From Halalkalibacter oceani (GTDB taxonomy: Bacteria; Bacillota; Bacilli; Bacillales; Bacillaceae_D): a stretch of 64,000 bases of DNA. Positions 1 through 64,000 of this stretch are shown here, piece by piece. Within the stretch, counting starts at the first letter, position 1. Every line of letters begins with the position of its first letter. Location of the stretch: contig NZ_JAMBOL010000003.1 of assembly GCF_023715605.1 (NCBI RefSeq), positions 124,001 through 188,000 on the forward strand, given 5' to 3'. The notes beneath the pieces were generated by a model. It saw only the letters and a list, made by a program, of their open reading frames with translations. It was not told the origin of the DNA and ran no database searches. Both the position numbers and the translations under genes were made by a program.

Positions 1-593
1 AATTGTTTGTCCGTGGTAACGAGCCGACCCGTGTCTCCGAAGAGTTCATGGAGCTTGCTGCCCCGTCGGGTATGATGGCCAGCTATGAAGCGGACGCCGA
101 TCAAATTATCGTCAGCTGGGATTATCCAAGTGATCTCGCAGATGAAGTGACGTTCGAGCTTCAAGTGTCCATTGATGGCAATAGCCCGCAATTACTCGAT
201 CGAATGAAAGACATGCAATTTATTTTTAACTCACCTGAGCACGGCTCGACGTATGAATTTACGGTTCGCGCGATTTCAGATGAAAATCCAAATGTCCAAA
301 GTGATTCCGCTTCAGCCCGTGTCGTCATTGAAGATGCCATTGATGAGGATGAAGAAGAGATTCCGGACCCGCTTGACGAACTGGATCCCGATGGCAATCA
401 GCCGGGAGAGGATGAAGAAACCCCTCCAGAAGAAAACGGCAATAATGGCAACAACGGGAATGGGAACGGCGGTCCCGGAAACGGCAATAACAACGGGAAT
501 GGCAACAATCCGGATGACAACAACAACGGAGATGCAGAACAGCCTCCTGGTCCAGAAACCGATGAAGGAGCTGACGAAGGAAGCGAAACGTAG
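1..593 (+). CDS. ponA: Penicillin-binding protein 1A/1B, C-terminal part (partial)
   Basis: This is the 3' end of a gene that begins left of the window. The roughly 196 visible residues hold a fibronectin type III-like domain at about residues 20-110 (SWDYPSD early, YEFTVRAISDENP late). A long low-complexity tail follows, rich in Asn, Gly, Pro, Asp and Glu. That layout next to dynA, ypoC, nth and dnaD fits class A PBP1 (PonA), the membrane-anchored glycosyltransferase/transpeptidase that builds peptidoglycan. The catalytic domains are outside the window, so the call rests on the tail and on synteny. A strong intrinsic terminator follows at 631. Confidence 0.75.
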   Translation, partial: LFVRGNEPTRVSEEFMELAAPSGMMASYEADADQIIVSWDYPSDLADEVTFELQVSIDGNSPQLLDRMKDMQFIFNSPEHGSTYEFTVRAISDENPNVQSDSASARVVIEDAIDEDEEEIPDPLDELDPDGNQPGEDEETPPEENGNNGNNGNGNGGPGNGNNNGNGNNPDDNNNGDAEQPPGPETDEGADEGSET

Positions 594-630
594 AGAGACG
601 CTGGGCCAAACGGCTTAGCGTAGATGCGTA

Positions 631-688
631 AAGGCTTGGAGAAAAGGTAAAGAACACCCTTTTCTTCAAGCCTTCTTTATTTTGTTTA
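631..688 (+). terminator. Intrinsic terminator of ponA
   Basis: A 17-bp stem with one G-T pair (left arm AAGGCTTGGAGAAAAGG, right arm from 658 to 674) closes a short loop and is followed by a T-rich stretch. It lies 38 bases after the ponA stop on the same strand. Confidence 0.85.
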
Positions 689-764
689 CAGGAAGCTGAA
701 AATCAATTACAGTTATTAAAGAGTGATTATATCTATAATTAATCAGAAAGGAGTTAGTCGTAAA

Positions 765-1400
765 ATGGAATTCTGGGAGTCCAGTTTTATCGAAAAACAA
801 ATGATGTGGGGCTTCGCGCCCACTGACTCGGCCATTTTGGCAAAGGACTTATTCCTTGAAAGAAATGCGAACGATATCCTACTGCCTGGAATTGGCTATG
901 GAAGAAACGCAAAAGTGTTTATTGAAAATGGAATCGCTGTTACAGGAATTGAGATTTCACAAACGGCGATTGATTTGGCGAGGAAAAACGGGATTAATTG
1001 TAAAATATACCATGGTTCAGTAACCGAGATGCCTTTCGATTCTAAACAATATGACGGCATTTTCTCCCATGCCCTGCTCCATCTATTGAATAAGGAAGAA
1101 AGAGCGACGTTTATTAAAGATTGCTACCATCAGCTAAAGCCTGGTGCCACGATGATGTTTACAACCGTTTCAAAAAAAGCACCGATGTTTGGAAAAGGCA
1201 AGCAGTTGGATCAGGACTATTTTGAGACAAAGGACGGTGTAAAGCTGTTTTTTTATGACGCCGACTCGATTAAGCAGGAATTTAGCGAATACGGGCTGGA
1301 GGCGTTTTCGGAAATTGATGAACCGAATAAGGATAGCGACAATAAACCGCCAATAACTTTCTTAATGATAAGATGCAAAAAGTCGACAGGCGTTTTGTAG
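765..1400 (+). CDS. Class I SAM-dependent methyltransferase (TehB-like)
   Basis: A 211-residue protein with a Rossmann methyltransferase fold. Motif I is a variant, ILLPGIGYGRNAKVF, with GxGxGR-like spacing. An acidic residue ends strand 2 (VTGIEIS). A motif IV-like segment (YDGIFSHALLHLL) and LKPGATMMFTTV follow. The start is the ATG at 765 because AAAGGAG lies at 747-753; an upstream in-frame ATG at 723 has no ribosome site. The gene stands alone between ponA and dynA, where B. subtilis has no counterpart, and its sequence looks more AT-rich than its neighbours, so transfer is possible. The substrate cannot be read from the sequence; TehB-like enzymes act on small molecules. Confidence 0.8.
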   Translation: MEFWESSFIEKQMMWGFAPTDSAILAKDLFLERNANDILLPGIGYGRNAKVFIENGIAVTGIEISQTAIDLARKNGINCKIYHGSVTEMPFDSKQYDGIFSHALLHLLNKEERATFIKDCYHQLKPGATMMFTTVSKKAPMFGKGKQLDQDYFETKDGVKLFFYDADSIKQEFSEYGLEAFSEIDEPNKDSDNKPPITFLMIRCKKSTGVL

Positions 1401-1416
1401 TTTAAGAAAATACTGG

Positions 1417-1592
1417 AAGCTGCTGAAAAAGTACGATTTTCATTTTTTTCAGCAGCTTTTTCGTAATGAGCGTAGCCGTTGCCTGATTTTGAAAGCCTTG
1501 CTTCGAATAGGTTTCTCGAAGCAAGGCACGCAGCGCGCGGAGCCATTACTCTTCTTCGACTGACGAAAAAGGAAGTTTTTTTTCAGTGGCCT
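1417..1592 (+). repeat. Structured intergenic repeat, copy A
   Basis: About 176 bp, closely similar to copy B at 25211-25381. It starts AAGCTGCTGAAAAAGTACG and ends TTTCAGTGGCC. Three nested foldings are visible: a terminator-like hairpin (AAGCTGCTGAAAAA with TTTTTTCAGCAGCTT, then TTTTT); a central perfect hairpin (GCCTTGCTTCGA with TCGAAGCAAGGC); and pairing of the flanks GTAATG and CATTAC. The first hairpin would terminate the methyltransferase transcript. No flanking duplication is seen for this copy. Confidence 0.8.
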
Positions 1593-1640
1593 CTTTTCCT
1601 GCCAGCTTTACGTTCGGGTGCAAACTTCGCTCGCTGCTTC

Positions 1641-1683
1641 GTCGCTAATTCAATAGGGTAAGTCGCCCTATTGAATTAGCGAC
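1641..1683. repeat. Perfect 18-bp inverted repeat across the dynA stop codon
   Basis: The left arm 1641-1658 and right arm 1666-1683 are perfect complements around a 7-base loop (TAAGTCG). The right arm contains the last four sense codons of dynA and its TAG stop. There is no T tract on either side, so it is not a classical terminator, but it can form a very stable mRNA 3' hairpin. Confidence 0.85.
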
Positions 1684-4600
1684 TGAAACCGGTCATATTC
1701 TTGTTGGAGGCCTTGTTGGTGTTTTGGATCGGTCAGGGCGTCGAACCGTTCTACTTCGCGGTTAAGTCCTTCGACAAAGGCGGACTTAGCCGCGGCTAAT
1801 GATTGGGCGAACGCCGATTCAAGCTGGACGAGTGTTTCTTCTTCGATGTTTCGCAGCGCATCACTTGCGACGACGGTTCCGTCTTCAACAAGCTTATCCT
1901 TCAACGCGCGTACTTGCTGGCCTTCAAAGAAAGCCTTTAGCGACTGAAAGCTGGCGCTGTAGTCTTCAAGACGCAAATCGAGTAAGCGGTTCGAAAGCTC
2001 AAGCTGCAGCTCCTGCTTCTTCTGCTCTGCCGGAAGAGCAAAGGATGGAAAGTCCTTTCTCAGCCGCTCTACTGTTTCAGAAAGCCACTGGTCAACCGCC
2101 CGGTACAGCGCTAATTCGAGGCGGACGAATGTCGCCCGGAGCTCCTGCTGGAGAAAATGCTCTCCCTCGCCCCTCCACTCCTTTAACGCCTGAAGCAGCG
2201 CCTGCTGCTGGGCCCGCTTGCTTGCGCCGACGACCGTCGTCACATTGACCGCCGCCTGAAACTCATCCCCTAACACAAAGCGAATCCGCTCACGAAGGTA
2301 AAGGAAAAGCTGGCTCGTTTCCATTTTTATCGCCTGCTCGACCTGTAAAGGCTGGGATTGCTGAATGTCGTCCTTCCACTGCTCGACGCGGTCATCAAGC
2401 TCTTGCCGTCTCGCTGTCTTTGTCGCTTCCTCACTCGTCGCATACTCAAGCCCTTTCGCCAGCGTCATCGTATAGCGTTTTGTTTCTTCGCGCAGCAATT
2501 CAAAGCTCAACCGTTTCAACTCGGAGATGGTTTGCTCGTAAAACGCTGTTTCAAAAGCGGCGAACAACGGATCCTGCTCTTGATTCCCCTGTTTGGCCTG
2601 CAAGCCTTTTTTACTTGATAACGGATAAAGCCGCGGCTCATCAATGCCATTATGAACGAGCTGATCATAGACATGCTTCCGCACCCCGTTTAATTCCTGT
2701 TCGCTGCTGGCCAGATCAGCCGCGTTTAAAATAAAGTAGAGCTTATCATTTTGGAAGTCGCCGTTGACCTTGGCCATTTGCTGTAAAAATGCCTGATCGG
2801 CCTTTGAGAAAGCGTGATTATAGTAGCTGACGTAAAAAATCGCATCGGAATCACGCAATTGCTTAAAGGCGACATTTGTATGGCGGCCGTGAATCGAATT
2901 CACCCCCGGCGTATCGACAAGCACAATCCCTTGCTTTGTGATCGGACTGTCGAAGTAAAGCGTGACTTGCTCGATTAAGCAGGCATCGTTTTCATTGGCG
3001 ACAAATGGCTGCAGTTCATCAAGCGTTACTTCAAATGACGAGCCGAGCTCCCATTTTTCCGCCGCAATGCTTTTATGCAGCGTCGTTAAGTAAGCCTGGT
3101 ATGTTTTCTGCCAGCTTGTTTGGGCCTCTTTTGGATTTGCCTTCCAGCCTGCCAATGAATCAAATGACAGCTGCTGATCGAGCTGTTCGGCAACGGCTTT
3201 AATTTCAGCGTCAAGCTGTTCCCTTGTTTTCACATGGACGACCGCTGTTTCTGACGGATGGCCCTCCTCCGCCTGTTTGACAAGATTGACCGTGGCGGTT
3301 GTCGGATGTGGCGATACGGGAAGCACCGACTTGCCTAATAAAGCATTGGCAAAGCTCGACTTTCCGGCACTGAACGCCCCAAACAACGAGATCGTAAACG
3401 TCTGCTGCTGAAATTTAGCCGTCCGTTCGGCAAGTTCCTCACGCTCTATCTCCATTCTCTCTTCTCCGCGTGACTCATTCAGTGCTTCCATCAGCTTCGC
3501 CGTCCACTGCTCAGCGAGCTGTTGGTCGAACAGCGGGCGGCTTGATGTACCGCCTTGCTCCCAGTCGGTGGCAATCACCGTTTCTTCGGGCAAACGAATA
3601 TCGGAAAACGTCGTTTGTTCAAATGCGGGCACTTCTTTTTCCATCGCTTCCTTCAACGAACGCTCGTAGCCCCCGGCATCCTGAAATTGGTCAGCCTGCT
3701 GGCGGTAATGCACCATCCCACTTTGATACGCTGCACTTGTCTGCTTCAGCTCATCAGCATATTTTTTTACTTCGTTCAACTGCTCCAGCTTTTCTTTCAG
3801 CTCTTTTCGCTCGACCTGCCAATGTGTTTCCATCCCCTTGACGAGTAAAGCGATTACCGTCGCCGCTTTTTGCCGCAGCTCTCTCGTGACCGCAGCCGTC
3901 CGTTCCTTCGTGAAGGTGTAGACATATTCACGGTTTTTCGGTCCAGCCTGCACTGCTTTTGTAAAGAAATCAGCATCGAGCGAGAGGGTAAGATTATCGA
4001 GCGCCCGCTCAACCTCCTCGCGGTTGCTCAGCAACGTGAAATCATAGCGCTTAAATAGTTGATGAAGATGAAATTCAAGCTGGCTTTTCACTTTATCCTG
4101 CACTTCATCAAGCAGCCGCTTCAAACGCCGCTCCTGTTCTTCTTCGGTTTTTTTCTTTGCGAACAACAGTCCAACCTTAAAGTTCGGCTGAATGCTCTCA
4201 AGCCACTGGCGCGCAAGCTCTGTCGTCGTATAAGGAAAAATCGTCACATCCTTCATCAGCTTCTGAATGTCAGCCTCGATTTCTTCCTCCAACAGCTGCT
4301 TCGCCTGCTGCGCGCGTTCATAAGCGACAGCGGTCTTTTCCCGCTCTTCCAGCCACTCCAGCGCGAAGCCTTCTTCCTTTACCCGCTCTTTGATTTCATC
4401 CATTTCCGCTTCCATTTCTTCTTGAAGCCGGGCAGCAATGCTTAAATAAAAACCTTGCAAAAGCCGCTGCTTCGCGTATGGCAACAGCTCATTGCCGTGA
4501 TAGAGCATCGCCTTCATATCACGGTCAAACCGGTCAAGCTGATTTAGATGATGGGAGCGGTTTTTCATGCTCGTGTAACTCAATTTCAAAATGTTAATGC

Positions 4601-5243
4601 CCCATTCTGAAAATGTCTGTCGCACAGATTGGTCAAAATGAGAAAACGACAGCTCCGCTTCATCATGCTTGTCAATTTGATTGATCACTAAGTAAAGCGG
4701 CTTCTTCTCATCGGAAAGCTGCTTCAAAAACGTTAAATTCGTTTCCGATTGAACATGGTTATAATCCAACACATACACGATGAAATCGGTCGTATAAAGC
4801 GCTTCGAGCGTAACAGCCTGATGGGTCGGGTCGGTTGAATCAACCCCCGGCGTATCATAAATAATGCTCTCCTGTCCTAAAAACGGAAGCGGTGCCGAAA
4901 TCGTCAGCGAAGCAATCTCGCCGCCATTCATCCCCCATTCACGCACCCGCTGCCAAGGTATTTCCCCTTCCCAGCTTTCCTCTTCTCCGTTCGTGCCAAC
5001 AACGGTTAAGCCAAGCTCACCATTTTGAATTCCAATAATATTCGCACTTGTTGGAATCGGACTCGTCGGCAGCATCTCCGCTCCAAGCAAATGGTTCAAA
5101 ATCGTTGACTTTCCCGCGGAAAAGTGACCGCAAAAGGCGACCTGAAAGGCGGTATTTTTCCGCTTTTCTTCGACAATCGTTAACCGTTCTTTTTCCTTTT
5201 CTGTCATTTCTAAAAGATTTGCTTTCTTTTCAAGATCTCGCAC
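1668..5243 (-). CDS. dynA: Double dynamin-like GTPase DynA (YpbR family)
   Basis: About 1191 residues made of two fused dynamin-like halves. The first P-loop is GHFSAGKST near residue 40 with DTPGVDS near 133 and NQID. The second is GAFSAGKSS near 620 with DTPGVNS near 780. Each GTPase domain is followed by long charged helical stretches. B. subtilis DynA has the same two-in-one layout and similar length; it tethers and fuses membranes and helps protect against membrane damage and phage. The chosen start is a GTG at 5243, preceded by AGGTGAT; a GTG five codons upstream lacks spacing for a ribosome site. It lies 19 bases after the ypoC stop, so it is probably co-transcribed with ypoC-nth-dnaD. 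Confidence 0.9.
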   Translation of the reverse strand: MRDLEKKANLLEMTEKEKERLTIVEEKRKNTAFQVAFCGHFSAGKSTILNHLLGAEMLPTSPIPTSANIIGIQNGELGLTVVGTNGEEESWEGEIPWQRVREWGMNGGEIASLTISAPLPFLGQESIIYDTPGVDSTDPTHQAVTLEALYTTDFIVYVLDYNHVQSETNLTFLKQLSDEKKPLYLVINQIDKHDEAELSFSHFDQSVRQTFSEWGINILKLSYTSMKNRSHHLNQLDRFDRDMKAMLYHGNELLPYAKQRLLQGFYLSIAARLQEEMEAEMDEIKERVKEEGFALEWLEEREKTAVAYERAQQAKQLLEEEIEADIQKLMKDVTIFPYTTTELARQWLESIQPNFKVGLLFAKKKTEEEQERRLKRLLDEVQDKVKSQLEFHLHQLFKRYDFTLLSNREEVERALDNLTLSLDADFFTKAVQAGPKNREYVYTFTKERTAAVTRELRQKAATVIALLVKGMETHWQVERKELKEKLEQLNEVKKYADELKQTSAAYQSGMVHYRQQADQFQDAGGYERSLKEAMEKEVPAFEQTTFSDIRLPEETVIATDWEQGGTSSRPLFDQQLAEQWTAKLMEALNESRGEERMEIEREELAERTAKFQQQTFTISLFGAFSAGKSSFANALLGKSVLPVSPHPTTATVNLVKQAEEGHPSETAVVHVKTREQLDAEIKAVAEQLDQQLSFDSLAGWKANPKEAQTSWQKTYQAYLTTLHKSIAAEKWELGSSFEVTLDELQPFVANENDACLIEQVTLYFDSPITKQGIVLVDTPGVNSIHGRHTNVAFKQLRDSDAIFYVSYYNHAFSKADQAFLQQMAKVNGDFQNDKLYFILNAADLASSEQELNGVRKHVYDQLVHNGIDEPRLYPLSSKKGLQAKQGNQEQDPLFAAFETAFYEQTISELKRLSFELLREETKRYTMTLAKGLEYATSEEATKTARRQELDDRVEQWKDDIQQSQPLQVEQAIKMETSQLFLYLRERIRFVLGDEFQAAVNVTTVVGASKRAQQQALLQALKEWRGEGEHFLQQELRATFVRLELALYRAVDQWLSETVERLRKDFPSFALPAEQKKQELQLELSNRLLDLRLEDYSASFQSLKAFFEGQQVRALKDKLVEDGTVVASDALRNIEEETLVQLESAFAQSLAAAKSAFVEGLNREVERFDALTDPKHQQGLQQEYDRFQSLIQ

Positions 5244-5262
5244 TACGATGATAATCACCTAC

Positions 5263-5781
5263 TCATAAATTTGACATCCGTTTGTTTTCGTCCCGCTTTT
5301 CAAGCATGAGCATTTTCGCAAATATTTTCTGCTGCTCGTCAAACAGCGCCTTCAATTGCAGAAAAGCATGAAAACGGGGAAGGTCGCTCAGGACATAATG
5401 GAGCCGTTCCCCGATGTTTACCGGTTTATAAAGCAATGCTTCGCTTGTTTCTTCAAGCTGGTGTAAAGAGGTCACTGGGCGTCCGTGGCTCCACCAAAGG
5501 CAGTTCATATACAACGCACTCATCGCGATCATCCGCTGTTTTGCGGCCTGCGGCTTTCGTTCACTGTAGCACGCTGCCAGCTGAGGCTCGATCTGCCGCC
5601 AAAGCGCGAACAAGAGCGGAACCGTCTCCCTTTTATGAAGCCAAGGCCGCTCTTCCTGCGTCAAGTCATAATAAAAAGGCGTCTTTAGCAACGTTTCCGG
5701 AAATGACTGAGCTTGCGCCGGCGTAAGCTCGGTTTCTTTCTGAAAAAAAGGTGGGCGGCGAAATGAAGCGGGAATCTTCAT
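5263..5781 (-). CDS. ypoC: YpoC family protein
   Basis: A 172-residue soluble protein of the YpoC family, function unknown. It is rich in aromatic and charged residues (MKIPASFRRPPFF at the start, WWSHGRPVTSLHQLEE in the middle, NKRMSNL at the end) and shows no signal peptide or membrane segment. The start codon overlaps the stop of nth by ATGA-type coupling (5778-5781). It therefore sits in a dnaD-nth-ypoC-dynA operon, with the same dnaD-nth-ypoC order as in B. subtilis. No catalytic motif is recognised. Confidence 0.8.
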   Translation of the reverse strand: MKIPASFRRPPFFQKETELTPAQAQSFPETLLKTPFYYDLTQEERPWLHKRETVPLLFALWRQIEPQLAACYSERKPQAAKQRMIAMSALYMNCLWWSHGRPVTSLHQLEETSEALLYKPVNIGERLHYVLSDLPRFHAFLQLKALFDEQQKIFAKMLMLEKRDENKRMSNL

Positions 5782-6440
5782 TTGCCTTCCCGCGCTTTCA
5801 TCCGCTTCTGCCCCTCCCGACAGCGATCAAGCAGCGGACAGGTATCACATTGCGGCGATTGGGCCTTGCAATGATACCTGCCGAAAAAAATAAATTGATG
5901 ATGGGCATCGGACCAGCGTTCTTTTGGAATTTTTTTCATCAATGTTTCTTCTACTTCCTTGACGCTGTCCTTCCAGCGGCAAATGCCGAGCCGTTTTGAA
6001 ACGCGCTCGACATGCGTATCAACAGCAATTGCCGGCACGCCGAAAGCAACCGATGTTACGACGTTCGCCGTCTTTCTGCCGACACCGGCCAGCTTCACAA
6101 GCTCTTCGCGGGTTTTTGGTACTTCACCGTTATGCTGCTCAAGTAAGGCTTGTGACAGCTTCTTAATATTTTTTGCTTTGCTGCGGAACAAGCCGATCGA
6201 ACGGATATCCTGCTCCAGCTCTTCAAGTGGAACAGCTATGTAATCCTCCGGTTTTTTGTATTTCGCAAACAGACCAGGTGTGACTTTATTAACGAGCGCA
6301 TCGGTGCACTGTGCGGAAAGCACAACAGCAATTAGCAGCTCGAACGGATTGGAATGGGTCAATTCACATTCCGCATCCGGAAACATTTCGGCGATCAGAT
6401 CCAGTGCTTCAATGGTTTGTTTCTTTGACATCATACTCAT
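5778..6440 (-). CDS. nth: Endonuclease III
   Basis: 220 residues. It is a bifunctional DNA glycosylase/AP lyase that removes oxidised pyrimidines in base excision repair. The helix-hairpin-helix LAGVGRKTANVV carries the catalytic Lys, and VDTHVERV carries the catalytic Asp. The C-terminal 4Fe-4S cluster ligands C191, C198, C201 and C207 have the standard C-x6-C-x2-C-x5-C spacing. AAGGAGAG precedes three possible ATG codons (M1, M3, M4); the first is listed. It lies 11 bases after dnaD and overlaps ypoC. Confidence 0.95.
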   Translation of the reverse strand: MSMMSKKQTIEALDLIAEMFPDAECELTHSNPFELLIAVVLSAQCTDALVNKVTPGLFAKYKKPEDYIAVPLEELEQDIRSIGLFRSKAKNIKKLSQALLEQHNGEVPKTREELVKLAGVGRKTANVVTSVAFGVPAIAVDTHVERVSKRLGICRWKDSVKEVEETLMKKIPKERWSDAHHQFIFFGRYHCKAQSPQCDTCPLLDRCREGQKRMKAREGK

Positions 6441-6451
6441 TCTCTCCTTAC

Positions 6452-7156
6452 TCAGCGCTGTTCAAGCCAGCTGAAGCCCGGATAAGAATCAGCGCCCGCC
6501 CGCGGCTTCTCCTGCTTCTTTACTTGGTTGTATTTACGAAATTTTTCCCCGTGGAGCTTTGCTTGCTCGAGACTTGTCACGCCATTTCGCTTCCATTCAA
6601 ATAAAATCCGGTCGATATAGCGGAAGTTGACTTTGCCCGAGACGACAGCTTCTCTTAAAGCGGCGACGATTAACGTCGGGGAATGGCGATCTTCATCAAG
6701 CCACATCGAAAGGGTTTCCGCTTCAATCGGCGAAAGCGGACGGCCAAACTCTTCTTCAAAGCGCTTGAACAGCTGGCCCTCCTGCTCGTGCCGGTCTTCT
6801 TCTCTCGCCCGCAGCGTTTCGCCTTTTAGCAGCTCAATCAGCTTTATCCAAAGCGGCTCAAGCGAATAGCATTCGTAAACGATACCCTGTTCGTCCGATT
6901 TCCGCTCCAACGCAAGAAACCCCCGCCGTACTAAGCGCCCTAATAACTCAGCACATTCAGAAGCCGTCAGCGTCATCCGCTCACTGATTAAGTCGGGCGT
7001 CGGAAATTGATTGCCCGCTTCAATGTATGTTTGCACCTGTAAAAGGGCGATCAGCTCATTTTCTTTTAGCCCCATTTCAGCGTAATGTTGCAGTAATAAT
7101 GTCGGTACAGTGAGCTGCTTTTGTGTAGCCCATTTTAATAAGATTTTCTCTTGCAT
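6452..7156 (-). CDS. dnaD: DNA replication initiation protein DnaD
   Basis: 234 residues. DnaD acts with DnaB and DnaI in loading the replicative helicase at oriC and during restart. The N-terminal winged-helix domain spans about residues 1-110 (LKENELIALLQVQTY). The C-terminal DnaB/DnaD domain includes FEEEFGRPLSPIEAETLSMW, and the ssDNA-binding YxxxIxxxW-type segment appears as YIDRILFEWKRNGV. GAGGTG lies before the ATG. It is the first gene of the dnaD-nth-ypoC-dynA set. A -10-like TATACT lies about 35 bases upstream, with no good -35. Confidence 0.93.
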   Translation of the reverse strand: MQEKILLKWATQKQLTVPTLLLQHYAEMGLKENELIALLQVQTYIEAGNQFPTPDLISERMTLTASECAELLGRLVRRGFLALERKSDEQGIVYECYSLEPLWIKLIELLKGETLRAREEDRHEQEGQLFKRFEEEFGRPLSPIEAETLSMWLDEDRHSPTLIVAALREAVVSGKVNFRYIDRILFEWKRNGVTSLEQAKLHGEKFRKYNQVKKQEKPRAGADSYPGFSWLEQR

Positions 7157-7212
7157 CGTGGAAACACCTCACTTCTTAGTATAACACGGCTTTGCCATTC
7201 CGTCGTTTGTCA

Positions 7213-7255
7213 TATAAAAAAGGAGCTATCCGAAACATGGCTGGACAGCTCCTTT
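7213..7255 (-). terminator. Intrinsic terminator of asnS
   Basis: On the minus strand AAAGGAGCTGTCC pairs with GGATAGCTCCTTT with one mismatch and is followed by a T run (A run at 7216-7220). It lies just after the asnS stop and before dnaD. Confidence 0.85.
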
Positions 7256-7288
7256 CGCCGTTAAGTGAAGCGTGACAGGCTCATACCG

Positions 7289-8581
7289 TTATGGATACAG
7301 GCGATTCAGCAAGCGCGGAAACGGAATGGTCTCGCGGACATGCTCGACGCCGGCAAGCCATGCAACGGTTCGCTCAAGACCGAGGCCGAAGCCAGAGTGC
7401 GGGACAGAGCCGTAATGCCGCAGTTCCATATACCATTTATACGCATCCTCGGACAGCTGATGCTCTTTAATTCGCTGCTTCAATAAATCAGCATCGTCAA
7501 TCCGCTGCGAACCGCCGATGATTTCTCCGTAGCCTTCCGGTGCGATCAAATCGGCGCATAGGACAACATCGTCGCGCTCGGGATCCGGCTGCATATAAAA
7601 TGGCTTCAATGATGTCGGGTAATGGGTGATGAACACCGGCTTGTCGTAATGCTCGGCAATTGCCGTCTCATGCGGCGCCCCGAAATCATCGCCCCATGTA
7701 ATATCGTCAAATCCTTTTTCCTGGAGGAAGGTGATCGCTTGATCGTAATGAATCCGCGGAAATGGTGCCGTAATCTGTTCGAGCTTGCTCGTATCGCGCC
7801 CAAGCACGTTAAGCTCAAGTTGGCAGGCATCGAGCACGGCCTTAACGATATAGGCAACATACTGCTCCTGAATTTCTAAATTCTCCTCAAATTCAACGAA
7901 AGCCATTTCAGGTTCAATCATCCAAAACTCGATCAAATGCCGTCTCGTTTTTGATTTTTCCGCGCGGAATGTCGGGCCAAAGGAAAAAACACGACCTAAT
8001 GCCATCGCCGCCGCTTCCATATAGAGCTGACCACTTTGTGAAAGATAGGCGTCCTCATCAAAATATTTCGTCGCAAACAGCTCAGATGTCCCTTCCGGAG
8101 CACTGCCGGTCAAAATCGGCGGATCAACTTTCACAAAGCCATTTTCATTAAAAAATTGATACGTCGCCCGGATGATTTCATTTCTGATCTTCATTACGGC
8201 GTGCTGCCGTTTCGAGCGAAGCCATAAATGACGATGATCCATCAAAAATTCGGTTCCGTGCTCCTTCGGTGTAATTGGATAGTCCGTTGCCGCATGCAGC
8301 AGATCGATATGAGAAACGACCAGCTCGTACCCTGAAGGAGAACGTTCATCAGCCTTCACCGTGCCGGTTACATAGAGTGAGCTTTCCTGAGTTAGGTTTT
8401 TCGCTTGTTGAAACTGTTCTTCCCCCGCCTCAGCTTTGACGACCACACCTTGGATAAAGCCGGTTCCGTCACGCAGCTGGAGGAAGGCAATTTTACCACT
8501 GGATCGTTTGCCGGCAAGCCAGGCGCCAATGGTCACTTCCTGTCCTTCATATTGACCAATCTTTGCTATTGTCGTTTTCAT
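7289..8581 (-). CDS. asnS: Asparagine--tRNA ligase
   Basis: 430 residues. A class IIb aminoacyl-tRNA synthetase that charges tRNA-Asn. The N-terminal OB-fold anticodon-binding domain spans about residues 1-110 ([21 protein letters not shown]). Motif 2 is [21 protein letters not shown] and motif 3 is [13 protein letters not shown]. The start is the ATG at 8581, with GAGGAGGT nearby; an in-frame start seven codons upstream is less good. It has its own sigma-A promoter (8608-8637) and terminator, so it is transcribed as a single gene between aspB and dnaD. No T-box leader fits in the short gap. Confidence 0.95.
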
Positions 8582-8607
8582 GTAATACCTCCTCGATAAC
8601 ACCCTAC

Positions 8608-8637
8608 ATTATACCGTTGTATTTTTTTTGAAGTCAA
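8608..8637 (-). promoter_or_regulatory. Sigma-A promoter of asnS
   Basis: On the minus strand TTGACT (8632-8637), an 18-bp spacer and a perfect TATAAT (8608-8613) lie 27 bases before the asnS start codon. Transcription would begin almost at the ribosome site, excluding a long regulatory leader. Confidence 0.8.
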
Positions 8638-8640
8638 CAA

Positions 8641-8681
8641 GTGGGCGTGCCAAAAGGTGTTTTTCCTTTTAACACGCCCAC
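8641..8681. terminator. Hairpin after aspB
   Basis: GTGGGCGTG (8641-8649) and CACGCCCAC (8673-8681) form a 9-bp stem with an inner AAAAGG/CCTTTT pairing. It lies between aspB and the asnS promoter. The T tract on the minus side is poor, so termination efficiency is uncertain. Confidence 0.65.
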
Positions 8682-8731
8682 TCTGTCCTGCCTGCTTGCA
8701 CGTTTTTTCTATTGACTCTTGAGCATCCCTC

Positions 8732-9919
8732 TTACGCTCTTGCTTTCGCTTTCACAAACCGCTCGATCCGCGTCAATGCTTCTTCCAGTGCTTCAAAGGA
8801 GGTCGCATAGGACAAGCGCACATTGTTCGGCGCCCCGAAGCCGGAGCCTGGAACGAGCGCGACCTTCTCTTCCTCCAACAATGCTTCAACCCAGCTGTCC
8901 ACATCGGCGAACCCATTTAATTCTGCCGCTTCCCTGACATTCGGGAATAAATAAAAAGCGCCCTGCGGTTTGACACATGTGATCCCTGGAATGGTGATAA
9001 GCCGTTCGTAAATCCCGTTTAAACGTTGCTCAAAAGCTTGACGCATCGTCTCGACCGAACCGTCGTCCTCCGTATAAGCGGCAATCGTTCCGTATTGAGC
9101 GTTCGTTGTCGGGTTGGACGTGCTGTGGCTGGCGAGGTTGGTCATCGCTTTAATAATCGTTGCATTACCGGCCGCATAGCCGATTCTCCAGCCCGTCATC
9201 GAATGCGATTTCGATACGCCATTTACGACAATTGTCTGCTCTTTCAACTCGGGAGACAGCTGGGCAACCGACGTATGAGTCGCCCCATCGTAAACAAGCT
9301 TTTCATAAATTTCATCAGAAATGATTAACACATCGTGCTTGAGGCAGACGTCTCCAAGCTGGCGGAGCTCTTCTTCTGCATACATCGCCCCAGTCGGATT
9401 GCTTGGCGAATTCAAAATAAATGCCTTCGTCTGAGGTGTAATCGCCTTTTCCAGCTGGTCCGTTGTTACTTTAAAGCCGTTTTCCTCTTTTCCTTCAATA
9501 AACAAAGGCGTGCCGTTTGCCAGTTTAACCTGTTCCGGATAGCTCACCCAGTAAGGAGAAGGTATGATCACTTCATCGCCTTCGTCAAGGATTGCCTGAA
9601 ATAACGTATACAAAATATGCTTCGCTCCAGAACCGACGATAATTTCAGCCGCTGAATAGCTTAGCTGTTGATCGCGCTGGAATTTGCCGATAATCGCTTC
9701 CTTTAGCTTCGGCAGCCCGCCGGAAGGTGTATATTTCGTATGACCTTCTTCCATCGAACGAATCGCTGCCTGAATAATATAAGCCGGTGTATTAAAATCC
9801 GGCTCGCCGGCTCCAAGTCCAATCACATCATGGCCCTGCTCCCGCAACTCCTTCGCTTTCGCGGTAATCGCAAAAGTGGAAGACGGGGTTAACGTCGATA
9901 CTCGCTTTGCTAATTTCAT
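8732..9919 (-). CDS. aspB: Aspartate aminotransferase
   Basis: 395 residues. A fold-type I PLP enzyme of aminotransferase class I, interconverting aspartate/2-oxoglutarate and oxaloacetate/glutamate. The PLP lysine is in GVSKSHSMTGWRIGY. SPSNPTGAMY and SDEIYEKLVYDG bind the cofactor ring and Asp, and a C-terminal Arg in NNVRLSYATS binds the substrate carboxylate. The ATG at 9919 follows GGAGGG. A -35 TTGACA and a TATAGT -10 with a long 19-bp spacer lie upstream around 9945-9975. The gene order aspB-asnS-dnaD is as in B. subtilis. Confidence 0.93.
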   Translation of the reverse strand: MKLAKRVSTLTPSSTFAITAKAKELREQGHDVIGLGAGEPDFNTPAYIIQAAIRSMEEGHTKYTPSGGLPKLKEAIIGKFQRDQQLSYSAAEIIVGSGAKHILYTLFQAILDEGDEVIIPSPYWVSYPEQVKLANGTPLFIEGKEENGFKVTTDQLEKAITPQTKAFILNSPSNPTGAMYAEEELRQLGDVCLKHDVLIISDEIYEKLVYDGATHTSVAQLSPELKEQTIVVNGVSKSHSMTGWRIGYAAGNATIIKAMTNLASHSTSNPTTNAQYGTIAAYTEDDGSVETMRQAFEQRLNGIYERLITIPGITCVKPQGAFYLFPNVREAAELNGFADVDSWVEALLEEEKVALVPGSGFGAPNNVRLSYATSFEALEEALTRIERFVKAKARA

Positions 9920-10019
9920 GACAATTGTCCCTCCAGTTTATGTACTATATCCACTATAGAGTGTCCGCTGTCAACAATCAAGTGTCAATTCAGAATAGAC
10001 AGAACTATTTTCCAACTGA

Positions 10020-10499
10020 CTATCCGACTCTGAGCTGATAGCGTTTCATAAAGGTCCCGTCAGCAAATGTCATGTAATAATAAGCTTGATTTCCTTCCGA
10101 ATTAATGTAGGTTACTTCATACACCGGCAGCTGCCGCTCAAAGCCTAAGCGTATCGCCTGCACGTGATCGATATCGACTTGACTGGCCGCTATTTCGAGC
10201 GCTTGCTGTTTTGTGATGCCATCAGCCGCTGCTTCCATGTGATGAGACTGAAAGTCATCGGCAATCCAGATAATCTGCTCCTGCTCTGTATCACTCCCGG
10301 TCACAACATAATACGTATTTGTCCCATGATAATAAGTAATATCTGTAATCGTATGTAGTCCAGCTTCATTGATCGCATAAGCCTCTGCCCGCGCATATTG
10401 CTCGTCTAAAGGAGTGCGAATGCTGTTATAGCTGTATGCCACAGCACCGCACACAACAAGAAACAACACGATAATCCCGCTAACAATCCATTTTTTCAT
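10020..10499 (-). CDS. ypmB: YpmB-like secreted/membrane-anchored protein (DUF5590)
   Basis: 159 residues. An N-terminal membrane anchor (residues 4-23, WIVSGIIVLFLVVCGAVAYS) is followed by an extracellular part with PepSY-like repeats (GITKQQALEIAASQVD, VYEVTYINSEGNQAYYYMTF). The function is unknown in the family. It begins 3 bases after the ypmA stop and is clearly co-transcribed with it, upstream of aspB, the same order as in B. subtilis. Confidence 0.8.
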   Translation of the reverse strand: MKKWIVSGIIVLFLVVCGAVAYSYNSIRTPLDEQYARAEAYAINEAGLHTITDITYYHGTNTYYVVTGSDTEQEQIIWIADDFQSHHMEAAADGITKQQALEIAASQVDIDHVQAIRLGFERQLPVYEVTYINSEGNQAYYYMTFADGTFMKRYQLRVG

Positions 10500-10501
10500 T
10501 C

Positions 10502-10672
10502 TTATGTTCTGTAAATGGTAAAAACCATTTTCTCCTCATCTTTCTCATCAAGCGCCAGACCAAACATCAGGTCTTTCTCTTTCAATGTGCGATTAAGCGA
10601 ATCAACAATTTTATAGAGGTCAGCAGCCTTTTGCACTCTAACTGTTGATAACACTTCCATTTTCTGTCCCAC
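10502..10672 (-). CDS. ypmA: YpmA family protein (DUF4264)
   Basis: 56 residues with a GTG start, chosen because ACGGAGG lies 8 bases upstream; a longer reading from an upstream ATG would place the ribosome site inside the gene. The sequence MEVLSTVRVQKAADLYKIVD...MFGLALDE is typical of the small conserved YpmA family of unknown function. It overlaps nothing and is followed after 2 bases by ypmB. Confidence 0.75.
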   Translation of the reverse strand: MGQKMEVLSTVRVQKAADLYKIVDSLNRTLKEKDLMFGLALDEKDEEKMVFTIYRT

Positions 10673-10775
10673 TTTTATTCCTCCGTTCCTCTGCCAAATG
10701 TGCGGCAAGTTTTTCTAAACATAGCCGGCGGCCAGCTGGTGATACTATACATAAGCCGGAAAGGGGGCTTATGTC

Positions 10776-10940
10776 GTGTCAAAAACGACAATCGCTGAGG
10801 CTTTTCAGCGCGATAAAGAGACGGTCGCATTAGTAAGCCGGGAGGGAGCGACCTGGTATCGGGCCATTCCCGTCACGCTCCATCAGACGCTATTCCCTTC
10901 TTTTTTTCAACCAGATCGTCAACAGCATGATGAAACGTAA
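10776..10940 (+). CDS. Small protein of unknown function (54 aa)
   Basis: A GTG-initiated ORF with a strong ribosome site (AAAGGGGG, 8-base spacing). It encodes MSKTTIAEAFQRDKETVALV at the start and ends QPDRQQHDET. No signal peptide or membrane segment is evident; the middle reads REGATWYRAIPVTLH. It runs divergently from ypmA and convergently with the deaminase gene, with a hairpin at 10971 after it. An extended -10-like TGATACTAT lies at 10740-10748. I do not recognise the family. Support is the ribosome site plus protein-like composition. Confidence 0.5.
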   Translation: MSKTTIAEAFQRDKETVALVSREGATWYRAIPVTLHQTLFPSFFQPDRQQHDET

Positions 10941-10970
10941 CTATAATTTCCTACTCACACCTCTTTTGTC

Positions 10971-10997
10971 GCTCTGTACATGCCCACCGTACAGAGC
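10971..10997. terminator. Hairpin between convergent genes
   Basis: A perfect 9-bp stem, GCTCTGTAC (10971-10979) and GTACAGAGC (10989-10997), sits between the 54-residue ORF and the end of the deaminase gene. The T tract is weak on both sides. Confidence 0.5.
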
Positions 10998-10999
10998 AC

Positions 11000-12310
11000 T
11001 TACATAAGCGAGCAAACTTTCTTATATTGGCGGTTCGCCTGATAACGGATTTTTTCCTCATCTAACGTCAGGAGCGAGCGATTTCTCATCAGCGCCTTTC
11101 CTTGAACAAAAACATCGGTGACATCAGCTGCCTTTACGGCGTAAACGAGATGGGAAAGTACATGCGCAGCCGGCTGGACATGCAGCTGCTCTCCATCAAG
11201 TAAAATAAAATCGGCCTGATAGCCTGCTTTCAGCTTGCCGAGCTCCGGAAATTGCAAGGCTTCAGCCCCGTTTATCGTCGCCAGTTCAAGCGTCGTCCCA
11301 GCTGAAAGTGCCGTTGCGTCCTGATAACTTCCTTTTTGCAGCAAATTCCCGATTCTCAACTCCTCAAACAGATCAAGTGTATTATTCGCCGCGACGCTGT
11401 CGGTGCCAAACGAGACGCGAATCCCGCGCTCAAGCATCTCCTTAACCGGGGCGATGCCGGAGCCGAGCTTTAAATTGCTTTTCGGATTGTAGCTGATCGT
11501 GGCCTCTGTCCGGGCGAGTCGTTCCAGCTGCGCCTCAGCAAGATGGACACCGTGCGCGAAGAGCCATGGGACAGCGTCAAGCACGCCAAGCTGATCCAAA
11601 TGGTCGAGCGGATGGCAGCCATATTGCTCCAAATGGTCAGCCACTTCTTTTTTTGTTTCAGCAAGATGCATATGAACCGGCAACTGCAACTGGACCGCTT
11701 CTTCGACAATTCGTTCAATAAAAGCCGGCGGACATGTATATGGAGCATGAGGGGCAAGCATCGTCCGAATTCGGCCGTCAGCCCTCTCATGCCACTGCTT
11801 GGCAAAGCGAACCGCTTCCCCCAGCTTCGCCTCCTGTTCTTCCTTAGAGCAGAGCCCGATCATCGAGCGCATTAACGTCGCTCTCATCCCCGCCTCTTCT
11901 ACGGCTTCGGCACACTGATCCATATATAAATGATACATTTCCAAAAAAGTCGTCGTTCCGGATTTGACCATTTCGGCAAGCGCCAGCGCCCGACCGGCAT
12001 GGACCGCCTCCTCGTCCTGCTTTCCTTCAAACGGCCACATTTTCTCTTCCAGCCAGCGGTGCAGCGGCAAATCATCTGAATGACCGCGAAGCAAGGTCAT
12101 GCCGATATGGCCGTGAGTGTTGATCAAACCAGGCATCAGCCATTTTCCCTTGACTGAAATCACCTCTGCGGCATCCGCCTCCTGCTTTTCTGATGGCGAA
12201 CCGCTACCGACCTCAATCAGCTTCCCATCCGCGATGACGAGAAAGCCGTTGTCGATAAAAGGATTCTCCTTATCCATCGTGACGATCGCCGCATCCTTTA
12301 GTAATAGCAT
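11000..12310 (-). CDS. Amidohydrolase of the MTA/SAH or aminodeoxyfutalosine deaminase family
   Basis: 436 residues, amidohydrolase superfamily. Metal and catalytic residues are intact: HGHIGM (HxH), HAPYTC, HLAET, the Asp in FGTDSVAANN, and an N/C-terminal beta composite domain (ILLDGEQLHV). This is the layout of MtaD/TrzN-type aminohydrolases that deaminate S-adenosylhomocysteine, methylthioadenosine or 6-amino-6-deoxyfutalosine. Since MqnA is encoded in the same window, the futalosine-pathway substrate is plausible, but the specificity is inference. AAGGAAGG precedes the ATG. It lies downstream of the pseudo-hydrolase gene at 12359 in the same direction. B. subtilis has no gene here. Confidence 0.85.
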   Translation of the reverse strand: MLLLKDAAIVTMDKENPFIDNGFLVIADGKLIEVGSGSPSEKQEADAAEVISVKGKWLMPGLINTHGHIGMTLLRGHSDDLPLHRWLEEKMWPFEGKQDEEAVHAGRALALAEMVKSGTTTFLEMYHLYMDQCAEAVEEAGMRATLMRSMIGLCSKEEQEAKLGEAVRFAKQWHERADGRIRTMLAPHAPYTCPPAFIERIVEEAVQLQLPVHMHLAETKKEVADHLEQYGCHPLDHLDQLGVLDAVPWLFAHGVHLAEAQLERLARTEATISYNPKSNLKLGSGIAPVKEMLERGIRVSFGTDSVAANNTLDLFEELRIGNLLQKGSYQDATALSAGTTLELATINGAEALQFPELGKLKAGYQADFILLDGEQLHVQPAAHVLSHLVYAVKAADVTDVFVQGKALMRNRSLLTLDEEKIRYQANRQYKKVCSLM

Positions 12311-12358
12311 GCTTTCATCCTTCCTTTTTCGGCCCTTCTTTTTCCGTAGCCAGCTTAT

Positions 12359-13189
12359 TTAAAAATGGGCCGTCACTAGCTGATAATCATCTTCATTTAA
12401 TTTTATTATAACAGATCCATTTTGTCTCGTTTGGTACGTATCGATCCACGTTTCCTGCAGGCGTTCAAGCAGCTGGCCGTTCGGAATCGTGTTCTTTTTT
12501 GAAAAAACAATCGCCACCTGGGGATCAATCGCATCTAAAAACGGTTCAGTCGTTTCCACCCCGACGCCGAACTCAGCCACCTTCAGCCCGGTCATCGCCG
12601 GCAGGCTTCTTTCAAGCCAGGCTTCTTCAATGCTTTCGCTCGATTCCGCGGCAAACAAAAAATGATGCCGGTCGAAAAAAGACACGACAAAGGAGAGCGA
12701 CGGAAGGAGAGCGTGGTCGGTCGGCAACGTTTGAATCTGAACCTGGTCTTCGATCATGTACGCAGCCTCATGATCCCAGCCGATCAGTTCCGGCTTAGCA
12801 CCTTCAGCAAATTGCGCTTCCGCCAGTGTCAGACCGGCCTGTGGAACGACGAGCTTTTTCACCTCAAACTGCTCGAAAAGCCGCTCAGCATTGGCGCTGT
12901 ACTCTTTATCAAAACGCGGCAAAATGAGAACATCTATTGTCTGAATTTGCAGCCTCTTCAGCCTGCGCTTTAACTCGGGCCACGAATCTTCCGCTCCCGT
13001 GCCAATTAAATAGGAGGTTTGTGAGGGCAGCCTGAGATAAGTCGCCTCCCCGTTCGGCAGGTCAAAAAACACGAGTCCGGCCTGATCCGCCTCCGTTCCG
13101 TCTTCTGTAAGCGCCAAGCCTTGTTCTCCGCCAAAGAAAGCAAGAACAAAGGCGAAGAGCAGACCGCCAAGTATCCGTTTCATGTCCAT
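12359..13189 (-). CDS. Secreted ComEC-like metallo-beta-lactamase-fold protein, metal site lost
   Basis: 276 residues with a signal peptide (MKRILGGLLFAFVLAFFGGEQGLA). The rest follows the ComEC C-terminal hydrolase pattern strand by strand: VFFDLPNGEATYLRLPS, then KRLQIQTIDVLILP, then VKKLVVPQAG, then a late FLDAIDPQVAIVFSKKN and TRQNGSVIIKLN. The metal motif HxHxDH that should follow VLILP is instead RFDKEYSAN, and the late HHGS is EFGVG, so zinc binding looks lost. It is probably an exported pseudoenzyme with a binding role. GGGAGGACG precedes the ATG. The adjacent deaminase gene lies 48 bases downstream. Confidence 0.7.
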   Translation of the reverse strand: MDMKRILGGLLFAFVLAFFGGEQGLALTEDGTEADQAGLVFFDLPNGEATYLRLPSQTSYLIGTGAEDSWPELKRRLKRLQIQTIDVLILPRFDKEYSANAERLFEQFEVKKLVVPQAGLTLAEAQFAEGAKPELIGWDHEAAYMIEDQVQIQTLPTDHALLPSLSFVVSFFDRHHFLFAAESSESIEEAWLERSLPAMTGLKVAEFGVGVETTEPFLDAIDPQVAIVFSKKNTIPNGQLLERLQETWIDTYQTRQNGSVIIKLNEDDYQLVTAHF

Positions 13190-13216
13190 GAATATCGTCC
13201 TCCCGCTAAAGCTGCG

Positions 13217-13265
13217 AGTGGGTTTCTCGAAGCAAGGCGCGAGCCATTACTCTTCTTCGAGTTAC
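13217..13265 (+). repeat. Fragment of the structured repeat, copy C
   Basis: Bases starting TGGGTTTCTCGAAGCAAGGC and continuing through GAGCCATTACTCTTCTTCG match the middle of copies A and B, with an internal deletion. Only about 50 bp remain. It lies in the short gap between the pseudo-hydrolase gene and dinG. Confidence 0.7.
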
Positions 13266-13319
13266 TACTCGTCTCTCCCTTAGTGTGGTCCGTTGTCTCC
13301 CGTTGGATACTCCGTCCGT

Positions 13320-16148
13320 TCAGAGAAAATCAGCAAATTGCTCTAATAAATGCTCAAGCTTTCCTTCATGAACAGGGACCTCTGGCAATGAGCGGATAAA
13401 TTGTTTTCCGTAGCGCGTTGTGGAAATCCGCCGGTCGAGGACGAACACACAGCCGCGGTCAGACTGCGTCCGGATTAAGCGGCCGAAGCCTTGCTTAAAG
13501 CGGATGATCGCCTGCGGGAGCGAAATGTCCATAAACGGATTCAAGCCTTCCTCTTTTGCCTTTTCAAATTGGGCCTGCTGCAGCGGCTGATCCGGTGGTG
13601 AAAACGGCAGGCGGACAATCACGAGCGTATGAAGCTGCTCACCCGGCAAGTCGATCCCTTCCCAGAAACTGCTCGTCCCAAATAAGATCGCCTGGCTACT
13701 CTGTTTAAACATTTTCATTAGCTTTGCCCGGCTGCCGCTCGTCACTCCCTGGCCGATCAGTTGCAAATGACCAAACTGATTGAAATCCTTCACATGCTGA
13801 TAAACGCGCTTCAGCATCTCATAAGAGGTGAAGAGGACGAGCATTTTCCCGCTTGAAACTTCAGCGATCCGCCAAAGCTTCACCGCCACCTCTTCCGCGA
13901 ATTCCTCTTCGGATACGTCCTTTATCGAAGGCAAATCGGACGGTAGCAGCAAGCGGGCCTGCTCTTCATAGGAAAACGGCGACGGTATGACACATTGTCT
14001 TACGCCGAAATCAGTTAGGCCGAGCCGTTTCTCCTGATAGGAAAAAACACCATTGACCGATAATGTCGCCGAGGTTAAAATGACGCTTTTCTTTTTGGCG
14101 AAAAAATGATCGGCTAACAGCTCAGCGACATCGACGGGCTTGCTGTATAAAAAGGTCGCATTACGCGCTCCTCTTGGCTCAACCTCAATCCAGTAAACGA
14201 CATTCGGATCATATTCGAGCAGCAGCTCATACAAATTTTGCTCCTGCTCGTACAACGCTTCAACGATCCGCTCAAAATCAGCGATCAAGCCTCGCTCCGG
14301 ATAGGAAAGCGCCTCCTGCTTTTCCTGAAAAAGCTGAGACAGATTGCGGCAAAAGTTGATTCCATCCTTCATCATCATATGAACGCGCATCATACATTCG
14401 AGAATCGCCTGCCACGTCGCCCCTTCCTCTTCGTAGCTTGAGTAGCGGTAACGAATCCGGCCGATATCGGTCGAGCTTTTCTGCCGGGTGTGCATCACAA
14501 ATTGATGAATCATCCGAAACAGGTCATCGACCTCTTCTTTGGCGGTAAGCAGGACGTCCTCGGCTTCCTTTCTCGTCTGGCGAAGCGGGAGCTGATGCTT
14601 GCCAATCAGCTCAAAAAGCGTTTCCAGCATCCCTGTCTCCTGCTGTACGCCGAGGCGCTGAAACAAATAGGAAAAGGTGACATAATCAGCGCTGTTTCCT
14701 AAATAGTCGCTCGCTGTTTCTTCAAAATGATGGGCCTCATCAATGACAGCATGACTATAGGACGGTAAAATCCGTTGCTCATTCGTTAAATCGGTGCAGA
14801 GCAGGGCGTGATTCGTAATGATAAGATCGGCCTCCTGCGCCCGTCTCCGCGCCCGGTGGTAAAAGCAGCGCGAAAACCACGGACTGAATCTTCCTAAATC
14901 AGAGGCAGCATCACTTTGCACTTCATACCAGAATCCTTTTCCGCCGGATGGCAGATTTAATTCCTCGACATCGCCATTCTCTGTTTCCGTCAGCCAGATC
15001 AACAGCAGCGCCTTCGTTAAAATGACATCATAGCTGTCCGTTTCAATCGACTGTAATGATTGCTCAAACTTGCGCAAGCATAAATAATGGCTTCTTCCTT
15101 TGAGCAAAGCCGCTTTTACCGGAAAAGGTAGAAGCTGGCGGATGAGCGGCAAGTCGCGCTCAAGCAGCTGCTCCTGCAACGGAATCGTTTGCGTGCTTAT
15201 GACGACAGGGTTTCCTGTTGAATGAGCGTAATAAGCAGCGGGCAGAAGATAAGCGAGCGACTTACCCGTTCCGGTCCCCGCTTCAACGAGCAGATGCTGG
15301 CATTGTTCAAATGCCTCGTCAACCTCCTGCATCATCTGACGCTGGCCCGGACGCAGTTCGTAATGAAGAAAGGCTTCCTTCATTTTCCCGTCCATGAAAG
15401 TCGAGAAAAAATCAGGAAACGACAGCGCGTCAGTTGCCGCCGGCTGTACCGGCTCCGTTTCTTCCTCTGGCATCCTTTTTAAAGCAAGCTGGCGGTAGCA
15501 ATCATAGTGTTGCTGATCATCGGCCCCCTGTCGAAGTTTTTCGTTTATATAATGGGCGAGCAGCGGTCCTAAATCACTCTTCAGCCGTTTGGCAAACGGC
15601 TGAAGCTGCTGCAATGTCAGGAGCGGGAGTTGCTTTAGTTTATGTACTAACGTTAAAAATAAGGTCGCCGTCACTTCGGCATCGCTGTCCGCTTGATGCG
15701 GCCGGTCATGATCGAAGCCGAGCTGATCGGCAAGCTGGTTCAGCTTATAGCCCTCCTGTTTCGGCAACAGCATCCGGGCCAGCTCCACCGTGTCAAACAG
15801 CGGAACCGGAGGAAACATATAGCCCTCCAGCTCAAGCTGCTCAGCTAAAAAGGAACGGTCAAAATCAACATTATGAGCGACAAACGCACTGTTTTTCAGC
15901 AAGCGTAAAATCTCAGGGACAAGCGAGTGAAAAGAAGGTGCCTGTTCGACCAGCTCATCGGAAATCCCTGTTAAGTCTTCAATAAATGGCGGAACCGGAA
16001 GACCTGGATTAACAAACGAAGAAAACGTCTCAACGATCTCTCCCTGCTCAATCACAACCGCCCCGATTTGGATGATCCGGTCTCCTTTTTTAGCAGAGTG
16101 GCCGGTTGTTTCTATATCGACGACCACATATCTTTCTTGTTCTATCAT
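13320..16148 (-). CDS. dinG: DinG-family protein with N-terminal exonuclease domain
   Basis: 942 residues. The N-terminal DEDDh exonuclease domain (VVDIETTG, HNVDFDR, HQADSDAEV) is fused to an XPD/DinG helicase core: Walker A GTGTGKS near residue 293 and DEAH near 469. The family's usual four iron-sulfur Cys are not all present; only Cys in HYLCLRKF and SRCFYH are seen in that region. The cluster is probably absent, as in S. aureus DinG, which behaves as a 3'-5' exonuclease with weak or no helicase activity. The ATG at 16148 follows GAGGTG; it starts 11 bases after the TPR gene. Confidence 0.92.
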   Translation of the reverse strand: MIEQERYVVVDIETTGHSAKKGDRIIQIGAVVIEQGEIVETFSSFVNPGLPVPPFIEDLTGISDELVEQAPSFHSLVPEILRLLKNSAFVAHNVDFDRSFLAEQLELEGYMFPPVPLFDTVELARMLLPKQEGYKLNQLADQLGFDHDRPHQADSDAEVTATLFLTLVHKLKQLPLLTLQQLQPFAKRLKSDLGPLLAHYINEKLRQGADDQQHYDCYRQLALKRMPEEETEPVQPAATDALSFPDFFSTFMDGKMKEAFLHYELRPGQRQMMQEVDEAFEQCQHLLVEAGTGTGKSLAYLLPAAYYAHSTGNPVVISTQTIPLQEQLLERDLPLIRQLLPFPVKAALLKGRSHYLCLRKFEQSLQSIETDSYDVILTKALLLIWLTETENGDVEELNLPSGGKGFWYEVQSDAASDLGRFSPWFSRCFYHRARRRAQEADLIITNHALLCTDLTNEQRILPSYSHAVIDEAHHFEETASDYLGNSADYVTFSYLFQRLGVQQETGMLETLFELIGKHQLPLRQTRKEAEDVLLTAKEEVDDLFRMIHQFVMHTRQKSSTDIGRIRYRYSSYEEEGATWQAILECMMRVHMMMKDGINFCRNLSQLFQEKQEALSYPERGLIADFERIVEALYEQEQNLYELLLEYDPNVVYWIEVEPRGARNATFLYSKPVDVAELLADHFFAKKKSVILTSATLSVNGVFSYQEKRLGLTDFGVRQCVIPSPFSYEEQARLLLPSDLPSIKDVSEEEFAEEVAVKLWRIAEVSSGKMLVLFTSYEMLKRVYQHVKDFNQFGHLQLIGQGVTSGSRAKLMKMFKQSSQAILFGTSSFWEGIDLPGEQLHTLVIVRLPFSPPDQPLQQAQFEKAKEEGLNPFMDISLPQAIIRFKQGFGRLIRTQSDRGCVFVLDRRISTTRYGKQFIRSLPEVPVHEGKLEHLLEQFADFL

Positions 16149-16158
16149 GGGTTGCACC

Positions 16159-17163
16159 TCAATTAATCAAGCCGTTCTTTCCCGCCCCAAGCAGCGAACG
16201 CCATTCTTCCTCGGGCCAATGCTCGTCAAGCCAGCTGATCGAGGAACGAATATGTGAATTGAATGGGTCGAATTGCAATGCTTTTCGGAACGTCACCATC
16301 GCTTTTTTTCCTTCTCCCGCCAAGGCATAATTCCAGGCCAGTCCATGGAGCACCTTCTGCTCCAGCCCTTCGCTTTCCTGAATCCGCTTATAGCAGTGGA
16401 CAGCTGTTTGATGGTAGCCATGCCATTCGCACACATGGGCCAAAGCGAGCAGGGAAGTCGTTGATTCAGCGACGTGAATGCTCGTCAGCCAGGAAACCCA
16501 GGCCGCCTCCTTATCCCCTTTCAGCCATTGGCAGCAGCCAAGAAAGAAGTAAGCTTCTTCATCCTCACTCACCTGCTCGATATAATCGAGAAAATAGGAT
16601 TCAGCTAGGTGGAACGCTTCTTGAACGTAATAACACACGCCTAAATTATACACGACATCCGCCGTCGTGATAAGCTGATTTGCCCGCTCAAAACAGACGG
16701 TCGCTTCCTCAAAGCATTGGCGGCGGGCGTGAATACAGCCTAAACCGACATAGGCAAAATGATGAAAAACTTTTTTCCGGGCAGCCTGAACGAGATAAAG
16801 AAACAACTCCAGCGCTTTTTGTTCATTGTTGGCAAACAGGAAAGCAAAGCCGGTGTAGAGCAGGCGTAAATCATCCTCATCCCCGCTTGCCTGCTCTGAT
16901 TGCAAAGTATCGGCCGCTTTCGCAAACATCTCAAGCTGATAATACACCGTGCCGGTCGAGCGGTATTGCAGGAGGTCGCTTTGCTCTGTCCCTTCCGCAC
17001 GAAGCTTCTGGACGAGTTCATCCATTTGCGTCCATTCATCGAGCAAGGTCCCGGCCGTCTCCTCCAAGTATGTCAGCTGTTTCTTTTGCTCATTCGGGCT
17101 TAAGAATGCCCATTTCTTTTCTGTTTGTTGATAGAGAGAATGCCACGACGTGAACCAATCCAT
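16159..17163 (-). CDS. Tetratricopeptide repeat protein
   Basis: 334 residues, almost wholly alpha-helical with TPR-like repeats (for example FAYVGLGCIHARRQCFEEATVCFERA, YNLGVCYYVQEAFHLAESYFLDY, and a typical last repeat near residue 290, ALAGEGKKAMVTFRKALQFDP). There is no signal peptide, so it is a cytosolic scaffold by inference. ATG at 17163 with GAGGAGGGG upstream; a TTG one codon earlier is an alternative. It lies between panD and dinG, where B. subtilis has no such gene. A hairpin overlapping its ribosome site (17164-17220) suggests it is uncoupled from, or attenuated after, the pan operon. Confidence 0.75.
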   Translation of the reverse strand: MDWFTSWHSLYQQTEKKWAFLSPNEQKKQLTYLEETAGTLLDEWTQMDELVQKLRAEGTEQSDLLQYRSTGTVYYQLEMFAKAADTLQSEQASGDEDDLRLLYTGFAFLFANNEQKALELFLYLVQAARKKVFHHFAYVGLGCIHARRQCFEEATVCFERANQLITTADVVYNLGVCYYVQEAFHLAESYFLDYIEQVSEDEEAYFFLGCCQWLKGDKEAAWVSWLTSIHVAESTTSLLALAHVCEWHGYHQTAVHCYKRIQESEGLEQKVLHGLAWNYALAGEGKKAMVTFRKALQFDPFNSHIRSSISWLDEHWPEEEWRSLLGAGKNGLIN

Positions 17164-17220
17164 CAAAAAACCCCTCCTCTCGATGGCTTTTTACTCAAAG
17201 TGTTCATCGAAACAGAGGGG
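17164..17220 (-). terminator. Hairpin with T tract overlapping the TPR gene ribosome site
   Basis: On the minus strand CCCCTC and TCGATG (17205-17220) pair with CATCGA and GAGGGG (17171-17185), interrupted by a small internal loop, and TTTTTT follows directly. It has terminator form after panD, yet the 3' arm contains the GAGGAGGGG ribosome site of the TPR gene and the T run abuts its ATG. Confidence 0.65.
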
Positions 17221-17230
17221 AATATGCGGA

Positions 17231-17614
17231 TTAGAGCACGGTAGAAGCTGGCTCCGAACGTAACATTTCGACAATCTGATTGTTTTCATCCATAATGGCT
17301 ACCCGCGGCGTGTGCGATTTCACTTTTTCTTCAGGTACAAGCGCATAGGAGATCACGATCACGACATCGCCTTCCTGAACGAGACGGGCAGCCGCGCCGT
17401 TCAGACAGAGAACACCGCTTCCTCTTTCTCCCTTAATAACATACGTTTCAAAGCGCGCGCCATTGTTGTTATTGACAATTTGCACCTTTTCATTTTCCAG
17501 TATATCAACCGCATCCATTATATCTTCATCAATCGTAATGCTGCCAACGTAGTTAAGATTTGACTCCGTCACGCGGGCGCGGTGAATTTTTGCCTTCATC
17601 ATGGTCCGAAACAT
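17231..17614 (-). CDS. panD: Aspartate 1-decarboxylase proenzyme
   Basis: 127 residues, the normal family length. It converts aspartate to beta-alanine for pantothenate. The self-cleavage site is Gly24-Ser25 in NYVGSITID; Ser25 becomes the pyruvoyl cofactor. The conserved Tyr-Lys segment [12 protein letters not shown] and NGAAARL line the active site. The ATG at 17614 follows GAGGAGG and lies 1 base after the panC stop; an upstream in-frame start inside panC is unlikely. It is the last gene of panB-panC-panD. Confidence 0.96.
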
Positions 17615-17615
17615 G

Positions 17616-18473
17616 CTAAGCCTCCTCTCCCTCAATCTCGATGATAATATTATCAATTAATCGAGCATGTGTATAGTGATACGCAACAGCGAAAATGATT
17701 CGTCCTGCAAGCTTTTCCTGCTGTTCAAGCGCAGGGTAGGTTAACACGTCGACATAATCAATTGCCCCGCTTCCACCCTCAAGCTGTCCGGTTAAAAACT
17801 GAAGCAGCTGTTCACGGCTGCGTTCACCCGCTTGGGCCCGTTCAGCCGTTTTCTGCAGCGCTTGATACAAAAATGGCGCTTCCTGCCGCTCTTCTTCTGT
17901 TAGGTAGACATTGCGCGAGCTTTTGGCGAGGCCATCCTCTTCGCGCACGGTCGGGCAGCTGATAATCTCAACAGGTACATTAAACGTCTCGACCATATTC
18001 ATGATAACAGCGACCTGCTGCGCATCCTTCTGGCCAAAAAAGGCTTCATCCGGCGCAGTCAGCTGAAACAGCTTCATCACGACAGTCGCGACGCCGTCAA
18101 AGTGGCCCGGGCGGCTGGCTCCGCATAAGACGTCGATCCCCTTTGTCACATGGATCGTCATCGCCGTTTCGCCGGGGTACATTTCTTCCACTCCCGGGCA
18201 GAACAAAATATCCACACCGCCGTTTCGCGCCAGCCGTTCATCTCGATCCAGGTCGCGCGGATAACGTTCAAAATCTTCATTCGGCCCAAATTGCAATGGA
18301 TTGACAAAAATGCTCACCATTACAACATCGTGCTTCGCCCGCGCCGCTTCAATCAAGCTGAGATGACCTTCGTGTAAAAAGCCCATCGTCGGGACTAAGC
18401 CGATCGAGCGGCCTTCTGCTTTTATTTTCCGTACTTCCTCACGGATAGCAGAAACCGTTTTGACAATTTTCAT
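17616..18473 (-). CDS. panC: Pantothenate synthetase
   Basis: 285 residues. It ligates pantoate and beta-alanine with ATP. The nucleotidylyltransferase HIGH-like motif is H34-E-G-H37 in [11 protein letters not shown], with [17 protein letters not shown] for pantoate binding and the KMSKS-like LAKSSRN. The start ATG overlaps the panB stop as TGATG, with GGAGGAAG before it, so the genes are translationally coupled. Confidence 0.96.
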
Positions 18474-19312
18474 CACTTGCTTCCTCCATAAAGAGCAGCA
18501 AGCTCTTCTTCTTTCATCGTAAACCGGTGTTCTTCCCCCGGGAAAATTCCTTCCTTCACTTCATGGACATACATTTTCAACGCATCTTCAATCACTGGTG
18601 AAAGCGTCGCATAACGTTTGACGAATTTAGGAACGTGAACATCGCCATAGCCGAGCACATCATGATAGACGAGCACCTGGCCGTCCGTGTGCACACCGGC
18701 GCCAATGCCAATGATCGGCACTTGACACGTTTCACTAAGCAGGGCGCCGACCGGCTCCGGTACACATTCGACAACAAGGGCGAACGCGCCGGCCGCTTCA
18801 AGCGCTTTGGCGTCGGCCAGTAATTGTTCCGCGGCTTCCCGGCTCTTTCCCTGGACGCGGTAGCCACCGAGCACCTCAACCGATTGCGGCGTCAAGCCTA
18901 AGTGACCCATCACCGGCACGCCAGCTGCGGTAAGCTGTTCGACGAGCTGAATCACAACTTCCCCTGCCCCTTCAAGCTTGACGGCATTGGCGCCTGTTTC
19001 CTGCATCACTCTTTGCGCATAGCGAAATGCTTCCGTCCGATCCGTTTGGTACGATAAAAAAGGAAAGTCAACGACGATAAATGTATCCCTTGCCCCCCGT
19101 CTCACCGCTCTGGCATGCAGCAGCATGTCTTCGGTTGTGACCGGAATCGTCGAATCGTAGCCGAGCACGACCATGCCAAGCGAATCGCCGACAAGAATCA
19201 TATCCATTCCAGCCTGTTCGACGAGCTTTGCCGATGGCGCATCATAAGCGGTCATCATCGTAATTTTTTCCTTGTTTTCCTTCATTTTTCTCAACCCAGC
19301 AGTTGTCTTCAT
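18473..19312 (-). CDS. panB: 3-methyl-2-oxobutanoate hydroxymethyltransferase
   Basis: 279 residues. It forms ketopantoate from ketoisovalerate and methylene-THF, the first step of pantothenate synthesis. Family signatures are [39 protein letters not shown] and IIGIGAG. The start is the ATG at 19312 behind AAAGGAGG; an in-frame start 16 codons upstream would be read from the leader and is rejected. The ribosome site lies in a small hairpin (19321-19339). Its leader is long, about 250 bases back to birA. Confidence 0.95.
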
Positions 19313-19320
19313 TCGTTTTC

Positions 19321-19339
19321 CTCCTTTTTTTAAAAGGAG
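19321..19339 (-). promoter_or_regulatory. Hairpin containing the panB ribosome site
   Basis: CTCCTTTT and AAAAGGAG form an 8-bp stem with a 3-base loop on either strand. On the minus-strand mRNA the 3' arm is the panB Shine-Dalgarno. The gap 19340-19562 between birA and panB otherwise shows a TATACT near 19550 and no gene. Confidence 0.55.
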
Positions 19340-19562
19340 AGCTTCAGCCAGACCGCACAAAAAAATCCCGCTTCACAATACGGAAGAAGGATGCTCATGT
19401 GAAAGAAGCCATTCCGCCACGGCGAAATTGCAATCTGAAGCTAGCTGAATCCCTCTGTCCTAGTCCAACATGGATCAAGGCAGATCATCTATCCGATTAG
19501 CCTTTATGTGTTGGTGCAGTTCGTAACGATACTGCCCATTTCATCAAAAGTATAACAGAAAG

Positions 19563-20543
19563 TTACGTCGGGTGGGAAGCAATTTCAATATCAGCTGAAT
19601 AGATCTGATGCGTTTTGCCTGCTTCATCTTTTAATAAGAGGGCTCCTTCGTCGGTAATCCCTTGCGCATAGCCATAAATGACTTCCTTCGTCGTCCGTGC
19701 ATAAAGATGCGTTCCGATGCTGATCGAATGCGCCTCCCAAAGAGAACGGATCGCCGAAAAGCCCGAGCTGATATAGAGCTCGTACAGCACTTCAAATTGA
19801 TTAAGAATTGCCGCGATTAACGGTGCCCGCTTGATGCTCGCTCCTTTTTCGATTGCCAGTGACGTTGCCACCGTTTCAATTTCATCGGCAAATTCATCGG
19901 GCGTTTGGTTGACATTGATGCCGATGCCAATAATGACGGAATGGACAACGTCCGGTTCGGATTGCATTTCCGTCAATATGCCAACAAGCTTTTTGCCATT
20001 GATCAAAATATCATTCGGCCATTTGATCGAACAGTCGATTCCGGTTTCCTGCTTGATCGCCCGGACGACAGCCACAGCGGCCAGCAAGGTCAGCTGCGGC
20101 GTGCGCTGCGGTGGAAGCTCGGGGCGCAGGATCAGGCTCATTGAAATCGTTGAACCGGCGCGGGAATACCACTTCCGTCCGAGCCGGCCTTTTCCGGCGG
20201 TCTGCTCATTGGCAACAACGAGGTGGCCTTCCACTGCACCTTCCTGGGCAAGGCGGTGGGCGACTGATTGCGTCGACGATACGGCTTCATAGTACGTTTG
20301 CTCGTGACCGAGCCACTTCGTTTGCAAGCTGACCTTCACTTCATGCGGCTGAATCTCATCCGGCTTGGAAACAAGCCGGTAGCCTTTGCGCGGCGCTGAT
20401 TCAAGCTGATAGCCGTTTTTCCGCAGTTCATCAATATGCTTCCAAATCGCCGTACGCGAGCAGCCGAGCTGCTGACTGATCTTTTCGCCTGATAAAAATT
20501 GGCCTTCATGCTCGGCAAACATCTTCAGCAATGCTTCTTTCAT
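19563..20543 (-). CDS. birA: Biotin--[acetyl-CoA carboxylase] ligase / biotin operon repressor
   Basis: 326 residues. The N-terminal helix-turn-helix (LSGEKISQQLGCSRTAIWKHID, residues 17-38) binds DNA; the catalytic domain biotinylates the carboxylase carrier protein. Motifs are GKGRLGRKWYS (biotinyl-AMP loop), SIKWPNDILINGKKLVGILTE and the C-terminal SH3-like part. As a class II BirA it probably also represses biotin genes. Its ATG overlaps the cca stop (20540-20543). It closes the ypjD-dapB-mgsA-bshB1-bshA-cca-birA operon. Confidence 0.94.
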   Translation of the reverse strand: MKEALLKMFAEHEGQFLSGEKISQQLGCSRTAIWKHIDELRKNGYQLESAPRKGYRLVSKPDEIQPHEVKVSLQTKWLGHEQTYYEAVSSTQSVAHRLAQEGAVEGHLVVANEQTAGKGRLGRKWYSRAGSTISMSLILRPELPPQRTPQLTLLAAVAVVRAIKQETGIDCSIKWPNDILINGKKLVGILTEMQSEPDVVHSVIIGIGINVNQTPDEFADEIETVATSLAIEKGASIKRAPLIAAILNQFEVLYELYISSGFSAIRSLWEAHSISIGTHLYARTTKEVIYGYAQGITDEGALLLKDEAGKTHQIYSADIEIASHPT

Positions 20544-21676
20544 TCGGTCTCCCTCCTTTCCTCAAGCGCTGCGATAATCTGCCGGTGGTCATTTGGCAAA
20601 CGGCCGGAAAGGACAGCCCGTTCGGCCCATTCCAGTTCCTTCTTAAGCCATGGTCCCGGCTTTCTTCCTTTCTGTAACAAATCATGCCCGCTGATCGCCA
20701 GGTCGCTCTTCTGCTTCAAGACGAGCCCGTCCCAGATCGCCTGCAGCGTCTCGTCTGTTTCATGCGAATAGCCGAACCAGCTCCGCAATCGTTCCACATC
20801 GCGCGCCACTTCGAGCGAGGCGCGGTACAGCTCATACGCCGACCAGGCTGCCTCCCGACGCAGCTGAAAATAAGACAGCCGCTTCCGAATCGCCCGCGCG
20901 GATGCTTTAGAGAGCGCCAGGCTGCCAAGATTGACCTCGGTCTCTCCCCGACAGAGAAAAAAAGCGGTCCAGACGAGCTCCTCGCTCGCCTCTTCTTCAA
21001 AGCCCGGCAGCTTAGCGAGCGCCTCAAGCTGATCGTCTGTTACCGCCAGGCCGGCCAGCGCGTGGTGAAGCCCGGATTGCCGAAGCTCGGCCAGCGCGGC
21101 CGTACGCGCTGGCCCCTTTAACAGCTTGAGCCATTCTTTCGTGATCCGTTCAACAGCCGTCTCGCGGATTCGTTCCTTATTGCAATGAATAACCTTCTGC
21201 AGCTCCTCGTCAATCGCGAAGCCGAGCTGACTCGCAAACCGATAAACGCGCAGCATCCGCAATGGATCCTCCGTCATCCGGCTTTCCGGATCGATCGAGC
21301 GCAGCCGGCCAAGCTTGAGGTCCTCGCGCCCGCCAGCCGGGTCAAGCACCGTTTCATCGGCCGTCAGCGCGATGCTGTTAATCGTCAGATCTCGGCAACA
21401 GAGGTCATCTTCAATCGTCGCGCCGCGCAGCGTCGTCACTTCAAACAAGTGACCATTCGAACGGACGATGACCGTCTGATGAGCGGTGTTCATCTGAAAG
21501 GTTTTCGAAAAAACCCGCCCAAGCTCTTCGGGTCTGGCAGAGGTCACAATGTCGATATCGGCACTATTCTTGGCAAGCAGCCAATCACGAACCGCCCCGC
21601 CGACAATGTAAGCCTGATAGCCATGCCGTTCTACTATTTGAATGAGATGTAAGGCTTCCTTCCACGCGCTTTGCAT
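20540..21676 (-). CDS. cca: CCA tRNA nucleotidyltransferase
   Basis: 378 residues, class II CCA-adding enzyme that builds and repairs the 3' CCA of tRNAs. GGAVR (residues 26-30) binds the triphosphate, the D40-I-D42 pair is catalytic, the flexible loop follows, and DLTINSIAL plus EDPLRMLRVYRFASQLGF form the nucleotide-selecting neck. The C-terminal body is shorter and divergent, as in Bacillus enzymes. It lies between bshA and birA and overlaps birA by 4 bases. Confidence 0.93.
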   Translation of the reverse strand: MQSAWKEALHLIQIVERHGYQAYIVGGAVRDWLLAKNSADIDIVTSARPEELGRVFSKTFQMNTAHQTVIVRSNGHLFEVTTLRGATIEDDLCCRDLTINSIALTADETVLDPAGGREDLKLGRLRSIDPESRMTEDPLRMLRVYRFASQLGFAIDEELQKVIHCNKERIRETAVERITKEWLKLLKGPARTAALAELRQSGLHHALAGLAVTDDQLEALAKLPGFEEEASEELVWTAFFLCRGETEVNLGSLALSKASARAIRKRLSYFQLRREAAWSAYELYRASLEVARDVERLRSWFGYSHETDETLQAIWDGLVLKQKSDLAISGHDLLQKGRKPGPWLKKELEWAERAVLSGRLPNDHRQIIAALEERRETE

Positions 21677-21706
21677 CTTATTTCCTCTTTTCCTTCATGC
21701 CGTATT

Positions 21707-22828
21707 CTAAAGCATTTGCTGATAAAGCTGCTCATAACGGGACACAATAAGCTGTGAATGGAATGTCGCGGCGACGCGTTCCATTGCTTTTTTTGAAAAC
21801 GCCTGATAGCGTTCCTCGTCCTCGAGCAAAGTCAGAGCGCGGTGGGCCACACATTCAATATCGCCGACCTCGCATAAATAGCCGGTTTCCCCGTCAACCA
21901 CCACTTCAGGAATGCCTCCTGTATTCGTCCCGATGACAGGCACGCCACAGGCCATCGCCTCAAGTGCGACCAAGCCGAAGCTTTCCTTTTCACTAAGCAG
22001 CAGCATTAAGTCACTCATCGATAGCAGTTCTGCAATATGCTTTTGATTCCCGAGCAGCAGCACGTGATCTTCAAGCTGAAGCGATTTAACAAGATCTCTT
22101 GCCACCTGCAAATCAGGCCCATTGCCGATCAATAATAATTTCGATTTCACGTGCCTGGCGATTTCAGCAAAGCTGCGGACAACATCCGGAACACGCTTAA
22201 CCGGCCGGAAATTCGAAATATGAATCAGCACCCGTTCTTCTGCGGCGATATCGTAATGTCGTTTTAGCTCCTCGACCTCCAGCTTTGTATAAACCCGTTC
22301 ATCAATGAAATTATAGACCGTTTCAATCGGTTTATCCGTCTGAATCAGTTCGCACGTCTGTTTCACTAAATCATGTGAAACAGCTGTTACCATATCAGAC
22401 TGCTCAATGCCAAAGCGAATAATATCCTTCAGTGACGGGTCATAGCCGAGCACGGTAATATCCGTCCCGTGGAGCGTCGTCATAATTTTCAAATCATAGC
22501 CGGCCATTTGCTTTGCCAATATCGCGCATATCGCGTGGGGCACGGCATAATGAACGTGGATTAAATCAAGCTTCTGACGCTTGGCGACTTCAGCCATTTT
22601 ACTGGCCAGCGTCAAATCATAAGGCGGGTATTGAAAAACAGAATACTGATTGACTTCCACCTCATGATAGAAAATGTTCGGATAGACGCGGTCAAGACGA
22701 AACGGCATGCTCGACGTAATAAAATGCACCTCATGTCCACGCTCCGCCAAAAGCTTTCCAAGCTCAGTTGCAATCACGCCTGAGCCGCCTACCGTCGGAT
22801 AACAGCTAATCCCGATTTTCAGCTTCAT
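21707..22828 (-). CDS. bshA: N-acetyl-alpha-D-glucosaminyl L-malate synthase
   Basis: 373 residues, GT4 glycosyltransferase (GT-B fold). It joins UDP-GlcNAc to L-malate, the first step of bacillithiol synthesis. [20 protein letters not shown] near the N-terminus, [26 protein letters not shown] and the sugar-nucleotide site [20 protein letters not shown] are typical. The ATG at 22828 follows AAAGGAACAG and overlaps the bshB1 end by 23 bases; an earlier in-frame start would overlap much more and lacks a ribosome site. Confidence 0.93.
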
Positions 22829-23549
22829 GCCTCTGTTCCTTTCCAGCCAACAAATCCCCAAGCAGCAGCGGCCGCTCACTCATGAACCCTTCGGCAAAAG
22901 GGACGCCCGCTTCCTTGCCGAAAAGACGGTCACGCGCCTCAACCGCTGTGATGTAGCCGTCTGTAAGCGGGGTCGCTACCGTTTCCCCGCTGTATGTAAA
23001 CTGGCTTTTATAGGCGGACAGTGCCTGTATTTTTGTCTCGATAAACGGAGTCGTGTCCTGAACAAAATCAGGATGCTCATAGCCGTTAATAAAATAATAA
23101 TAATGAGCCTCTGGACGAAAGGCCGGCAAGTTCTCCTTGCAGCGATAGCGGCGAATCCCGGCATTAAAAGCCGCTTCTTTCACCAGCTCGGTACAGGCGC
23201 CGTGGTCAGGGTGGCGATCAACCGCATACGGCGAAAAGATCAGTCTTGGCCGCAAGCGGCGAATGACGGAAACAAGCTCCTGAAGCTGCTCATAGCCGGC
23301 CGCCTTCAAGCCACGATCCGCAAAGCTTAATTGAATGCGCTCGCTCACCCCGAGAATGTCGGCGGCATGCTCCGCCTCGCGCTGCCGCAGCTCGACCGTT
23401 CCATTTGAGGAAAGCTCGGCCTTCGTCAAATTACATATGCCGACGCGGTAGCCGGCGGCGGCGTATTTCGCCAAGGTCGCTCCCATGCCAATTTCAACAT
23501 CGTCGGGATGAGCACCGAAGGCGAGAAGATCAAGCGTTGCCTGACTCAT
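22806..23549 (-). CDS. bshB1: Bacillithiol biosynthesis deacetylase BshB1
   Basis: About 247 residues, zinc-dependent LmbE/PIG-L deacetylase. It removes the acetyl group of GlcNAc-malate, the second bacillithiol step. AHPDDVE supplies two zinc ligands and the general base, and DRHPDHGA supplies the third His. The start lies inside the mgsA 3' end; ATG codons at 23552 and 23549 both follow AGGAT, and the second has better spacing. The third-step gene bshC is not in the window. Confidence 0.92.
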
Positions 23550-23946
23550 CATCGCTATCCTGTTCACGCCAGGCGAAATCGCCCCGCTCCAGTCCTTTAA
23601 TCAAAATTTCAGCCGTTCCAAGATTTGTCGCCAAAGGTACCTGTCTCACGTCACAAAGCCGGATTAAAGCCGAGACATCAGGCTCATGCGGCTGGGCAGT
23701 AAGCGGGTCGCGAAAAAATAAAATCAAGTCGAATTTGTTTTCCGCCACAAGCGCTCCAATTTGCTGATCTCCTCCAAGCGGGCCTGATTTAAAGCGGATC
23801 ACTTTCAGGTCGGTCGCTTCCATAATCCGCGTCCCCGTCGTTCCGGTTCCATATAACTCATGCTTTGCCAGTACAGCCTGGTAAGCAGTGGCAAACTGGA
23901 CCATTTCCTCTTTCTTTTTATCATGAGCAATGAGCGCGATTCTCAT
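23530..23946 (-). CDS. mgsA: Methylglyoxal synthase
   Basis: 138 residues. It converts dihydroxyacetone phosphate to methylglyoxal, a bypass that relieves sugar-phosphate build-up. TGTTG and [12 protein letters not shown] bind the phosphate, and [18 protein letters not shown] carries the catalytic Asp and His. Two in-frame ATGs (23952, 23946) follow GAGGGAGAG; the second gives the family's usual start [12 protein letters not shown]. Flanked by dapB and bshB1 as in B. subtilis, where bacillithiol also detoxifies methylglyoxal. Confidence 0.95.
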
Positions 23947-23962
23947 AAGCATCTCTCTCCCT

Positions 23963-24763
23963 CTATTCAATAATATGTTCTAATCCGTAGACAAGCGTAT
24001 CAAGCTGGAGCACGGTCTCAACCGCCAGCTTTACTCCCGGCATAAAGGAGGCCCGGTTCAGTGAATCGTGGCGGATCGTCAACGTCTGGCCTTCGCCTCC
24101 GAAAATAACCTCCTGATGGGCGACAAGACCCGGTAGTCGCACGCTGTGTATTTTCATGCCGTCATAATCGGCGCCGCGCGCGCCGGCGAGATCCTCATGC
24201 TCTTCAGGATGCCCCTGCTGCTTCTGCCGGCGAACTTCCTTGATCAGCTCAGCCGTTTTGACAGCCGTTCCGGAAGGCGCATCAAGCTTGCGATCATGAT
24301 GACGCTCAATAATCTCGACATCCGGTAAATAATAGGCAGCCATTTTGGCGAACTTCATCATTAAAATCGCCCCGATCGCAAAATTCGGCGCAATAATCGC
24401 CCCAAGCTGTTTTTCTTCGGCAATCGCCCGCAAGCTCGTAATATCGCTTTCCGTGAAGCCGGTCGTCCCGACGACCGGGCGTACGCCATGGGCGAATGCG
24501 AGCTCCATATGCTTGCGCCCGAAAGCCGGCGCGGTTAAATCAATCAGCACATCCGGTTCGTGTTCACTAAAGCACTGCTCCATATCGGTATAAACAGGCA
24601 CATCTACTCCCGCGAATTCACCAATTTCCGATAGCCGCATTTGATCATGCTTCGAATCAACGACAGCGACCAGCTCAAAGCTGTCTGTCGCCTCAACCAT
24701 TTTCACCGCTTCTTTTCCCATATTCCCGCGTGGGCCGGCAATGACAATCTTTACATTACTCAT
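23963..24763 (-). CDS. dapB: 4-hydroxy-tetrahydrodipicolinate reductase
   Basis: 266 residues. It makes tetrahydrodipicolinate for lysine and diaminopimelate. The N-terminal Rossmann motif is [34 protein letters not shown] is the catalytic signature (HH...K, SGT). VGTTGFTE and [11 protein letters not shown] line the substrate site. The ATG at 24763 follows AGAAGGTG and overlaps the ypjD stop by 8 bases, so translation is probably coupled. Confidence 0.95.
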
Positions 24764-25115
24764 CTTTGACACCTTCTTCTTCTATTCTTGTCCAACGGTC
24801 ATGATCACGAGTCTCAAACTTATTCATGACGCGGTCAAATGCCTCTTCTAAATCAATATGTAATGAATTTGCAAAACAGATTAGAACAAATAAGACGTCC
24901 CCCATTTCCTCTTCCATGGAACGCTTTTCTTCTGTTGATTTTTTTGGTTTTTCCCCATAAACATGATTCACTTCTCGCGCCAGTTCGCCAACCTCTTCAC
25001 TCATTCTTGCTAGTAAAGCGAGCGGGCTGAAATAGCCTTCTTTAAATTGGCCAATATAATCATCAACTTGTTTTTGCATGTCCTCCATCGTTTTTTGCTT
25101 CAATGCTGTCGTCAC
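24756..25115 (-). CDS. ypjD: MazG-like nucleotide pyrophosphohydrolase YpjD
   Basis: About 119 residues, a single-domain MazG/dUTPase-like fold. The metal motif is split: [11 protein letters not shown] (ExxE) and [16 protein letters not shown] (ExxD) about 35 residues apart. It is expected to hydrolyse a nucleoside triphosphate to the monophosphate. The start is uncertain: a GTG at 25115 behind AGGAATG, or a TTG at 25103 that has GAGGTGA upstream. It is the first gene of the operon running to birA. Confidence 0.85.
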
Positions 25116-25210
25116 CTCACATTCCTACTCATTCATGTTAGCGAATCAGGACGATTTTGACAAATCTTAATGTTTCATTTGCAAAAAAAATGTGATACTG
25201 ACTATAATAG

Positions 25211-25381
25211 AAGCTGCTGAAAAAGTACGATTTTCACTTTTTCAACGGCTTTTTCGTAATGAGCGTAGCCGTTGCTTGAATTTGAAAGCCTTGCTACGAA
25301 TGGGTTTCTCGAAGCAAGGCGCGCAACGCGCGGAGCCATTACTCTTCTTCGTGTTACGAAAAAGGAAGTTTTCAGTGGCCC
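25211..25381 (+). repeat. Structured repeat, copy B, with 9-bp flanking duplication
   Basis: A 171-bp element starting AAGCTGCTGAAAAAGTACG and ending TTTTCAGTGGCCC. The sequence CTATAATAG occurs exactly at both edges (25202-25210 and 25382-25390), as expected for a target-site duplication. The ends are imperfect inverted repeats (AAGCTGCTGAAAA against GGGCCACTGAAAA; all four mismatches are transitions). The inside folds into nested hairpins like copy A. No protein gene is inside. It lies between divergent ypjD and ypjC. Confidence 0.8.
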
Positions 25382-25445
25382 CTATAATAGGGGATATTTT
25401 CCTTTTGGCATGATTTCATTCCTCAAAGGGGGCACGCTTCATTCT

Positions 25446-26312
25446 ATGCGCAAAAAAGTGAAAAACAGTCTATTTATTATTCTCGGTTCGGCGATTTTAT
25501 CCTTTGGGCTCGTTTATTTTAACATGGAAAATAATTTGGCCGACGGTGGATTTACCGGAATCACGCTCATTCTTTATTTTGTCTTTCAATTTAATCCGGC
25601 GATTTCAAATTTGCTATTGAATATTCCTCTCTTTTTTATCGGCTGGAAAATACTCGGGAGAACGACGTTTATTTACACCTTGATCGGCACCTTCAGCGTT
25701 TCGCTTTTTCTCGAACTATTTCAGCGCGTTCAGCTGATTCACATTCCGCTGCGCGATGATATGACACTTGCCGCGCTTTTTGCCGGCGTCTTTATCGGCG
25801 TTGGCCTCGGGATTGTCTTTCGGTACGGGGGAACGACTGGCGGGGTCGATATTATCGCCAAGCTTGGCTTTCGCTATCTCGGCTGGAGCATGGGAAAAAC
25901 GATGTTCATGTTTGATGCGGCCGTTATTACATCCTCGCTCATTTATTTGAATTACCGCGAGGCGATGTATACGCTCGTCGCCGTCTTTATTGCGGCGAAA
26001 GTAATTGACTTTATTCAGCAGGGCGCTTATTCCGCCAAGGCTTCTTTCATCATTTCCGACCACAGCAAGGCGATTGCCGAGGCGATCGCCAAGGAAATGG
26101 ATCGCGGCGCCACACTGTTGAAAGGAAAGGGAAGCTTCACAAACAGTGAACGGGAGGTGCTGTATTGCGTCGTCGGCCGCAACGAATTAATCCGCCTGAA
26201 AACACTCGTTGAAAAAATCGACCCACACGCCTTCGTTACGGTCAACGACGTCCAGGATGTCATCGGCGAAGGGTTCACTCTCGACGAAAACAAGCAGCCG
26301 CTCGAGCATTGA
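25446..26312 (+). CDS. ypjC: YitT family membrane protein (YpjC)
   Basis: 288 residues. About five or six hydrophobic helices in the first 190 residues (SLFIILGSAILSFGLVYF, GITLILYFVFQF, LAALFAGVFIGVGLGIVF) form the YitT/DUF161 membrane domain, with the typical GGTTGGVDIIA loop. A C-terminal soluble DUF2179 domain follows (RGATLLKGKGSFTNSEREVLYCVV). Its role is unknown. The start is the ATG at 25446; the reading frame stays open back through the repeat, but that extension is repeat sequence. AAAGGGGGC upstream has rather long spacing. It is one of the few plus-strand genes. Confidence 0.85.
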   Translation: MRKKVKNSLFIILGSAILSFGLVYFNMENNLADGGFTGITLILYFVFQFNPAISNLLLNIPLFFIGWKILGRTTFIYTLIGTFSVSLFLELFQRVQLIHIPLRDDMTLAALFAGVFIGVGLGIVFRYGGTTGGVDIIAKLGFRYLGWSMGKTMFMFDAAVITSSLIYLNYREAMYTLVAVFIAAKVIDFIQQGAYSAKASFIISDHSKAIAEAIAKEMDRGATLLKGKGSFTNSEREVLYCVVGRNELIRLKTLVEKIDPHAFVTVNDVQDVIGEGFTLDENKQPLEH

Positions 26313-26315
26313 AAA

Positions 26316-26353
26316 GGGAGGTGCAAAAAGGTTGTTTCCTTTTTGCACCTCCC
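26316..26353 (+). terminator. Perfect 16-bp hairpin after ypjC
   Basis: GGGAGGTGCAAAAAGG (26316-26331) pairs perfectly with 26338-26353 around a 6-base loop, three bases after the ypjC stop. The T tract after it is poor. Confidence 0.7.
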
Positions 26354-26434
26354 CTGAATGGCAAGCGCTGTTTACGCTTTGTGCAAGGCGGAACGATTAC
26401 TATCCTTTAAAGCCCGTAGCACGTGCCTTACCCT

Positions 26435-26475
26435 AAAAAAAAGCCTGGAGGGGAATCAACTTCTCCTCTCCAGGC
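26435..26475 (-). terminator. Intrinsic terminator of the YugP-like gene
   Basis: On the minus strand GCCTGGAG (26468-26475 side) pairs with CTCCAGGC (26443-26450 side), with additional GAGG/CCCC pairing inside, and is followed by eight T residues (26435-26442). Confidence 0.85.
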
Positions 26476-26508
26476 CAGTCGCAAACAAACTGCTTATTTT
26501 CTTCCTGC

Positions 26509-27186
26509 TTATTCGTCATTGCCCATCCCAACATACATCAGGATAAAGCGGACAAGCTCCATCAAGGCAACGAGCGCACCGGCTACATAGGTGAGCGCAG
26601 CCGCATTCAGCACCTTCCGTGTTTCACGCTCTTCATCATTGCGAATCACGCCGACTGAGACGATTTGCTCCATCGCGCGGTTGCTCGCGTTAAACTCGAC
26701 AGGAAGGGTAACGACTTGAAAGAGCACCGCTGCTGCCATCGCAACAATCCCAAGCAGAAGCAGGCCGGAAGCCTGGAATAAAATCCCTGCGAGAATTAAA
26801 AAGAACGAAACATTGGAACCAAAACCGGCTACAGGGACAAGCGCGTGACGGAAGCGTAGAAAGGCGTAGTCTTCCGCGTCCTGAATCGCATGGCCGACCT
26901 CATGCGCCGCGACAGCTGCTCCGGCGACGGAGGTGCCATGGTAATTGTCGCTTGATAAACGAACAACCTTTGAGCGCGGATCATAGTGATCGGTCAATTG
27001 CCCGCGAACTTCCTCGATTCTCACATTAAACAGGCCATTGTCATCGAGAATTCTTCGAGCAACCTGTGCTCCGGTCATTCCAGAAGATGCCGGGACTTGC
27101 GAATATTTGCGATAGGCGCTCTTCACTTTCATTTGTGCCCAGATTGGAATGATCAGAAGCAGAATGAAGTAAATCAAAAACCCCAT
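26509..27186 (-). CDS. YugP-type zinc metallopeptidase (PF04298)
   Basis: 225 residues, membrane-embedded. The zinc motif HEVGH lies in VAAHEVGHAIQDAEDYAFL near residue 97, with a third ligand expected downstream (NASNRAMEQ). N- and C-terminal and central hydrophobic helices are clear (FLIYFILLLIIPIWA, LLLLGIVAMAAAVLFQVV, VAGALVALMELVRFILMY). The family is predicted to be a membrane-associated peptidase of unknown target. The ATG follows AGAGGTGA. In B. subtilis the homologue yugP is elsewhere, so this position between ypjC and ypjB is lineage-specific. Confidence 0.85.
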   Translation of the reverse strand: MGFLIYFILLLIIPIWAQMKVKSAYRKYSQVPASSGMTGAQVARRILDDNGLFNVRIEEVRGQLTDHYDPRSKVVRLSSDNYHGTSVAGAAVAAHEVGHAIQDAEDYAFLRFRHALVPVAGFGSNVSFFLILAGILFQASGLLLLGIVAMAAAVLFQVVTLPVEFNASNRAMEQIVSVGVIRNDEERETRKVLNAAALTYVAGALVALMELVRFILMYVGMGNDE

Positions 27187-27306
27187 ATTTTGCAGTCACC
27201 TCTGTAGTCTTTTATTTAATTATTATTCTAAAGTCAGCCATGTCGAAAGTCAAACAAAACACCTCTCAATTCCTTGCCGCACAAGCGTTTTCACAATTCC
27301 GACACA

Positions 27307-28098
27307 TTATTCCTTCATTCTCACTTTGCTTTTTTCCGCCCGGTACTTTTTCCAGCCGACATAGGAAAGCGAAAGCACGATCATCCCGCCAATGGTAAAC
27401 ATCACCCACCATAAGGACGGATCGGCGCTGTCTTCCTTCACCTGCTGATAGAGCTTCTGCCATTCTTCCTCCATCATCGTCAAATGCGCAGTCAATGTGC
27501 CGGACTCAAGCGACTCTGCCCTCCGTTTTTCGAGAAAGGTGATTTGCGATTCAATCCGTTGCAAAAGCGGCGGCTCTAAATGAATGAACAACGCCGGCCG
27601 GATCATTTGATAATGGCGGAGAAATTCATTGAGGCGATGCTGATAAGCCTGTTGATCCCGCGCCACCACCGTTTCCCGCATTTTCGCCAACGCCTGCATC
27701 ACCGATTGTTCCGTTTGCAGCCAGAGCGGGTGGTGCTCACTCGTTAGCGCATCAACTGCCAGGCGAAACGAGGTGATGGCATAAATCCGTTCTTCCACCG
27801 GCAAATCAGCCGCCGTCACCGCTTCCTCCGCTTTCTCGAACGTCAGCGTTACCGTCCGTAGCGCGCTCATCGTGATCCCTTCTGCCTGAAAATCAACCTC
27901 TAAAAAGTTGCGTGAAAAATAGTCCAGCAATTGCTTTGCTTCCTCATACTTTTCCGCTTTGACCAGCTGAAGGATCTGGTCCGAGGTATGGTTTAATTCT
28001 TTCCATCTATGTAGAGATGACTCTTCATCCGTCTCGGCATACACTGGACTCATCAGCAAACAAACGGCTAAAAAAATAAGCACTAGTTGACGCATCAT
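27307..28098 (-). CDS. ypjB: Sporulation protein YpjB
   Basis: 263 residues. Signal peptide (MRQLVLIFLAVCLLMSPVYA), a long helical extracytoplasmic domain, and a C-terminal membrane anchor (WWVMFTIGGMIVLSLSYVGW) followed by a basic tail. This matches SpoYpjB, needed for normal sporulation in B. subtilis. Two ATG codons (28098, 28095) follow AAGGGGGG. The order ypjB-ypjA-qcrC is conserved. Confidence 0.85.
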   Translation of the reverse strand: MMRQLVLIFLAVCLLMSPVYAETDEESSLHRWKELNHTSDQILQLVKAEKYEEAKQLLDYFSRNFLEVDFQAEGITMSALRTVTLTFEKAEEAVTAADLPVEERIYAITSFRLAVDALTSEHHPLWLQTEQSVMQALAKMRETVVARDQQAYQHRLNEFLRHYQMIRPALFIHLEPPLLQRIESQITFLEKRRAESLESGTLTAHLTMMEEEWQKLYQQVKEDSADPSLWWVMFTIGGMIVLSLSYVGWKKYRAEKSKVRMKE

Positions 28099-28172
28099 CC
28101 GTCCCCCCTTTTTCTACTCTCATCCTATGTACAGTGGGACAAGAGTAGACCAAGAAAAGGCGAAAATGCGAC

Positions 28173-28775
28173 CTAGCGCTCAATTTCGAGACGAAGAGCT
28201 TGTTTGCGAACCGTTAAACCGTAAACGGTCACAAGCGAGAAAATGCTGAGCCAGAACGTAAAGTAACCGATTTGCGTCACATACGGCATCAGTCCGTACG
28301 AAACGGTCGGGTGCATCATAAATACATAATCAATGATGTCATTATGTACGGTCCAGACAGCGACGACAGCGAGGTGCCAAGGTTTGATCCGATAATAAGG
28401 CGCATATAAAACAGCCTGCAACGCCATCCCGGCATGAGAGAAAATCAGCATGTAGTGGCGCCAATTTAACGGGTCGCCAACATAACCGGCAGCGACATTC
28501 ATCACGACAGCCCAAATGCCATATTTAATCAACGTAACAGCTGCAAGCGCTTCAATCAGCGGCCAATTGCGTCCGAGCAAAAAAGCGATCAGCACGAACA
28601 CAAAAAAGAGACTTGCTGTCGGACTGTCCGGCACGAACGGGAGAAAAATGTCCGGCGTCCGGGCCAGCTGGGAGCTGTACCACATATAGCCATAAATCGT
28701 TCCGGGAATATTGATCAAGAGCAGCATGATCAGCATCGGTTTCTTTCCAAATAAGCGCAAAAGAGCATGTAGCAT
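28173..28775 (-). CDS. ypjA: YpjA, DUF1405 membrane protein
   Basis: 200 residues with about six membrane helices (for example LIMLLLINIPGTIYGYMW, LFFVFVLIAFLLG, WLSIFSLVTVYGLTV). Conserved polar motifs include LNWRHYMLIFSHAGMA and VHNDIIDY. It belongs to the DUF1405 family, role unknown. It lies between the qcr operon terminator and ypjB, all on the minus strand. Confidence 0.85.
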   Translation of the reverse strand: MLHALLRLFGKKPMLIMLLLINIPGTIYGYMWYSSQLARTPDIFLPFVPDSPTASLFFVFVLIAFLLGRNWPLIEALAAVTLIKYGIWAVVMNVAAGYVGDPLNWRHYMLIFSHAGMALQAVLYAPYYRIKPWHLAVVAVWTVHNDIIDYVFMMHPTVSYGLMPYVTQIGYFTFWLSIFSLVTVYGLTVRKQALRLEIER

Positions 28776-28830
28776 TGTTTAATCCTACCTTTTTTCTTTG
28801 TAGAGTAATCCGCTATCGACCACAGAAAAG

Positions 28831-28873
28831 GGGATGTCTCAAAAGGTATATGACAAACCTTTCAAAACATCCC
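28831..28873 (-). terminator. Intrinsic terminator of qcrABC
   Basis: On the minus strand GGGATGTTTTGAAAGGT pairs with ACCTTTTGAGACATCCC with few mismatches, followed by CTTTTC. It lies 15 bases after the qcrC stop. Its core is shared with the hairpin after hisC (37781-37825). Confidence 0.85.
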
Positions 28874-28888
28874 GTTTTTCAGAAGCTG

Positions 28889-29668
28889 TTATTCTTCAGG
28901 ATGACCGTGGGCGGCAATGTATTCAGCAAGGATTTGAAGCTCCTCTTCAGAACCTTCAAACATACCTCCTGGCATTGCACCTTGACCGTTAACGATCGTC
29001 TCGATAACCTCTTCAGGCGTTTTTTCCGTCTCTAGTAAGTTCGGACCGCCTGATCCACCAGCCATTGTGTCCCCGTGACAGCCCATACATGACTGTTGTG
29101 AAGAGTAAATTTCGTACCCTTGGGCTTCCATATCAATATCAGCTTCCTCCTGGATCGCCCCCTGTTCAGCGGCAGCTTCCCAGTCATGCTGATCGACAGA
29201 TTCCCATGTTAAGTAAATCGTCGCAATTAACGCAAGCATCATCATTCCAGATGCAATCGGACGCTTTAATGGACGACGCTCTTTCCCGGTATCGAGCCAT
29301 GGCGCAAGCAATAATGCACCAAATGCAAGCCCCGGGATAACAACTGTTCCGACGACATTATAGTCACCAGAAGCATATGAATATTTAAGTAGCTGATACA
29401 AAAATAAAAAGTACCAGTCCGGTAATGGAATATATCCAGAGTCTGTTGGATCAGCCATACGCTCAAGCGGCGCTGGATGCGCAACGGTTAAAAGAAGGTA
29501 TCCCATTAGGAATACAGCTCCAACCATCCACTCTTTCAAGAGGAAGTTCGGCCAGAACGCTTCTGTTTTTCCTGGATATTCGGAGTAGTCTTTTGGAATA
29601 TTCGCTTTGCGATTGTTTGCCTTGACACGAGAGTCACCGACAAACTTCATCCCTTTACCACGTTCCAT
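28889..29668 (-). CDS. qcrC: Menaquinol:cytochrome c reductase, cytochrome b/c subunit
   Basis: 259 residues. The N-terminal half resembles subunit IV of b6f (FLLKEWMVGAVFLMGYLL, then DPTDSGYIPLPDWYFLFLYQLLKY with the quinol-site PxWY). The C-terminal half is a cytochrome c domain with the haem motif CMGCH and an axial Met near GAMPGGMF. It passes electrons from quinol to the cytochrome c pool across the outer membrane face. RBS AAGGAGGGAACGAG. Third gene of qcrA-qcrB-qcrC. Confidence 0.95.
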   Translation of the reverse strand: MERGKGMKFVGDSRVKANNRKANIPKDYSEYPGKTEAFWPNFLLKEWMVGAVFLMGYLLLTVAHPAPLERMADPTDSGYIPLPDWYFLFLYQLLKYSYASGDYNVVGTVVIPGLAFGALLLAPWLDTGKERRPLKRPIASGMMMLALIATIYLTWESVDQHDWEAAAEQGAIQEEADIDMEAQGYEIYSSQQSCMGCHGDTMAGGSGGPNLLETEKTPEEVIETIVNGQGAMPGGMFEGSEEELQILAEYIAAHGHPEE

Positions 29669-29739
29669 CTCGTTCCCTCCTTTTCAACTTTTCTATTAGT
29701 CAACAGGCTTATCTCTTCAATCCGAGCGTCTTCCGGCTC

Positions 29740-30411
29740 TTACAACGGTCCGGAAATACCTTGCTTACGGATCATGTAGAAGTGAGCTGCTAAAAGACCT
29801 AACAATGCAGCCGGCAGGAAGAATACGTGAATCGCAAAGAAACGTGCAAGCGTCGATGCTCCAATGACTTCTCCCCCAGCAAGTAATGTTTTGGCGAAGC
29901 CACCGATAATCGGTACACTTTCCGCAATTTGAAGCCCTACTACTGTCGCAAAATAAGCTTTCATATCCCATGGTAGCAAGTAACCTGTAAATCCTAAACC
30001 GAGCATAACGAAGAAAATAAGGACACCGACTACCCAGTTTAATTCACGTGGCTTCTTATACGATCCCGTAAAGAATACACGCAATGTGTGTAAAAACATC
30101 ATGACAATAACTAAACTAGCTCCCCAGTGGTGCATCCCACGAACGATGACCCCATAGGCAACTTCCTGTTGTAAGTATGCTACTGATTGATAAGCGTTAA
30201 TAATATCTGGCACATAGTACATCGTCAAAAACATCCCAGATAGAATTTGAATGACTGTGACAAAGAAGGTTAATCCCCCGAAACAGTAAACAAACGCAGA
30301 AAAATGATGAGCAGGGTTAACGTGCTCAGGAACTTCATGGTCAGCAATATCGCGCCACATAGGCGTAATATCTAGACGCTCATCAACATAGTCGTAAATT
30401 TTTTGAAGCAT
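29740..30411 (-). CDS. qcrB: Menaquinol:cytochrome c reductase, cytochrome b subunit
   Basis: 223 residues, cytochrome b6 type with four membrane helices and four haem-ligand His (in the helix with MHHWGASLVIVMMFLH and in FAIHVFFLPAALLGLLAAHF). WDMKAYFATVV and GYLLPWD belong to the quinol site. The covalent haem Cys position is occupied by VYCFGGL near the N-terminus. It forms the membrane core with QcrA and QcrC. Confidence 0.95.
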   Translation of the reverse strand: MLQKIYDYVDERLDITPMWRDIADHEVPEHVNPAHHFSAFVYCFGGLTFFVTVIQILSGMFLTMYYVPDIINAYQSVAYLQQEVAYGVIVRGMHHWGASLVIVMMFLHTLRVFFTGSYKKPRELNWVVGVLIFFVMLGLGFTGYLLPWDMKAYFATVVGLQIAESVPIIGGFAKTLLAGGEVIGASTLARFFAIHVFFLPAALLGLLAAHFYMIRKQGISGPL

Positions 30412-30426
30412 CGATTACGCCCCTCC

Positions 30427-30924
30427 TTATGTTCGCTGATTGATTTGACCTAAGAATACTTTTCCGTCTTCCACCGTCACTTCAAACACATCCAGCGGAC
30501 GCTGCGGCGGTGTGCCGGGTACGTTAATCCCGTCTTTCGAAAACAAACCAAAGTGGCATGGACAGCGGAATCCATCCGGATGCTCTTCATGACCGTAAGT
30601 CACCGTACAGCCTAAATGAGTACATGTTGGTGAAAGTGCTACCACTTCATCCCCACTTAAATAAATGTACGCATCGTGCGTAACATCAGATTCGTACCAA
30701 GCATCAACTTGATTAAATGTAAAAGAGAATTTTTGCGGCTCTTCTGTTAACTCCGCTACGTCACACACCTCTATCAGGTCTGATTCCGCTCCGGCTTTTA
30801 ATGCAGGATCAAGTGCAAATCGAGCCATTGGCATAATCATTCCCGCAGCCATAAAACCGCCAACACCCGTTAGTGTGTACGTTAAAAATTGACGTCTTGA
30901 TACTTTGTGATCTTTTTCGCTCAC
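30427..30924 (-). CDS. qcrA: Menaquinol:cytochrome c reductase, Rieske subunit
   Basis: 165 residues. An N-terminal twin-arginine-like anchor (SRRQFLTYTLTGVGGFMAAG) precedes the Rieske domain. The 2Fe-2S ligands are in CTHLGC and CPCHFG. The ribosome site AAGGGGGGAAA precedes the ATG. First gene of the qcr operon, with a promoter about 60 bases upstream. Confidence 0.95.
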   Translation of the reverse strand: MSEKDHKVSRRQFLTYTLTGVGGFMAAGMIMPMARFALDPALKAGAESDLIEVCDVAELTEEPQKFSFTFNQVDAWYESDVTHDAYIYLSGDEVVALSPTCTHLGCTVTYGHEEHPDGFRCPCHFGLFSKDGINVPGTPPQRPLDVFEVTVEDGKVFLGQINQRT

Positions 30925-30982
30925 TCATTTTCCCCCCTTACACAATAAGGTAAACCCATTTTCGGGCACATAATAAACACAT

Positions 30983-31040
30983 ATTATACTAGGACATACC
31001 CATGATAATACATCCGAACTTAATGTGCAAGATAATACAT
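30983..31040 (-). promoter_or_regulatory. qcr promoter region with 10-bp direct repeats
   Basis: The minus strand has a perfect TATAAT (30983-30988). The -35 is weak (TGTATT, 18-bp spacer) and is overlapped by one of two identical direct repeats, GATAATACAT on the plus strand at 31004-31013 and 31031-31040. The repeats look like binding sites for an activator or repressor. The rest of the gap up to 31220 shows no gene. Confidence 0.55.
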
Positions 31041-31251
31041 GAATTGGCACAAATTCGGCATATTTTCATCAAAGCTTCAATCAACCCTAGCTCTTTCTAT
31101 CCTTCCTCATTTTTCACTTTTTTAACAAATCTTCTTTCACAGTCTGAGACAAAACCGGTTGAGAAAAACTTCATGCGGACCTCGCCTGCCTGACGACTCC
31201 CTTCCCCATTTGGTCAAACTCTGCTATAGTAGCGCTTGAGGAGGGATCGGA

Positions 31252-31431
31252 TTGAAGTCGCAAAAAATTCCGTTCATTAGCTTTGTCTATTTTATTATGG
31301 CAATGCTTTGGCTGATTGGAGCAGTCGTCGCCTACGGAGAAATGTTCTTTCTCTTATTTATACTTCTGGCTTGCCTGAATGTTTTTATCGGGCTACGAAT
31401 CATCAAGCAGAACAAAAAGCAGGAAAGCTAG
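31252..31431 (+). CDS. Small membrane protein (59 aa)
   Basis: A TTG-initiated ORF behind GAGGAGG with 7-base spacing. It encodes two membrane helices (FISFVYFIMAMLWLIGAVVA and MFFLLFILLACLNVFIGLRI) and ends in a basic tail KQNKKQES. An extended -10 (TGCTATAGT) lies at 31221-31229. It is convergent with ypiF and the two stop codons share CTAG. It resembles small two-helix proteins of the YdiK/DUF4305 kind, but the family assignment is tentative. Confidence 0.6.
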   Translation: MKSQKIPFISFVYFIMAMLWLIGAVVAYGEMFFLLFILLACLNVFIGLRIIKQNKKQES

Positions 31432-31440
31432 CTTTCCTGC
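31419..31440. terminator. 22-bp palindrome over two convergent stop codons
   Basis: Arms GCAGGAAAGC and GCTTTCCTGC abut around a central TA. CATTTTTT follows on the plus strand, so it can terminate the small membrane protein gene; the minus side has only short T content. Both TAG stops lie in the central CTAG. Confidence 0.75.
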
Positions 31441-31889
31441 CATTTTTTCGTCAAAATCGGAATGAGCTGCTTCAGCTGATCCGCGATGATTTCCCTTTTG
31501 TAGCTTTCCTCAAGATGCTCTAACGGAATCGTCGGCAGCCACGTTAGCAGTCCTTCAATCTCGCTTTCACTCGTCTTCCATTCCCCGTCCGAGGTTAAGA
31601 AAATAAAATGGGTAACGCCCCCCGCTTTTAATTCCGTGATCCAGCTTTCGAGCCGCTCAAGGCGAGCTGTCATCTCCTCTGCCTTCAAATACGTAAAGGA
31701 AGGAAAATGCACCACTCTTCCGTGAAACTGACGCTCGACTTCATGGGTAATCATCGAAATAAATTCCCCCATCGCGACAGTTGATTTCACGTCATCCTTC
31801 CAGGAAATCGGCACAAGCGGAATAAGGGCAGTATCCACATATTCCTTCGCCTGCAAGTATGTATCCATTTCTTTTGTCTGCCATTTCAT
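31428..31889 (-). CDS. ypiF: YpiF family protein (DUF2487)
   Basis: 153 residues, soluble. Visible features include DTALIPLVPISWKDDVKST, VHFPSFTYL and HFIFLTSDGEW, typical of YpiF/DUF2487, whose function is unknown. The ATG at 31889 follows AAGGAAGG; the reading frame is open further upstream through ypiB, but without a start signal. It is downstream of ypiB and upstream, on the same strand, of qcrABC as in B. subtilis. Confidence 0.8.
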   Translation of the reverse strand: MKWQTKEMDTYLQAKEYVDTALIPLVPISWKDDVKSTVAMGEFISMITHEVERQFHGRVVHFPSFTYLKAEEMTARLERLESWITELKAGGVTHFIFLTSDGEWKTSESEIEGLLTWLPTIPLEHLEESYKREIIADQLKQLIPILTKKWQES

Positions 31890-31925
31890 CACAATCGTTC
31901 CTTCCTTGCATCTCCTGTTGTAAGC

Positions 31926-31963
31926 GTAAAGGAGGACAGCCGGACAGTCTATCGCTCCTTTAC
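31926..31963 (-). repeat. Inverted repeat after ypiB
   Basis: GTAAAGGAG and CTCCTTTAC are perfect 9-bp arms around 20 bases; the minus-strand 5' arm begins in the ypiB stop codon. There is no T tract. It could slow or partly stop transcription between ypiB and ypiF. Confidence 0.55.
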
Positions 31964-32502
31964 TTTTGATATTGCTCCAGCTCTTGCACAAGGTGACGAA
32001 ACTCCGTCTCATCCCCTTTATCAAGCGCTTCGTCGATCGCCTGTAATAATTGCTTGCGCTTGAAGCTCCATATCGAGCGTTCAAGCAGCTTTTCCGCTTC
32101 ATGCTGAAACGCTTCTGCCAGCTCCAGGTTCTCCGGCACATAGGGATTATCCTCTAACACGGATAAAAAAGGAGGGTATTGCTTCGCTCCGCTAAAATGC
32201 AGTTCGATGTAAATATCCTCTGTCTGGTTTAGGCGAATATCGTGAAAGGCTTTTTCCGCGTCTGTCGTTATATGCTTCTGCTTATGAAAAGAAAAAGGGA
32301 TCGTGTCCACTCCTTTTGTAGAAATAATCAGGGCCTTTGGCGTATGGGCAGCTTTTTCCACAAAATGTACGCGTTCCATAATCTGGTCGTCGCTCATTAA
32401 ATAGTTAAGCAACCACGCACACTCTCGACGTTTCAATTCAAATTGCTGAAGGAATCCCCGTAAAAACTCCTTTTTTTCCACAACGGAAACGATACTGTCC
32501 AT
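31960..32502 (-). CDS. ypiB: UPF0302 protein YpiB with C-terminal IDEAL domain
   Basis: 180 residues. The N-terminal UPF0302 domain spans about residues 1-125 (LRGFLQQFELKRRECAWLLNYL). The C-terminal IDEAL motif is at about 152-170 (LLQAIDEALDKGDETEF). The family is small, cytosolic and of unclear function; IDEAL domains mediate protein contacts in other proteins. A good ribosome site precedes the ATG. Neighbours ypiA upstream and ypiF downstream are conserved. Confidence 0.88.
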   Translation of the reverse strand: MDSIVSVVEKKEFLRGFLQQFELKRRECAWLLNYLMSDDQIMERVHFVEKAAHTPKALIISTKGVDTIPFSFHKQKHITTDAEKAFHDIRLNQTEDIYIELHFSGAKQYPPFLSVLEDNPYVPENLELAEAFQHEAEKLLERSIWSFKRKQLLQAIDEALDKGDETEFRHLVQELEQYQK

Positions 32503-32593
32503 CCTTTATCCCTCCTTATTCTTCAAGCAAATGCCTGTCGAAGACATGTATACTGTTCCTATTCGCCAACAGTAGGTGAAATCCTTTCCGTTT

Positions 32594-33856
32594 TTACGAA
32601 AAGGATTCTAAATCTGCCAGCAGCTCTTCAATGTCGCTTCTTTCAGGCTGTAGTTGCAGCAGCTTCTTATAATAGGCTTTCGCCTCAGGACGCTTTCCAT
32701 CCTCAAGCAAAAAACCGGCGTACTCCTCAAGAAAGTCGGGATCGTCCTGATGAAATCCTTCAATCTCCGCATAGCGCACAGCAGCCTCCTCGTACTGATC
32801 AAGCTCCCGCAGCGCTGTTGCTTCATACCAGGTAAACATCGTATCTTCTTCGCCAAATGAGCGAATATGCGTCACCAGCTCAAGCAGTTCATCAAATTGC
32901 TCATTATGCTTTAAATAAGCAGCCAACGTCTGAACCGCTTCGATGTTTCCGGGGTTTAAGGCGATCGCCTGCCGCAAAAATTGCTCGCCGTCATCGGGCT
33001 GCTGCCGTTTAAAGCAGAGCTTGCCGGCATGAAGATACAACTGATCATTATGTTCATCTATTTTGAAGCCGGCTTCAAGCGTCTCCTGCGCCTCATCAAG
33101 CCGGCCCTCCGCTTCATAAGCCTTTGCGAGCAATGGATAAACGCTCGAAAAATCAGGGTCGAGCGTTTTCAGCGCTTCCAGCTGCTCGATAGCGACGATC
33201 ATATCACCGAGCTGAAAGGCGGTAAAGCCATAGCCGAACAAGCCGTTTGGATCGAGCCGTTTTTTCACGCCGATCTGATAATAGGCAAGCGCGTCTTCAA
33301 ATTGACCGCTTGCGCTGTAGGCTTCGGCGAGCTTCAGCTCAATATTGGCATCAGGAATCGGGTCGGCAGAGTGGACGGCCTTTTTTAAGTAAGGAATACT
33401 TTTCTGATAATCGCCACGCTCTATATACAATTCCCCAAGAGCATAGGAGATAATCGGTTCCTCAGGCGCCTTTTTTGCCGCCGTCAAAAGCTTTTGTTCA
33501 GCGACTTCGTCGAGCGCCTGCATTTGGTACAAATCAGCGAGCAGCAGCTGCGCCTGCAAAAAGGCTTCATCGTCTTCCTCAATTTCAAGCAGCATTTCAA
33601 TCGCTTCATCTTCTTCATCGAGATCAATCAACAATTCAGCTGCCAGCGCATACAAACTGCCTTCATCGGGATAAAGCTGGAGCAGCTCTTCAATTAAAGT
33701 CTTCGCTTTTTCGATATGACCAAGCTCATGGTATACTTCAGCAATTTCATATTTTGTCTGATGGTCGGCTTTCCGCTCAAGCTCAGCAAGCTGGCGTAAG
33801 CCCTGCTCAATTTCCCCTGCTTCAATCAGCTTCCAAACCTCTTTCATCGCTTCCAT
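32594..33856 (-). CDS. ypiA: TPR repeat protein YpiA
   Basis: 420 residues made of about ten tetratricopeptide repeats throughout (for example YEIAEVYHELGHIEKAKTLI, PLLAKAYEAEGRLDEAQETL, EYAGFLLEDGKRPEAKAYY). It is highly acidic with no signal peptide. It is the homologue of YpiA, a cytosolic TPR protein of unknown partner. Two starts (M1, M4) are possible. It lies between ypiB and the degenerate amidohydrolase-like gene. Confidence 0.88.
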   Translation of the reverse strand: MEAMKEVWKLIEAGEIEQGLRQLAELERKADHQTKYEIAEVYHELGHIEKAKTLIEELLQLYPDEGSLYALAAELLIDLDEEDEAIEMLLEIEEDDEAFLQAQLLLADLYQMQALDEVAEQKLLTAAKKAPEEPIISYALGELYIERGDYQKSIPYLKKAVHSADPIPDANIELKLAEAYSASGQFEDALAYYQIGVKKRLDPNGLFGYGFTAFQLGDMIVAIEQLEALKTLDPDFSSVYPLLAKAYEAEGRLDEAQETLEAGFKIDEHNDQLYLHAGKLCFKRQQPDDGEQFLRQAIALNPGNIEAVQTLAAYLKHNEQFDELLELVTHIRSFGEEDTMFTWYEATALRELDQYEEAAVRYAEIEGFHQDDPDFLEEYAGFLLEDGKRPEAKAYYKKLLQLQPERSDIEELLADLESFS

Positions 33857-33963
33857 CTTATCTGCTCCTATTCTCGTACTCTCCTCTGTCAGATGGGTTC
33901 GCCATCTTTCGCTGTTTTCCTGTTATCTTGCTGAAAATGGGTCATCCCTACTATCTTGATTGA

Positions 33964-34875
33964 TTATGTTGCATCCTCTATCGCTAAAAAACGTCCCGGT
34001 CGTTTGATTTGCAAATAACGGCCGTATCCCGGCTTGCCGACAATCATCTGATTCTCTTTAATAATCTGTCCTCTGATGACGACGACGCTAGGATTGTTAT
34101 CATGATAAACAAATCCGCCTTTGCTTGCAACCGTTCCGCCTCGATCTTTCGGTGAAAAAAGCAAATAGTCGGCATCGCTGCCATGTAAGAGAACACCCTT
34201 TTCCGGATAGAGGCCTGATTTTTGCAGCAGCGATTTCGACCACGGCGCTTCCTCGATTAAAGGCGGCGCGGTATGAATGTGATAGGAGTCGCAGCACTGC
34301 TCCCATACTTCCAACAGCATTTGCTGATCCGCTGCGCCTTCACTAACCGATGGAATGAGCAAGATCGGGTAGCTCATTAACGTTTGGGCAATATGACTCC
34401 ACGGAAGCTGCTGAATGTCACGGCATGAAGTCAGTTTAATTTGAAGAAGGGGAATTTTCATTTTTTGACAGCGGCGCACTACAGAGCAACGGAGAAGAGA
34501 CAGAGGAATCGAAAGTCCGATCACATAATCAAGCGTACTGCTTGCGAGTGAATGTTTGGCACGCTTCATCACCGCTTCTAACTGACGTTCATAATCAGCC
34601 TTGGGCAAAACGATGACAGTCGTACAGCCTTTTTCAATGAAAGTGGCCTGCTGCTCACGGAAGCTTGTAAAATTGGCAGCGTCAAGCAGCCGATTCGCCA
34701 CCATTACCCTTCCAGGCTCAAGAGCGATGCCTTCCAGCACGCTTCTTTTCTGCTTCCACTTCTTAAAATTTCCCGTTACATAGCGAACTTGTCCGTTTTC
34801 GATTAAATAAGAACGAGATTGCAAAGAATCCTCATGAAGATGCACCGCACGATCCAATAAATACATAATGCTCAC
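33964..34875 (-). CDS. Degenerate amidohydrolase-like protein
   Basis: 303 residues, not recognised as a named family. The ends resemble the split beta-composite domain of amidohydrolases: MYLLDRAVHLHEDSLQSRSY and LIENGQVRYV at the start, and GSDADYLLFS, NNPSVVVIRGQII and GKPGYGRYL at the end. The metal motif HxH that should follow the first beta domain is replaced by VANRLLDAANFTSF, and no HxD triad is seen, so it is probably not a metal hydrolase. The ATG follows GAAAGGGAG. It is not present at this locus in B. subtilis, where ypiA adjoins the aromatic supraoperon. Confidence 0.6.
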   Translation of the reverse strand: MSIMYLLDRAVHLHEDSLQSRSYLIENGQVRYVTGNFKKWKQKRSVLEGIALEPGRVMVANRLLDAANFTSFREQQATFIEKGCTTVIVLPKADYERQLEAVMKRAKHSLASSTLDYVIGLSIPLSLLRCSVVRRCQKMKIPLLQIKLTSCRDIQQLPWSHIAQTLMSYPILLIPSVSEGAADQQMLLEVWEQCCDSYHIHTAPPLIEEAPWSKSLLQKSGLYPEKGVLLHGSDADYLLFSPKDRGGTVASKGGFVYHDNNPSVVVIRGQIIKENQMIVGKPGYGRYLQIKRPGRFLAIEDAT

Positions 34876-34926
34876 TCCCTTTCAACCTTGTTATAAACAA
34901 GCTATGAAAGGAGGAGACAATTTAGC

Positions 34927-35004
34927 ATGTCTTTTTCTTTAGAAACATCCTGCGCGGATTCTTTTTTAAAATTATTTATTTTCCCTATTGACTTCTTTAT
35001 GTAA
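34927..35004 (+). CDS. Possible 25-residue peptide
   Basis: ATG preceded by GGAGGAG with 10-base spacing; it encodes MSFSLETSCADSFLKLFIFP and five more residues, ending inside the small RNA promoter. The only support is the ribosome site. It could be chance. Confidence 0.2.
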   Translation: MSFSLETSCADSFLKLFIFPIDFFM

Positions 35005-35015
35005 GCGTTTATAAT
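34988..35015 (+). promoter_or_regulatory. Sigma-A promoter with overlapping cre-like site
   Basis: TTGACT (34988-34993), a 16-bp spacer and a perfect TATAAT (35010-35015). The spacer and -10 contain ATGTAAGCGTTTATAA (34999-35014), one mismatch from the CcpA operator consensus WTGNNARCGNWWWCAW. It drives the small RNA unit that follows. Confidence 0.75.
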
Positions 35016-35021
35016 AAAGTT

Positions 35022-35119
35022 AAGCGTATGGTTTCTCTCCACTCCTATCCATACAACTTTTAGCTTTTGCTAACCCTTGATTTGAAAACGCTTACGTTTC
35101 CAGGTCAAGGGCTTTTTTT
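35022..35119 (+). ncRNA. Candidate small regulatory RNA
   Basis: About 98 nt from the predicted start to the end of a seven-T terminator tail. A 5' hairpin (GTATGG 35026-35031 with CCATAC 35049-35054) presents a 17-base CU-rich loop (TTTCTCTCCACTCCTAT) that could pair with Shine-Dalgarno sequences. A linker follows, then a strong terminator (CCCTTGA 35074-35080 with TCAAGGG 35105-35111, inner AAACG/CGTTT). No ORF with a ribosome site lies in it. A second cre-like sequence (TTGAAAACGCTTACGT, 35082-35097) lies in the terminator. It resembles CU-rich antisense RNAs such as FsrA or RoxS in style, not recognisably in sequence. Confidence 0.65.
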
Positions 35120-35185
35120 ATTAAAATCATCCGTATGCAGAACTGGAATGTGTTATTTCTCACTTTCGTTCTTCATACGCATGAC

Positions 35186-35270
35186 AAAAGGAACGAGATT
35201 CCGTTACTAAGCAAAAATAAGCTCTTCAGCTCACTTCCAGCTAGCAATTGCGGAATGCCGTTCCTTTTTT
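35186..35270. terminator. Long inverted repeat after aroA
   Basis: AAAAGGAAC (35186-35194) and GTTCCTTTT (35260-35268), with inner ATTCCG/CGGAAT, bracket about 48 bases and are followed by TTTT on the plus strand and TTTTG on the minus strand. It can act as a bidirectional terminator between the small RNA and aroA. A further GGAATGAGGTTCC motif lies at about 35304. Confidence 0.5.
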
Positions 35271-35343
35271 ATCCGTCAAAAAGTCATAATGGGCGGAATA
35301 GCGGAATGAGGTTCCCAATAGCGCCATTCTCCCCACGCACGGT

Positions 35344-36639
35344 TTACTTACCGCCAAGCAGCTCGTCGATATGCTCGAAGAAAGTCGGATACGAAACGGC
35401 AATCGCCTCGCTGCGCTCAATTGTCATTCTGCCTTCCGCGATTAACCCCGCTACCCCCATCGCCATTCCGATGCGATGATCGCCATAGCTGCTCACAGTC
35501 GCTGCTTTAAGCGCGGTACGCCCTTCAATAATCATTCCATCTTCCGTTGCTTCGATTGTGGCCCCAAGCTTTTTCAGCTCGCTGACAACCGTGTCAATCC
35601 GGTTCGTTTCCTTGACCTTTAATTCCTCGGCATCGCGGATGACGGTTTTGCCCTCGGCCTGTGTCGCGAGAACAGCGATGACCGGGATCTCATCAATCAA
35701 GCGCGGGATCAGGTCACCGCCGATTTCGATTCCCTTTAACGTCGATGTCTTAATGTCAAGATCGGCAATCGGCTCGCCGCCAACGACCTGCTCGTTGTGA
35801 ACCGAGATCGAGGCGCCCATTTCCTGAAGCACGTCAATAATGCCCGAACGGGTCGGATTGATCCCTACTCCCTTGAGCGTAATATGACTATTCGGAACAA
35901 TCACCGCCGCAACTAAGAAAAACGCCGCCGAGGAAATATCACCAGGCACGGTAATATCCTGAGCCGTCAACGTTTGTCCCCCTTTTACTGAAACGGTTAA
36001 TCCGTCGCGCTTCACTTCGACTCCATACGCCGTCAGCATTCGTTCTGTATGATCTCGTGAGAGCGCAGGCTCAGTGACGGACGTTACACCCTCACTTTGC
36101 AAACCAGCTAAAAGAATCGCCGACTTCACCTGAGCGCTTGCCACCTTCGATTGAAACTGAATCCCTTTTGTCTGTCCACCGCGGATTGACAATGGCGTAA
36201 AGCGTCCGTTGCCGCGACCATCGATAATCGAGCCCATTTCCCGCAGCGGTTCCGTCACGCGGCCCATCGGTCGCTTCGCAATCGAGTCATCCCCAATAAT
36301 AACCGAATGAAACGGTCTCGTCGCCAGGATGCCGAGCATCAGCCGCGTTGTCGTACCCGAATTGCCTACGTCTAAAATCTCTTCCGGCTCCTGTAAGCCG
36401 TCCCAGCCCTTCCCTTCAATCGTCACCTTTTCGCCTTCCTGCTCAATTGTTACCCCTAATTTCCGAAAGCAATCAATCGTGCTTAAGCAATCTTCTCCGG
36501 CCAGAAAGCCGTCGACTGTCGTCTTCCCTTCAGCGATCGCACCAAACATGACCGCCCTGTGGGAAATTGATTTATCACCAGGCACCTGAATGGAGCCTGT
36601 CAATCCATTCCTTGCCTGCTCAACATGTGCTGTACTCAT
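35344..36639 (-). CDS. aroA: 3-phosphoshikimate 1-carboxyvinyltransferase (EPSP synthase)
   Basis: 431 residues (called aroE in B. subtilis). It joins shikimate-3-phosphate and PEP, the sixth shikimate step. Motifs are [42 protein letters not shown] and [10 protein letters not shown], with [10 protein letters not shown] near the C-terminus. Last gene of the aromatic supraoperon, 13 bases after tyrA. Confidence 0.95.
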
Positions 36640-36652
36640 TCGCCCTTCCTCC

Positions 36653-37750
36653 TTACATCATATACGTGTCGTACATTGCCTGCTGTAAATGAACCTGGGC
36701 CCGCTGCCGATCCTCTTCCGAACGAAAGCTTAAGCGCAGCACTCCCATAATATCTTCACGCGTCTCTAAAATTCGGATGTTCGTAATGCTGATTTCATGC
36801 TGGGCGAGAATGCTCGTCACATCCGAAATGACCCCCGGGTGGTCCGGTACGTCGACAAATAAATCATAAAAGGACGGAATCGCACCTTTTTCACGTGCCG
36901 GCAAGCCATCGCGAAATGCTTTTGCCTGTTCAAAATAAGCAAAAATATCATCGGCATTCTCTGTTTCAATCATCGCTCGCACCTCATTCATCTCCGTTGT
37001 CCAAGAAGAGAGCAGCTCAAGCAGGCTTTCCTTATTATGTAGTAAAATATCGCGCCACATCGCCGGACTCGCCGAGGCAATTCTCGTAATGTCGCGGAAT
37101 CCACCGGCAGCAAGGCGCGAAACAAGCGGTTCATCCCCGTCCATTTTCGCGACTTGATGAACGAGACTTGCCGCAACAATATGAGGAAAATGACTGATCG
37201 CGCCGGCGAGACGGTCGTGTTGCTCCGCGGTCAGCTCGATAAACGTCGCCTTCGTCCCTTTCAGCCAGTTTTGCAGCTGGATAATCTGCCTAAGATCCGT
37301 GCCTTCAGCCGGGGTTAAAATATAAAAGGCATTTTCAAACAAATGAGCTCTCGCCGCTTCAACACCACTTTTATGTGAACCGGCCATCGGGTGACCGCCG
37401 ATAAACGTCACGCCTTTTTCCGTCAGGCAGTCAGCCTGCGTCACGATTCGCTTCTTCGTGCTGCCGACATCGGTAATGATCGCCCCCGCCTTCAATGAAT
37501 AGCCAGCCAGCTCCTGAATCAGCTCCTCTGTTTTCATAACTGGAGTCGCGAAAATAATCAGATCCGCATTCTTGACCCCCTCTTCCAATGAAGGCGCCAC
37601 TTCATCAATCACCTGCAGCGATAAAGCCATTTTTACTTGTTGTTGTGAAATATCAAAGCCTCGAATATGCACGTCGTGTTCTTTGCGAATGGCGAGCGCA
37701 ATCGAGCCGCCAATCAAACCGAGGCCGACGATGAAAACCGTTCTTTTCAT
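36653..37750 (-). CDS. tyrA: Prephenate dehydrogenase
   Basis: 365 residues. It oxidises and decarboxylates prephenate to 4-hydroxyphenylpyruvate for tyrosine. The N-terminal NAD site is [14 protein letters not shown]; the catalytic His lies in [14 protein letters not shown] and a second His in ISHFPHI. A C-terminal ACT domain ([17 protein letters not shown]) suggests feedback by tyrosine. The ATG at 37750 follows GGAAGGAG. Confidence 0.95.
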
Positions 37751-37780
37751 TCTTTTCTCCTTCCACCCACACAGCGTTGA

Positions 37781-37825
37781 AAAAGGCTGTTTCAAAAAGT
37801 CAAATGCCGACCTTTCAAAACTGCC
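37781..37825 (-). terminator. Terminator-like hairpin between hisC and tyrA
   Basis: On the minus strand GGCAGTTTTGAAAGGTC pairs imperfectly with GACTTTTTGAAACAGCC, followed by TTTTTC. It is the only clear hairpin inside the trpE-to-aroA run, so tyrA-aroA may be partly uncoupled from trp transcription. Confidence 0.6.
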
Positions 37826-37846
37826 TCTCCACCAAACAGGAACATG

Positions 37847-38953
37847 TTATTTTTGTCCAATAGGCTGTGTTTGCAACATTTCCTTCAAGATCGAAAGTAT
37901 TTCCTCATTCTCTTCCTGGCTGCCTACCGTAATCCGGGCACATGTCGGAAAGCCTAACGCTTCACCGGAGCGAATAATAAAGCCGCGCTTTAATAAATAA
38001 TCAAAAACCTCATCTCCTGAACGTTCAAAATCAATTAAGATGAAGTTCGCCTGCGATGAGTAGTACGTAAGCCCTTGCTCCTCACAGAATGCTTCATACA
38101 GCTTCATGCCTTCTCTGTTTTTTTGTACGCATTCGGCAATAAATGGATCATCATCAAGTGCAGCCGCAGCGGCAGCATGAGCAAAGGTCGTATTGTTAAA
38201 CGGCGGGCGTACCGGATCAAGCTTGGCAATGAAATCAGCATCCCCGACGCCGTAACCGACGCGAAGCGCTGCTAATCCGTATGCCTTTGAAAACGTTCGG
38301 AGTACAATCAAATTTTTGTATGTCTTCAGAAGAGGAATCGATTGCGGAAAATCGTCCGCTATCGCGTATTCATAGTAGGCTTCATCTGAAACGACGAGCA
38401 CATCCGCAGGTACGCTCTTCATAAATTGCTCAAAGCTCGCCTTGTCGATATATGTACCGGAAGGATTGTTCGGGTTACATACCCAAACGATGCGCGTATT
38501 TTCGTCAATCGCCGCAAGCATCGCCTCTAAATCATGGGTGCCGTCCTCCTTGCAGGCGATCTCGCGGACTTCCGCCCCTTCAATCGTCGCATTCAGCTTA
38601 TATTGCGAAAAGGTTGGATCAGCCGTAACGGTATTCGTATTCTCATCGAGCAACGCCCGGCAAAGAAACTGAATAATCTCATCTGAACCATTTCCGAAGA
38701 TTAACTGCTCCTGGGCGACGCCGATTTTTTGGGCGACCTTTTCCCGCAAGACAGCCGCATATCCATCCGGATAAATCGCCGTATTTGCCGCAAGCTCCCG
38801 AATCGCTTCCGCTGCTTTCGGCGAAGCACCGAACGGATTTTCATTGGAGGCAAGCTTGATTACTTTCGTCAGCCCGAGCTCTTTTTTTACTTCGTCAATC
38901 GGTTTCCCCGGTTTATAGGAAGGAAGACCGAGTAATTGTCGTTTTACCTGCAT
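37847..38953 (-). CDS. hisC: Histidinol-phosphate / aromatic aminotransferase
   Basis: 368 residues, PLP aminotransferase class I/II. ASNENPFG, NPNNPSGT, SDEAYYEYA and the PLP Lys in RTFSKAYGLAALRVGYG are the signatures. In the supraoperon it serves histidine synthesis and also transaminates the keto acids of Phe and Tyr in B. subtilis. The ATG at 38953 follows GAGGTG. Confidence 0.95.
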   Translation of the reverse strand: MQVKRQLLGLPSYKPGKPIDEVKKELGLTKVIKLASNENPFGASPKAAEAIRELAANTAIYPDGYAAVLREKVAQKIGVAQEQLIFGNGSDEIIQFLCRALLDENTNTVTADPTFSQYKLNATIEGAEVREIACKEDGTHDLEAMLAAIDENTRIVWVCNPNNPSGTYIDKASFEQFMKSVPADVLVVSDEAYYEYAIADDFPQSIPLLKTYKNLIVLRTFSKAYGLAALRVGYGVGDADFIAKLDPVRPPFNNTTFAHAAAAAALDDDPFIAECVQKNREGMKLYEAFCEEQGLTYYSSQANFILIDFERSGDEVFDYLLKRGFIIRSGEALGFPTCARITVGSQEENEEILSILKEMLQTQPIGQK

Positions 38954-38993
38954 CGTCAGCACCTCATCTATGTCTTAGTCGTATATCTCTATG

Positions 38994-39797
38994 TTACGAC
39001 GAAATAAGCGAAGAAACAAACGTTTTTATTTCCGCGAGCGCCTCTGCTCTTGTCGCCGGCTGTTTTAACGCTTCCGCGCGCGCTCCGATTTCGGCAACGA
39101 GCGCGCTTCCAACGACGACACCGTCAGCATGCTCATTCATCACTTTCACCTGTTCTGCCGTTGAAATGCCGAAGCCAACCGCTGTCGGAATCCGGCTTGC
39201 TTCGCGAACGGTTGTCAAAAAGTCATAGACACGCGGGTCAAGCTTAGACCGCGCACCAGTCACGCCGAGCGAGGAAACACAGTACAAGAACCCTTCGGCC
39301 CGTTCAGCAATTTTCACCATTCGTTCACGCGAGGTCGGCGCAACGAGAGAAATGAGCACCAGCTCTTTTTCGTGACATAGACCGCTCAGTTCTTCGCTCT
39401 CCTCATAAGGCAGGTCGGGAACGAGAACGCCGTCGATGCCGAGCTCTGCCGCTTCCTCAGTAAAACGGCGCTCACCATATTGCAAAAGCGGATTAAAATA
39501 AGTAAAGATCACGACAGGAATCGTCAGCCCTTTTTCCCGCATGAGCGGCACGAGCTTCAACGCCTGCTCCAAGCTCATCCCCTCGGCAAGAGCCCGCTTC
39601 GAAGCAGCCTGGATCGTCGGACCGTCCGCGAGTGGATCTGAATACGGAATGCCGAGTTCAAGCAGACTCGCCCCGGCTTCCTCCAGCATCAGCGCCAGCT
39701 CGACCGTTGCGTCAGCCGAAGGATCACCGGCTGTAATAAAAGGAATAAATAAAGGCTTGTGCGAATTCATCGCAGCTTCCATACGCTTACTCGCCAT
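38994..39797 (-). CDS. trpA: Tryptophan synthase alpha chain
   Basis: 267 residues, TIM barrel that cleaves indole-3-glycerol phosphate to indole. Catalytic Glu is in [16 protein letters not shown] and Asp in GVLVPDLP; the phosphate loop is VGFGIST. The ATG at 39797 follows GAGGTGA and overlaps the trpB stop by 11 bases, coupling the two chains of the complex. Confidence 0.96.
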
Positions 39798-40989
39798 CGG
39801 ATTCACCTCGAAAATGTTTCATTAATGTGTGCACATCTTTATCGCCCCGTCCCGATAAGCAGACGAGAATCGTATCTTCATTCGTCAGCTGCTGCGCGCG
39901 TTCACACGCCTTTGCCAACGCATGGGCACTTTCCACCGCCGGAATGATCCCTTCCGTTTCAGAAAGCAGCTTCAGCGCATCCAATGCCTGCTGATCAGTG
40001 ACCGCATCGTATCTCACGCGTCCATTTGCCGCAAGATACGCGTGCTCAGGCCCAATGCCAGGATAATCGAGGCCCGCGGAAATCGAATACGGCTCCGTAA
40101 TCTGTCCTGCTTCATCCTGCAATAAATACGTCAAAGAACCGTGAATGACGCCCTTCGTTCCCTTTGTAATCGTCGCCGCATGCTTGTCGGTTTCCACGCC
40201 AAGCCCGGCCGCTTCGACACCAATCAAGCGGACATCATCGTCGAGAAACGGATAAAATGTCCCGATTGCATTGCTTCCCCCGCCGACGCAAGCGATCACT
40301 TCGGTCGGAAGCTTTCCTTCCCGCTCGAGCATTTGTTTGCGCGCCTCGTCGCCGATAATGCGCTGAAAATCACGAACCATCTTAGGATACGGATGCGGAC
40401 CGACAACAGAGCCGATTAAATAAAACGTATCCTCGGCATTCGCCACCCAGTAGCGGATTGCTTCGTTCGTCGCATCCTTCAGCGTTTTGCTGCCGGATGT
40501 CGCCGGAATGACTTCAGCTCCGAGCAGCTCCATCCGGAAGACGTTGAGCGCCTGCCGCTCCATATCCTCTTCCCCCATAAATACTTTACACTCCAGGCCA
40601 AAGCGGGCGGCGATCGTCGCGGACGCCACTCCGTGCTGGCCGGCCCCCGTTTCGGCGACAATTTTTGTTTTGCCCATTCGTTTCGCCAGCAACGCCTGAC
40701 CCATTGCATTATTAAGCTTGTGCGCTCCCGTATGAAGCAGATCTTCCCGCTTCAAATAAATTTTAGCGCCTCCCAAATTCTCACTCAGCTGTCTGGCATA
40801 CGATAACGCAGTCGGTCTGCCCGCATACTCACGCAGCTGATAATGATACTCCTCAACAAAAGTTTCATCAGCCATCGCTTCATCCAATGCCTGCTCTAGC
40901 TCTTCAATTACGCTCATTAACGTCTCCGGCACGTATTTCCCGCCAAAATCGCCGAAGCGTCCTCGTTTATCTGGATAGATCACTGCCAT
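39787..40989 (-). CDS. trpB: Tryptophan synthase beta chain
   Basis: 400 residues, PLP enzyme that condenses indole and serine. The PLP Lys is in [17 protein letters not shown], followed by [11 protein letters not shown]; the phosphate-binding GGGSNAIG is also present. It overlaps trpF by 23 bases. Standard length and order. Confidence 0.97.
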
Positions 40990-41626
40990 GATTGTTCATC
41001 CTTTCCTCTAGCTGCTCCACTAGTGCCCTTGATTTGCGGCCGCCCTGCTCGATTCCGCTTGAGACGTCAATTCCGTCAGGCTGATAGCGCATCAGCTCAC
41101 CTACGTTCTCTGGACGAATGCCGCCGGCAATCAAGACAGGCACCTTTTGCCGGCGTCCTTCTGTTATATAACGAGGGACATAGTTCCAATCGAAGGAAAC
41201 TCCTGTCCCGCCCCATTGCTTCCCGACTTTGCAATCAACAACATAACCAGAGACAATGCCTTCATAAGCTTCCATCTCCTGCAACGCATTCTCGTTGTGA
41301 TGGATCACTTTCCAAACTGGCAGCCCTGTTTGTTTTTTAATCTCTTTCACCTGCTCCGGTGTTTCCGCTCCGTGGCATTGAATAATGTCTATCGGCAGCC
41401 CGTCCACCGTTGCCGCAATTTGCTCCGCTGACGCATTGACAAACAAAGCAACGATTTTCGCCCGACTTTTGCCGTGATGACGGGAAAGCCACTCTTTTAC
41501 CTGTTCGCGCGTGACCTGGCGTTTGCTTTCGGCGAAGACAAAGCCGACATAATCGGCTCGGCTCAGTAGCGCAATTTCTGTATCCTCATAAGAATGATTT
41601 CCGCATAGCTTAAGAAGGGGAGACAC
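40967..41626 (-). CDS. trpF: N-(5'-phosphoribosyl)anthranilate isomerase
   Basis: 219 residues. [11 protein letters not shown] carries the catalytic Cys, VDCK and the later GTGVSFDW the Asp side, and [11 protein letters not shown] the phosphate loop. The start is the GTG at 41626 with GGAGG eight bases upstream; a GTG eight codons earlier is less well placed. It overlaps trpC by 17 bases. Confidence 0.95.
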
Positions 41627-42383
41627 GTGCTTCGCCTCCAAATAATTCACTAATTCCCTGCTCCGGTGAGTCGGCCCGCATTAAGGATTCCCCGACGAGC
41701 ACCCCGGCCGCTCCGGCTTTTTGGACGCGATCAATATCGGCTTTTGTAAAGATGCCACTCTCACTGACAAACAGGCTCGACTCCGGGATGAGCACAGCCA
41801 TCTCCTCTGTTTGGGAAAGCGACGTCTCGAATGTTTTCAGGTTGCGATTGTTGACGCCGATGATCTTCGGTGTAAAAGCGGACAAAAGCTCTTCCAGCTC
41901 TTCTTTCGCATGGACTTCGACTAAGCATTCAAGCCCTTTCGCATAGGCAAGATCATACAACTGTTTCAGCTTATTAATCGGTACTGCGCCGACAATTAAC
42001 AGCATCGCATCAGCGCCGATCCGGACCGTTTCCTCGACCTGTGCCTCATCGATAATGAAATCCTTGCGCATAACCGGCAGCTGAACCGCGCGCTTGACCG
42101 CTGACAAATAAGTCGGGTCTCCCTGAAAATAATCCCGGTCGGTTAAAACCGAAATCGCATCGGCTCCGCCCGCCTGATAGCCTTTGGCAATCTCCACCGG
42201 ATTGAAATCAGCGCGGATCAGCCCCTTTGACGGCGAGGCTTTTTTCACTTCGGCAATGAGAGCGGTTTGTCGCGTCGGCGCGCGCAACGCTTCAAACAAG
42301 GAATAGTGCGTCACGTCTTCCTGAGGGGGAAGAACGAGCTCGCTTACTTCCTTCTGCTTTGATTGCAAAATTTTCTCAAGCAT
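41610..42383 (-). CDS. trpC: Indole-3-glycerol phosphate synthase
   Basis: 257 residues. EVKKASPSKGLIRADFNP, VMRKDFIIDEAQVEE (catalytic Lys), VGVNNRNLKTFETSL and VSESGIFTKADI are the family signatures. The ATG overlaps the end of trpD. TrpC and TrpF are separate proteins here, not fused as in E. coli. Confidence 0.96.
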   Translation of the reverse strand: MLEKILQSKQKEVSELVLPPQEDVTHYSLFEALRAPTRQTALIAEVKKASPSKGLIRADFNPVEIAKGYQAGGADAISVLTDRDYFQGDPTYLSAVKRAVQLPVMRKDFIIDEAQVEETVRIGADAMLLIVGAVPINKLKQLYDLAYAKGLECLVEVHAKEELEELLSAFTPKIIGVNNRNLKTFETSLSQTEEMAVLIPESSLFVSESGIFTKADIDRVQKAGAAGVLVGESLMRADSPEQGISELFGGEARVSPS

Positions 42384-43404
42384 GTTGTTCAGTCTCCTTC
42401 TGCTCAGTTGTCAGCTTTTCAAAATGGCGATAGACATGGCCGGAGGAAATCGCCTTCTGCACAAGCGATACGCCTTCTTTTATCGAAGCAACCCGTTCTG
42501 ACGCATAAAGTGCCGCCGCGGCATTAAGCGCGACGATACCCTCTGCCGACGCATTCGCTTTTCCGGCTAGCACCTTTCGAATTAATGCCGCACTTTCCTT
42601 CGGCGTCTCAACCTGAATCTCATCCAGCGTCCCGCGCGTCAAGCCGACCTCTTCCGGTGTGAGCGAATACTGCTTCTGTTCTGTGCCGTTCACTTCAATA
42701 ATATGCGATTCTGTCGTAATGGAAAGCTCATCAAGTCCCTCTCCTCCGGTAACGAGCAGCGAGCGCGTCGTCCCAAGCCGGCTCAGTGTTTCAGCCATTT
42801 TCCGAGCAAATGCCTCGTCATAGACGCCGATCAGCTGATGTTTCGCATTGGCCGGATTCGTCAATGGACCAAGCAAATTAAAAATCGTCCGGAAGCCGAT
42901 TTCCTTCCGCGGAGCAACCGCATGCTTCATCGACTGATGGTAAAGCGGCGCAAATAAAAAGCACAGGTTTGTCTGCTGCAGCGCCTGCTGCGCTTCTTCT
43001 GGGGAATACTGGATCGACATTTGAAGCTCCTCCAGCACATCAGCACTGCCGCTTTTTGAGGAAACCGCGCGATTGCCATGCTTGGCAACCGGTACACCGA
43101 GCGCCGACAGGACGATCGCCGTCGTTGTTGAAATATTGAACGTGCCAAGATCATCGCCGCCTGTTCCGCATGTGTCGACAACATCGAGCTTTGTCTCGGG
43201 AATCGTTACCGAATGCGCCCGCATCGAACGAGCAAAGCCGGTCATTTCGTCGACCGTTTCCCCGCGAAACCGCATAACCGTCACGAGGCTCGCAATCTGG
43301 CTCGGCGTCGCTTCGCCGCGCATAATTTCATCCATCGCCGCCTGCGCTTCCTTCTCTGTCAACGTCTCTCCGTTCATACATTTCCGCAGCAATAATTTAA
43401 GCAT
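42376..43404 (-). CDS. trpD: Anthranilate phosphoribosyltransferase
   Basis: 342 residues. DTCGTGGDDLGTFNIST binds PRPP, and KHGNRAVSSKSGSADVLE and GPLTNPANAKHQLIGVY are family signatures. The ATG at 43404 follows GAGGTC and overlaps the trpE stop. No glutamine amidotransferase domain is fused, so the amidotransferase (pabA/trpG) must be encoded outside the window. Confidence 0.96.
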   Translation of the reverse strand: MLKLLLRKCMNGETLTEKEAQAAMDEIMRGEATPSQIASLVTVMRFRGETVDEMTGFARSMRAHSVTIPETKLDVVDTCGTGGDDLGTFNISTTTAIVLSALGVPVAKHGNRAVSSKSGSADVLEELQMSIQYSPEEAQQALQQTNLCFLFAPLYHQSMKHAVAPRKEIGFRTIFNLLGPLTNPANAKHQLIGVYDEAFARKMAETLSRLGTTRSLLVTGGEGLDELSITTESHIIEVNGTEQKQYSLTPEEVGLTRGTLDEIQVETPKESAALIRKVLAGKANASAEGIVALNAAAALYASERVASIKEGVSLVQKAISSGHVYRHFEKLTTEQKETEQHA

Positions 43405-44926
43405 GCTTGACGACCTCCCCTTTTTCACTTTGCTTTGCTTCTGAGCCAAACATTTTTTCCGCGACCTGTACAGCACGGATCAACGCCTTCGCTTTATTCT
43501 CCGTTTCTTCAAATTCCTTTTCCGGAACAGAATCTGCGACGATTCCGGCACCGGCCTGAATATAGGCTTTCCCGTGCTGAATGATCATCGTTCTAATGGC
43601 GATACAGGAATCAATATTTCCATCAAAACCTAAATAGCCGATCGCTCCGGCGTATAAGCCTCTCTTCGTCGGTTCAAGCTCCTGCAGAATCTCCATTGCC
43701 CGAATCTTCGGCGCACCGGACACCGTTCCGGCCGGGAAGGAAGCCATTAAAGCCTCCAAAGGCTCCGTATCACGGCGCAGCCGTCCTGTCACCTTGGAAA
43801 TGATGTGCATCACATGGGAAAAGCGACCGATCTCAAGTAAAGTCGGGGTTTCGACAGAGCCGTATTCGGCAATGCGGCCGACGTCATTTCGCGCTAAATC
43901 AACAAGCATATAATGCTCGGCCCGCTCCTTTTCATCAGCGAGCAGATCCGCTTCCAGGCGGGCATCCTCGGCCTCGTCCCTGCCCCGCTTTCTCGTGCCG
44001 GCAATCGGGTGGATTTCCACATGACCATCCTGAACCTGAACGAGCCTTTCCGGCGAGCTGCCGACAACTTCCAGCTGATCAAATTTCAGATAAAACAAAT
44101 AAGGGGACGGGTTGATCATCCGCAATACCCGGTATACTTCAAGCGCCGTCGCTGAAACATTCATTTCAAATCGCTGTGACAGCACCGTTTGAAACACATC
44201 ACCCGCGCGGATGTATTCCTGGATTTTCTCCACATCTTTAAGGAACGCTTCCTTTTTATAATTCGAGATGACATGCTCAAATGATACGTCTTCATCGGTT
44301 TGCGGCAGCTGCTTCAGCATTAAGCCGCTTACCGGCTGTTCAAGCAGGGAGGAGACACGTTCGATTTCCGCAAGAGCTTCACCGTAAGCCCGTTCTTCCT
44401 CGCCTGCCTCCGGACGGGAATGAACCAAAATCGTCAATTCCTTTTTCGTATGGTCGTAAGCGATCAGCGTCTGACAAAATAAAAACTGATAATGCGGAAC
44501 ACGCTCCGCCGTCTCCGTTTGAAGGGTCGGTTCGATCGTTTCAATCGCATCATAGCTCATATAGCCGACCGCCCCGCCGCGAAACGGGATCGGCACGTCA
44601 ACCGGTTCGACGTTCAAATACAACATCGTCGCTTGAAACGCCGCCTGAAACGACTCTTTTTCGACGACAAGCTCGCGCTGATCCGTATATGTCCGATACG
44701 CGCCTTGCTCCTCTACCAATTCAAGCATCGGATTCAAGCCGATAAAGGAATAACGTGACCAAGGCGACTGCTCATCTTTGCTTTCAAGTAAAAAGCTGAC
44801 CTGGGATTCAAGCTGGTGAACAATTTGTACAGGGGTAAGACCGTCGGCGAAAAAACGCTGCACAACGGGAATCGTTTTGTAATTCTGGCAAGATGTCTGA
44901 AAATCGTGTAATGATGGGGTAATCAT
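43397..44926 (-). CDS. trpE: Anthranilate synthase component I
   Basis: 509 residues. It converts chorismate to anthranilate with ammonia from its partner. The N-terminal part carries the Trp feedback site (LLESKDEQSPWSRYSFIG), and the C-terminal chorismate-binding domain carries YIRAGDVFQTVLSQRFE, HPIAGTRKRG and ASFPAGTVSGAPKIRAMEI. The ATG at 44926 sits behind AAGGAGGATTG. Expression is controlled by the TRAP-responsive leader at 45029-45170. Confidence 0.97.
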   Translation of the reverse strand: MITPSLHDFQTSCQNYKTIPVVQRFFADGLTPVQIVHQLESQVSFLLESKDEQSPWSRYSFIGLNPMLELVEEQGAYRTYTDQRELVVEKESFQAAFQATMLYLNVEPVDVPIPFRGGAVGYMSYDAIETIEPTLQTETAERVPHYQFLFCQTLIAYDHTKKELTILVHSRPEAGEEERAYGEALAEIERVSSLLEQPVSGLMLKQLPQTDEDVSFEHVISNYKKEAFLKDVEKIQEYIRAGDVFQTVLSQRFEMNVSATALEVYRVLRMINPSPYLFYLKFDQLEVVGSSPERLVQVQDGHVEIHPIAGTRKRGRDEAEDARLEADLLADEKERAEHYMLVDLARNDVGRIAEYGSVETPTLLEIGRFSHVMHIISKVTGRLRRDTEPLEALMASFPAGTVSGAPKIRAMEILQELEPTKRGLYAGAIGYLGFDGNIDSCIAIRTMIIQHGKAYIQAGAGIVADSVPEKEFEETENKAKALIRAVQVAEKMFGSEAKQSEKGEVVKHA

Positions 44927-45028
44927 CGCAATCCTCCTTAAAATAGAAGGAATGAAAAAGAGGGGAGGCAAACGAAACGGGTGGCACGGACACCGCCTGA
45001 GCGCGGCAACGGCCAATGCATCTCATAT

Positions 45029-45064
45029 AAAAAATCCTCCCGGACCATAAGAGGTAGGAGGATT
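45029..45064 (-). terminator. trp attenuator terminator
   Basis: On the minus strand AATCCTCC (45057-45064) pairs perfectly with GGAGGATT (45033-45040), followed by a run of six T that starts within the right arm. It lies directly after the TRAP-binding triplets. The same 5' arm, read as CAATCCTCC, is also a perfect complement of the trpE Shine-Dalgarno at 44929-44937. Confidence 0.85.
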
Positions 45065-45080
45065 GAATGTTCCTTTATTC

Positions 45081-45170
45081 CTCAACTAAACTCTGCTCTC
45101 CTCAGCTCATTCTCATTCTCAACTCATACTCTTGTGATCTAACAAGTAAACTCATACTTTCACTCAACTC
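45081..45170 (-). promoter_or_regulatory. TRAP-binding site of the trp leader
   Basis: The transcript carries a row of GAG/UAG triplets. Ten are evenly spaced by 2-3 bases between 45081 and 45131 (centres 45130, 45124, 45119, 45113, 45107, 45102, 45097, 45092, 45087, 45082). Further GAG or UAG triplets lie at 45139-45141, 45151-45153, 45163-45165 and 45168-45170. This is the ligand expected for the 11-mer TRAP, whose gene mtrB is at 54309. Confidence 0.9.
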
Positions 45171-45180
45171 TGCTGCATAC

Positions 45181-45210
45181 AGTTTATCACTTTTCTGAAT
45201 CATTCGTCAA
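45181..45210 (-). promoter_or_regulatory. Sigma-A promoter of trpE
   Basis: TTGACG (45205-45210), an 18-bp spacer and TAAACT (45181-45186) on the minus strand. Transcription would start just before the first GAG triplets, giving a leader of about 250 bases to the trpE start, longer than the TRAP and attenuator parts alone require. Confidence 0.7.
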
Positions 45211-45238
45211 TAAAAAAAACGCCACAGGCGTCTTTTCT
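45211..45238 (-). terminator. Intrinsic terminator before the trp promoter
   Basis: A compact hairpin with ACGCC/GGCGT stem, TGT loop and flanking A/T pairing, followed by eight T (45212-45219). It separates the aroC-aroB-aroH transcript from the trp promoter, although readthrough is possible. Confidence 0.8.
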
Positions 45239-45273
45239 TTGAAGCTCTATGCGGAGCCGTTACAACGGTCTTT

Positions 45274-45308
45274 GTTCTCCATGAAAGTGAGGTTCTTTCA
45301 TGGAGAAC
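45274..45308. repeat. Perfect 14-bp hairpin in the aroH-trpE gap
   Basis: GTTCTCCATGAAAG (45274-45287) and CTTTCATGGAGAAC (45295-45308) with a 7-base loop. Outer GTTAC/GTAAC pairs extend the stem. The flank GCGGAGCCGTTAC resembles CGGAGCCATTAC of the structured repeat, so this may be a distant relative. Confidence 0.65.
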
Positions 45309-45385
45309 GTAACGCGTGGGAGGCCAGTGCCCTTCCTCAAATCCACCTGAACATGTTAGATTTTTTTCCTTACTCCTTAAAACTA

Positions 45386-45757
45386 TCAAGATTCGCTCGT
45401 CGATAAATCCGGACGAAGCTTGGTCGCTTCACGCTGATACACATGAACAATCTGATCCTGCTTGACATCCGTATTGACCGTCATTAAAATCCGGATGCAT
45501 TTCGGCAGACTCCCAGGTACCGGAATTTCCTGTGCGCAAACGACAGGGACATAGGACCATCCCGGAAACTGCCGGACGATCTTGGCCGGAAAGGCGGCTG
45601 TCACATCCTCGGTTACCGTAATGAGAACGTGAGCGACACTTTCAGGCACAATCTGATTTGCTTCAATCATCTTCGTCACAAGCTCGCTTGTCGCTTCACT
45701 GATTGCTTGTTCAGTATTAACATCAATCGTCGTTGCTCCTCTGATACCGCGCACCAT
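45386..45757 (-). CDS. aroH: Chorismate mutase, AroH type
   Basis: 123 residues, trimeric monofunctional mutase that turns chorismate into prephenate. MVRGIRGATTI (Arg7), the Glu in ITVTEDVTAAFPA, VPVVCAQEIPVPGSL and the C-terminal IVHVYQREATKLRPDL match the B. subtilis enzyme. It begins 3 bases after aroB. Confidence 0.95.
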   Translation of the reverse strand: MVRGIRGATTIDVNTEQAISEATSELVTKMIEANQIVPESVAHVLITVTEDVTAAFPAKIVRQFPGWSYVPVVCAQEIPVPGSLPKCIRILMTVNTDVKQDQIVHVYQREATKLRPDLSTSES

Positions 45758-45760
45758 GCG

Positions 45761-46846
45761 TCAGTCCACCTCCACCTGCTCCACTAGTAATTGTTTAATT
45801 TCGTCAGACGAAACTGTCATTGTCGTTGCTTCGCCAATGCTGCGCAGCAGCACCATCCGAATCGTTCCGCCCTCGGTTTTCTTATCCTTCATCATCGTCT
45901 CAATTAATTCATCGGCCTGCAAATGAGCCGGAATCTTTGTGTCGTAGCCAAGTCTTTGAAACCACTTTTCATAGTCATCCACATTCGCAGACAGCCCGCA
46001 AAGCTTCCCGCTCAGCCGCATCGCAAAGACGATACCGATCACGACGGCCTCGCCGTGAGTCAGCTTGCCGTAGCCGAGCTTCGTTTCAAGCGCGTGCCCT
46101 AACGTATGACCTAAATTCAAATAGGCCCGCACGCCGGCTTCCTTTTCATCTTCGGCAACAATCTCGGCCTTCACGGCAATCGATTGCTCAAGCAGCTCAT
46201 CAAGCACCTCAACCGGAATGCTTTCAAGCGACGAAATCGTCGTTTGCAGCCATGTCAGAAAAGACGGCTTGCGAATCAGGCCGTGCTTCATCACTTCCGC
46301 GAAGCCTGAACGCCATTCCCGCTCTGACAAGGAATAGAGAACCTCCGTGTCATAAAAGACAGCCTCAGGCTGATGAAAGCTGCCGACCATGTTTTTCCCG
46401 AGCGGATGGTTGATCGCTACCTTGCCACCGACGCTGCTATCATGCGCCAGTAAGGTCGTCGGCACTTGAATGAAGCGAATGCCCCGCATGAAGGTCGCGG
46501 CGACAAACCCGGCGATATCGCCGACAACGCCTCCTCCAAGGGCGACGATGACCGACTTTCGGTCAAGGCCGGCCTCAAGCGCCTTTGTCAGCAGCTGTTC
46601 AAACACAGTAAACGACTTCGACGCTTCGCCAGCTTCAATGACGGCTGTATGAACAGCCAGATCGGAAAAGCTGTTTTTCACTTCATCCAAATAAAGCGGG
46701 GCGACGACAGAGTCGCTAATAATCAGCACGGACGAAGCCGGCTGCGCCAGCACATCGTCCATCCGCCGACCGATTTCCCGGCGCAGTCCCGCTTCAATAA
46801 AAACCTCATACGACTTTGACGGCGTTTTAATTGCGACCTTCCGCAT
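45761..46846 (-). CDS. aroB: 3-dehydroquinate synthase
   Basis: 361 residues, NAD- and zinc-dependent enzyme of the second shikimate step. ALGGGVVGDIAGFVAATFMRG and VPTTLLAHDSSVGGK are the NAD/substrate signatures, and the zinc ligands are the Glu of AEVMKHGL and the His of LNLGHTLGHALE and HGEAVVIG. It overlaps aroC as TAATG (46844-46848). Confidence 0.96.
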   Translation of the reverse strand: MRKVAIKTPSKSYEVFIEAGLRREIGRRMDDVLAQPASSVLIISDSVVAPLYLDEVKNSFSDLAVHTAVIEAGEASKSFTVFEQLLTKALEAGLDRKSVIVALGGGVVGDIAGFVAATFMRGIRFIQVPTTLLAHDSSVGGKVAINHPLGKNMVGSFHQPEAVFYDTEVLYSLSEREWRSGFAEVMKHGLIRKPSFLTWLQTTISSLESIPVEVLDELLEQSIAVKAEIVAEDEKEAGVRAYLNLGHTLGHALETKLGYGKLTHGEAVVIGIVFAMRLSGKLCGLSANVDDYEKWFQRLGYDTKIPAHLQADELIETMMKDKKTEGGTIRMVLLRSIGEATTMTVSSDEIKQLLVEQVEVD

Positions 46847-48018
46847 TAAAATTCCCTCGCTTGTTCCTGGTGACGCTTGACATTCTCCTGAATAACCGGA
46901 ATTTGGTCATGGCCGAAGGTTTCAAGCAGCGCATTGGCGACCTCCCATGCGACGACCGCTTCAGCGACGACGGAAGCCGCCGGAACGGCACAGCTGTCGG
47001 AACGTTCAATGCTCGCCGCAAAAGGCTCCTTCGTATCGATATCGACACTTTGCAACGGCTTATATAAAGTCGGAATCGGCTTCATCACACCACGGACGAC
47101 TATCGGCATTCCCGTCGTCATTCCGCCTTCAAACCCACCGAGCCGGTTTGTTTTGCGGCGATAGCCGTGCTCCTCATCCCAAATAATCTCATCATGAACC
47201 TGACTGCCCGGCAAATGAGCCGCTTCAAAGCCGATGCCGATTTCAACTCCCTTAAACGCGTTGATGCTCATGACCGCAGCGGCGATTTTCGCATCTAGCT
47301 TGCGATCATAATGAACATGGCTGCCAAGGCCGACCGGTACATTCTCGATAACGACCTCGACGATTCCGCCAATGGAATCCCCATCGCTTTTCGCTTGATC
47401 AATCGCTTCCATCATTTTCTGACTCGCCTGCTCATCAAGACAGCGGACTTGAGAAGCCTCCGAGCGCTCGCGCAGGTCGGCGACAGACGAATACTCAACC
47501 TGTTCCGCCTTAACTCCGCCAATTTCGAGCACATGGCCTCCAACCTCGATGTCAAAGGCAGCGAGAATCTTCTTGGCGACAGCCCCTGCTGCGACCCGAA
47601 CGGTTGTTTCTCTGGCGGAAGAGCGCTCCAGCACATTTCTCATATCGCGATGACCGTATTTAATCGCTCCGTTCAAATCGGCATGCCCGGGACGCGGCCG
47701 GGTGATCTTGCGTTTGACTTCCTTCTCTTCTTCACCGCTTAACGGCTCGGCGCCCATAATTTTCGTCCAGTGCGTCCAATCTTTATTCTCGACGACAAGG
47801 GCGATCGGTGCTCCGGTCGTACGCCCATGTCTGACACCGCTCAAAAGCTGTACCCGGTCCTTTTCAATTTGCATTCTTCTGCCACGGCCATAGCCGCCTT
47901 GGCGACGGGCAAGATCAACATTAATATCTTCTGCCACCAGCTCCAATTGGGCCGGAACCCCTTCAATAATCGTCGTCAGCTGGGGACCATGTGATTCACC
48001 AGCGGTTAAGTATCTCAT
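46846..48018 (-). CDS. aroC: Chorismate synthase
   Basis: 390 residues (aroF in B. subtilis). FMN-dependent last step to chorismate. [64 protein letters not shown] and [10 protein letters not shown] are signatures. GGAGGAATTTAG precedes the ATG. First gene of the aroC-aroB-aroH unit, with a promoter at 48153-48181 and a structured leader of about 130 bases. Confidence 0.96.
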
Positions 48019-48152
48019 CTAAATTCCTCCTATGCCTACACGTTCAGCTGTTATCTTTCATCGCCTTAGGGGTGGCTCCGCGTCTCTTTTTGAAGCCGCT
48101 GTTTATGTATCCCCTCTTTTTCACAGCTTTCTTTATCGCTTTTATGCGTTAA

Positions 48153-48181
48153 ATTATAACATGCTTTCAGATTGCTGTCTC
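48153..48181 (-). promoter_or_regulatory. Sigma-A promoter of aroC
   Basis: GAGACA (48176-48181), a 17-bp spacer and a perfect TATAAT (48153-48158) on the minus strand. The leader from about 48146 to 48019 contains a hairpin (48067-48114: AGGGG/CCCCT with inner GGCTCC/GAAGCC). Confidence 0.7.
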
Positions 48182-48243
48182 GAAAAAAATACGAACATTT
48201 CGATATTAATTACCTATTGTATCGTCTACTCCCTCTTTCCTGC

Positions 48244-49032
48244 TTATGATGTGCCCTTCTTGCATTTTTGATAAAAAAAAGTATCCTCCGAGCAAAACTG
48301 ATAAACCGCCGGATTGAAAATCTGCTCGGTACTGCCGACAAACAGCACGCCACCGGGCCGCAGCGCACGGCTGAATTTATGATAAAGCTCATGCTTCGCT
48401 TCCTCGGTAAAGTAAATCATCACATTGCGGCAAATGATTAAGTCATATTGATCATCGAACCGGTCGGCCAGTAAATTTTGCTGCTTAAACGAAACCGTAT
48501 CTTTAATTTCCTGCTTCACCCGGTAGCCGATCGGTTCTTTATGAAAGAAGCTGCGAATCGCCTCAGTCGGTGCTTCCTTTAATGATCGTTCCGGATACAG
48601 GCCTACTTTCGCCCGCTCAAGAATTGCCTGATCAATATCCGTCGCCAAAATCGAGACGTCTTTTAATGGCTTAAACTTGCTCATGATCATCGCCAGTGTA
48701 TAAGGTTCCTCCCCAGTGGAACACGCCGCGCTCCACAATTTAAGCCGTGGATTCTCCCGCAATAGCCGCGGCAGGATTTTCTGCTCGAGCACCTCCCACC
48801 GCTTTGCATTGCGGTAAAATTCTGACACATTAATCGTCATTCGTTCTAAAAATTCATTAAACAGCTTCTCGTCCTGACAAATGGCCTCATAAAAGGAACG
48901 GAAGGTGCGAAAGCCTTTTTTATCGCGCAATGACGTAAGCCTCCGCTTCATTTGCGCCTCTTTATAAAGCGACAAATCAATCCCGGTCTTTTCTTTAATC
49001 AGAAGCACGAATTGCTGATAGTCGTCGTTCAT
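48244..49032 (-). CDS. cheR: Chemotaxis protein methyltransferase CheR
   Basis: 262 residues. It methylates glutamates of chemoreceptors with SAM. The N-terminal helical domain spans about residues 1-75; the catalytic domain has [27 protein letters not shown] (SAM motif I), [10 protein letters not shown], and [18 protein letters not shown]. The ATG at 49032 gives good spacing to GAGGGG; nearby in-frame ATGs at 49038 and 49047 are too close or upstream of it. Its position between aroC and ndk is as in B. subtilis. Confidence 0.94.
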
Positions 49033-49092
49033 TTGCATTCCCCTCATTACTCATTTATCCGCTGGACAAAACTGGAGCCCCCCACTTATTTT

Positions 49093-49141
49093 AAAAAGGG
49101 GATGCTTCAACAGATCGCATCCGACCGGTTGAAACATCCCC
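49093..49141 (-). terminator. Intrinsic terminator of ndk
   Basis: On the minus strand GGGGATGTTTCAAC pairs with GTTGAAGCATCCCC with one mismatch, followed by TTTTT. It lies about 60 bases after the ndk stop and before cheR. Confidence 0.85.
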
Positions 49142-49200
49142 GAAGCAAGGTGTGAAGCCTCTCTGCAAGACGATATCTCTAGCAGACGGTGCTTATCCGC

Positions 49201-49644
49201 TTACACCCATTTGCTAATCGTTTTATCATAGCTGTTCAGCTCTTCTTCTGTGAAGAAAATGCTGATTTCACGCGCCGCGCTTTCAGGTGAATCAGAACCG
49301 TGAATGACGTTCATCGCCACTTGGACACCATAGTCGCCGCGGATCGTTCCCGGCGCCGCATCAGCAGGGTTCGTTGCGCCCATCATTGTCCGCGCTGTAG
49401 AAATGACATTTTCGCCTTCCCAAACCATGGCGAATACCGGGCCGGACGTAATAAAATCAACAAGCTCACCGAAGAACGGGCGCTCCTTGTGCTCGGCATA
49501 GTGAGTTTCCGCTGTTTCCTTTGAAACCGTCATCAGCTTGGCACCGACAAGTGTAAAGCCTTTCTTTTCAAATCGAGAAACAACTTCACCAATTAAATTA
49601 CGCTGTACGCCATCAGGCTTAATCATTAAATATGTACGTTCCAT
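49201..49644 (-). CDS. ndk: Nucleoside diphosphate kinase
   Basis: 147 residues. It transfers the gamma phosphate between nucleotides through a phospho-His. [35 protein letters not shown] and the active site H115 in [12 protein letters not shown] are intact. Slightly compact, normal bacterial length. It has its own promoter (49694-49722) and terminator. Confidence 0.96.
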
Positions 49645-49693
49645 TCGTCATTCGCTCCCTTTTCCATTCTTCTATGTGTTCAAAACCTCTCTC

Positions 49694-49722
49694 AGTATAG
49701 CAAAGTTTTACATCGACGACAA
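49694..49722 (-). promoter_or_regulatory. Sigma-A promoter of ndk
   Basis: TTGTCG (49717-49722), a 17-bp spacer and an extended -10 TGCTATACT (TATACT at 49694-49699) on the minus strand, about 50 bases before the ndk start. Confidence 0.75.
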
Positions 49723-49809
49723 TGGGGTTCTCTCCCGCGCGAAGCATAGAGCTTTATCTCCGATTTATCACGAAAGAAAGCCATTGATTTCCCTCTGCTC
49801 CCACTGCTG

Positions 49810-50781
49810 TTAAAACTTCCGTTTGCCGATGTAAGCCGCGATTTCACTGAGATAGGTTTTTGCTTCCGTCTCTGGAAGAGATTCAAGGGCATGGTACGCC
49901 CGTTCCAAATAACGGTCGCTGATTTCAAGCGAATACTCAATTCCACCCGACTTCTTAATTGCCTCGAGAATCGGCTCCATGTCAGCCTGATCCGGGTAGT
50001 CCGTCGAGAGCGCCTGCTCAATCATCGCTCTTACCTCTTCGTTATGCTGCATCGCATACAAAGCCGGAAGCGTCACATTTCCTTGGCGTAAATCACCGCC
50101 AGCCGGCTTTCCCAATTGTTCTTCCGTGCCGACAAAATCGAGAATATCATCGGTGATCTGGAACGACATTCCGACATTGTAGCCGAACTTGAACAACTGA
50201 CGCTGAACATCGCGATCAGCTCCAGCCGCCAGCGCTCCTAATTTACAGCTTACGGCAATCAGCAAAGCGGTTTTTCGCTTAATTCTCCGTAAATAAATAC
50301 GGAAGTTCTGCTGCCAATTATATTGATCACGGATTTGCTCAACCTCGCCAATGCACATTTCAACGATCGCATACGATAAAATTTGATGGATTTCCGGGTG
50401 ATCAAAAAAGGTTGAGGTCTCAACGGCTTTGGCGAAGATGTAATCGCCTGTATACATCGCCACACGGTTATCCCATTGGGACTTGATCGTTTTCTTTCCA
50501 CGACGCAGCTCGGCATCGTCAATGACATCATCATGAACGAGAGAGGCCATATGAATCAGTTCAAGCGGAACGGCAATATGCTTCAATACATCAATATCGT
50601 ATGTGCCGAATTTGGCTGAAAGCAGCACAAAAACAGGGCGGATTCGTTTTCCGCCTGCTTTTAATAAGTGGGTCGAGGCTTGTCGTAATACATGGTGCCG
50701 TGCCTGAACGGTCGCCTCCAGCTCCCGTTCAATCACGACAATATCAGATTGAAATTTCATATAGATATCGGTTAGTTTCAT
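49810..50781 (-). CDS. hepT: Heptaprenyl diphosphate synthase component II
   Basis: 323 residues, trans-prenyl chain elongating synthase that makes the menaquinone tail with HepS. First Asp-rich motif LVHDDVIDDAELRRG, second FQITDDILDFVG; GGKRIRP binds IPP. The ATG at 50781 follows AAGGTGG; a GTG three codons upstream is less likely. It lies downstream of the mqnA gene and upstream of ndk. Confidence 0.94.
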   Translation of the reverse strand: MKLTDIYMKFQSDIVVIERELEATVQARHHVLRQASTHLLKAGGKRIRPVFVLLSAKFGTYDIDVLKHIAVPLELIHMASLVHDDVIDDAELRRGKKTIKSQWDNRVAMYTGDYIFAKAVETSTFFDHPEIHQILSYAIVEMCIGEVEQIRDQYNWQQNFRIYLRRIKRKTALLIAVSCKLGALAAGADRDVQRQLFKFGYNVGMSFQITDDILDFVGTEEQLGKPAGGDLRQGNVTLPALYAMQHNEEVRAMIEQALSTDYPDQADMEPILEAIKKSGGIEYSLEISDRYLERAYHALESLPETEAKTYLSEIAAYIGKRKF

Positions 50782-50851
50782 ATCATCCACCTTACTCCAT
50801 TACAGCGGCTTTCTGCCTATAGAAAAAATTCGTCTCGTTTTGATTGAAACA

Positions 50852-51724
50852 TTACATTTCATTATTGGCAAGCATTTTCTTTATCAAAACGGAATCCCAG
50901 ATCACCAGCTTGTCAACCGGATGCTTTAAATAGCCAAGCTGATAGGCTAAGCGGTAGAAATAAAGCAAGCCGCGCTGCTCTGTTTCGCCAAAGTCATTGC
51001 ACAGCTGCTGAAAATAAAGATTCCAAAAATCCTCACTGCCTCCGTGTGTTTTCACAATATCGGCGATCATCGGCTGATAGTTCAGTTCTTCACTAAGTTG
51101 CTTACTCGCCAAAAAGGATTGATAGACTGTTCCTACCAACTCAGCCTGCTTGCTAATCGCTTCATTTCTGACTGCAAATACAGCGTATACCATCGGCAGT
51201 CCTGTCTGCTTGTACCAAATTTCCCCGAGATCATAGCTGTACAGATTGTCCGGCAGCTCGCGCTTCGCCCGGATCGCATCATCTCCAATTAACAGACAGC
51301 CATCATGCTCGCGCAGCATCTCCGTAAAATCCGGCTTCATCGTCGTATACTGAACGTCCAGTGAATAAAAATGCTCAAGAATAATTTTCAGCAAATGAAC
51401 AGACGTGGCAGAACTCGAAGTTAGGGCAATCTTTTTTGCGGCCAGCTGCTCAATCGGATGCTTCGAAAACAAAAAGATTGAATTGACATTGCCGTAAGAC
51501 GTCACAGAAAGATTCGGCAGTAACGTGTAAGCACCGGCATTGGCCGCATAAGCAAATGAAGAGATCCCGCCGATATCGACTTGATCGGCAGCCATGGCTT
51601 TGTTCAGCTGGGCCGGTACCTGCGGTGTAAAATGACAATTGGCTTCCTTGAGCTTCTCCCGGTCAAGATGATAAAAGAAAGGTAAAATGTTCGTGTAGGA
51701 AATTTCTCCGATAACAAGACTCAT
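50852..51724 (-). CDS. mqnA: MqnA-type chorismate dehydratase (futalosine pathway)
   Basis: 290 residues, periplasmic-binding-protein fold. GEISYTNILPFFYHLD at the N-terminus, VDIGGISSFAYAANAG, LTSSSATSVHLLKIIL and LLIGDDAIRAK are typical of MqnA/MqnD. MqnA removes water from chorismate to give 3-[(1-carboxyvinyl)oxy]benzoate, the first futalosine-route step. Its start overlaps the preceding 27-residue ORF by ATGA, and AAGGTGAAGGG is the ribosome site. The placement between a UbiA prenyltransferase and hepT supports a menaquinone role. MqnE, MqnC and MqnD are not in the window. Confidence 0.85.
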   Translation of the reverse strand: MSLVIGEISYTNILPFFYHLDREKLKEANCHFTPQVPAQLNKAMAADQVDIGGISSFAYAANAGAYTLLPNLSVTSYGNVNSIFLFSKHPIEQLAAKKIALTSSSATSVHLLKIILEHFYSLDVQYTTMKPDFTEMLREHDGCLLIGDDAIRAKRELPDNLYSYDLGEIWYKQTGLPMVYAVFAVRNEAISKQAELVGTVYQSFLASKQLSEELNYQPMIADIVKTHGGSEDFWNLYFQQLCNDFGETEQRGLLYFYRLAYQLGYLKHPVDKLVIWDSVLIKKMLANNEM

Positions 51725-51804
51725 TTCCCTTCACCTTCTCTTTTTTCCAAGTGAGACACGCCTTCAGCTATTTTGCGCTGAATGTCGTTCTCTAATCCAT
51801 TCAT
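51721..51804 (-). CDS. 27-residue ORF coupled on both sides (candidate)
   Basis: It encodes MNGLENDIQRKIAEGVSHLE and seven more residues. Its ATG overlaps the UbiA stop (51801-51804) and its TGA overlaps the mqnA start (51721-51724), so ribosomes could pass through all three. A GGAG lies 10 bases before the ATG. It is charged and helical, with no known domain. It may be a coupling peptide, a gene remnant or chance. Confidence 0.35.
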   Translation of the reverse strand: MNGLENDIQRKIAEGVSHLEKREGEGK

Positions 51805-52664
51805 AGCCATACATCTCCAATCGTAAAAATAAACATAACGATACTTAAAATTCCATTCATCGTGAAAAACGCGACATTGACTTTTGTCAGATTGTCAACG
51901 GAAACAATCGCATGCTCATAGAGCATAATGCCTCCGGCGATGATCACCCCGATCAAGTACAACCAGCCGAGCGGCGTGATAAAAAACAAGGTCAAAAAAG
52001 CGGCAAAGCTTGTGACATGGAATAGACGCGCAAGCAATAATGCCCGCTTAATGCCAAAGCGGCTCGGAATCGAATGCAGCTTGTGTTCACGATCATAATC
52101 TGCATCCTGCGTCGCATAAATCACATCAAATCCGGCCGTCCATAAGGCGACCGCAATAAAGAGAATAAAGGCATCCCAGGTCAGTGTGCCGGTCGCTCCG
52201 ACCCAGCCACCTAACGGCGCAATTCCGATCGTCATTCCTAAGATTAAATGACAAGCCCAGGTGAAGCGCTTCGTATAGGAGTAAATCACAAGAAAAAAGA
52301 CGGCGAGCGGCAGCAAATAAACCGCCAGGAGATTCAACTGAAAAGCTGCCGTAAAGAGCAGCACAAAGGAAATGACAATAAAAAAGAGCACCTCCACCTT
52401 TGAAATCAGGCCTGCAGGAATCGCCCTGCCAGCCGTCCGTGGATTATGCTTATCAATTTGTTCGTCGATAACACGATTTAACGACATCGCCGCACTTCTT
52501 GCTCCGACCATCGCCACCGTAATCCAAATCCATTGGGCCAGGCTCGGCCACACTCCATTCACAATATAAGCACCGAGAACAGCGCCAAAATAGGCGAACG
52601 GCAATGCAAAAACAGTATGTTCAAATTTAATCATTTCAAGGATGATTCTTAACTTTCTAATCAC
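51801..52664 (-). CDS. UbiA-family prenyltransferase (MqnP/MenA-type)
   Basis: 287 residues, about eight or nine membrane helices. The two Asp-rich motifs are NRVIDEQIDKHNPRTAGR near residue 70 and YATQDADYDREHKLHSIPSRFG near 190. The length and motifs are closer to 4-hydroxybenzoate-type UbiA than to classical MenA, as expected for MqnP, which prenylates dihydroxynaphthoate in the futalosine route. The start is the GTG at 52664 nine bases after GGAG; a TTG five codons upstream is an alternative. It is followed by the coupled ORF and mqnA. Confidence 0.85.
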   Translation of the reverse strand: MIRKLRIILEMIKFEHTVFALPFAYFGAVLGAYIVNGVWPSLAQWIWITVAMVGARSAAMSLNRVIDEQIDKHNPRTAGRAIPAGLISKVEVLFFIVISFVLLFTAAFQLNLLAVYLLPLAVFFLVIYSYTKRFTWACHLILGMTIGIAPLGGWVGATGTLTWDAFILFIAVALWTAGFDVIYATQDADYDREHKLHSIPSRFGIKRALLLARLFHVTSFAAFLTLFFITPLGWLYLIGVIIAGGIMLYEHAIVSVDNLTKVNVAFFTMNGILSIVMFIFTIGDVWL

Positions 52665-52691
52665 AACTATCTGCTCCAATTCTTCCCCAAA

Positions 52692-53402
52692 TTAAAAGGC
52701 TGGTTTTCTCCCTACATGCATCGCGGCTACGCCTCCTGAATAAGGCTTCACCTCAATGCCCGTCAACCCGGCCTCTTTAAACATCTCCGCAAGCTTGTCC
52801 CGATCAGGAAACGACATCGTCGACTCCTGCAGCCAGGAATATTCCTGATAGCTTTTGGCGAAGAGTTTGCCAAACAGCGGCATGATTCGGCGGAAATAAA
52901 AAAAATACAACTGCTTAAACACAGGAATCGTCGGCTGGGACGTTTCCAGGCAAACGACAAGACCTCCTGGTTTGACGACACGCTGCATTTCCCGCAACAC
53001 CTGCATATAGTCCGGGACATTCCGGAGTCCAAAGCCGATCGTGACATAATCAAATTGATTATCGTCATAAGGCAATTCCATCGCGTTCCCATGTCGGAGC
53101 GTCACTTGGCTGAGGTTGCGCTCCTGTCTCTTCTCTTCGCCGATTTTCAACATATTTTCGCTAAAATCAAGCCCTTCGACCTTCCCGCTCTTGCCGACCG
53201 CCTCAGCGAGGGCAATCGTCCAGTCCGCCGTCCCGCAGCACACATCAAGCGCGGACTGCCCTTCTTTTACATTCATCCGTTTCATCGTATCCTTGCGCCA
53301 CGCTTTATGACGCTGAAAGCTGATCACGGAATTCATCACATCATACTTTTTGTAAATCGATTCAAATACTTGATGAACGCGTTCTTCCTTTGACTGTCCC
53401 AT
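52692..53402 (-). CDS. menG: Demethylmenaquinone methyltransferase
   Basis: 236 residues (menH or ubiE-type in older naming). It methylates demethylmenaquinone with [36 protein letters not shown] (motif I), [20 protein letters not shown] and [17 protein letters not shown] are signatures of the family. RBS GAAGGGTG; it starts 6 bases after hepS. Confidence 0.95.
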
Positions 53403-53407
53403 CAGGC

Positions 53408-54196
53408 TCACCCTTCTTCTGCTACCTTTTCTTGCCACGCCACCTGCTCAAACAGCGCGTCGACGTGCTCAATTACAAAGCCGGCGCATGTTTGTAGCAA
53501 TCGGCTGTTCTTCAATAAACGATCCTTGACATCCTCCACTTTTCTTTCAATCAGCTCAAGCATTTCCTTCGGTCCGTCAGCCTCTTGAAAAATCGCCTGG
53601 ATCACCGGATACGTCTTTCCTTCCAGCCACTCTACTTTTTCAAACAGAAGCCGCTTCAAATAGAAATAATCTTTCATGACAGCCGCCCATTTATCCTCAC
53701 CGAAGTGCTTTACGATGTTTTGCATTAATAATGATTCAATCAGCGCCATATTTTCCATCGCTTCGTGATAGCTGAGTTGATCAGAGCCGTACAGGTTCAT
53801 CTTGCTTTCATTGATTTCCTGAATCGAATGGCTGAAAACGCGAACCATCGGAAGATGCTTATTCTCGGCCAGAAGATAATAATACAAACTGCTATAATAA
53901 TCCCCGGCAAGAATCGTCAGCTGACGGTTCTTTCTGCCGGCATCTGTCGTTACTTTATGGAGGGTAACCGCTTCGTGAACATCAAGCGCAGCCTGAACAA
54001 GCAAAGATGAAATCGTAAACATTTTCGCTTCCTCAGCCGGCAGGTGCCGATAAAGGCCAGCGTACAAAAAGCGAACCTTATCTTCATCTACAACCGGTTC
54101 ATGTATGTACTTTTGTAAATAAGGATGCCTGATTAAGCTGTAGAAGCTTTCGTTGATCTCTTTTACGACCTCATTAAACTGACTGATTGTTGCCAT
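53408..54196 (-). CDS. hepS: Heptaprenyl diphosphate synthase component I
   Basis: 262 residues, all-helical, no Asp-rich catalytic motif, as expected for the regulatory small subunit of the two-part synthase. [41 protein letters not shown] and [17 protein letters not shown] match HepS; the partner is HepT. The ATG at 54196 follows TTGGGGGA. The order mtrB-hepS-menG-hepT is as in B. subtilis, but with two or three extra genes before hepT. Confidence 0.9.
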
Positions 54197-54308
54197 TTTT
54201 ACGTCCCCCAAGTTCCGACAATCGTTGTTGTAAATCATTAACGCGCATCTATTATATCATATGTTCCACAAAACAAGGTACCAAAACTCCCTCTCCTGTG
54301 TATAAATG

Positions 54309-54527
54309 CTATTCCTCTGTGTCAATCGTCCCATGACTCGTCTGAATAATCGCCTTGCCACGGACTTTTACTGCTGACGTATGCTCGGTAAACTGGGCAA
54401 TCATCACTTCGCCCTTGTCCAGCTTTTCTGAATGGTGAAAGCGCGTATCCGAGCCTCTCGTCAGACCGATGACATTTACCCCGTTTTCCTTCGCTTTTAT
54501 CACAAAAAATTCATTTTGATTGTTCAT
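54309..54527 (-). CDS. mtrB: Trp RNA-binding attenuation protein (TRAP)
   Basis: 72 residues. TRAP forms an 11-mer ring that, when loaded with tryptophan, wraps GAG/UAG-rich leader [23 protein letters not shown] and the RNA-binding [16 protein letters not shown] (Lys and Arg that read GAG) are present; Thr and Gly around the Trp pocket are retained. The ATG at 54527 follows AGGAG. An extended -10 (TGATAAACT) lies upstream. mtrA (folE) and hbs, its upstream neighbours in B. subtilis, are absent here. Confidence 0.95.
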
Positions 54528-54661
54528 TGACTCACGCTCCTGTTTGTTTGTCTTCCCCATCCCTGATGGAAGACAGGCACTAAATTCGACTTTCTCTTTA
54601 GTTTATCATGATTTGGCTGTTTTTGCTTTGTTCAGCCTTGAAAAATTAACGAAGCCCGGGC

Positions 54662-54681
54662 AAAGGTTGAAAACAACCTTT
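54662..54681. repeat. Short perfect hairpin upstream of mtrB
   Basis: AAAGGTTG and CAACCTTT with a 4-base loop. With the GC-rich stretch before it, it could be a remnant terminator of a lost upstream gene. No gene is seen between 54682 and 54935. Confidence 0.5.
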
Positions 54682-54858
54682 CAGACCGTAGACAAAACGA
54701 GGGAAGCTCAAACGTATTTTCTATCTAACTATCCGAACAAATGAAAAGGCGGAATCCGCCTCTTCTGAACTATAACTCCGCTTTCCGCGGGAAGCTGGTG
54801 AGCCGGTAGCATGCCCCGATCCCGGGAGCGGGTTCGAAGCTCTGGATCGTGATAAATC

Positions 54859-54912
54859 CTTATACCGAAAAAGCTGCTGAAAAAGTGAAAATCGTACTTT
54901 TTCGGCAGCTTC
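54859..54912 (-). repeat. Structured repeat, first hairpin only, copy D
   Basis: On the minus strand GAAGCTGCCGAAAAAGTACG followed by the ACTTTTTCAGCAGCTT arm and TTTTTCGG matches the first 50 bp of copies A and B. It serves as the spoIVA terminator. The rest of the gap (54740-54850) holds unrelated GC-rich palindromes (for example GGCGGAATCCGCC). Confidence 0.75.
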
Positions 54913-54935
54913 TTTTTTCCCCGGGCTTCTGTCTA

Positions 54936-56414
54936 TCAAAGGATAATGGCGATCAGTCCGCCTGAACCTTCATTAATGATTCTTTCCAACGTCTCTTTCA
55001 GCTTATAACGGGCGTTTTCTGGCATAAGCGACAGCTTCGCGGAAATTCCCTCTCTGACGATCGAATTGAGCGACCGGCCGAAAATATCAGAATTCCAAAT
55101 CGAGAGCGGATTTTCTTCAAAATCCTGCATCAAATAGCGGACAAGCTCTTCGCTCTGCTTTTCCGTTCCGATAATTGGCGCAAATTCTGACTCGACGTCA
55201 ACTTTAATCATATGGATTGAAGGAGCAACCGCCTTCAACCTGACTCCAAAGCGCGCCCCCTGGCGGATGATTTCCGGCTCATCGAGGCTCATATCAGACA
55301 GGGCAGGCGCGGCAATGCCGTATCCGGTCTGCTTCACCATCCGCAATGCCTCTGCCACCTGATCATATTCAGATTTAGCATGGGAGAATTCCTGCATCAG
55401 CTGCAGCAGATGGTCTTTCCCGCGGATTTCAACGCCGACGACTTCCTTCAGCACCTGATCATACAGATCGTCCGGAGCGTATAAATCAATTTCAGCAATG
55501 CCCTGGCCCATTTCAATTCCGGCAAGGCGCGCATCATCGATAAATTCATATTCGGTGAACTGACCGACAACCCGATCAACATCGCGCAGCCGCTTAATAT
55601 CCTTCACCGTTTCCCGCACGGACTCTTCATAGCTTTGGCGCAGCCAATGCTCTTCCTTTAAGACCATTACCCAGCTCGGAAGATTGACATTGACTTCATG
55701 CACAGGAAATTCAAATAGCACTTCACGAAGGACATTGTTAATATCCTGATCGGTCATGCTTTCAATGCTCATCGCCAGCACCGGAATGTCATGCTCTTCT
55801 GAAAGCTGGCGCCGCAAATTCTCTGTATCTGGATGATGAGGACGAACGCTGTTCACGATCATGATGAACGGCTTGCCGACCTCTTTTAATTCCTCGACAA
55901 CCCTCGCTTCTGACTCGATATAATCATAGCGCGGGATTTCACCAATCGAACCATCTGTCGTAATGACGACTCCAAGCGTTGAATGCTCCTGGATTACTTT
56001 TCTCGTCCCGATTTCAGCAGCTTCCTGGAAAGGAATCGGCTCTTCATACCACGGCGTATTGATCATCCGCGGCCCATGCTCATCCTCGTAGCCTTTCGCC
56101 CCCGGAACCGCATAGCCGACACAATCGACGAGACGGATGTTGACATCAAGCCCTTCGTCAACATGAATCGAAACAGCCTGGTTCGGCACAAATTTCGGTT
56201 CTGTCGTCATAATTGTTTTTCCGGCTGCACTTTGCGGCAGTTCATCCTGTGCCCTCGCCTTATCCGACTCATTTTCGATATTTGGCAAGACAACAAGCTC
56301 CATAAATTTCTTTATGAAGGTTGATTTTCCCGTCCGGACAGCACCCACAACCCCAAGATAAATATCGCCGCCGGTTCGCTCGGCAATATCTTTAAAAATA
56401 TCTACCTTTTCCAC
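54936..56414 (-). CDS. spoIVA: Spore coat morphogenetic ATPase SpoIVA
   Basis: 492 residues. SpoIVA polymerises with ATP around the forespore and is the basement layer of the coat. P-loop GAVRTGKST (residues 24-32), with IVNSVRPHHPDTENL as a TRAFAC-like segment; the C-terminus ends in the conserved GGLIAIIL needed for localisation. A GTG start follows GGGAGGGGATC. A sigma-E type promoter lies at 56482-56511. This is direct evidence that the organism sporulates. Confidence 0.97.
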   Translation of the reverse strand: MEKVDIFKDIAERTGGDIYLGVVGAVRTGKSTFIKKFMELVVLPNIENESDKARAQDELPQSAAGKTIMTTEPKFVPNQAVSIHVDEGLDVNIRLVDCVGYAVPGAKGYEDEHGPRMINTPWYEEPIPFQEAAEIGTRKVIQEHSTLGVVITTDGSIGEIPRYDYIESEARVVEELKEVGKPFIMIVNSVRPHHPDTENLRRQLSEEHDIPVLAMSIESMTDQDINNVLREVLFEFPVHEVNVNLPSWVMVLKEEHWLRQSYEESVRETVKDIKRLRDVDRVVGQFTEYEFIDDARLAGIEMGQGIAEIDLYAPDDLYDQVLKEVVGVEIRGKDHLLQLMQEFSHAKSEYDQVAEALRMVKQTGYGIAAPALSDMSLDEPEIIRQGARFGVRLKAVAPSIHMIKVDVESEFAPIIGTEKQSEELVRYLMQDFEENPLSIWNSDIFGRSLNSIVREGISAKLSLMPENARYKLKETLERIINEGSGGLIAIIL

Positions 56415-56481
56415 TTGATCCCCTCCCGATTAAGTAAAGATGTGAAACCCATCTTCGTTTCCGTAAACCTTGGACACTATC

Positions 56482-56511
56482 ATGTTTATGATGTTGTCCA
56501 ACGTTTATGAC
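56482..56511 (-). promoter_or_regulatory. Sigma-E-type promoter of spoIVA
   Basis: On the minus strand GTCATAAA (56504-56511), a 13-base spacer and CATAAACAT (56482-56490) fit the mother-cell sigma-E pattern. About 68 bases of leader follow before the GTG. Confidence 0.6.
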
Positions 56512-56580
56512 AATCGTCAGCAAGAAACAGCTGAAAAGTAAGATGAATTTCTTTTCGGTCACCGAGAAGGGGTCGTTCAG

Positions 56581-56629
56581 AAAACAATTGCCCCTTCCTT
56601 TGATATATATATCAAATAAAAAGGGGCAA
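56581..56629 (-). terminator. Intrinsic terminator of yphF
   Basis: On the minus strand TTGCCCCTT pairs with AAGGGGCAA, with an inner TTTGATAT/ATATCAAA stem, followed by TTGTTTTC. It lies just after the yphF stop. Confidence 0.8.
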
Positions 56630-56646
56630 TAGACCAATTTTTCCTC

Positions 56647-57375
56647 TTAATTTTTATCAAGTGTGATCGCGTATGCCGGCTCGCCATTTTCATCAAGCAC
56701 ATATGGGATGCTGCGGTTCGGCACAAACGGACTGTGTTCATAGAGCAAAGGACGAATATCTTCCCCTTCGGCAAAGGAATGACCATGCTCCTGAAGCATC
56801 ATATTTAAGTCAATCCGGTAGTCAATGATGATCTCCCCGTCATTTGTAAACAAAAGCGGAAGCTGCGTTTCATGATACGGACTTCTCACATGGGGTGCTT
56901 CGTCGTAGCCGAGCGCCTGATGATCAAGCTGAAACAAGCCGACATCAAGGATCTCCGCAACCGGGGCGTATGTATGCTGACGCATATAATCATTGATGCG
57001 CTGCTGCATCTGCTGGATCGCCCGCTGGGTAGTTAAATCAATCACTTTCACCTCAGGCGCCTCTTCAACATTGACCAGCACATACTGAAAGACACCGCCA
57101 TTTTCAAATGCCGATCCCGGCGGCTCCTGCATATAGCGCGGGACCAATTGATTAAAATCAACGACATAGCGCTGATACTGAGACGTCGTTTCATCAAAGG
57201 TTCGTATCGGCAGCACGCCTGTATCGGTCTGAAACCGCTCAATCGCCTGCTGAACAGCCTGAAGCTGATCCGGGTACGGAATCTGATTTTCAGCGCGCTG
57301 CTCACTCGGGTACATGCAGCCGGAAAGCAGCAAGCCGAGCAACATAATAAGGCTTGTACAACTGATTTGTTTCAT
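56647..57375 (-). CDS. yphF: Lipoprotein YphF
   Basis: 242 residues with a lipoprotein signal peptide: MKQISCTSLIMLLGLLLSGC, lipobox LLSGC with the modified Cys at 20. The mature part is acidic and soluble (FQTDTGVLPIRTFDETTSQY, DEAPHVRSPYHETQLPLLFTND). It belongs to the YphF family, role unknown. The ATG at 57375 follows GGAGAGGAG. It lies 19 bases after yphE. Confidence 0.8.
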   Translation of the reverse strand: MKQISCTSLIMLLGLLLSGCMYPSEQRAENQIPYPDQLQAVQQAIERFQTDTGVLPIRTFDETTSQYQRYVVDFNQLVPRYMQEPPGSAFENGGVFQYVLVNVEEAPEVKVIDLTTQRAIQQMQQRINDYMRQHTYAPVAEILDVGLFQLDHQALGYDEAPHVRSPYHETQLPLLFTNDGEIIIDYRIDLNMMLQEHGHSFAEGEDIRPLLYEHSPFVPNRSIPYVLDENGEPAYAITLDKN

Positions 57376-57394
57376 TTTATTTTGTCTCCTCTCC

Positions 57395-57598
57395 CTACAT
57401 CGTAGCTGTTGGACCGCCGATGACAATCAGGAAGACGATGATTCCGGAAATAAGCAGGCAAACAAACGAAAAAGCAAGCACCGTTTTTTGCAGCCAGCCT
57501 TTTAACTTTTCACGGCTGAAAATCGCCGTCCCTGCTGAAATAAACATTAAGGCCAACGCAAAAAAAGAAATCCACATATTCATTAATGCTTGTGACAA
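57395..57598 (-). CDS. yphE: Small membrane protein YphE (DUF2768)
   Basis: 67 residues with two membrane helices (MWISFFALALMFISAGTAIF and TVLAFSFVCLLISGIIVFLI). A TTG start is chosen because GAAGGAG lies eight bases before it; a GTG three codons earlier would overlap that site. It belongs to the DUF2768/YphE family and is co-transcribed with yphF. The gap 57599-57703 holds no other gene. Confidence 0.8.
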   Translation of the reverse strand: MSQALMNMWISFFALALMFISAGTAIFSREKLKGWLQKTVLAFSFVCLLISGIIVFLIVIGGPTATM

Positions 57599-57703
57599 TT
57601 CTATCACTCCTTCTGACGATCACTCGTATTATAGCATATCAGGAAAAAAGAATGGAATCCTCACCACAATCAGTCACAAAAACGTCGTTGCTTGAAAATA
57701 GCA

Positions 57704-57739
57704 AAAACCGGAGAAGCGGGGGCACACTTCTCCGGTTTT
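57704..57739 (-). terminator. Intrinsic terminator of spoVIF
   Basis: AAAACCGGAGAAG and CTTCTCCGGTTTT are perfect 13-bp arms with a 10-base loop; TTTTTGC follows on the minus strand. Confidence 0.85.
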
Positions 57740-57837
57740 GACGAAACCCTTCAAATGAACAGCCCTATTGTAATGTTCGTTCGTTACTACTATATGCACT
57801 AACCGCTAGTGTGCTTCGTCAGCAGCCTATCCAGCCG

Positions 57838-58104
57838 TTATTTTTTATTGAACATCTTCGCAAGAGAAGCAAAGTCAGTTGGCATGTTGTTGTTAATAAT
57901 CGCATTCACAATCTGGTCTTCTTTTTCCTTTGAAACAGGTTTATTTGCAAGCTTTGCGACTTGGGCAATTAACTGCCTTACAGTTGCTTCGTCCTGAAGA
58001 TTGGCCTGGCTGACCGAGTTGGCAAGCTTGAGGAGTTCATCTGGCTTAACACTCGTCTTTTTTTGAATTTGATCCATAATAGATGGGTCATTTTTCTGAA
58101 ACAT
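57838..58104 (-). CDS. spoVIF: Stage VI sporulation protein F
   Basis: 88 residues, the usual family length. The pattern MFQKNDPSIMDQIQKKTSVK, DEATVRQLIAQVAKLANKPV and KEDQIVNAIINNN fits SpoVIF, a small mother-cell protein needed for late coat maturation. The ATG at 58104 follows GAGGGAGGGTGCC. A sigma-K-type promoter and an RBS-masking hairpin lie directly upstream. The B. subtilis homologue (yjcC) is elsewhere on the chromosome. Confidence 0.85.
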   Translation of the reverse strand: MFQKNDPSIMDQIQKKTSVKPDELLKLANSVSQANLQDEATVRQLIAQVAKLANKPVSKEKEDQIVNAIINNNMPTDFASLAKMFNKK

Positions 58105-58106
58105 GC

Positions 58107-58164
58107 GGCACCCTCCCTCATTCGTAATCACCATATCGTATGCAGGCTGAAGGGAGGTGGTGCC
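58107..58164 (-). promoter_or_regulatory. RBS-sequestering hairpin upstream of spoVIF
   Basis: On the minus strand GGCACC-AC-CTCCCT (58151-58164) is complementary to AGGGAGGGTGCC (58107-58118) with a 2-base bulge. The 3' arm is the spoVIF ribosome site, two bases from its ATG. The sigma-K-type promoter lies in the loop, so only transcripts that begin upstream can form the hairpin. Confidence 0.65.
58134..58161 (-). promoter_or_regulatory. Sigma-K-type promoter of spoVIF
   Basis: On the minus strand CATACGATA (58134-58142) matches the sigma-K -10 pattern CATANNNTA exactly; an AC at 58160-58161 with a 17-base spacer can serve as the -35 (another AC gives 14). The predicted start lies near 58127. 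Confidence 0.6.
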
Positions 58165-58196
58165 TTAATCGCCCAGGAAGGGGGAAATCTGGTTAT

Positions 58197-59246
58197 TTAG
58201 CTCTGACGATACGCCGCATCGACGATGTCAGTGTGCAGCTGTTCAACCTCATGCTTTTTCACCCGACCCATCAACCCTTCGGCCGCATCCTTTGGCTGTA
58301 CACCATCGAATAAGACCGCATGGAGCGAAGCGGTAATCGGCATATCGACACCGCATTCTACGGCGAGCTCATGAGTAGCCTTCGTCGTCTGAATTCCCTC
58401 GACGACCATTCCCATCGAATCGAGCACCTCATCGAGTGTTTTTCCTTCGCCAATCAGCTTACCGGCGCGAAAATTACGCGAATGAATGCTCGTGCATGTC
58501 ACGATTAAGTCGCCTAAACCGGACAGCCCGGCAAAGGTTAATGGATTGGCCCCAAGCTTCACGCCAAGACGGGCGATTTCCGCCAGCCCGCGTGTCATAA
58601 TCGCCGCTTTTGGATTATCTCCCATTCCGAGACCTTGCGTTAAGCCGCAAACAAGGGCGATAATGTTTTTCAGCGCCCCGCCAATTTCAACGCCAATTAA
58701 ATCAGGGTTCGTATAAACGCGAAAACGCTGATTCATAAACAAATCCTGGGCGAACTCGGCTGCCTGATGACATTTGGACGAAACGGTTACCGTCGTCGGC
58801 TGTCTCTGACTCACCTCTTCGGCATGACTCGGTCCCGACAGCACAACGACTGCTTCAAGCAGCTCGGTGCCTCCCATTTCCTCTTCAATCATCTCCGAAA
58901 TCCGCTTATGCGTGCCTGGTTCGATCCCCTTGCTCGCATGGATCATCACAACCTTTTTTTTCAGTACCTTTCGCAGCTCGGCAACCGTCTCCCGCATCGC
59001 CTTTGTCGGCACGACGAGCAGAATTGCATCTGTATCCTCCACAGCCTGTTCCATCGAGGCGCAGCCAACAATCGTCTCAGAAAGCGTCACACCTGGCAAG
59101 TAGGATTCGTTCGTGTGACGCTGATTGATTTCCTCAATTTGTTCTTTCCGCCTCGCCCACAGACGCACCGCGTGTCCGTTGTCAGCCAGGACCATCGCCA
59201 GTGCGGTGCCCCAGCTTCCTGCTCCCAGTACGGAAATCGTTCCCAT
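58197..59246 (-). CDS. gpsA: Glycerol-3-phosphate dehydrogenase [NAD(P)+]
   Basis: 349 residues. It reduces DHAP to sn-glycerol-3-phosphate for phospholipids. NAD site VLGAGSWGTALAMVLADNGH, IHASKGIEPGTHKRISEM, the catalytic Lys in EIGGALKNIIALVCGL, and FAGLSGLGDLIVTCTS. The ATG at 59246 follows GAGGAGGGG; the reading frame is open further upstream but without a start signal. It lies directly after plsY. Confidence 0.95.
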   Translation of the reverse strand: MGTISVLGAGSWGTALAMVLADNGHAVRLWARRKEQIEEINQRHTNESYLPGVTLSETIVGCASMEQAVEDTDAILLVVPTKAMRETVAELRKVLKKKVVMIHASKGIEPGTHKRISEMIEEEMGGTELLEAVVVLSGPSHAEEVSQRQPTTVTVSSKCHQAAEFAQDLFMNQRFRVYTNPDLIGVEIGGALKNIIALVCGLTQGLGMGDNPKAAIMTRGLAEIARLGVKLGANPLTFAGLSGLGDLIVTCTSIHSRNFRAGKLIGEGKTLDEVLDSMGMVVEGIQTTKATHELAVECGVDMPITASLHAVLFDGVQPKDAAEGLMGRVKKHEVEQLHTDIVDAAYRQS

Positions 59247-59265
59247 TATAACCCCTCCTCTATTC

Positions 59266-59895
59266 TTATGCTTTCTTGCCCAGCTTACTCTCTGTTCCAT
59301 TGATAAGGCGTGCCAGATTTGTCCGGTGACGCCAAAGCGATAAAATGGCGACAATCACTGTTAAATAGACATATAGAATAGGATAATCATAAGTATGAAT
59401 AAGGACGTATGTCAGCACTGGTGTTAATACTGTAAATAATAAAGAACCGAGCGAGACAAACCGAGTGATGAAAATACTGGCGATCGCCAGCAAGCCGGCA
59501 AACAAAGCCGGGAAGAAGACAAGTGTAGCCAGGACACCAATTGTCGTCGCTACTCCTTTACCTCCCCTGAACCCGTAATAAACAGGCCAGTTATGGCCAA
59601 GAATCGCCGCCAGTCCAGCCAAAGCCGGAAATAGACCGGACTGATCAGGAGCGAGCAAAATGCCGAGCCAGACCGCCGCGATTCCCTTTACAATATCCAA
59701 AGCGAGGACGGCAACCGCCGGGCCGACCCCAAGCACGCGCAACGTATTCGTCGCTCCGGCATTGCCGCTGCCGTGCTGGCGAATATCGACTTTCTTTATT
59801 TTTTTGGCGATGATGTAACTGAAACTGATCGAGCCTAATAAATAACCACTTACAATAATAAAAATAAGAGCAATAACGATAAATCCGTCTCCCAC
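59266..59895 (-). CDS. plsY: Glycerol-3-phosphate acyltransferase PlsY
   Basis: 209 residues, about five to seven membrane helices. It acylates glycerol-3-phosphate with acyl-phosphate. [27 protein letters not shown] and [21 protein letters not shown] are the three conserved loops. GTG start eight bases after GGGAG. It sits between der and gpsA, next to the enzyme that supplies its substrate; in B. subtilis plsY is elsewhere. Confidence 0.94.
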
Positions 59896-60011
59896 GCCAT
59901 TCTCTCCCTTTCATTTATATCGGGCCAATGGTTTTGTACGCTGCCGTGATCGTCCGAGTGGAGCAGATCGAGCAGCGGACATCTCCACTGCTGCTTCCCC
60001 TAATTGTCTGC

Positions 60012-61325
60012 TTAGAGATTTTTCTTTCGTGCAAAAATTTTAATCGGCGTTCCTTCAAATTCAAATGTATCTCGCAAACGGTTTTCCAAATAACGCTGAT
60101 ACGAAAAGTGCATCAATTCCGGCTCGTTGACAAAAAAGACGAACGTCGGCGGTTCAACAGCGACCTGCGTCACATAGTTAATCCGCAGCCGTTTCCCTTT
60201 ATCTGTCGGCGTCGGGTTCATCGCCACCGCATCCATAATCAAATCGTTAAGCACATTTGTCGGCACGCGCAGATGATGATTCTCCGAAACCTTCTTCACC
60301 ATTGGCAGTACGTGCTGCAGACGCTGCTTCGTTTTCGCCGAAACGAATAAAATCGGCGCATAGCTCAAAAACAGGAATTCGTCCCGCAGCTTTTGCTCAA
60401 AATTCCGCATCGTTTTATCGTCTTTTTCAACCGCGTCCCATTTATTGACGACTAAAATAACAGCCCGTCCCGCCTCATGGGCATAGCCGGCAATTTTTTT
60501 ATCCTGCTCAATCAAACCCTCTTCGGCATTGATCACAACAAGGACGACATTGGAACGTTCAATCGCTTTCAATGAACGGAGGACGCTGTATTTTTCTGTA
60601 TTTTCATAGACTTTGCCGCGCTTCCTCATCCCGGCCGTATCAATTAACACATATTCCTGCCCGTCTTTTGTAAAAGGCGTGTCAATCGCGTCGCGCGTCG
60701 TTCCTGGAATATTGCTGACAATGACCCGCTCTTCTCCGAGCATCGCATTGACGAGCGAGGATTTGCCGACATTCGGACGGCCGATTAAAGCGATTCTGAT
60801 CGTATTCTCATTGTACGGATCGCCTTCTTCCTCAGGAAAATGCTTGATCACTTCATCGAGCAAATCACCAAGCCCGAGACCATGTGAGCCCGAAATCGGG
60901 AAAGGATCGCCGATGCCCAACGAATAAAATTCATACAGCTCCTGCTGCATCTCCGGGTTGTCAACCTTATTGACGCCAAGCACGACCGGCTTGTCTGAGC
61001 GGAATAACAGCTTCGCCACTTCCTGATCCGCAGCTGTAATGCCTTCGCGCCCGTTCACGATAAAAATAATGACGTCCGCTTCCTGGATCGCGACTTCCGC
61101 CTGCTCGCGCATCTGAATCAGCAGCGGCTCGTCACCAAGCTCGATTCCTCCTGTGTCAATAATATTAAATTCCCGGTTCAACCATTCTCCTTTGCCGTAT
61201 AAGCGATCTCTCGTCACTCCAGGCATATCTTCAACAATCGCCACCCGCTCACCAACGATCCGGTTAAAAATCGTTGATTTCCCCACATTTGGACGGCCGA
61301 CGATTGCAACTACCGGCTTTGTCAT
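60012..61325 (-). CDS. der: Ribosome assembly GTPase Der (EngA)
   Basis: 437 residues with two tandem GTPase domains: [16 protein letters not shown] at residue 8 and [15 protein letters not shown] near 183, each with [15 protein letters not shown] switch II and NKVD/NKWD. A C-terminal KH-like domain ([20 protein letters not shown]) follows. It is essential for 50S subunit maturation. No obvious promoter was seen in the gap 61326-61454. Confidence 0.97.
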
Positions 61326-61454
61326 CGTGTTACACCCTTTCTGCTTTCCGATACTACAGGAGACGCTACTCCCTAGAAAAAATCCCCTTCAGTCCAGATT
61401 TTCTCCATCATAACCTTTTTATATTACTTGATTTACTGGAACTTGTCGACCTCT

Positions 61455-62066
61455 CTACGATGTTTTTTCAAGTGAAGAAAAAGGCCGTCTGATCGTCATC
61501 TCCTGCACAAGACGCATGACTCCTTTTACGGTCAGCAGAATGCCATAAAAAAAGACAGTGATGGCGACAATGTCAAAAAAGTAAAGACTTCCCGTCACTT
61601 CCTGCAAGTGAAAAAACTGCTGTAACACGAAATGAAAAACAAACTCCCCTTGCAGCAGGCCGGACACCGCCAGCAGACAGCTGCGCGGAATATGACGGAC
61701 GAACAAACAAGCCAATAAAAACGCAATACCGGCACTCATCCAGCGCGTATCGAGCAGCTCGATCACCGGATCAAAAATCAGCATCAGACGGAACGCTCCG
61801 TAGGCTGCTGCAATTGTCCAGGAAACGACGAGAAAGAAGAAAATCGTCCGCCAGGAAAAGCTTCTCATTTGCCAACATACATAAGCAATCATCGCCGCAA
61901 AGACCACGGATACCGACATCCCCGCAACCGAAAATGTCAACGGCAGGCAAGCAAGCACCAGCAAAAGCAACGCCGCATTTACGAGCCGTTTCGTTGTTTT
62001 TTTCTGAAAAAACGTAATCACAATCCACAATAGCCAGCCAAACCAATAAATAAAAACTCCGTCCAC
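61455..62066 (-). CDS. yphA: Membrane protein YphA
   Basis: 203 residues with about six membrane helices (FIYWFGWLLWIVITFF, LLVLACLPLTFSVAGMSV, MSAGIAFLLACLFV, DIVAITVFFYGILLTV). GTG start chosen for GGAGGAGGTG seven to nine bases upstream; a longer N-terminus would include that site. Homologue of B. subtilis YphA, function unknown, in the same place upstream of der. Confidence 0.8.
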   Translation of the reverse strand: MDGVFIYWFGWLLWIVITFFQKKTTKRLVNAALLLLVLACLPLTFSVAGMSVSVVFAAMIAYVCWQMRSFSWRTIFFFLVVSWTIAAAYGAFRLMLIFDPVIELLDTRWMSAGIAFLLACLFVRHIPRSCLLAVSGLLQGEFVFHFVLQQFFHLQEVTGSLYFFDIVAITVFFYGILLTVKGVMRLVQEMTIRRPFSSLEKTS

Positions 62067-62172
62067 TGCTCTCACCTCCTCCCCCATTATCGCCGGATTC
62101 AGCTTGTTTTAACCCTTTCTGCATAATTCACCCGCCGCGTTGGGCAAGCTAATCAAAAAAGGAGGCGAGCCA

Positions 62173-62307
62173 ATGGGAAAAGACCGGCAGGAGAAGAAAA
62201 ACAGGCAGGCGAAACGAGTGGAATCCGACCGCGATCAAAGCCTGGATTACCCTGGTGCAGCAAAGCTTGAATCACCGGAAGACGCCAGACAGAACCAGCG
62301 CCGATAA
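62173..62307 (+). CDS. ypzI: YpzI family protein (44 aa)
   Basis: 44 residues, ATG behind AAAGGAGG. MGKDRQEKKNRQAKRVESDR at the start, then DQSLDYPGAAKLESPE, a highly charged small protein. It looks like YpzI, found at the same locus near yphA in bacilli; the role is unknown. It is on the plus strand, convergent with fni, and followed by a terminator at 62423-62457. Confidence 0.75.
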   Translation: MGKDRQEKKNRQAKRVESDRDQSLDYPGAAKLESPEDARQNQRR

Positions 62308-62349
62308 AAAAAGCTTGAGGAAAGGGCTGGTTTTCCCCTTCCTCAAGCT
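62306..62349 (-). terminator. Intrinsic terminator of fni
   Basis: On the minus strand AGCTTGAGGAA and TTCCTCAAGCT are perfect arms with an inner GGGG/CCC stem and a T-rich tail (A run 62306-62311). It serves the minus-strand fni transcript and overlaps the ypzI end. Confidence 0.75.
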
Positions 62350-62422
62350 CTATGCGAAGTCTAAAAGGTTGGTTTTCTCTTTTGCCTCCCTTTGCGCGAA
62401 TAAAAGGATGGCTCTTGGCCGT

Positions 62423-62457
62423 CAGCTGGAACAAAATCACCTCCAGCTGGCTTTTTT
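62423..62457 (+). terminator. Intrinsic terminator of ypzI
   Basis: CAGCTGGA (62423-62430) and TCCAGCTG (62442-62449) form an 8-bp stem followed by GCTTTTTT on the plus strand. Confidence 0.8.
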
Positions 62458-62477
62458 AACGTTGCAGCCGCTACGGA

Positions 62478-63512
62478 TTAAATCGTTAAACTACGCTGCA
62501 CCGCCCAATGAAAGGTTTTCCCGCTGATTACTAACGGGGTATCCCGCAGCTGCAGCGGACTTTCTGCATCAAGGGCTGCCAGCAAAAAGCGCAAGTCCTC
62601 CTGCAATGTACGAATTTCTGCAATCAGAGCATCCTGTCCTGACTCGGTTAACACGCGGAGGAAGTGACCGGCAAAGCCGCATGCCGCAGCACCGAGCGCC
62701 AGTGACTTCGCCATCTCAAGGGCGGTCTGGATCCCGCCTGAAGCAATCACGGCGATGTCGCCCTTTGCCTCCCTCGCTTCAAGCAGGGAACAAGTAGTGG
62801 AAATGCCCCATTCATCAAAATACGCTAATCTGCGCTCACGTCGCTCATTTTCGATTTTCGAAAAGTTCGTCCCGCCAAAGCCGCCGATATCGACGGCCGC
62901 CACCCCGCAATCGGCGAGACGGGCGACGGTTTCCTTACTCATGCCAAAGCCGACTTCTTTGACAATCACAGGAATATCAAGAGCCTCGACAATCGCCGTA
63001 ATTCGTTGCCACGTACCGCGGAAATCACGATCTCCCTCCGGCATGACAAGCTCCTGAATCACGTTGACATGAATTTGCAGAGCATCCGCCTCAATCATTT
63101 CAACCGCTTTTTTCGCCTGGTCAACCGTAGCCTCGCTGCCGAGGTTGGCAAAGACTAGGCCATGCGGGTGAGCTTGACGAACAATTCGATAGCTTTGCTG
63201 CTGTCCCGCTTCTCGTAACGCCGCCATTTGCGAGCCGACAGCCATGCCGACTCCTGTTTCCGCGGCGACTTCCGCCAATTGACGGTTGATCTCTTCCGTC
63301 CGCAGTCCTCCGCCCCCTGTCATCGCATTGATAAAAATCGGTGAACTTAACGTAAGTTCACCGATTTGCGATGTGAGAGAAATGGCATCGACATGCTGCT
63401 CAGGAATGCTGTTATGGACAAACCGAATATCCTCAAATCCATGAGTGCGGGCCTGCCCGGTTACAAGCGCATGGTTTAAATGATCAAGTTTCCTGCTCGC
63501 TCTGCTGCTCAT
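62478..63512 (-). CDS. fni: Isopentenyl-diphosphate delta-isomerase, type 2
   Basis: 344 residues, FMN-dependent TIM barrel that interconverts IPP and DMAPP for isoprenoids, including the menaquinone tail made by HepS/HepT. INAMTGGGGLRTEEIN, LGSEATVDQAK, HVNVIQELVMPEGDRDF, VIVKEVGFGMS, DIGGFGGTNFSKIE and ASGGIQTALEMAKSLALGA are signatures. The ATG follows CAGGTGATGAG, 15 bases after the rpsA-like gene. Confidence 0.95.
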   Translation of the reverse strand: MSSRASRKLDHLNHALVTGQARTHGFEDIRFVHNSIPEQHVDAISLTSQIGELTLSSPIFINAMTGGGGLRTEEINRQLAEVAAETGVGMAVGSQMAALREAGQQQSYRIVRQAHPHGLVFANLGSEATVDQAKKAVEMIEADALQIHVNVIQELVMPEGDRDFRGTWQRITAIVEALDIPVIVKEVGFGMSKETVARLADCGVAAVDIGGFGGTNFSKIENERRERRLAYFDEWGISTTCSLLEAREAKGDIAVIASGGIQTALEMAKSLALGAAACGFAGHFLRVLTESGQDALIAEIRTLQEDLRFLLAALDAESPLQLRDTPLVISGKTFHWAVQRSLTI

Positions 63513-63526
63513 CTCATCACCTGTAA

Positions 63527-64000
63527 TTAATTTTTATATTTCTTTAACTGGTCGCCAATCATATCTCCCAATGAGAATCCGCTTGGCTCATCATCCTTCG
63601 CTTCATAAGACTGATAGTCGTTTTCGCCTTCATCCTCAAGCAGTTCACGGATGCTGAGCGAAATCCGCTTATCTTCAAGATTAATATCAAGCACCTTCAC
63701 CTGAACCGTCTCGCCTTCTGTCAGCACCTCGGAAGGAGAACCGATGTGACGGTTGGCAATTTGCGAAATGTGAACAAGTCCTTCGACACCAGGGGCCACT
63801 TCAACAAACGCGCCGAATGTAACGAGGCGGCGGACCGTTCCTTCAATCACATCGCCAGGTTTGATCTGACCCGCAATCTGCTCCCACGGCCCCGGAAGCG
63901 TTTCTTTAATTGAAAGCGAAATCCGTTCGCTATCCGGATCGACGGAGAGAATTTTTACATTGACTTTATCGCCTTCCTGAACAACATCAGACGGCTTTTC
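63527..64000 (-). CDS. ypfD: S1 RNA-binding domain protein, ribosomal S1-like YpfD (partial)
   Basis: The gene runs off the right edge; 157 residues of its C-terminal part are visible. One complete S1 domain (VIEGTVRRLVTFGAFVEVAP to KRISLSIRELLEDE) is preceded by the end of another (DKVNVKILSVDPDSERISLS). An acidic tail and FSLGDMIGDQLKKYKN close the protein. This matches the rpsA homologue YpfD of bacilli, which contains four S1 repeats. The start and the first repeats lie outside the window. Confidence 0.9.
   Translation of the reverse strand, partial: EKPSDVVQEGDKVNVKILSVDPDSERISLSIKETLPGPWEQIAGQIKPGDVIEGTVRRLVTFGAFVEVAPGVEGLVHISQIANRHIGSPSEVLTEGETVQVKVLDINLEDKRISLSIRELLEDEGENDYQSYEAKDDEPSGFSLGDMIGDQLKKYKN

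Follow-up and report, generated by a model that had tools for sequence, protein, structure and literature searches.

Organization of the spoVIF Locus

The window (the whole 64,000-nucleotide stretch of Halalkalibacter oceani DNA analysed here) carries, in this order, gpsA and spoVIF (both on the minus strand), a DUF2768 gene, an ORF without a Pfam match and spoIVA. Read-through into spoVIF would come from gpsA, perhaps from the gene run der-plsY-gpsA (der and plsY were named by reading their translations). The product of spoVIF is, as judged from its sequence, a SpoVIF-domain protein that stands outside the NCBIfam equivalog NF052662, for which it scores 97.6 bits, below the cut-off of 130. 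Among named relatives, H. oceani is nearest to it, at 98% over the protein. The gpsA stop codon and the spoVIF ATG are 92 nt apart, and a search for terminator-like sites on the same strand of this gap returned none. All elements of the masked spoVIF leader belong to the minus strand, a strand that had not been given in the preliminary description of this DNA. The coordinates of these features are listed in Table 1.

Table 1. Features of the spoVIF leader and its surroundings, and the ypjB gene, in window coordinates
Feature	Position	Strand	Basis or detail
gpsA, upstream housekeeping gene	58197..59246	-	NF000941, 523.9 bits (cut-off 423)
5′ arm GGCACC-AC-CTCCCT	58151..58164	-	GGCACC 58164-58159, bulge AC 58158-58157, CTCCCT 58156-58151
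Likely sigma-K −35 GCACC, within the 5′ arm	58159..58163	-	Sequence motif
Sigma-K-type −10 CATACGATA, in the loop	58134..58142	-	Motif level
Putative start of the sigma-K transcript	58126..58130, near 58128	-	Distance to the −10; downstream of the 5′ arm
3′ arm AGGGAGGGTGCC, holding the spoVIF Shine-Dalgarno sequence (SD)	58107..58118	-	
spoVIF ATG	58104-58102	-	
spoVIF (SpoVIF-domain protein, 88 aa)	57838..58104	-	Pfam PF14069, 113.7 bits (cut-off 27)
Terminator-like hairpin 3′ of spoVIF	57704..57739	-	
ypjB	27307-28098	-	PF09577; upstream stretch about 28099-28175

Promoter and Hairpin Elements of the spoVIF Leader

The ribosome-binding site of spoVIF had been described as having a 12-bp complement further upstream that is interrupted by a bulge of two bases, and both arms are located exactly as described: the 5′ arm is complementary to the SD region over 12 bp, with the 2-nt bulge, and the two arms enclose a loop of 32 nt. 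The sigma-K −10 motif is CATANNNTA. The placement of such a −10 between the arms, also part of the preliminary description, is upheld at the level of the motif. The likely −35 element GCACC is spaced by 15 bp from the decamer GCATACGATA, a distance that agrees with the sigma-K spacing of 15 ± 1 bp stated in a figure legend of PMC517825. Because GCACC fits a sigma-K −35, the 5′ arm would correspond to the −35 region and the spacer of the promoter. The putative transcription start lies downstream of this arm, so that hairpin formation would be impossible in the sigma-K mRNA.

Pairing of the Ribosome-Binding Site within the Window

The folding energy of the whole 141-nt stretch is ordinary (z −0.81; 47 of 200 shuffles fold equally well) and a repeat finder reported no inverted repeat at the spoVIF leader, which we assume to be due to the 2-nt bulge. 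Pairing with the SD region that equals the native one is found in only 0.7% of 6,396 window 40-mers drawn from both strands. The predicted cost of opening the spoVIF SD in a read-through-like RNA is 14.8 kcal/mol, the joint highest value, together with that of gene 16159-17163, among the 64 script-predicted genes of the window (mean 3.4 and sd 2.7 kcal/mol for the 63 genes other than spoVIF). The corresponding predictions are 4.3 kcal/mol for the sigma-K mRNA and 8.9 kcal/mol for shuffled sequences, of which one in 50 reaches 14.8. Two window genes, 16159-17163 and ypjB, form a stronger duplex than spoVIF at the same offsets. Taken alone, these window-level pairing statistics are suggestive, and the case rests on the comparative data given below.

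The SD of the gene at 16159-17163 (minus strand), which codes for a TPR protein, occupies the 3′ arm of an extended stem that is located upstream of 17163 and followed by a T run. This stem is a terminator-like hairpin overlapping the ribosome-binding site.

Covariation of the Two Arms in Relatives

We collected 196 spoVIF loci, the same genome being sometimes repeated, and found gpsA directly upstream in 127 of them. Clustering at <80% identity removed the repeats and gave 67 gpsA-linked and 53 other spoVIF clusters. Eleven of the 196 loci, one of them gpsA-linked, had been excluded before counting (no CATA in range or too near the locus end). Start codons and SDs were picked by script, with the same CATA range required of the spoVIF copies away from gpsA. 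The controls were single-base shuffles, which for spoVIF covered the 36 nt preceding the −10.

Covariation of the arms had been set beforehand as a check on the preliminary description. Arm sequences that differ across genera were found to be still complementary to each other, and this complementarity is centred on the SD. The arm pairs CTTCGTTC/GAACGAAG (locus L003), AAAGTCCTC/GAGGACTTT (L018) and TTCCCACCCT/AGGGTGGGAA (L078) are examples in which the sequences change with the genus while pairing is kept. Native arms of the 67 gpsA-linked clusters pair with −20.1 kcal/mol versus −15.1 kcal/mol for swapped arms, none of 20,000 permutations made without a tree being as good, and native pairing is stronger than the cluster's own mean swap in 59 of the 67. 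The difference persists in the 17 most divergent linked representatives (−20.6 versus −14.9 kcal/mol) and in 13 genomes of the genus to which the window belongs (the host genus; −21.6 versus −19.1 kcal/mol), again with 0 of 20,000 permutations as good in each set. Outside the host genus, swaps made within each of five clades chosen by hand (with 3 to 12 loci per clade) gave a non-significant difference (p 0.17 to 1.0), and most of the covariation is therefore found between clades. Since the clusters and genomes are related to each other, and a tree did not enter the analysis, relatedness is only partly controlled in these swap statistics.

Sigma-K spacers are T/C-rich and SDs are purine-rich, a composition that could lead to pairing by chance. 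The spacer columns are indeed mostly T or C and swapped arms still reach −15 kcal/mol. That composition accounts for the native pairing is nonetheless very unlikely, as native arms exceed by about 5 kcal/mol swaps that are built from the very same arms, and the effect is far smaller where spoVIF lies away from gpsA, although a CATA −10 was required there too (a small native excess in the 53 clusters, −14.4 versus −13.0 kcal/mol; permutation p 0.0001).

The −10 is an exact CATANNNTA in 60 of the 67 gpsA-linked clusters, and 61 of the 67 have CAC or CAA within the −35 window. Conservation continues past the −10 (58127-58143 of the minus strand, and relatives), where the columns of the 67 clusters give the consensus GCATAYGATATNNTGAA; this extended consensus perhaps reflects a start-site preference.

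Predicted Accessibility of the Ribosome-Binding Site in Relatives

The ribosome-binding site had been proposed to be hidden in read-through RNA and free in the sigma-K mRNA. Predicted accessibilities agree with both parts of this proposal in the window (see above) and in the gpsA-linked clusters, whose mean predicted cost of SD opening is 9.2 kcal/mol in read-through RNA, 3.0 kcal/mol in sigma-K mRNA and 5.2 kcal/mol in shuffled controls. The read-through cost is higher than that of the sigma-K mRNA in 64 of the 67 clusters and higher than the shuffled mean in 61; the shuffled controls are not exceeded in six. When clusters are considered individually, 5% or fewer of 50 shuffles reach the native value in 39 of the 67. 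The 53 other clusters have mean costs of 6.1 (read-through), 2.0 (sigma-K) and 5.0 kcal/mol (shuffled), with 28 exceeding the shuffled control.

In the 58 linked clusters in which no terminator was detected, the mean probability that a base of the six-base SD is paired with RNA upstream of the putative start is 0.77-0.92, and this probability drops on either side of the SD (leaving aside an edge position present in two clusters). The partners of the SD are mostly located from −17 to −3 relative to the −10, i.e., in the promoter spacer.

Masking versus Transcription Termination

Terminators following gpsA were detected in 6 of the 67 linked clusters with a first rule (−7 kcal/mol or better) and in 9 with a second one. 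The mask over shuffled controls is 0.56 kcal/mol in the nine clusters with a terminator after gpsA versus 4.57 kcal/mol in the 58 others (p 0.0016). A terminator-like stem identified by eye at locus L005 had been missed by both rules; its inclusion changes the comparison to 10 versus 57 clusters, with p 4.5e-4. The mask is 0.22 kcal/mol where the gap between gpsA and spoVIF measures at least 110 nt (13 clusters) versus 4.95 kcal/mol where it is shorter (54 clusters; p 2.6e-5), and it is 1.14 kcal/mol in the 53 clusters in which spoVIF is not beside gpsA versus 4.57 kcal/mol (p 9e-9). A weak mask where a terminator is present fits a device directed against read-through. When the gpsA stop codon is less than about 60 nt from the spoVIF start, the terminating ribosome could briefly cover the 5′ arm.

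The relation is not absolute. A terminator and a strong mask occur together at L078, and a strong mask is found despite a terminator-like site upstream at L146, L158, L159, L160, L166 and L184, all of them loci with spoVIF away from gpsA. Among the 53 non-gpsA clusters, the mask does not differ significantly between insulated (42) and uninsulated (11) ones (p 0.23), a comparison in which the sorting of neighbours and terminators is noisy since the neighbouring genes were identified by ORF length only.

The position of the hairpin on the 3′ side of gpsA, and its weakness where terminator hairpins follow gpsA, would also be expected if it served the gpsA mRNA as a 3′-end stabiliser or processing site, its overlap with the SD being incidental. 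This is the least probable of the readings considered here: the peak of pairing coincides with the SD, and since the 3′ arm lacks a following U run, the hairpin is no intrinsic terminator.

The inverted repeat might also be a DNA operator around the promoter, bound by GerE, SpoIIID or another mother-cell regulator, with the RNA hairpin as a by-product. Its arms flank the −10, as an operator might, and the count of G-U versus A-C pairs, made to tell RNA hairpins and DNA palindromes apart, does not do so (126:64 in native and 1465:911 in swapped arms; odds 1.22, p 0.21). We consider such an operator quite improbable, however, because the spoVIF arms vary by genus and have by eye only the complementarity to the SD region in common, because pairing has its peak on the SD, and because it gives no reason for the weak masks behind a terminator. 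The turnover of arm sequences, their centring on the SD and the relation to terminators favour an RNA hairpin over a DNA operator, as an argument rather than a proof.

A Probable Translational Insulator in the spoVIF Leader

The spoVIF leader is thus very probably a translational insulator, a reading in which we infer that read-through RNA exists, where sigma-K transcription starts and that translation is blocked. RNA polymerase running on from gpsA would produce an RNA with both arms, in which the 5′ arm (the sigma-K −35 and spacer) would pair with the spoVIF SD and exclude ribosomes. The sigma-K RNA polymerase of the late mother cell would start within the loop and yield an mRNA without the 5′ arm, which would be translated. 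SpoVIF would in this way be confined to the late mother cell. This interpretation, put forward in the preliminary description, is supported by the covariation of the arms, by the conserved −10 in the loop and by the weak mask where a terminator insulates the gene.

A clear precedent is phage T4 gene e (lysozyme). Its long early transcripts, like those of soc, 49 and I-TevI, hide the SD in a helix, and late promoters located just upstream produce mRNAs without the 5′ strand that are translated, a reduction of ~100-fold having been reported (PMC3014915, excerpt). The spoVIF SD is likewise paired in the long RNA, and the mRNA from the late promoter likewise lacks the 5′ strand, in this case by prediction. 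The T4 arrangement, unlike that of spoVIF, concerns early/late timing in a phage and not cell fate; its sequences and sigma factors are others, and the ~100-fold figure belongs to T4.

The precedent in sporulation is B. subtilis sigG (spoIIIG). PMC5942855 (excerpt) cites Masuda 1988 and Sun 1991 for the proposal that a hairpin in its read-through RNA blocks translation; this hairpin cannot form in RNA from the gene's own promoter. Both sigG and spoVIF are sporulation genes that follow other genes, and at both the hairpin would be confined to read-through RNA. In the case of sigG the upstream genes are sporulation genes (spoIIGA-sigE), the gene's own promoter is of the sigma-F/G type and the hairpin has 20 or more bp, whereas spoVIF follows a housekeeping gene and has a sigma-K-type promoter whose own spacer forms the 5′ arm. 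An RBS hairpin in the sigG 5′ leader that dampens translation of this sporulation sigma gene is also described in the same excerpt; it sits in the gene's own mRNA, whereas the spoVIF hairpin would be absent from the putative own-promoter mRNA. The spoVIF mask appears to be a further case of the T4 gene e/sigG type that is well supported by the comparison of relatives and shows some sign of being general. Titles and beginnings of abstracts in the spoVIF literature, a scope that leaves most subscription papers aside, hold no report of translation control or of a hairpin.

Descriptions of sporulation control usually centre on the sigma factor that initiates transcription. If active housekeeping genes constantly give rise to mistimed spore protein through read-through, insulation would be needed, and the promoter spacer would supply it without extra length. 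Spore genes of other spore formers are then predicted to have a terminator or a mask, and RNA-seq reads across a spore gene do not necessarily indicate that its protein is made.

The Same Layout at Other Sporulation Genes

Further sporulation genes were compared with shuffles that covered 60 nt for ypjB, −150 to −40 for sigG, and −120 to the −10 for yabP, yqfC, cotE and bofA. For sigG, the published case, SD opening costs more in read-through than in short RNA in 25 of 25 genomes and more than in shuffled sequences in 23; the sigG of the host genome (L277) is one of the two failures (6.7 versus 7.4 for shuffled).

The yabP read-through value exceeds the shuffled one in 21 of 25 relatives, the host included (p 4e-5). 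In the host (L314:1376-1443, contig C38), CCCTCCTC of the promoter spacer complements GAGGAGGG of the SD, with CATATAATG in the loop; the host yabP lies 68 nt after a small co-directional S4-domain-like ORF that is itself behind a mazG-like ORF (both named from reading). Probable miscalled starts were kept in the counts, namely 5 of 25 for yabP (L293, L296, L298, L300, L312) and at least L342 for yqfC. The yqfC leaders exceed the shuffled controls weakly (17 of 25, p 0.024), and the host copy (L334) has no mask (4.8 versus 5.8 for shuffled).

At ypjB, CATAGGAT is found in the loop and the SD side pairs with the stretch around CTTGTCC. Read-through values are above those of both short RNA and shuffled sequences in all 38 clusters, and individually so in 27; the host gene (L208) taken alone is non-significant, 10% of shuffles being as high. 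As the ypjB arms hardly vary, swapping them has a weak effect (z −2.6, p 0.005). These arms, CTTGTCC/GGACAAG, look like what we take to be SpoIIID sites, a resemblance that speaks for a DNA operator. So does the presence of a ypjB fragment among the gel-shift DNAs of PMC517825 (excerpt).

The layout of spoVIF is thus seen at yabP and, less clearly, at ypjB, and may therefore be a common means of insulating mother-cell genes. We see about even chances that Bacillales generally make use of read-through masks whose loop contains a mother-cell promoter, by which mother-cell genes behind housekeeping genes would be insulated at the level of translation and others by a terminator. The spacer of the promoter would also provide the 5′ arm, so that the same DNA would be a promoter in one state of the cell and, as RNA, an anti-SD in another. 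The cases would be spoVIF behind gpsA, yabP behind the mazG-like and small S4-like ORFs, ypjB behind ypjA and cytochrome genes, and yqfC in some species.

A sigma-K pattern has 11 matches in the host genome versus 10 for the reversed pattern, and hence is no guide to further cases. No mask was found at cotE, where read-through exceeds shuffled in 6 of 25 and the mean is below that of shuffled sequences (p 0.042), nor at bofA, where 13 of 24 exceed shuffled (p 0.10). Several of the bofA upstream stretches hold, by eye, an apparent terminator.
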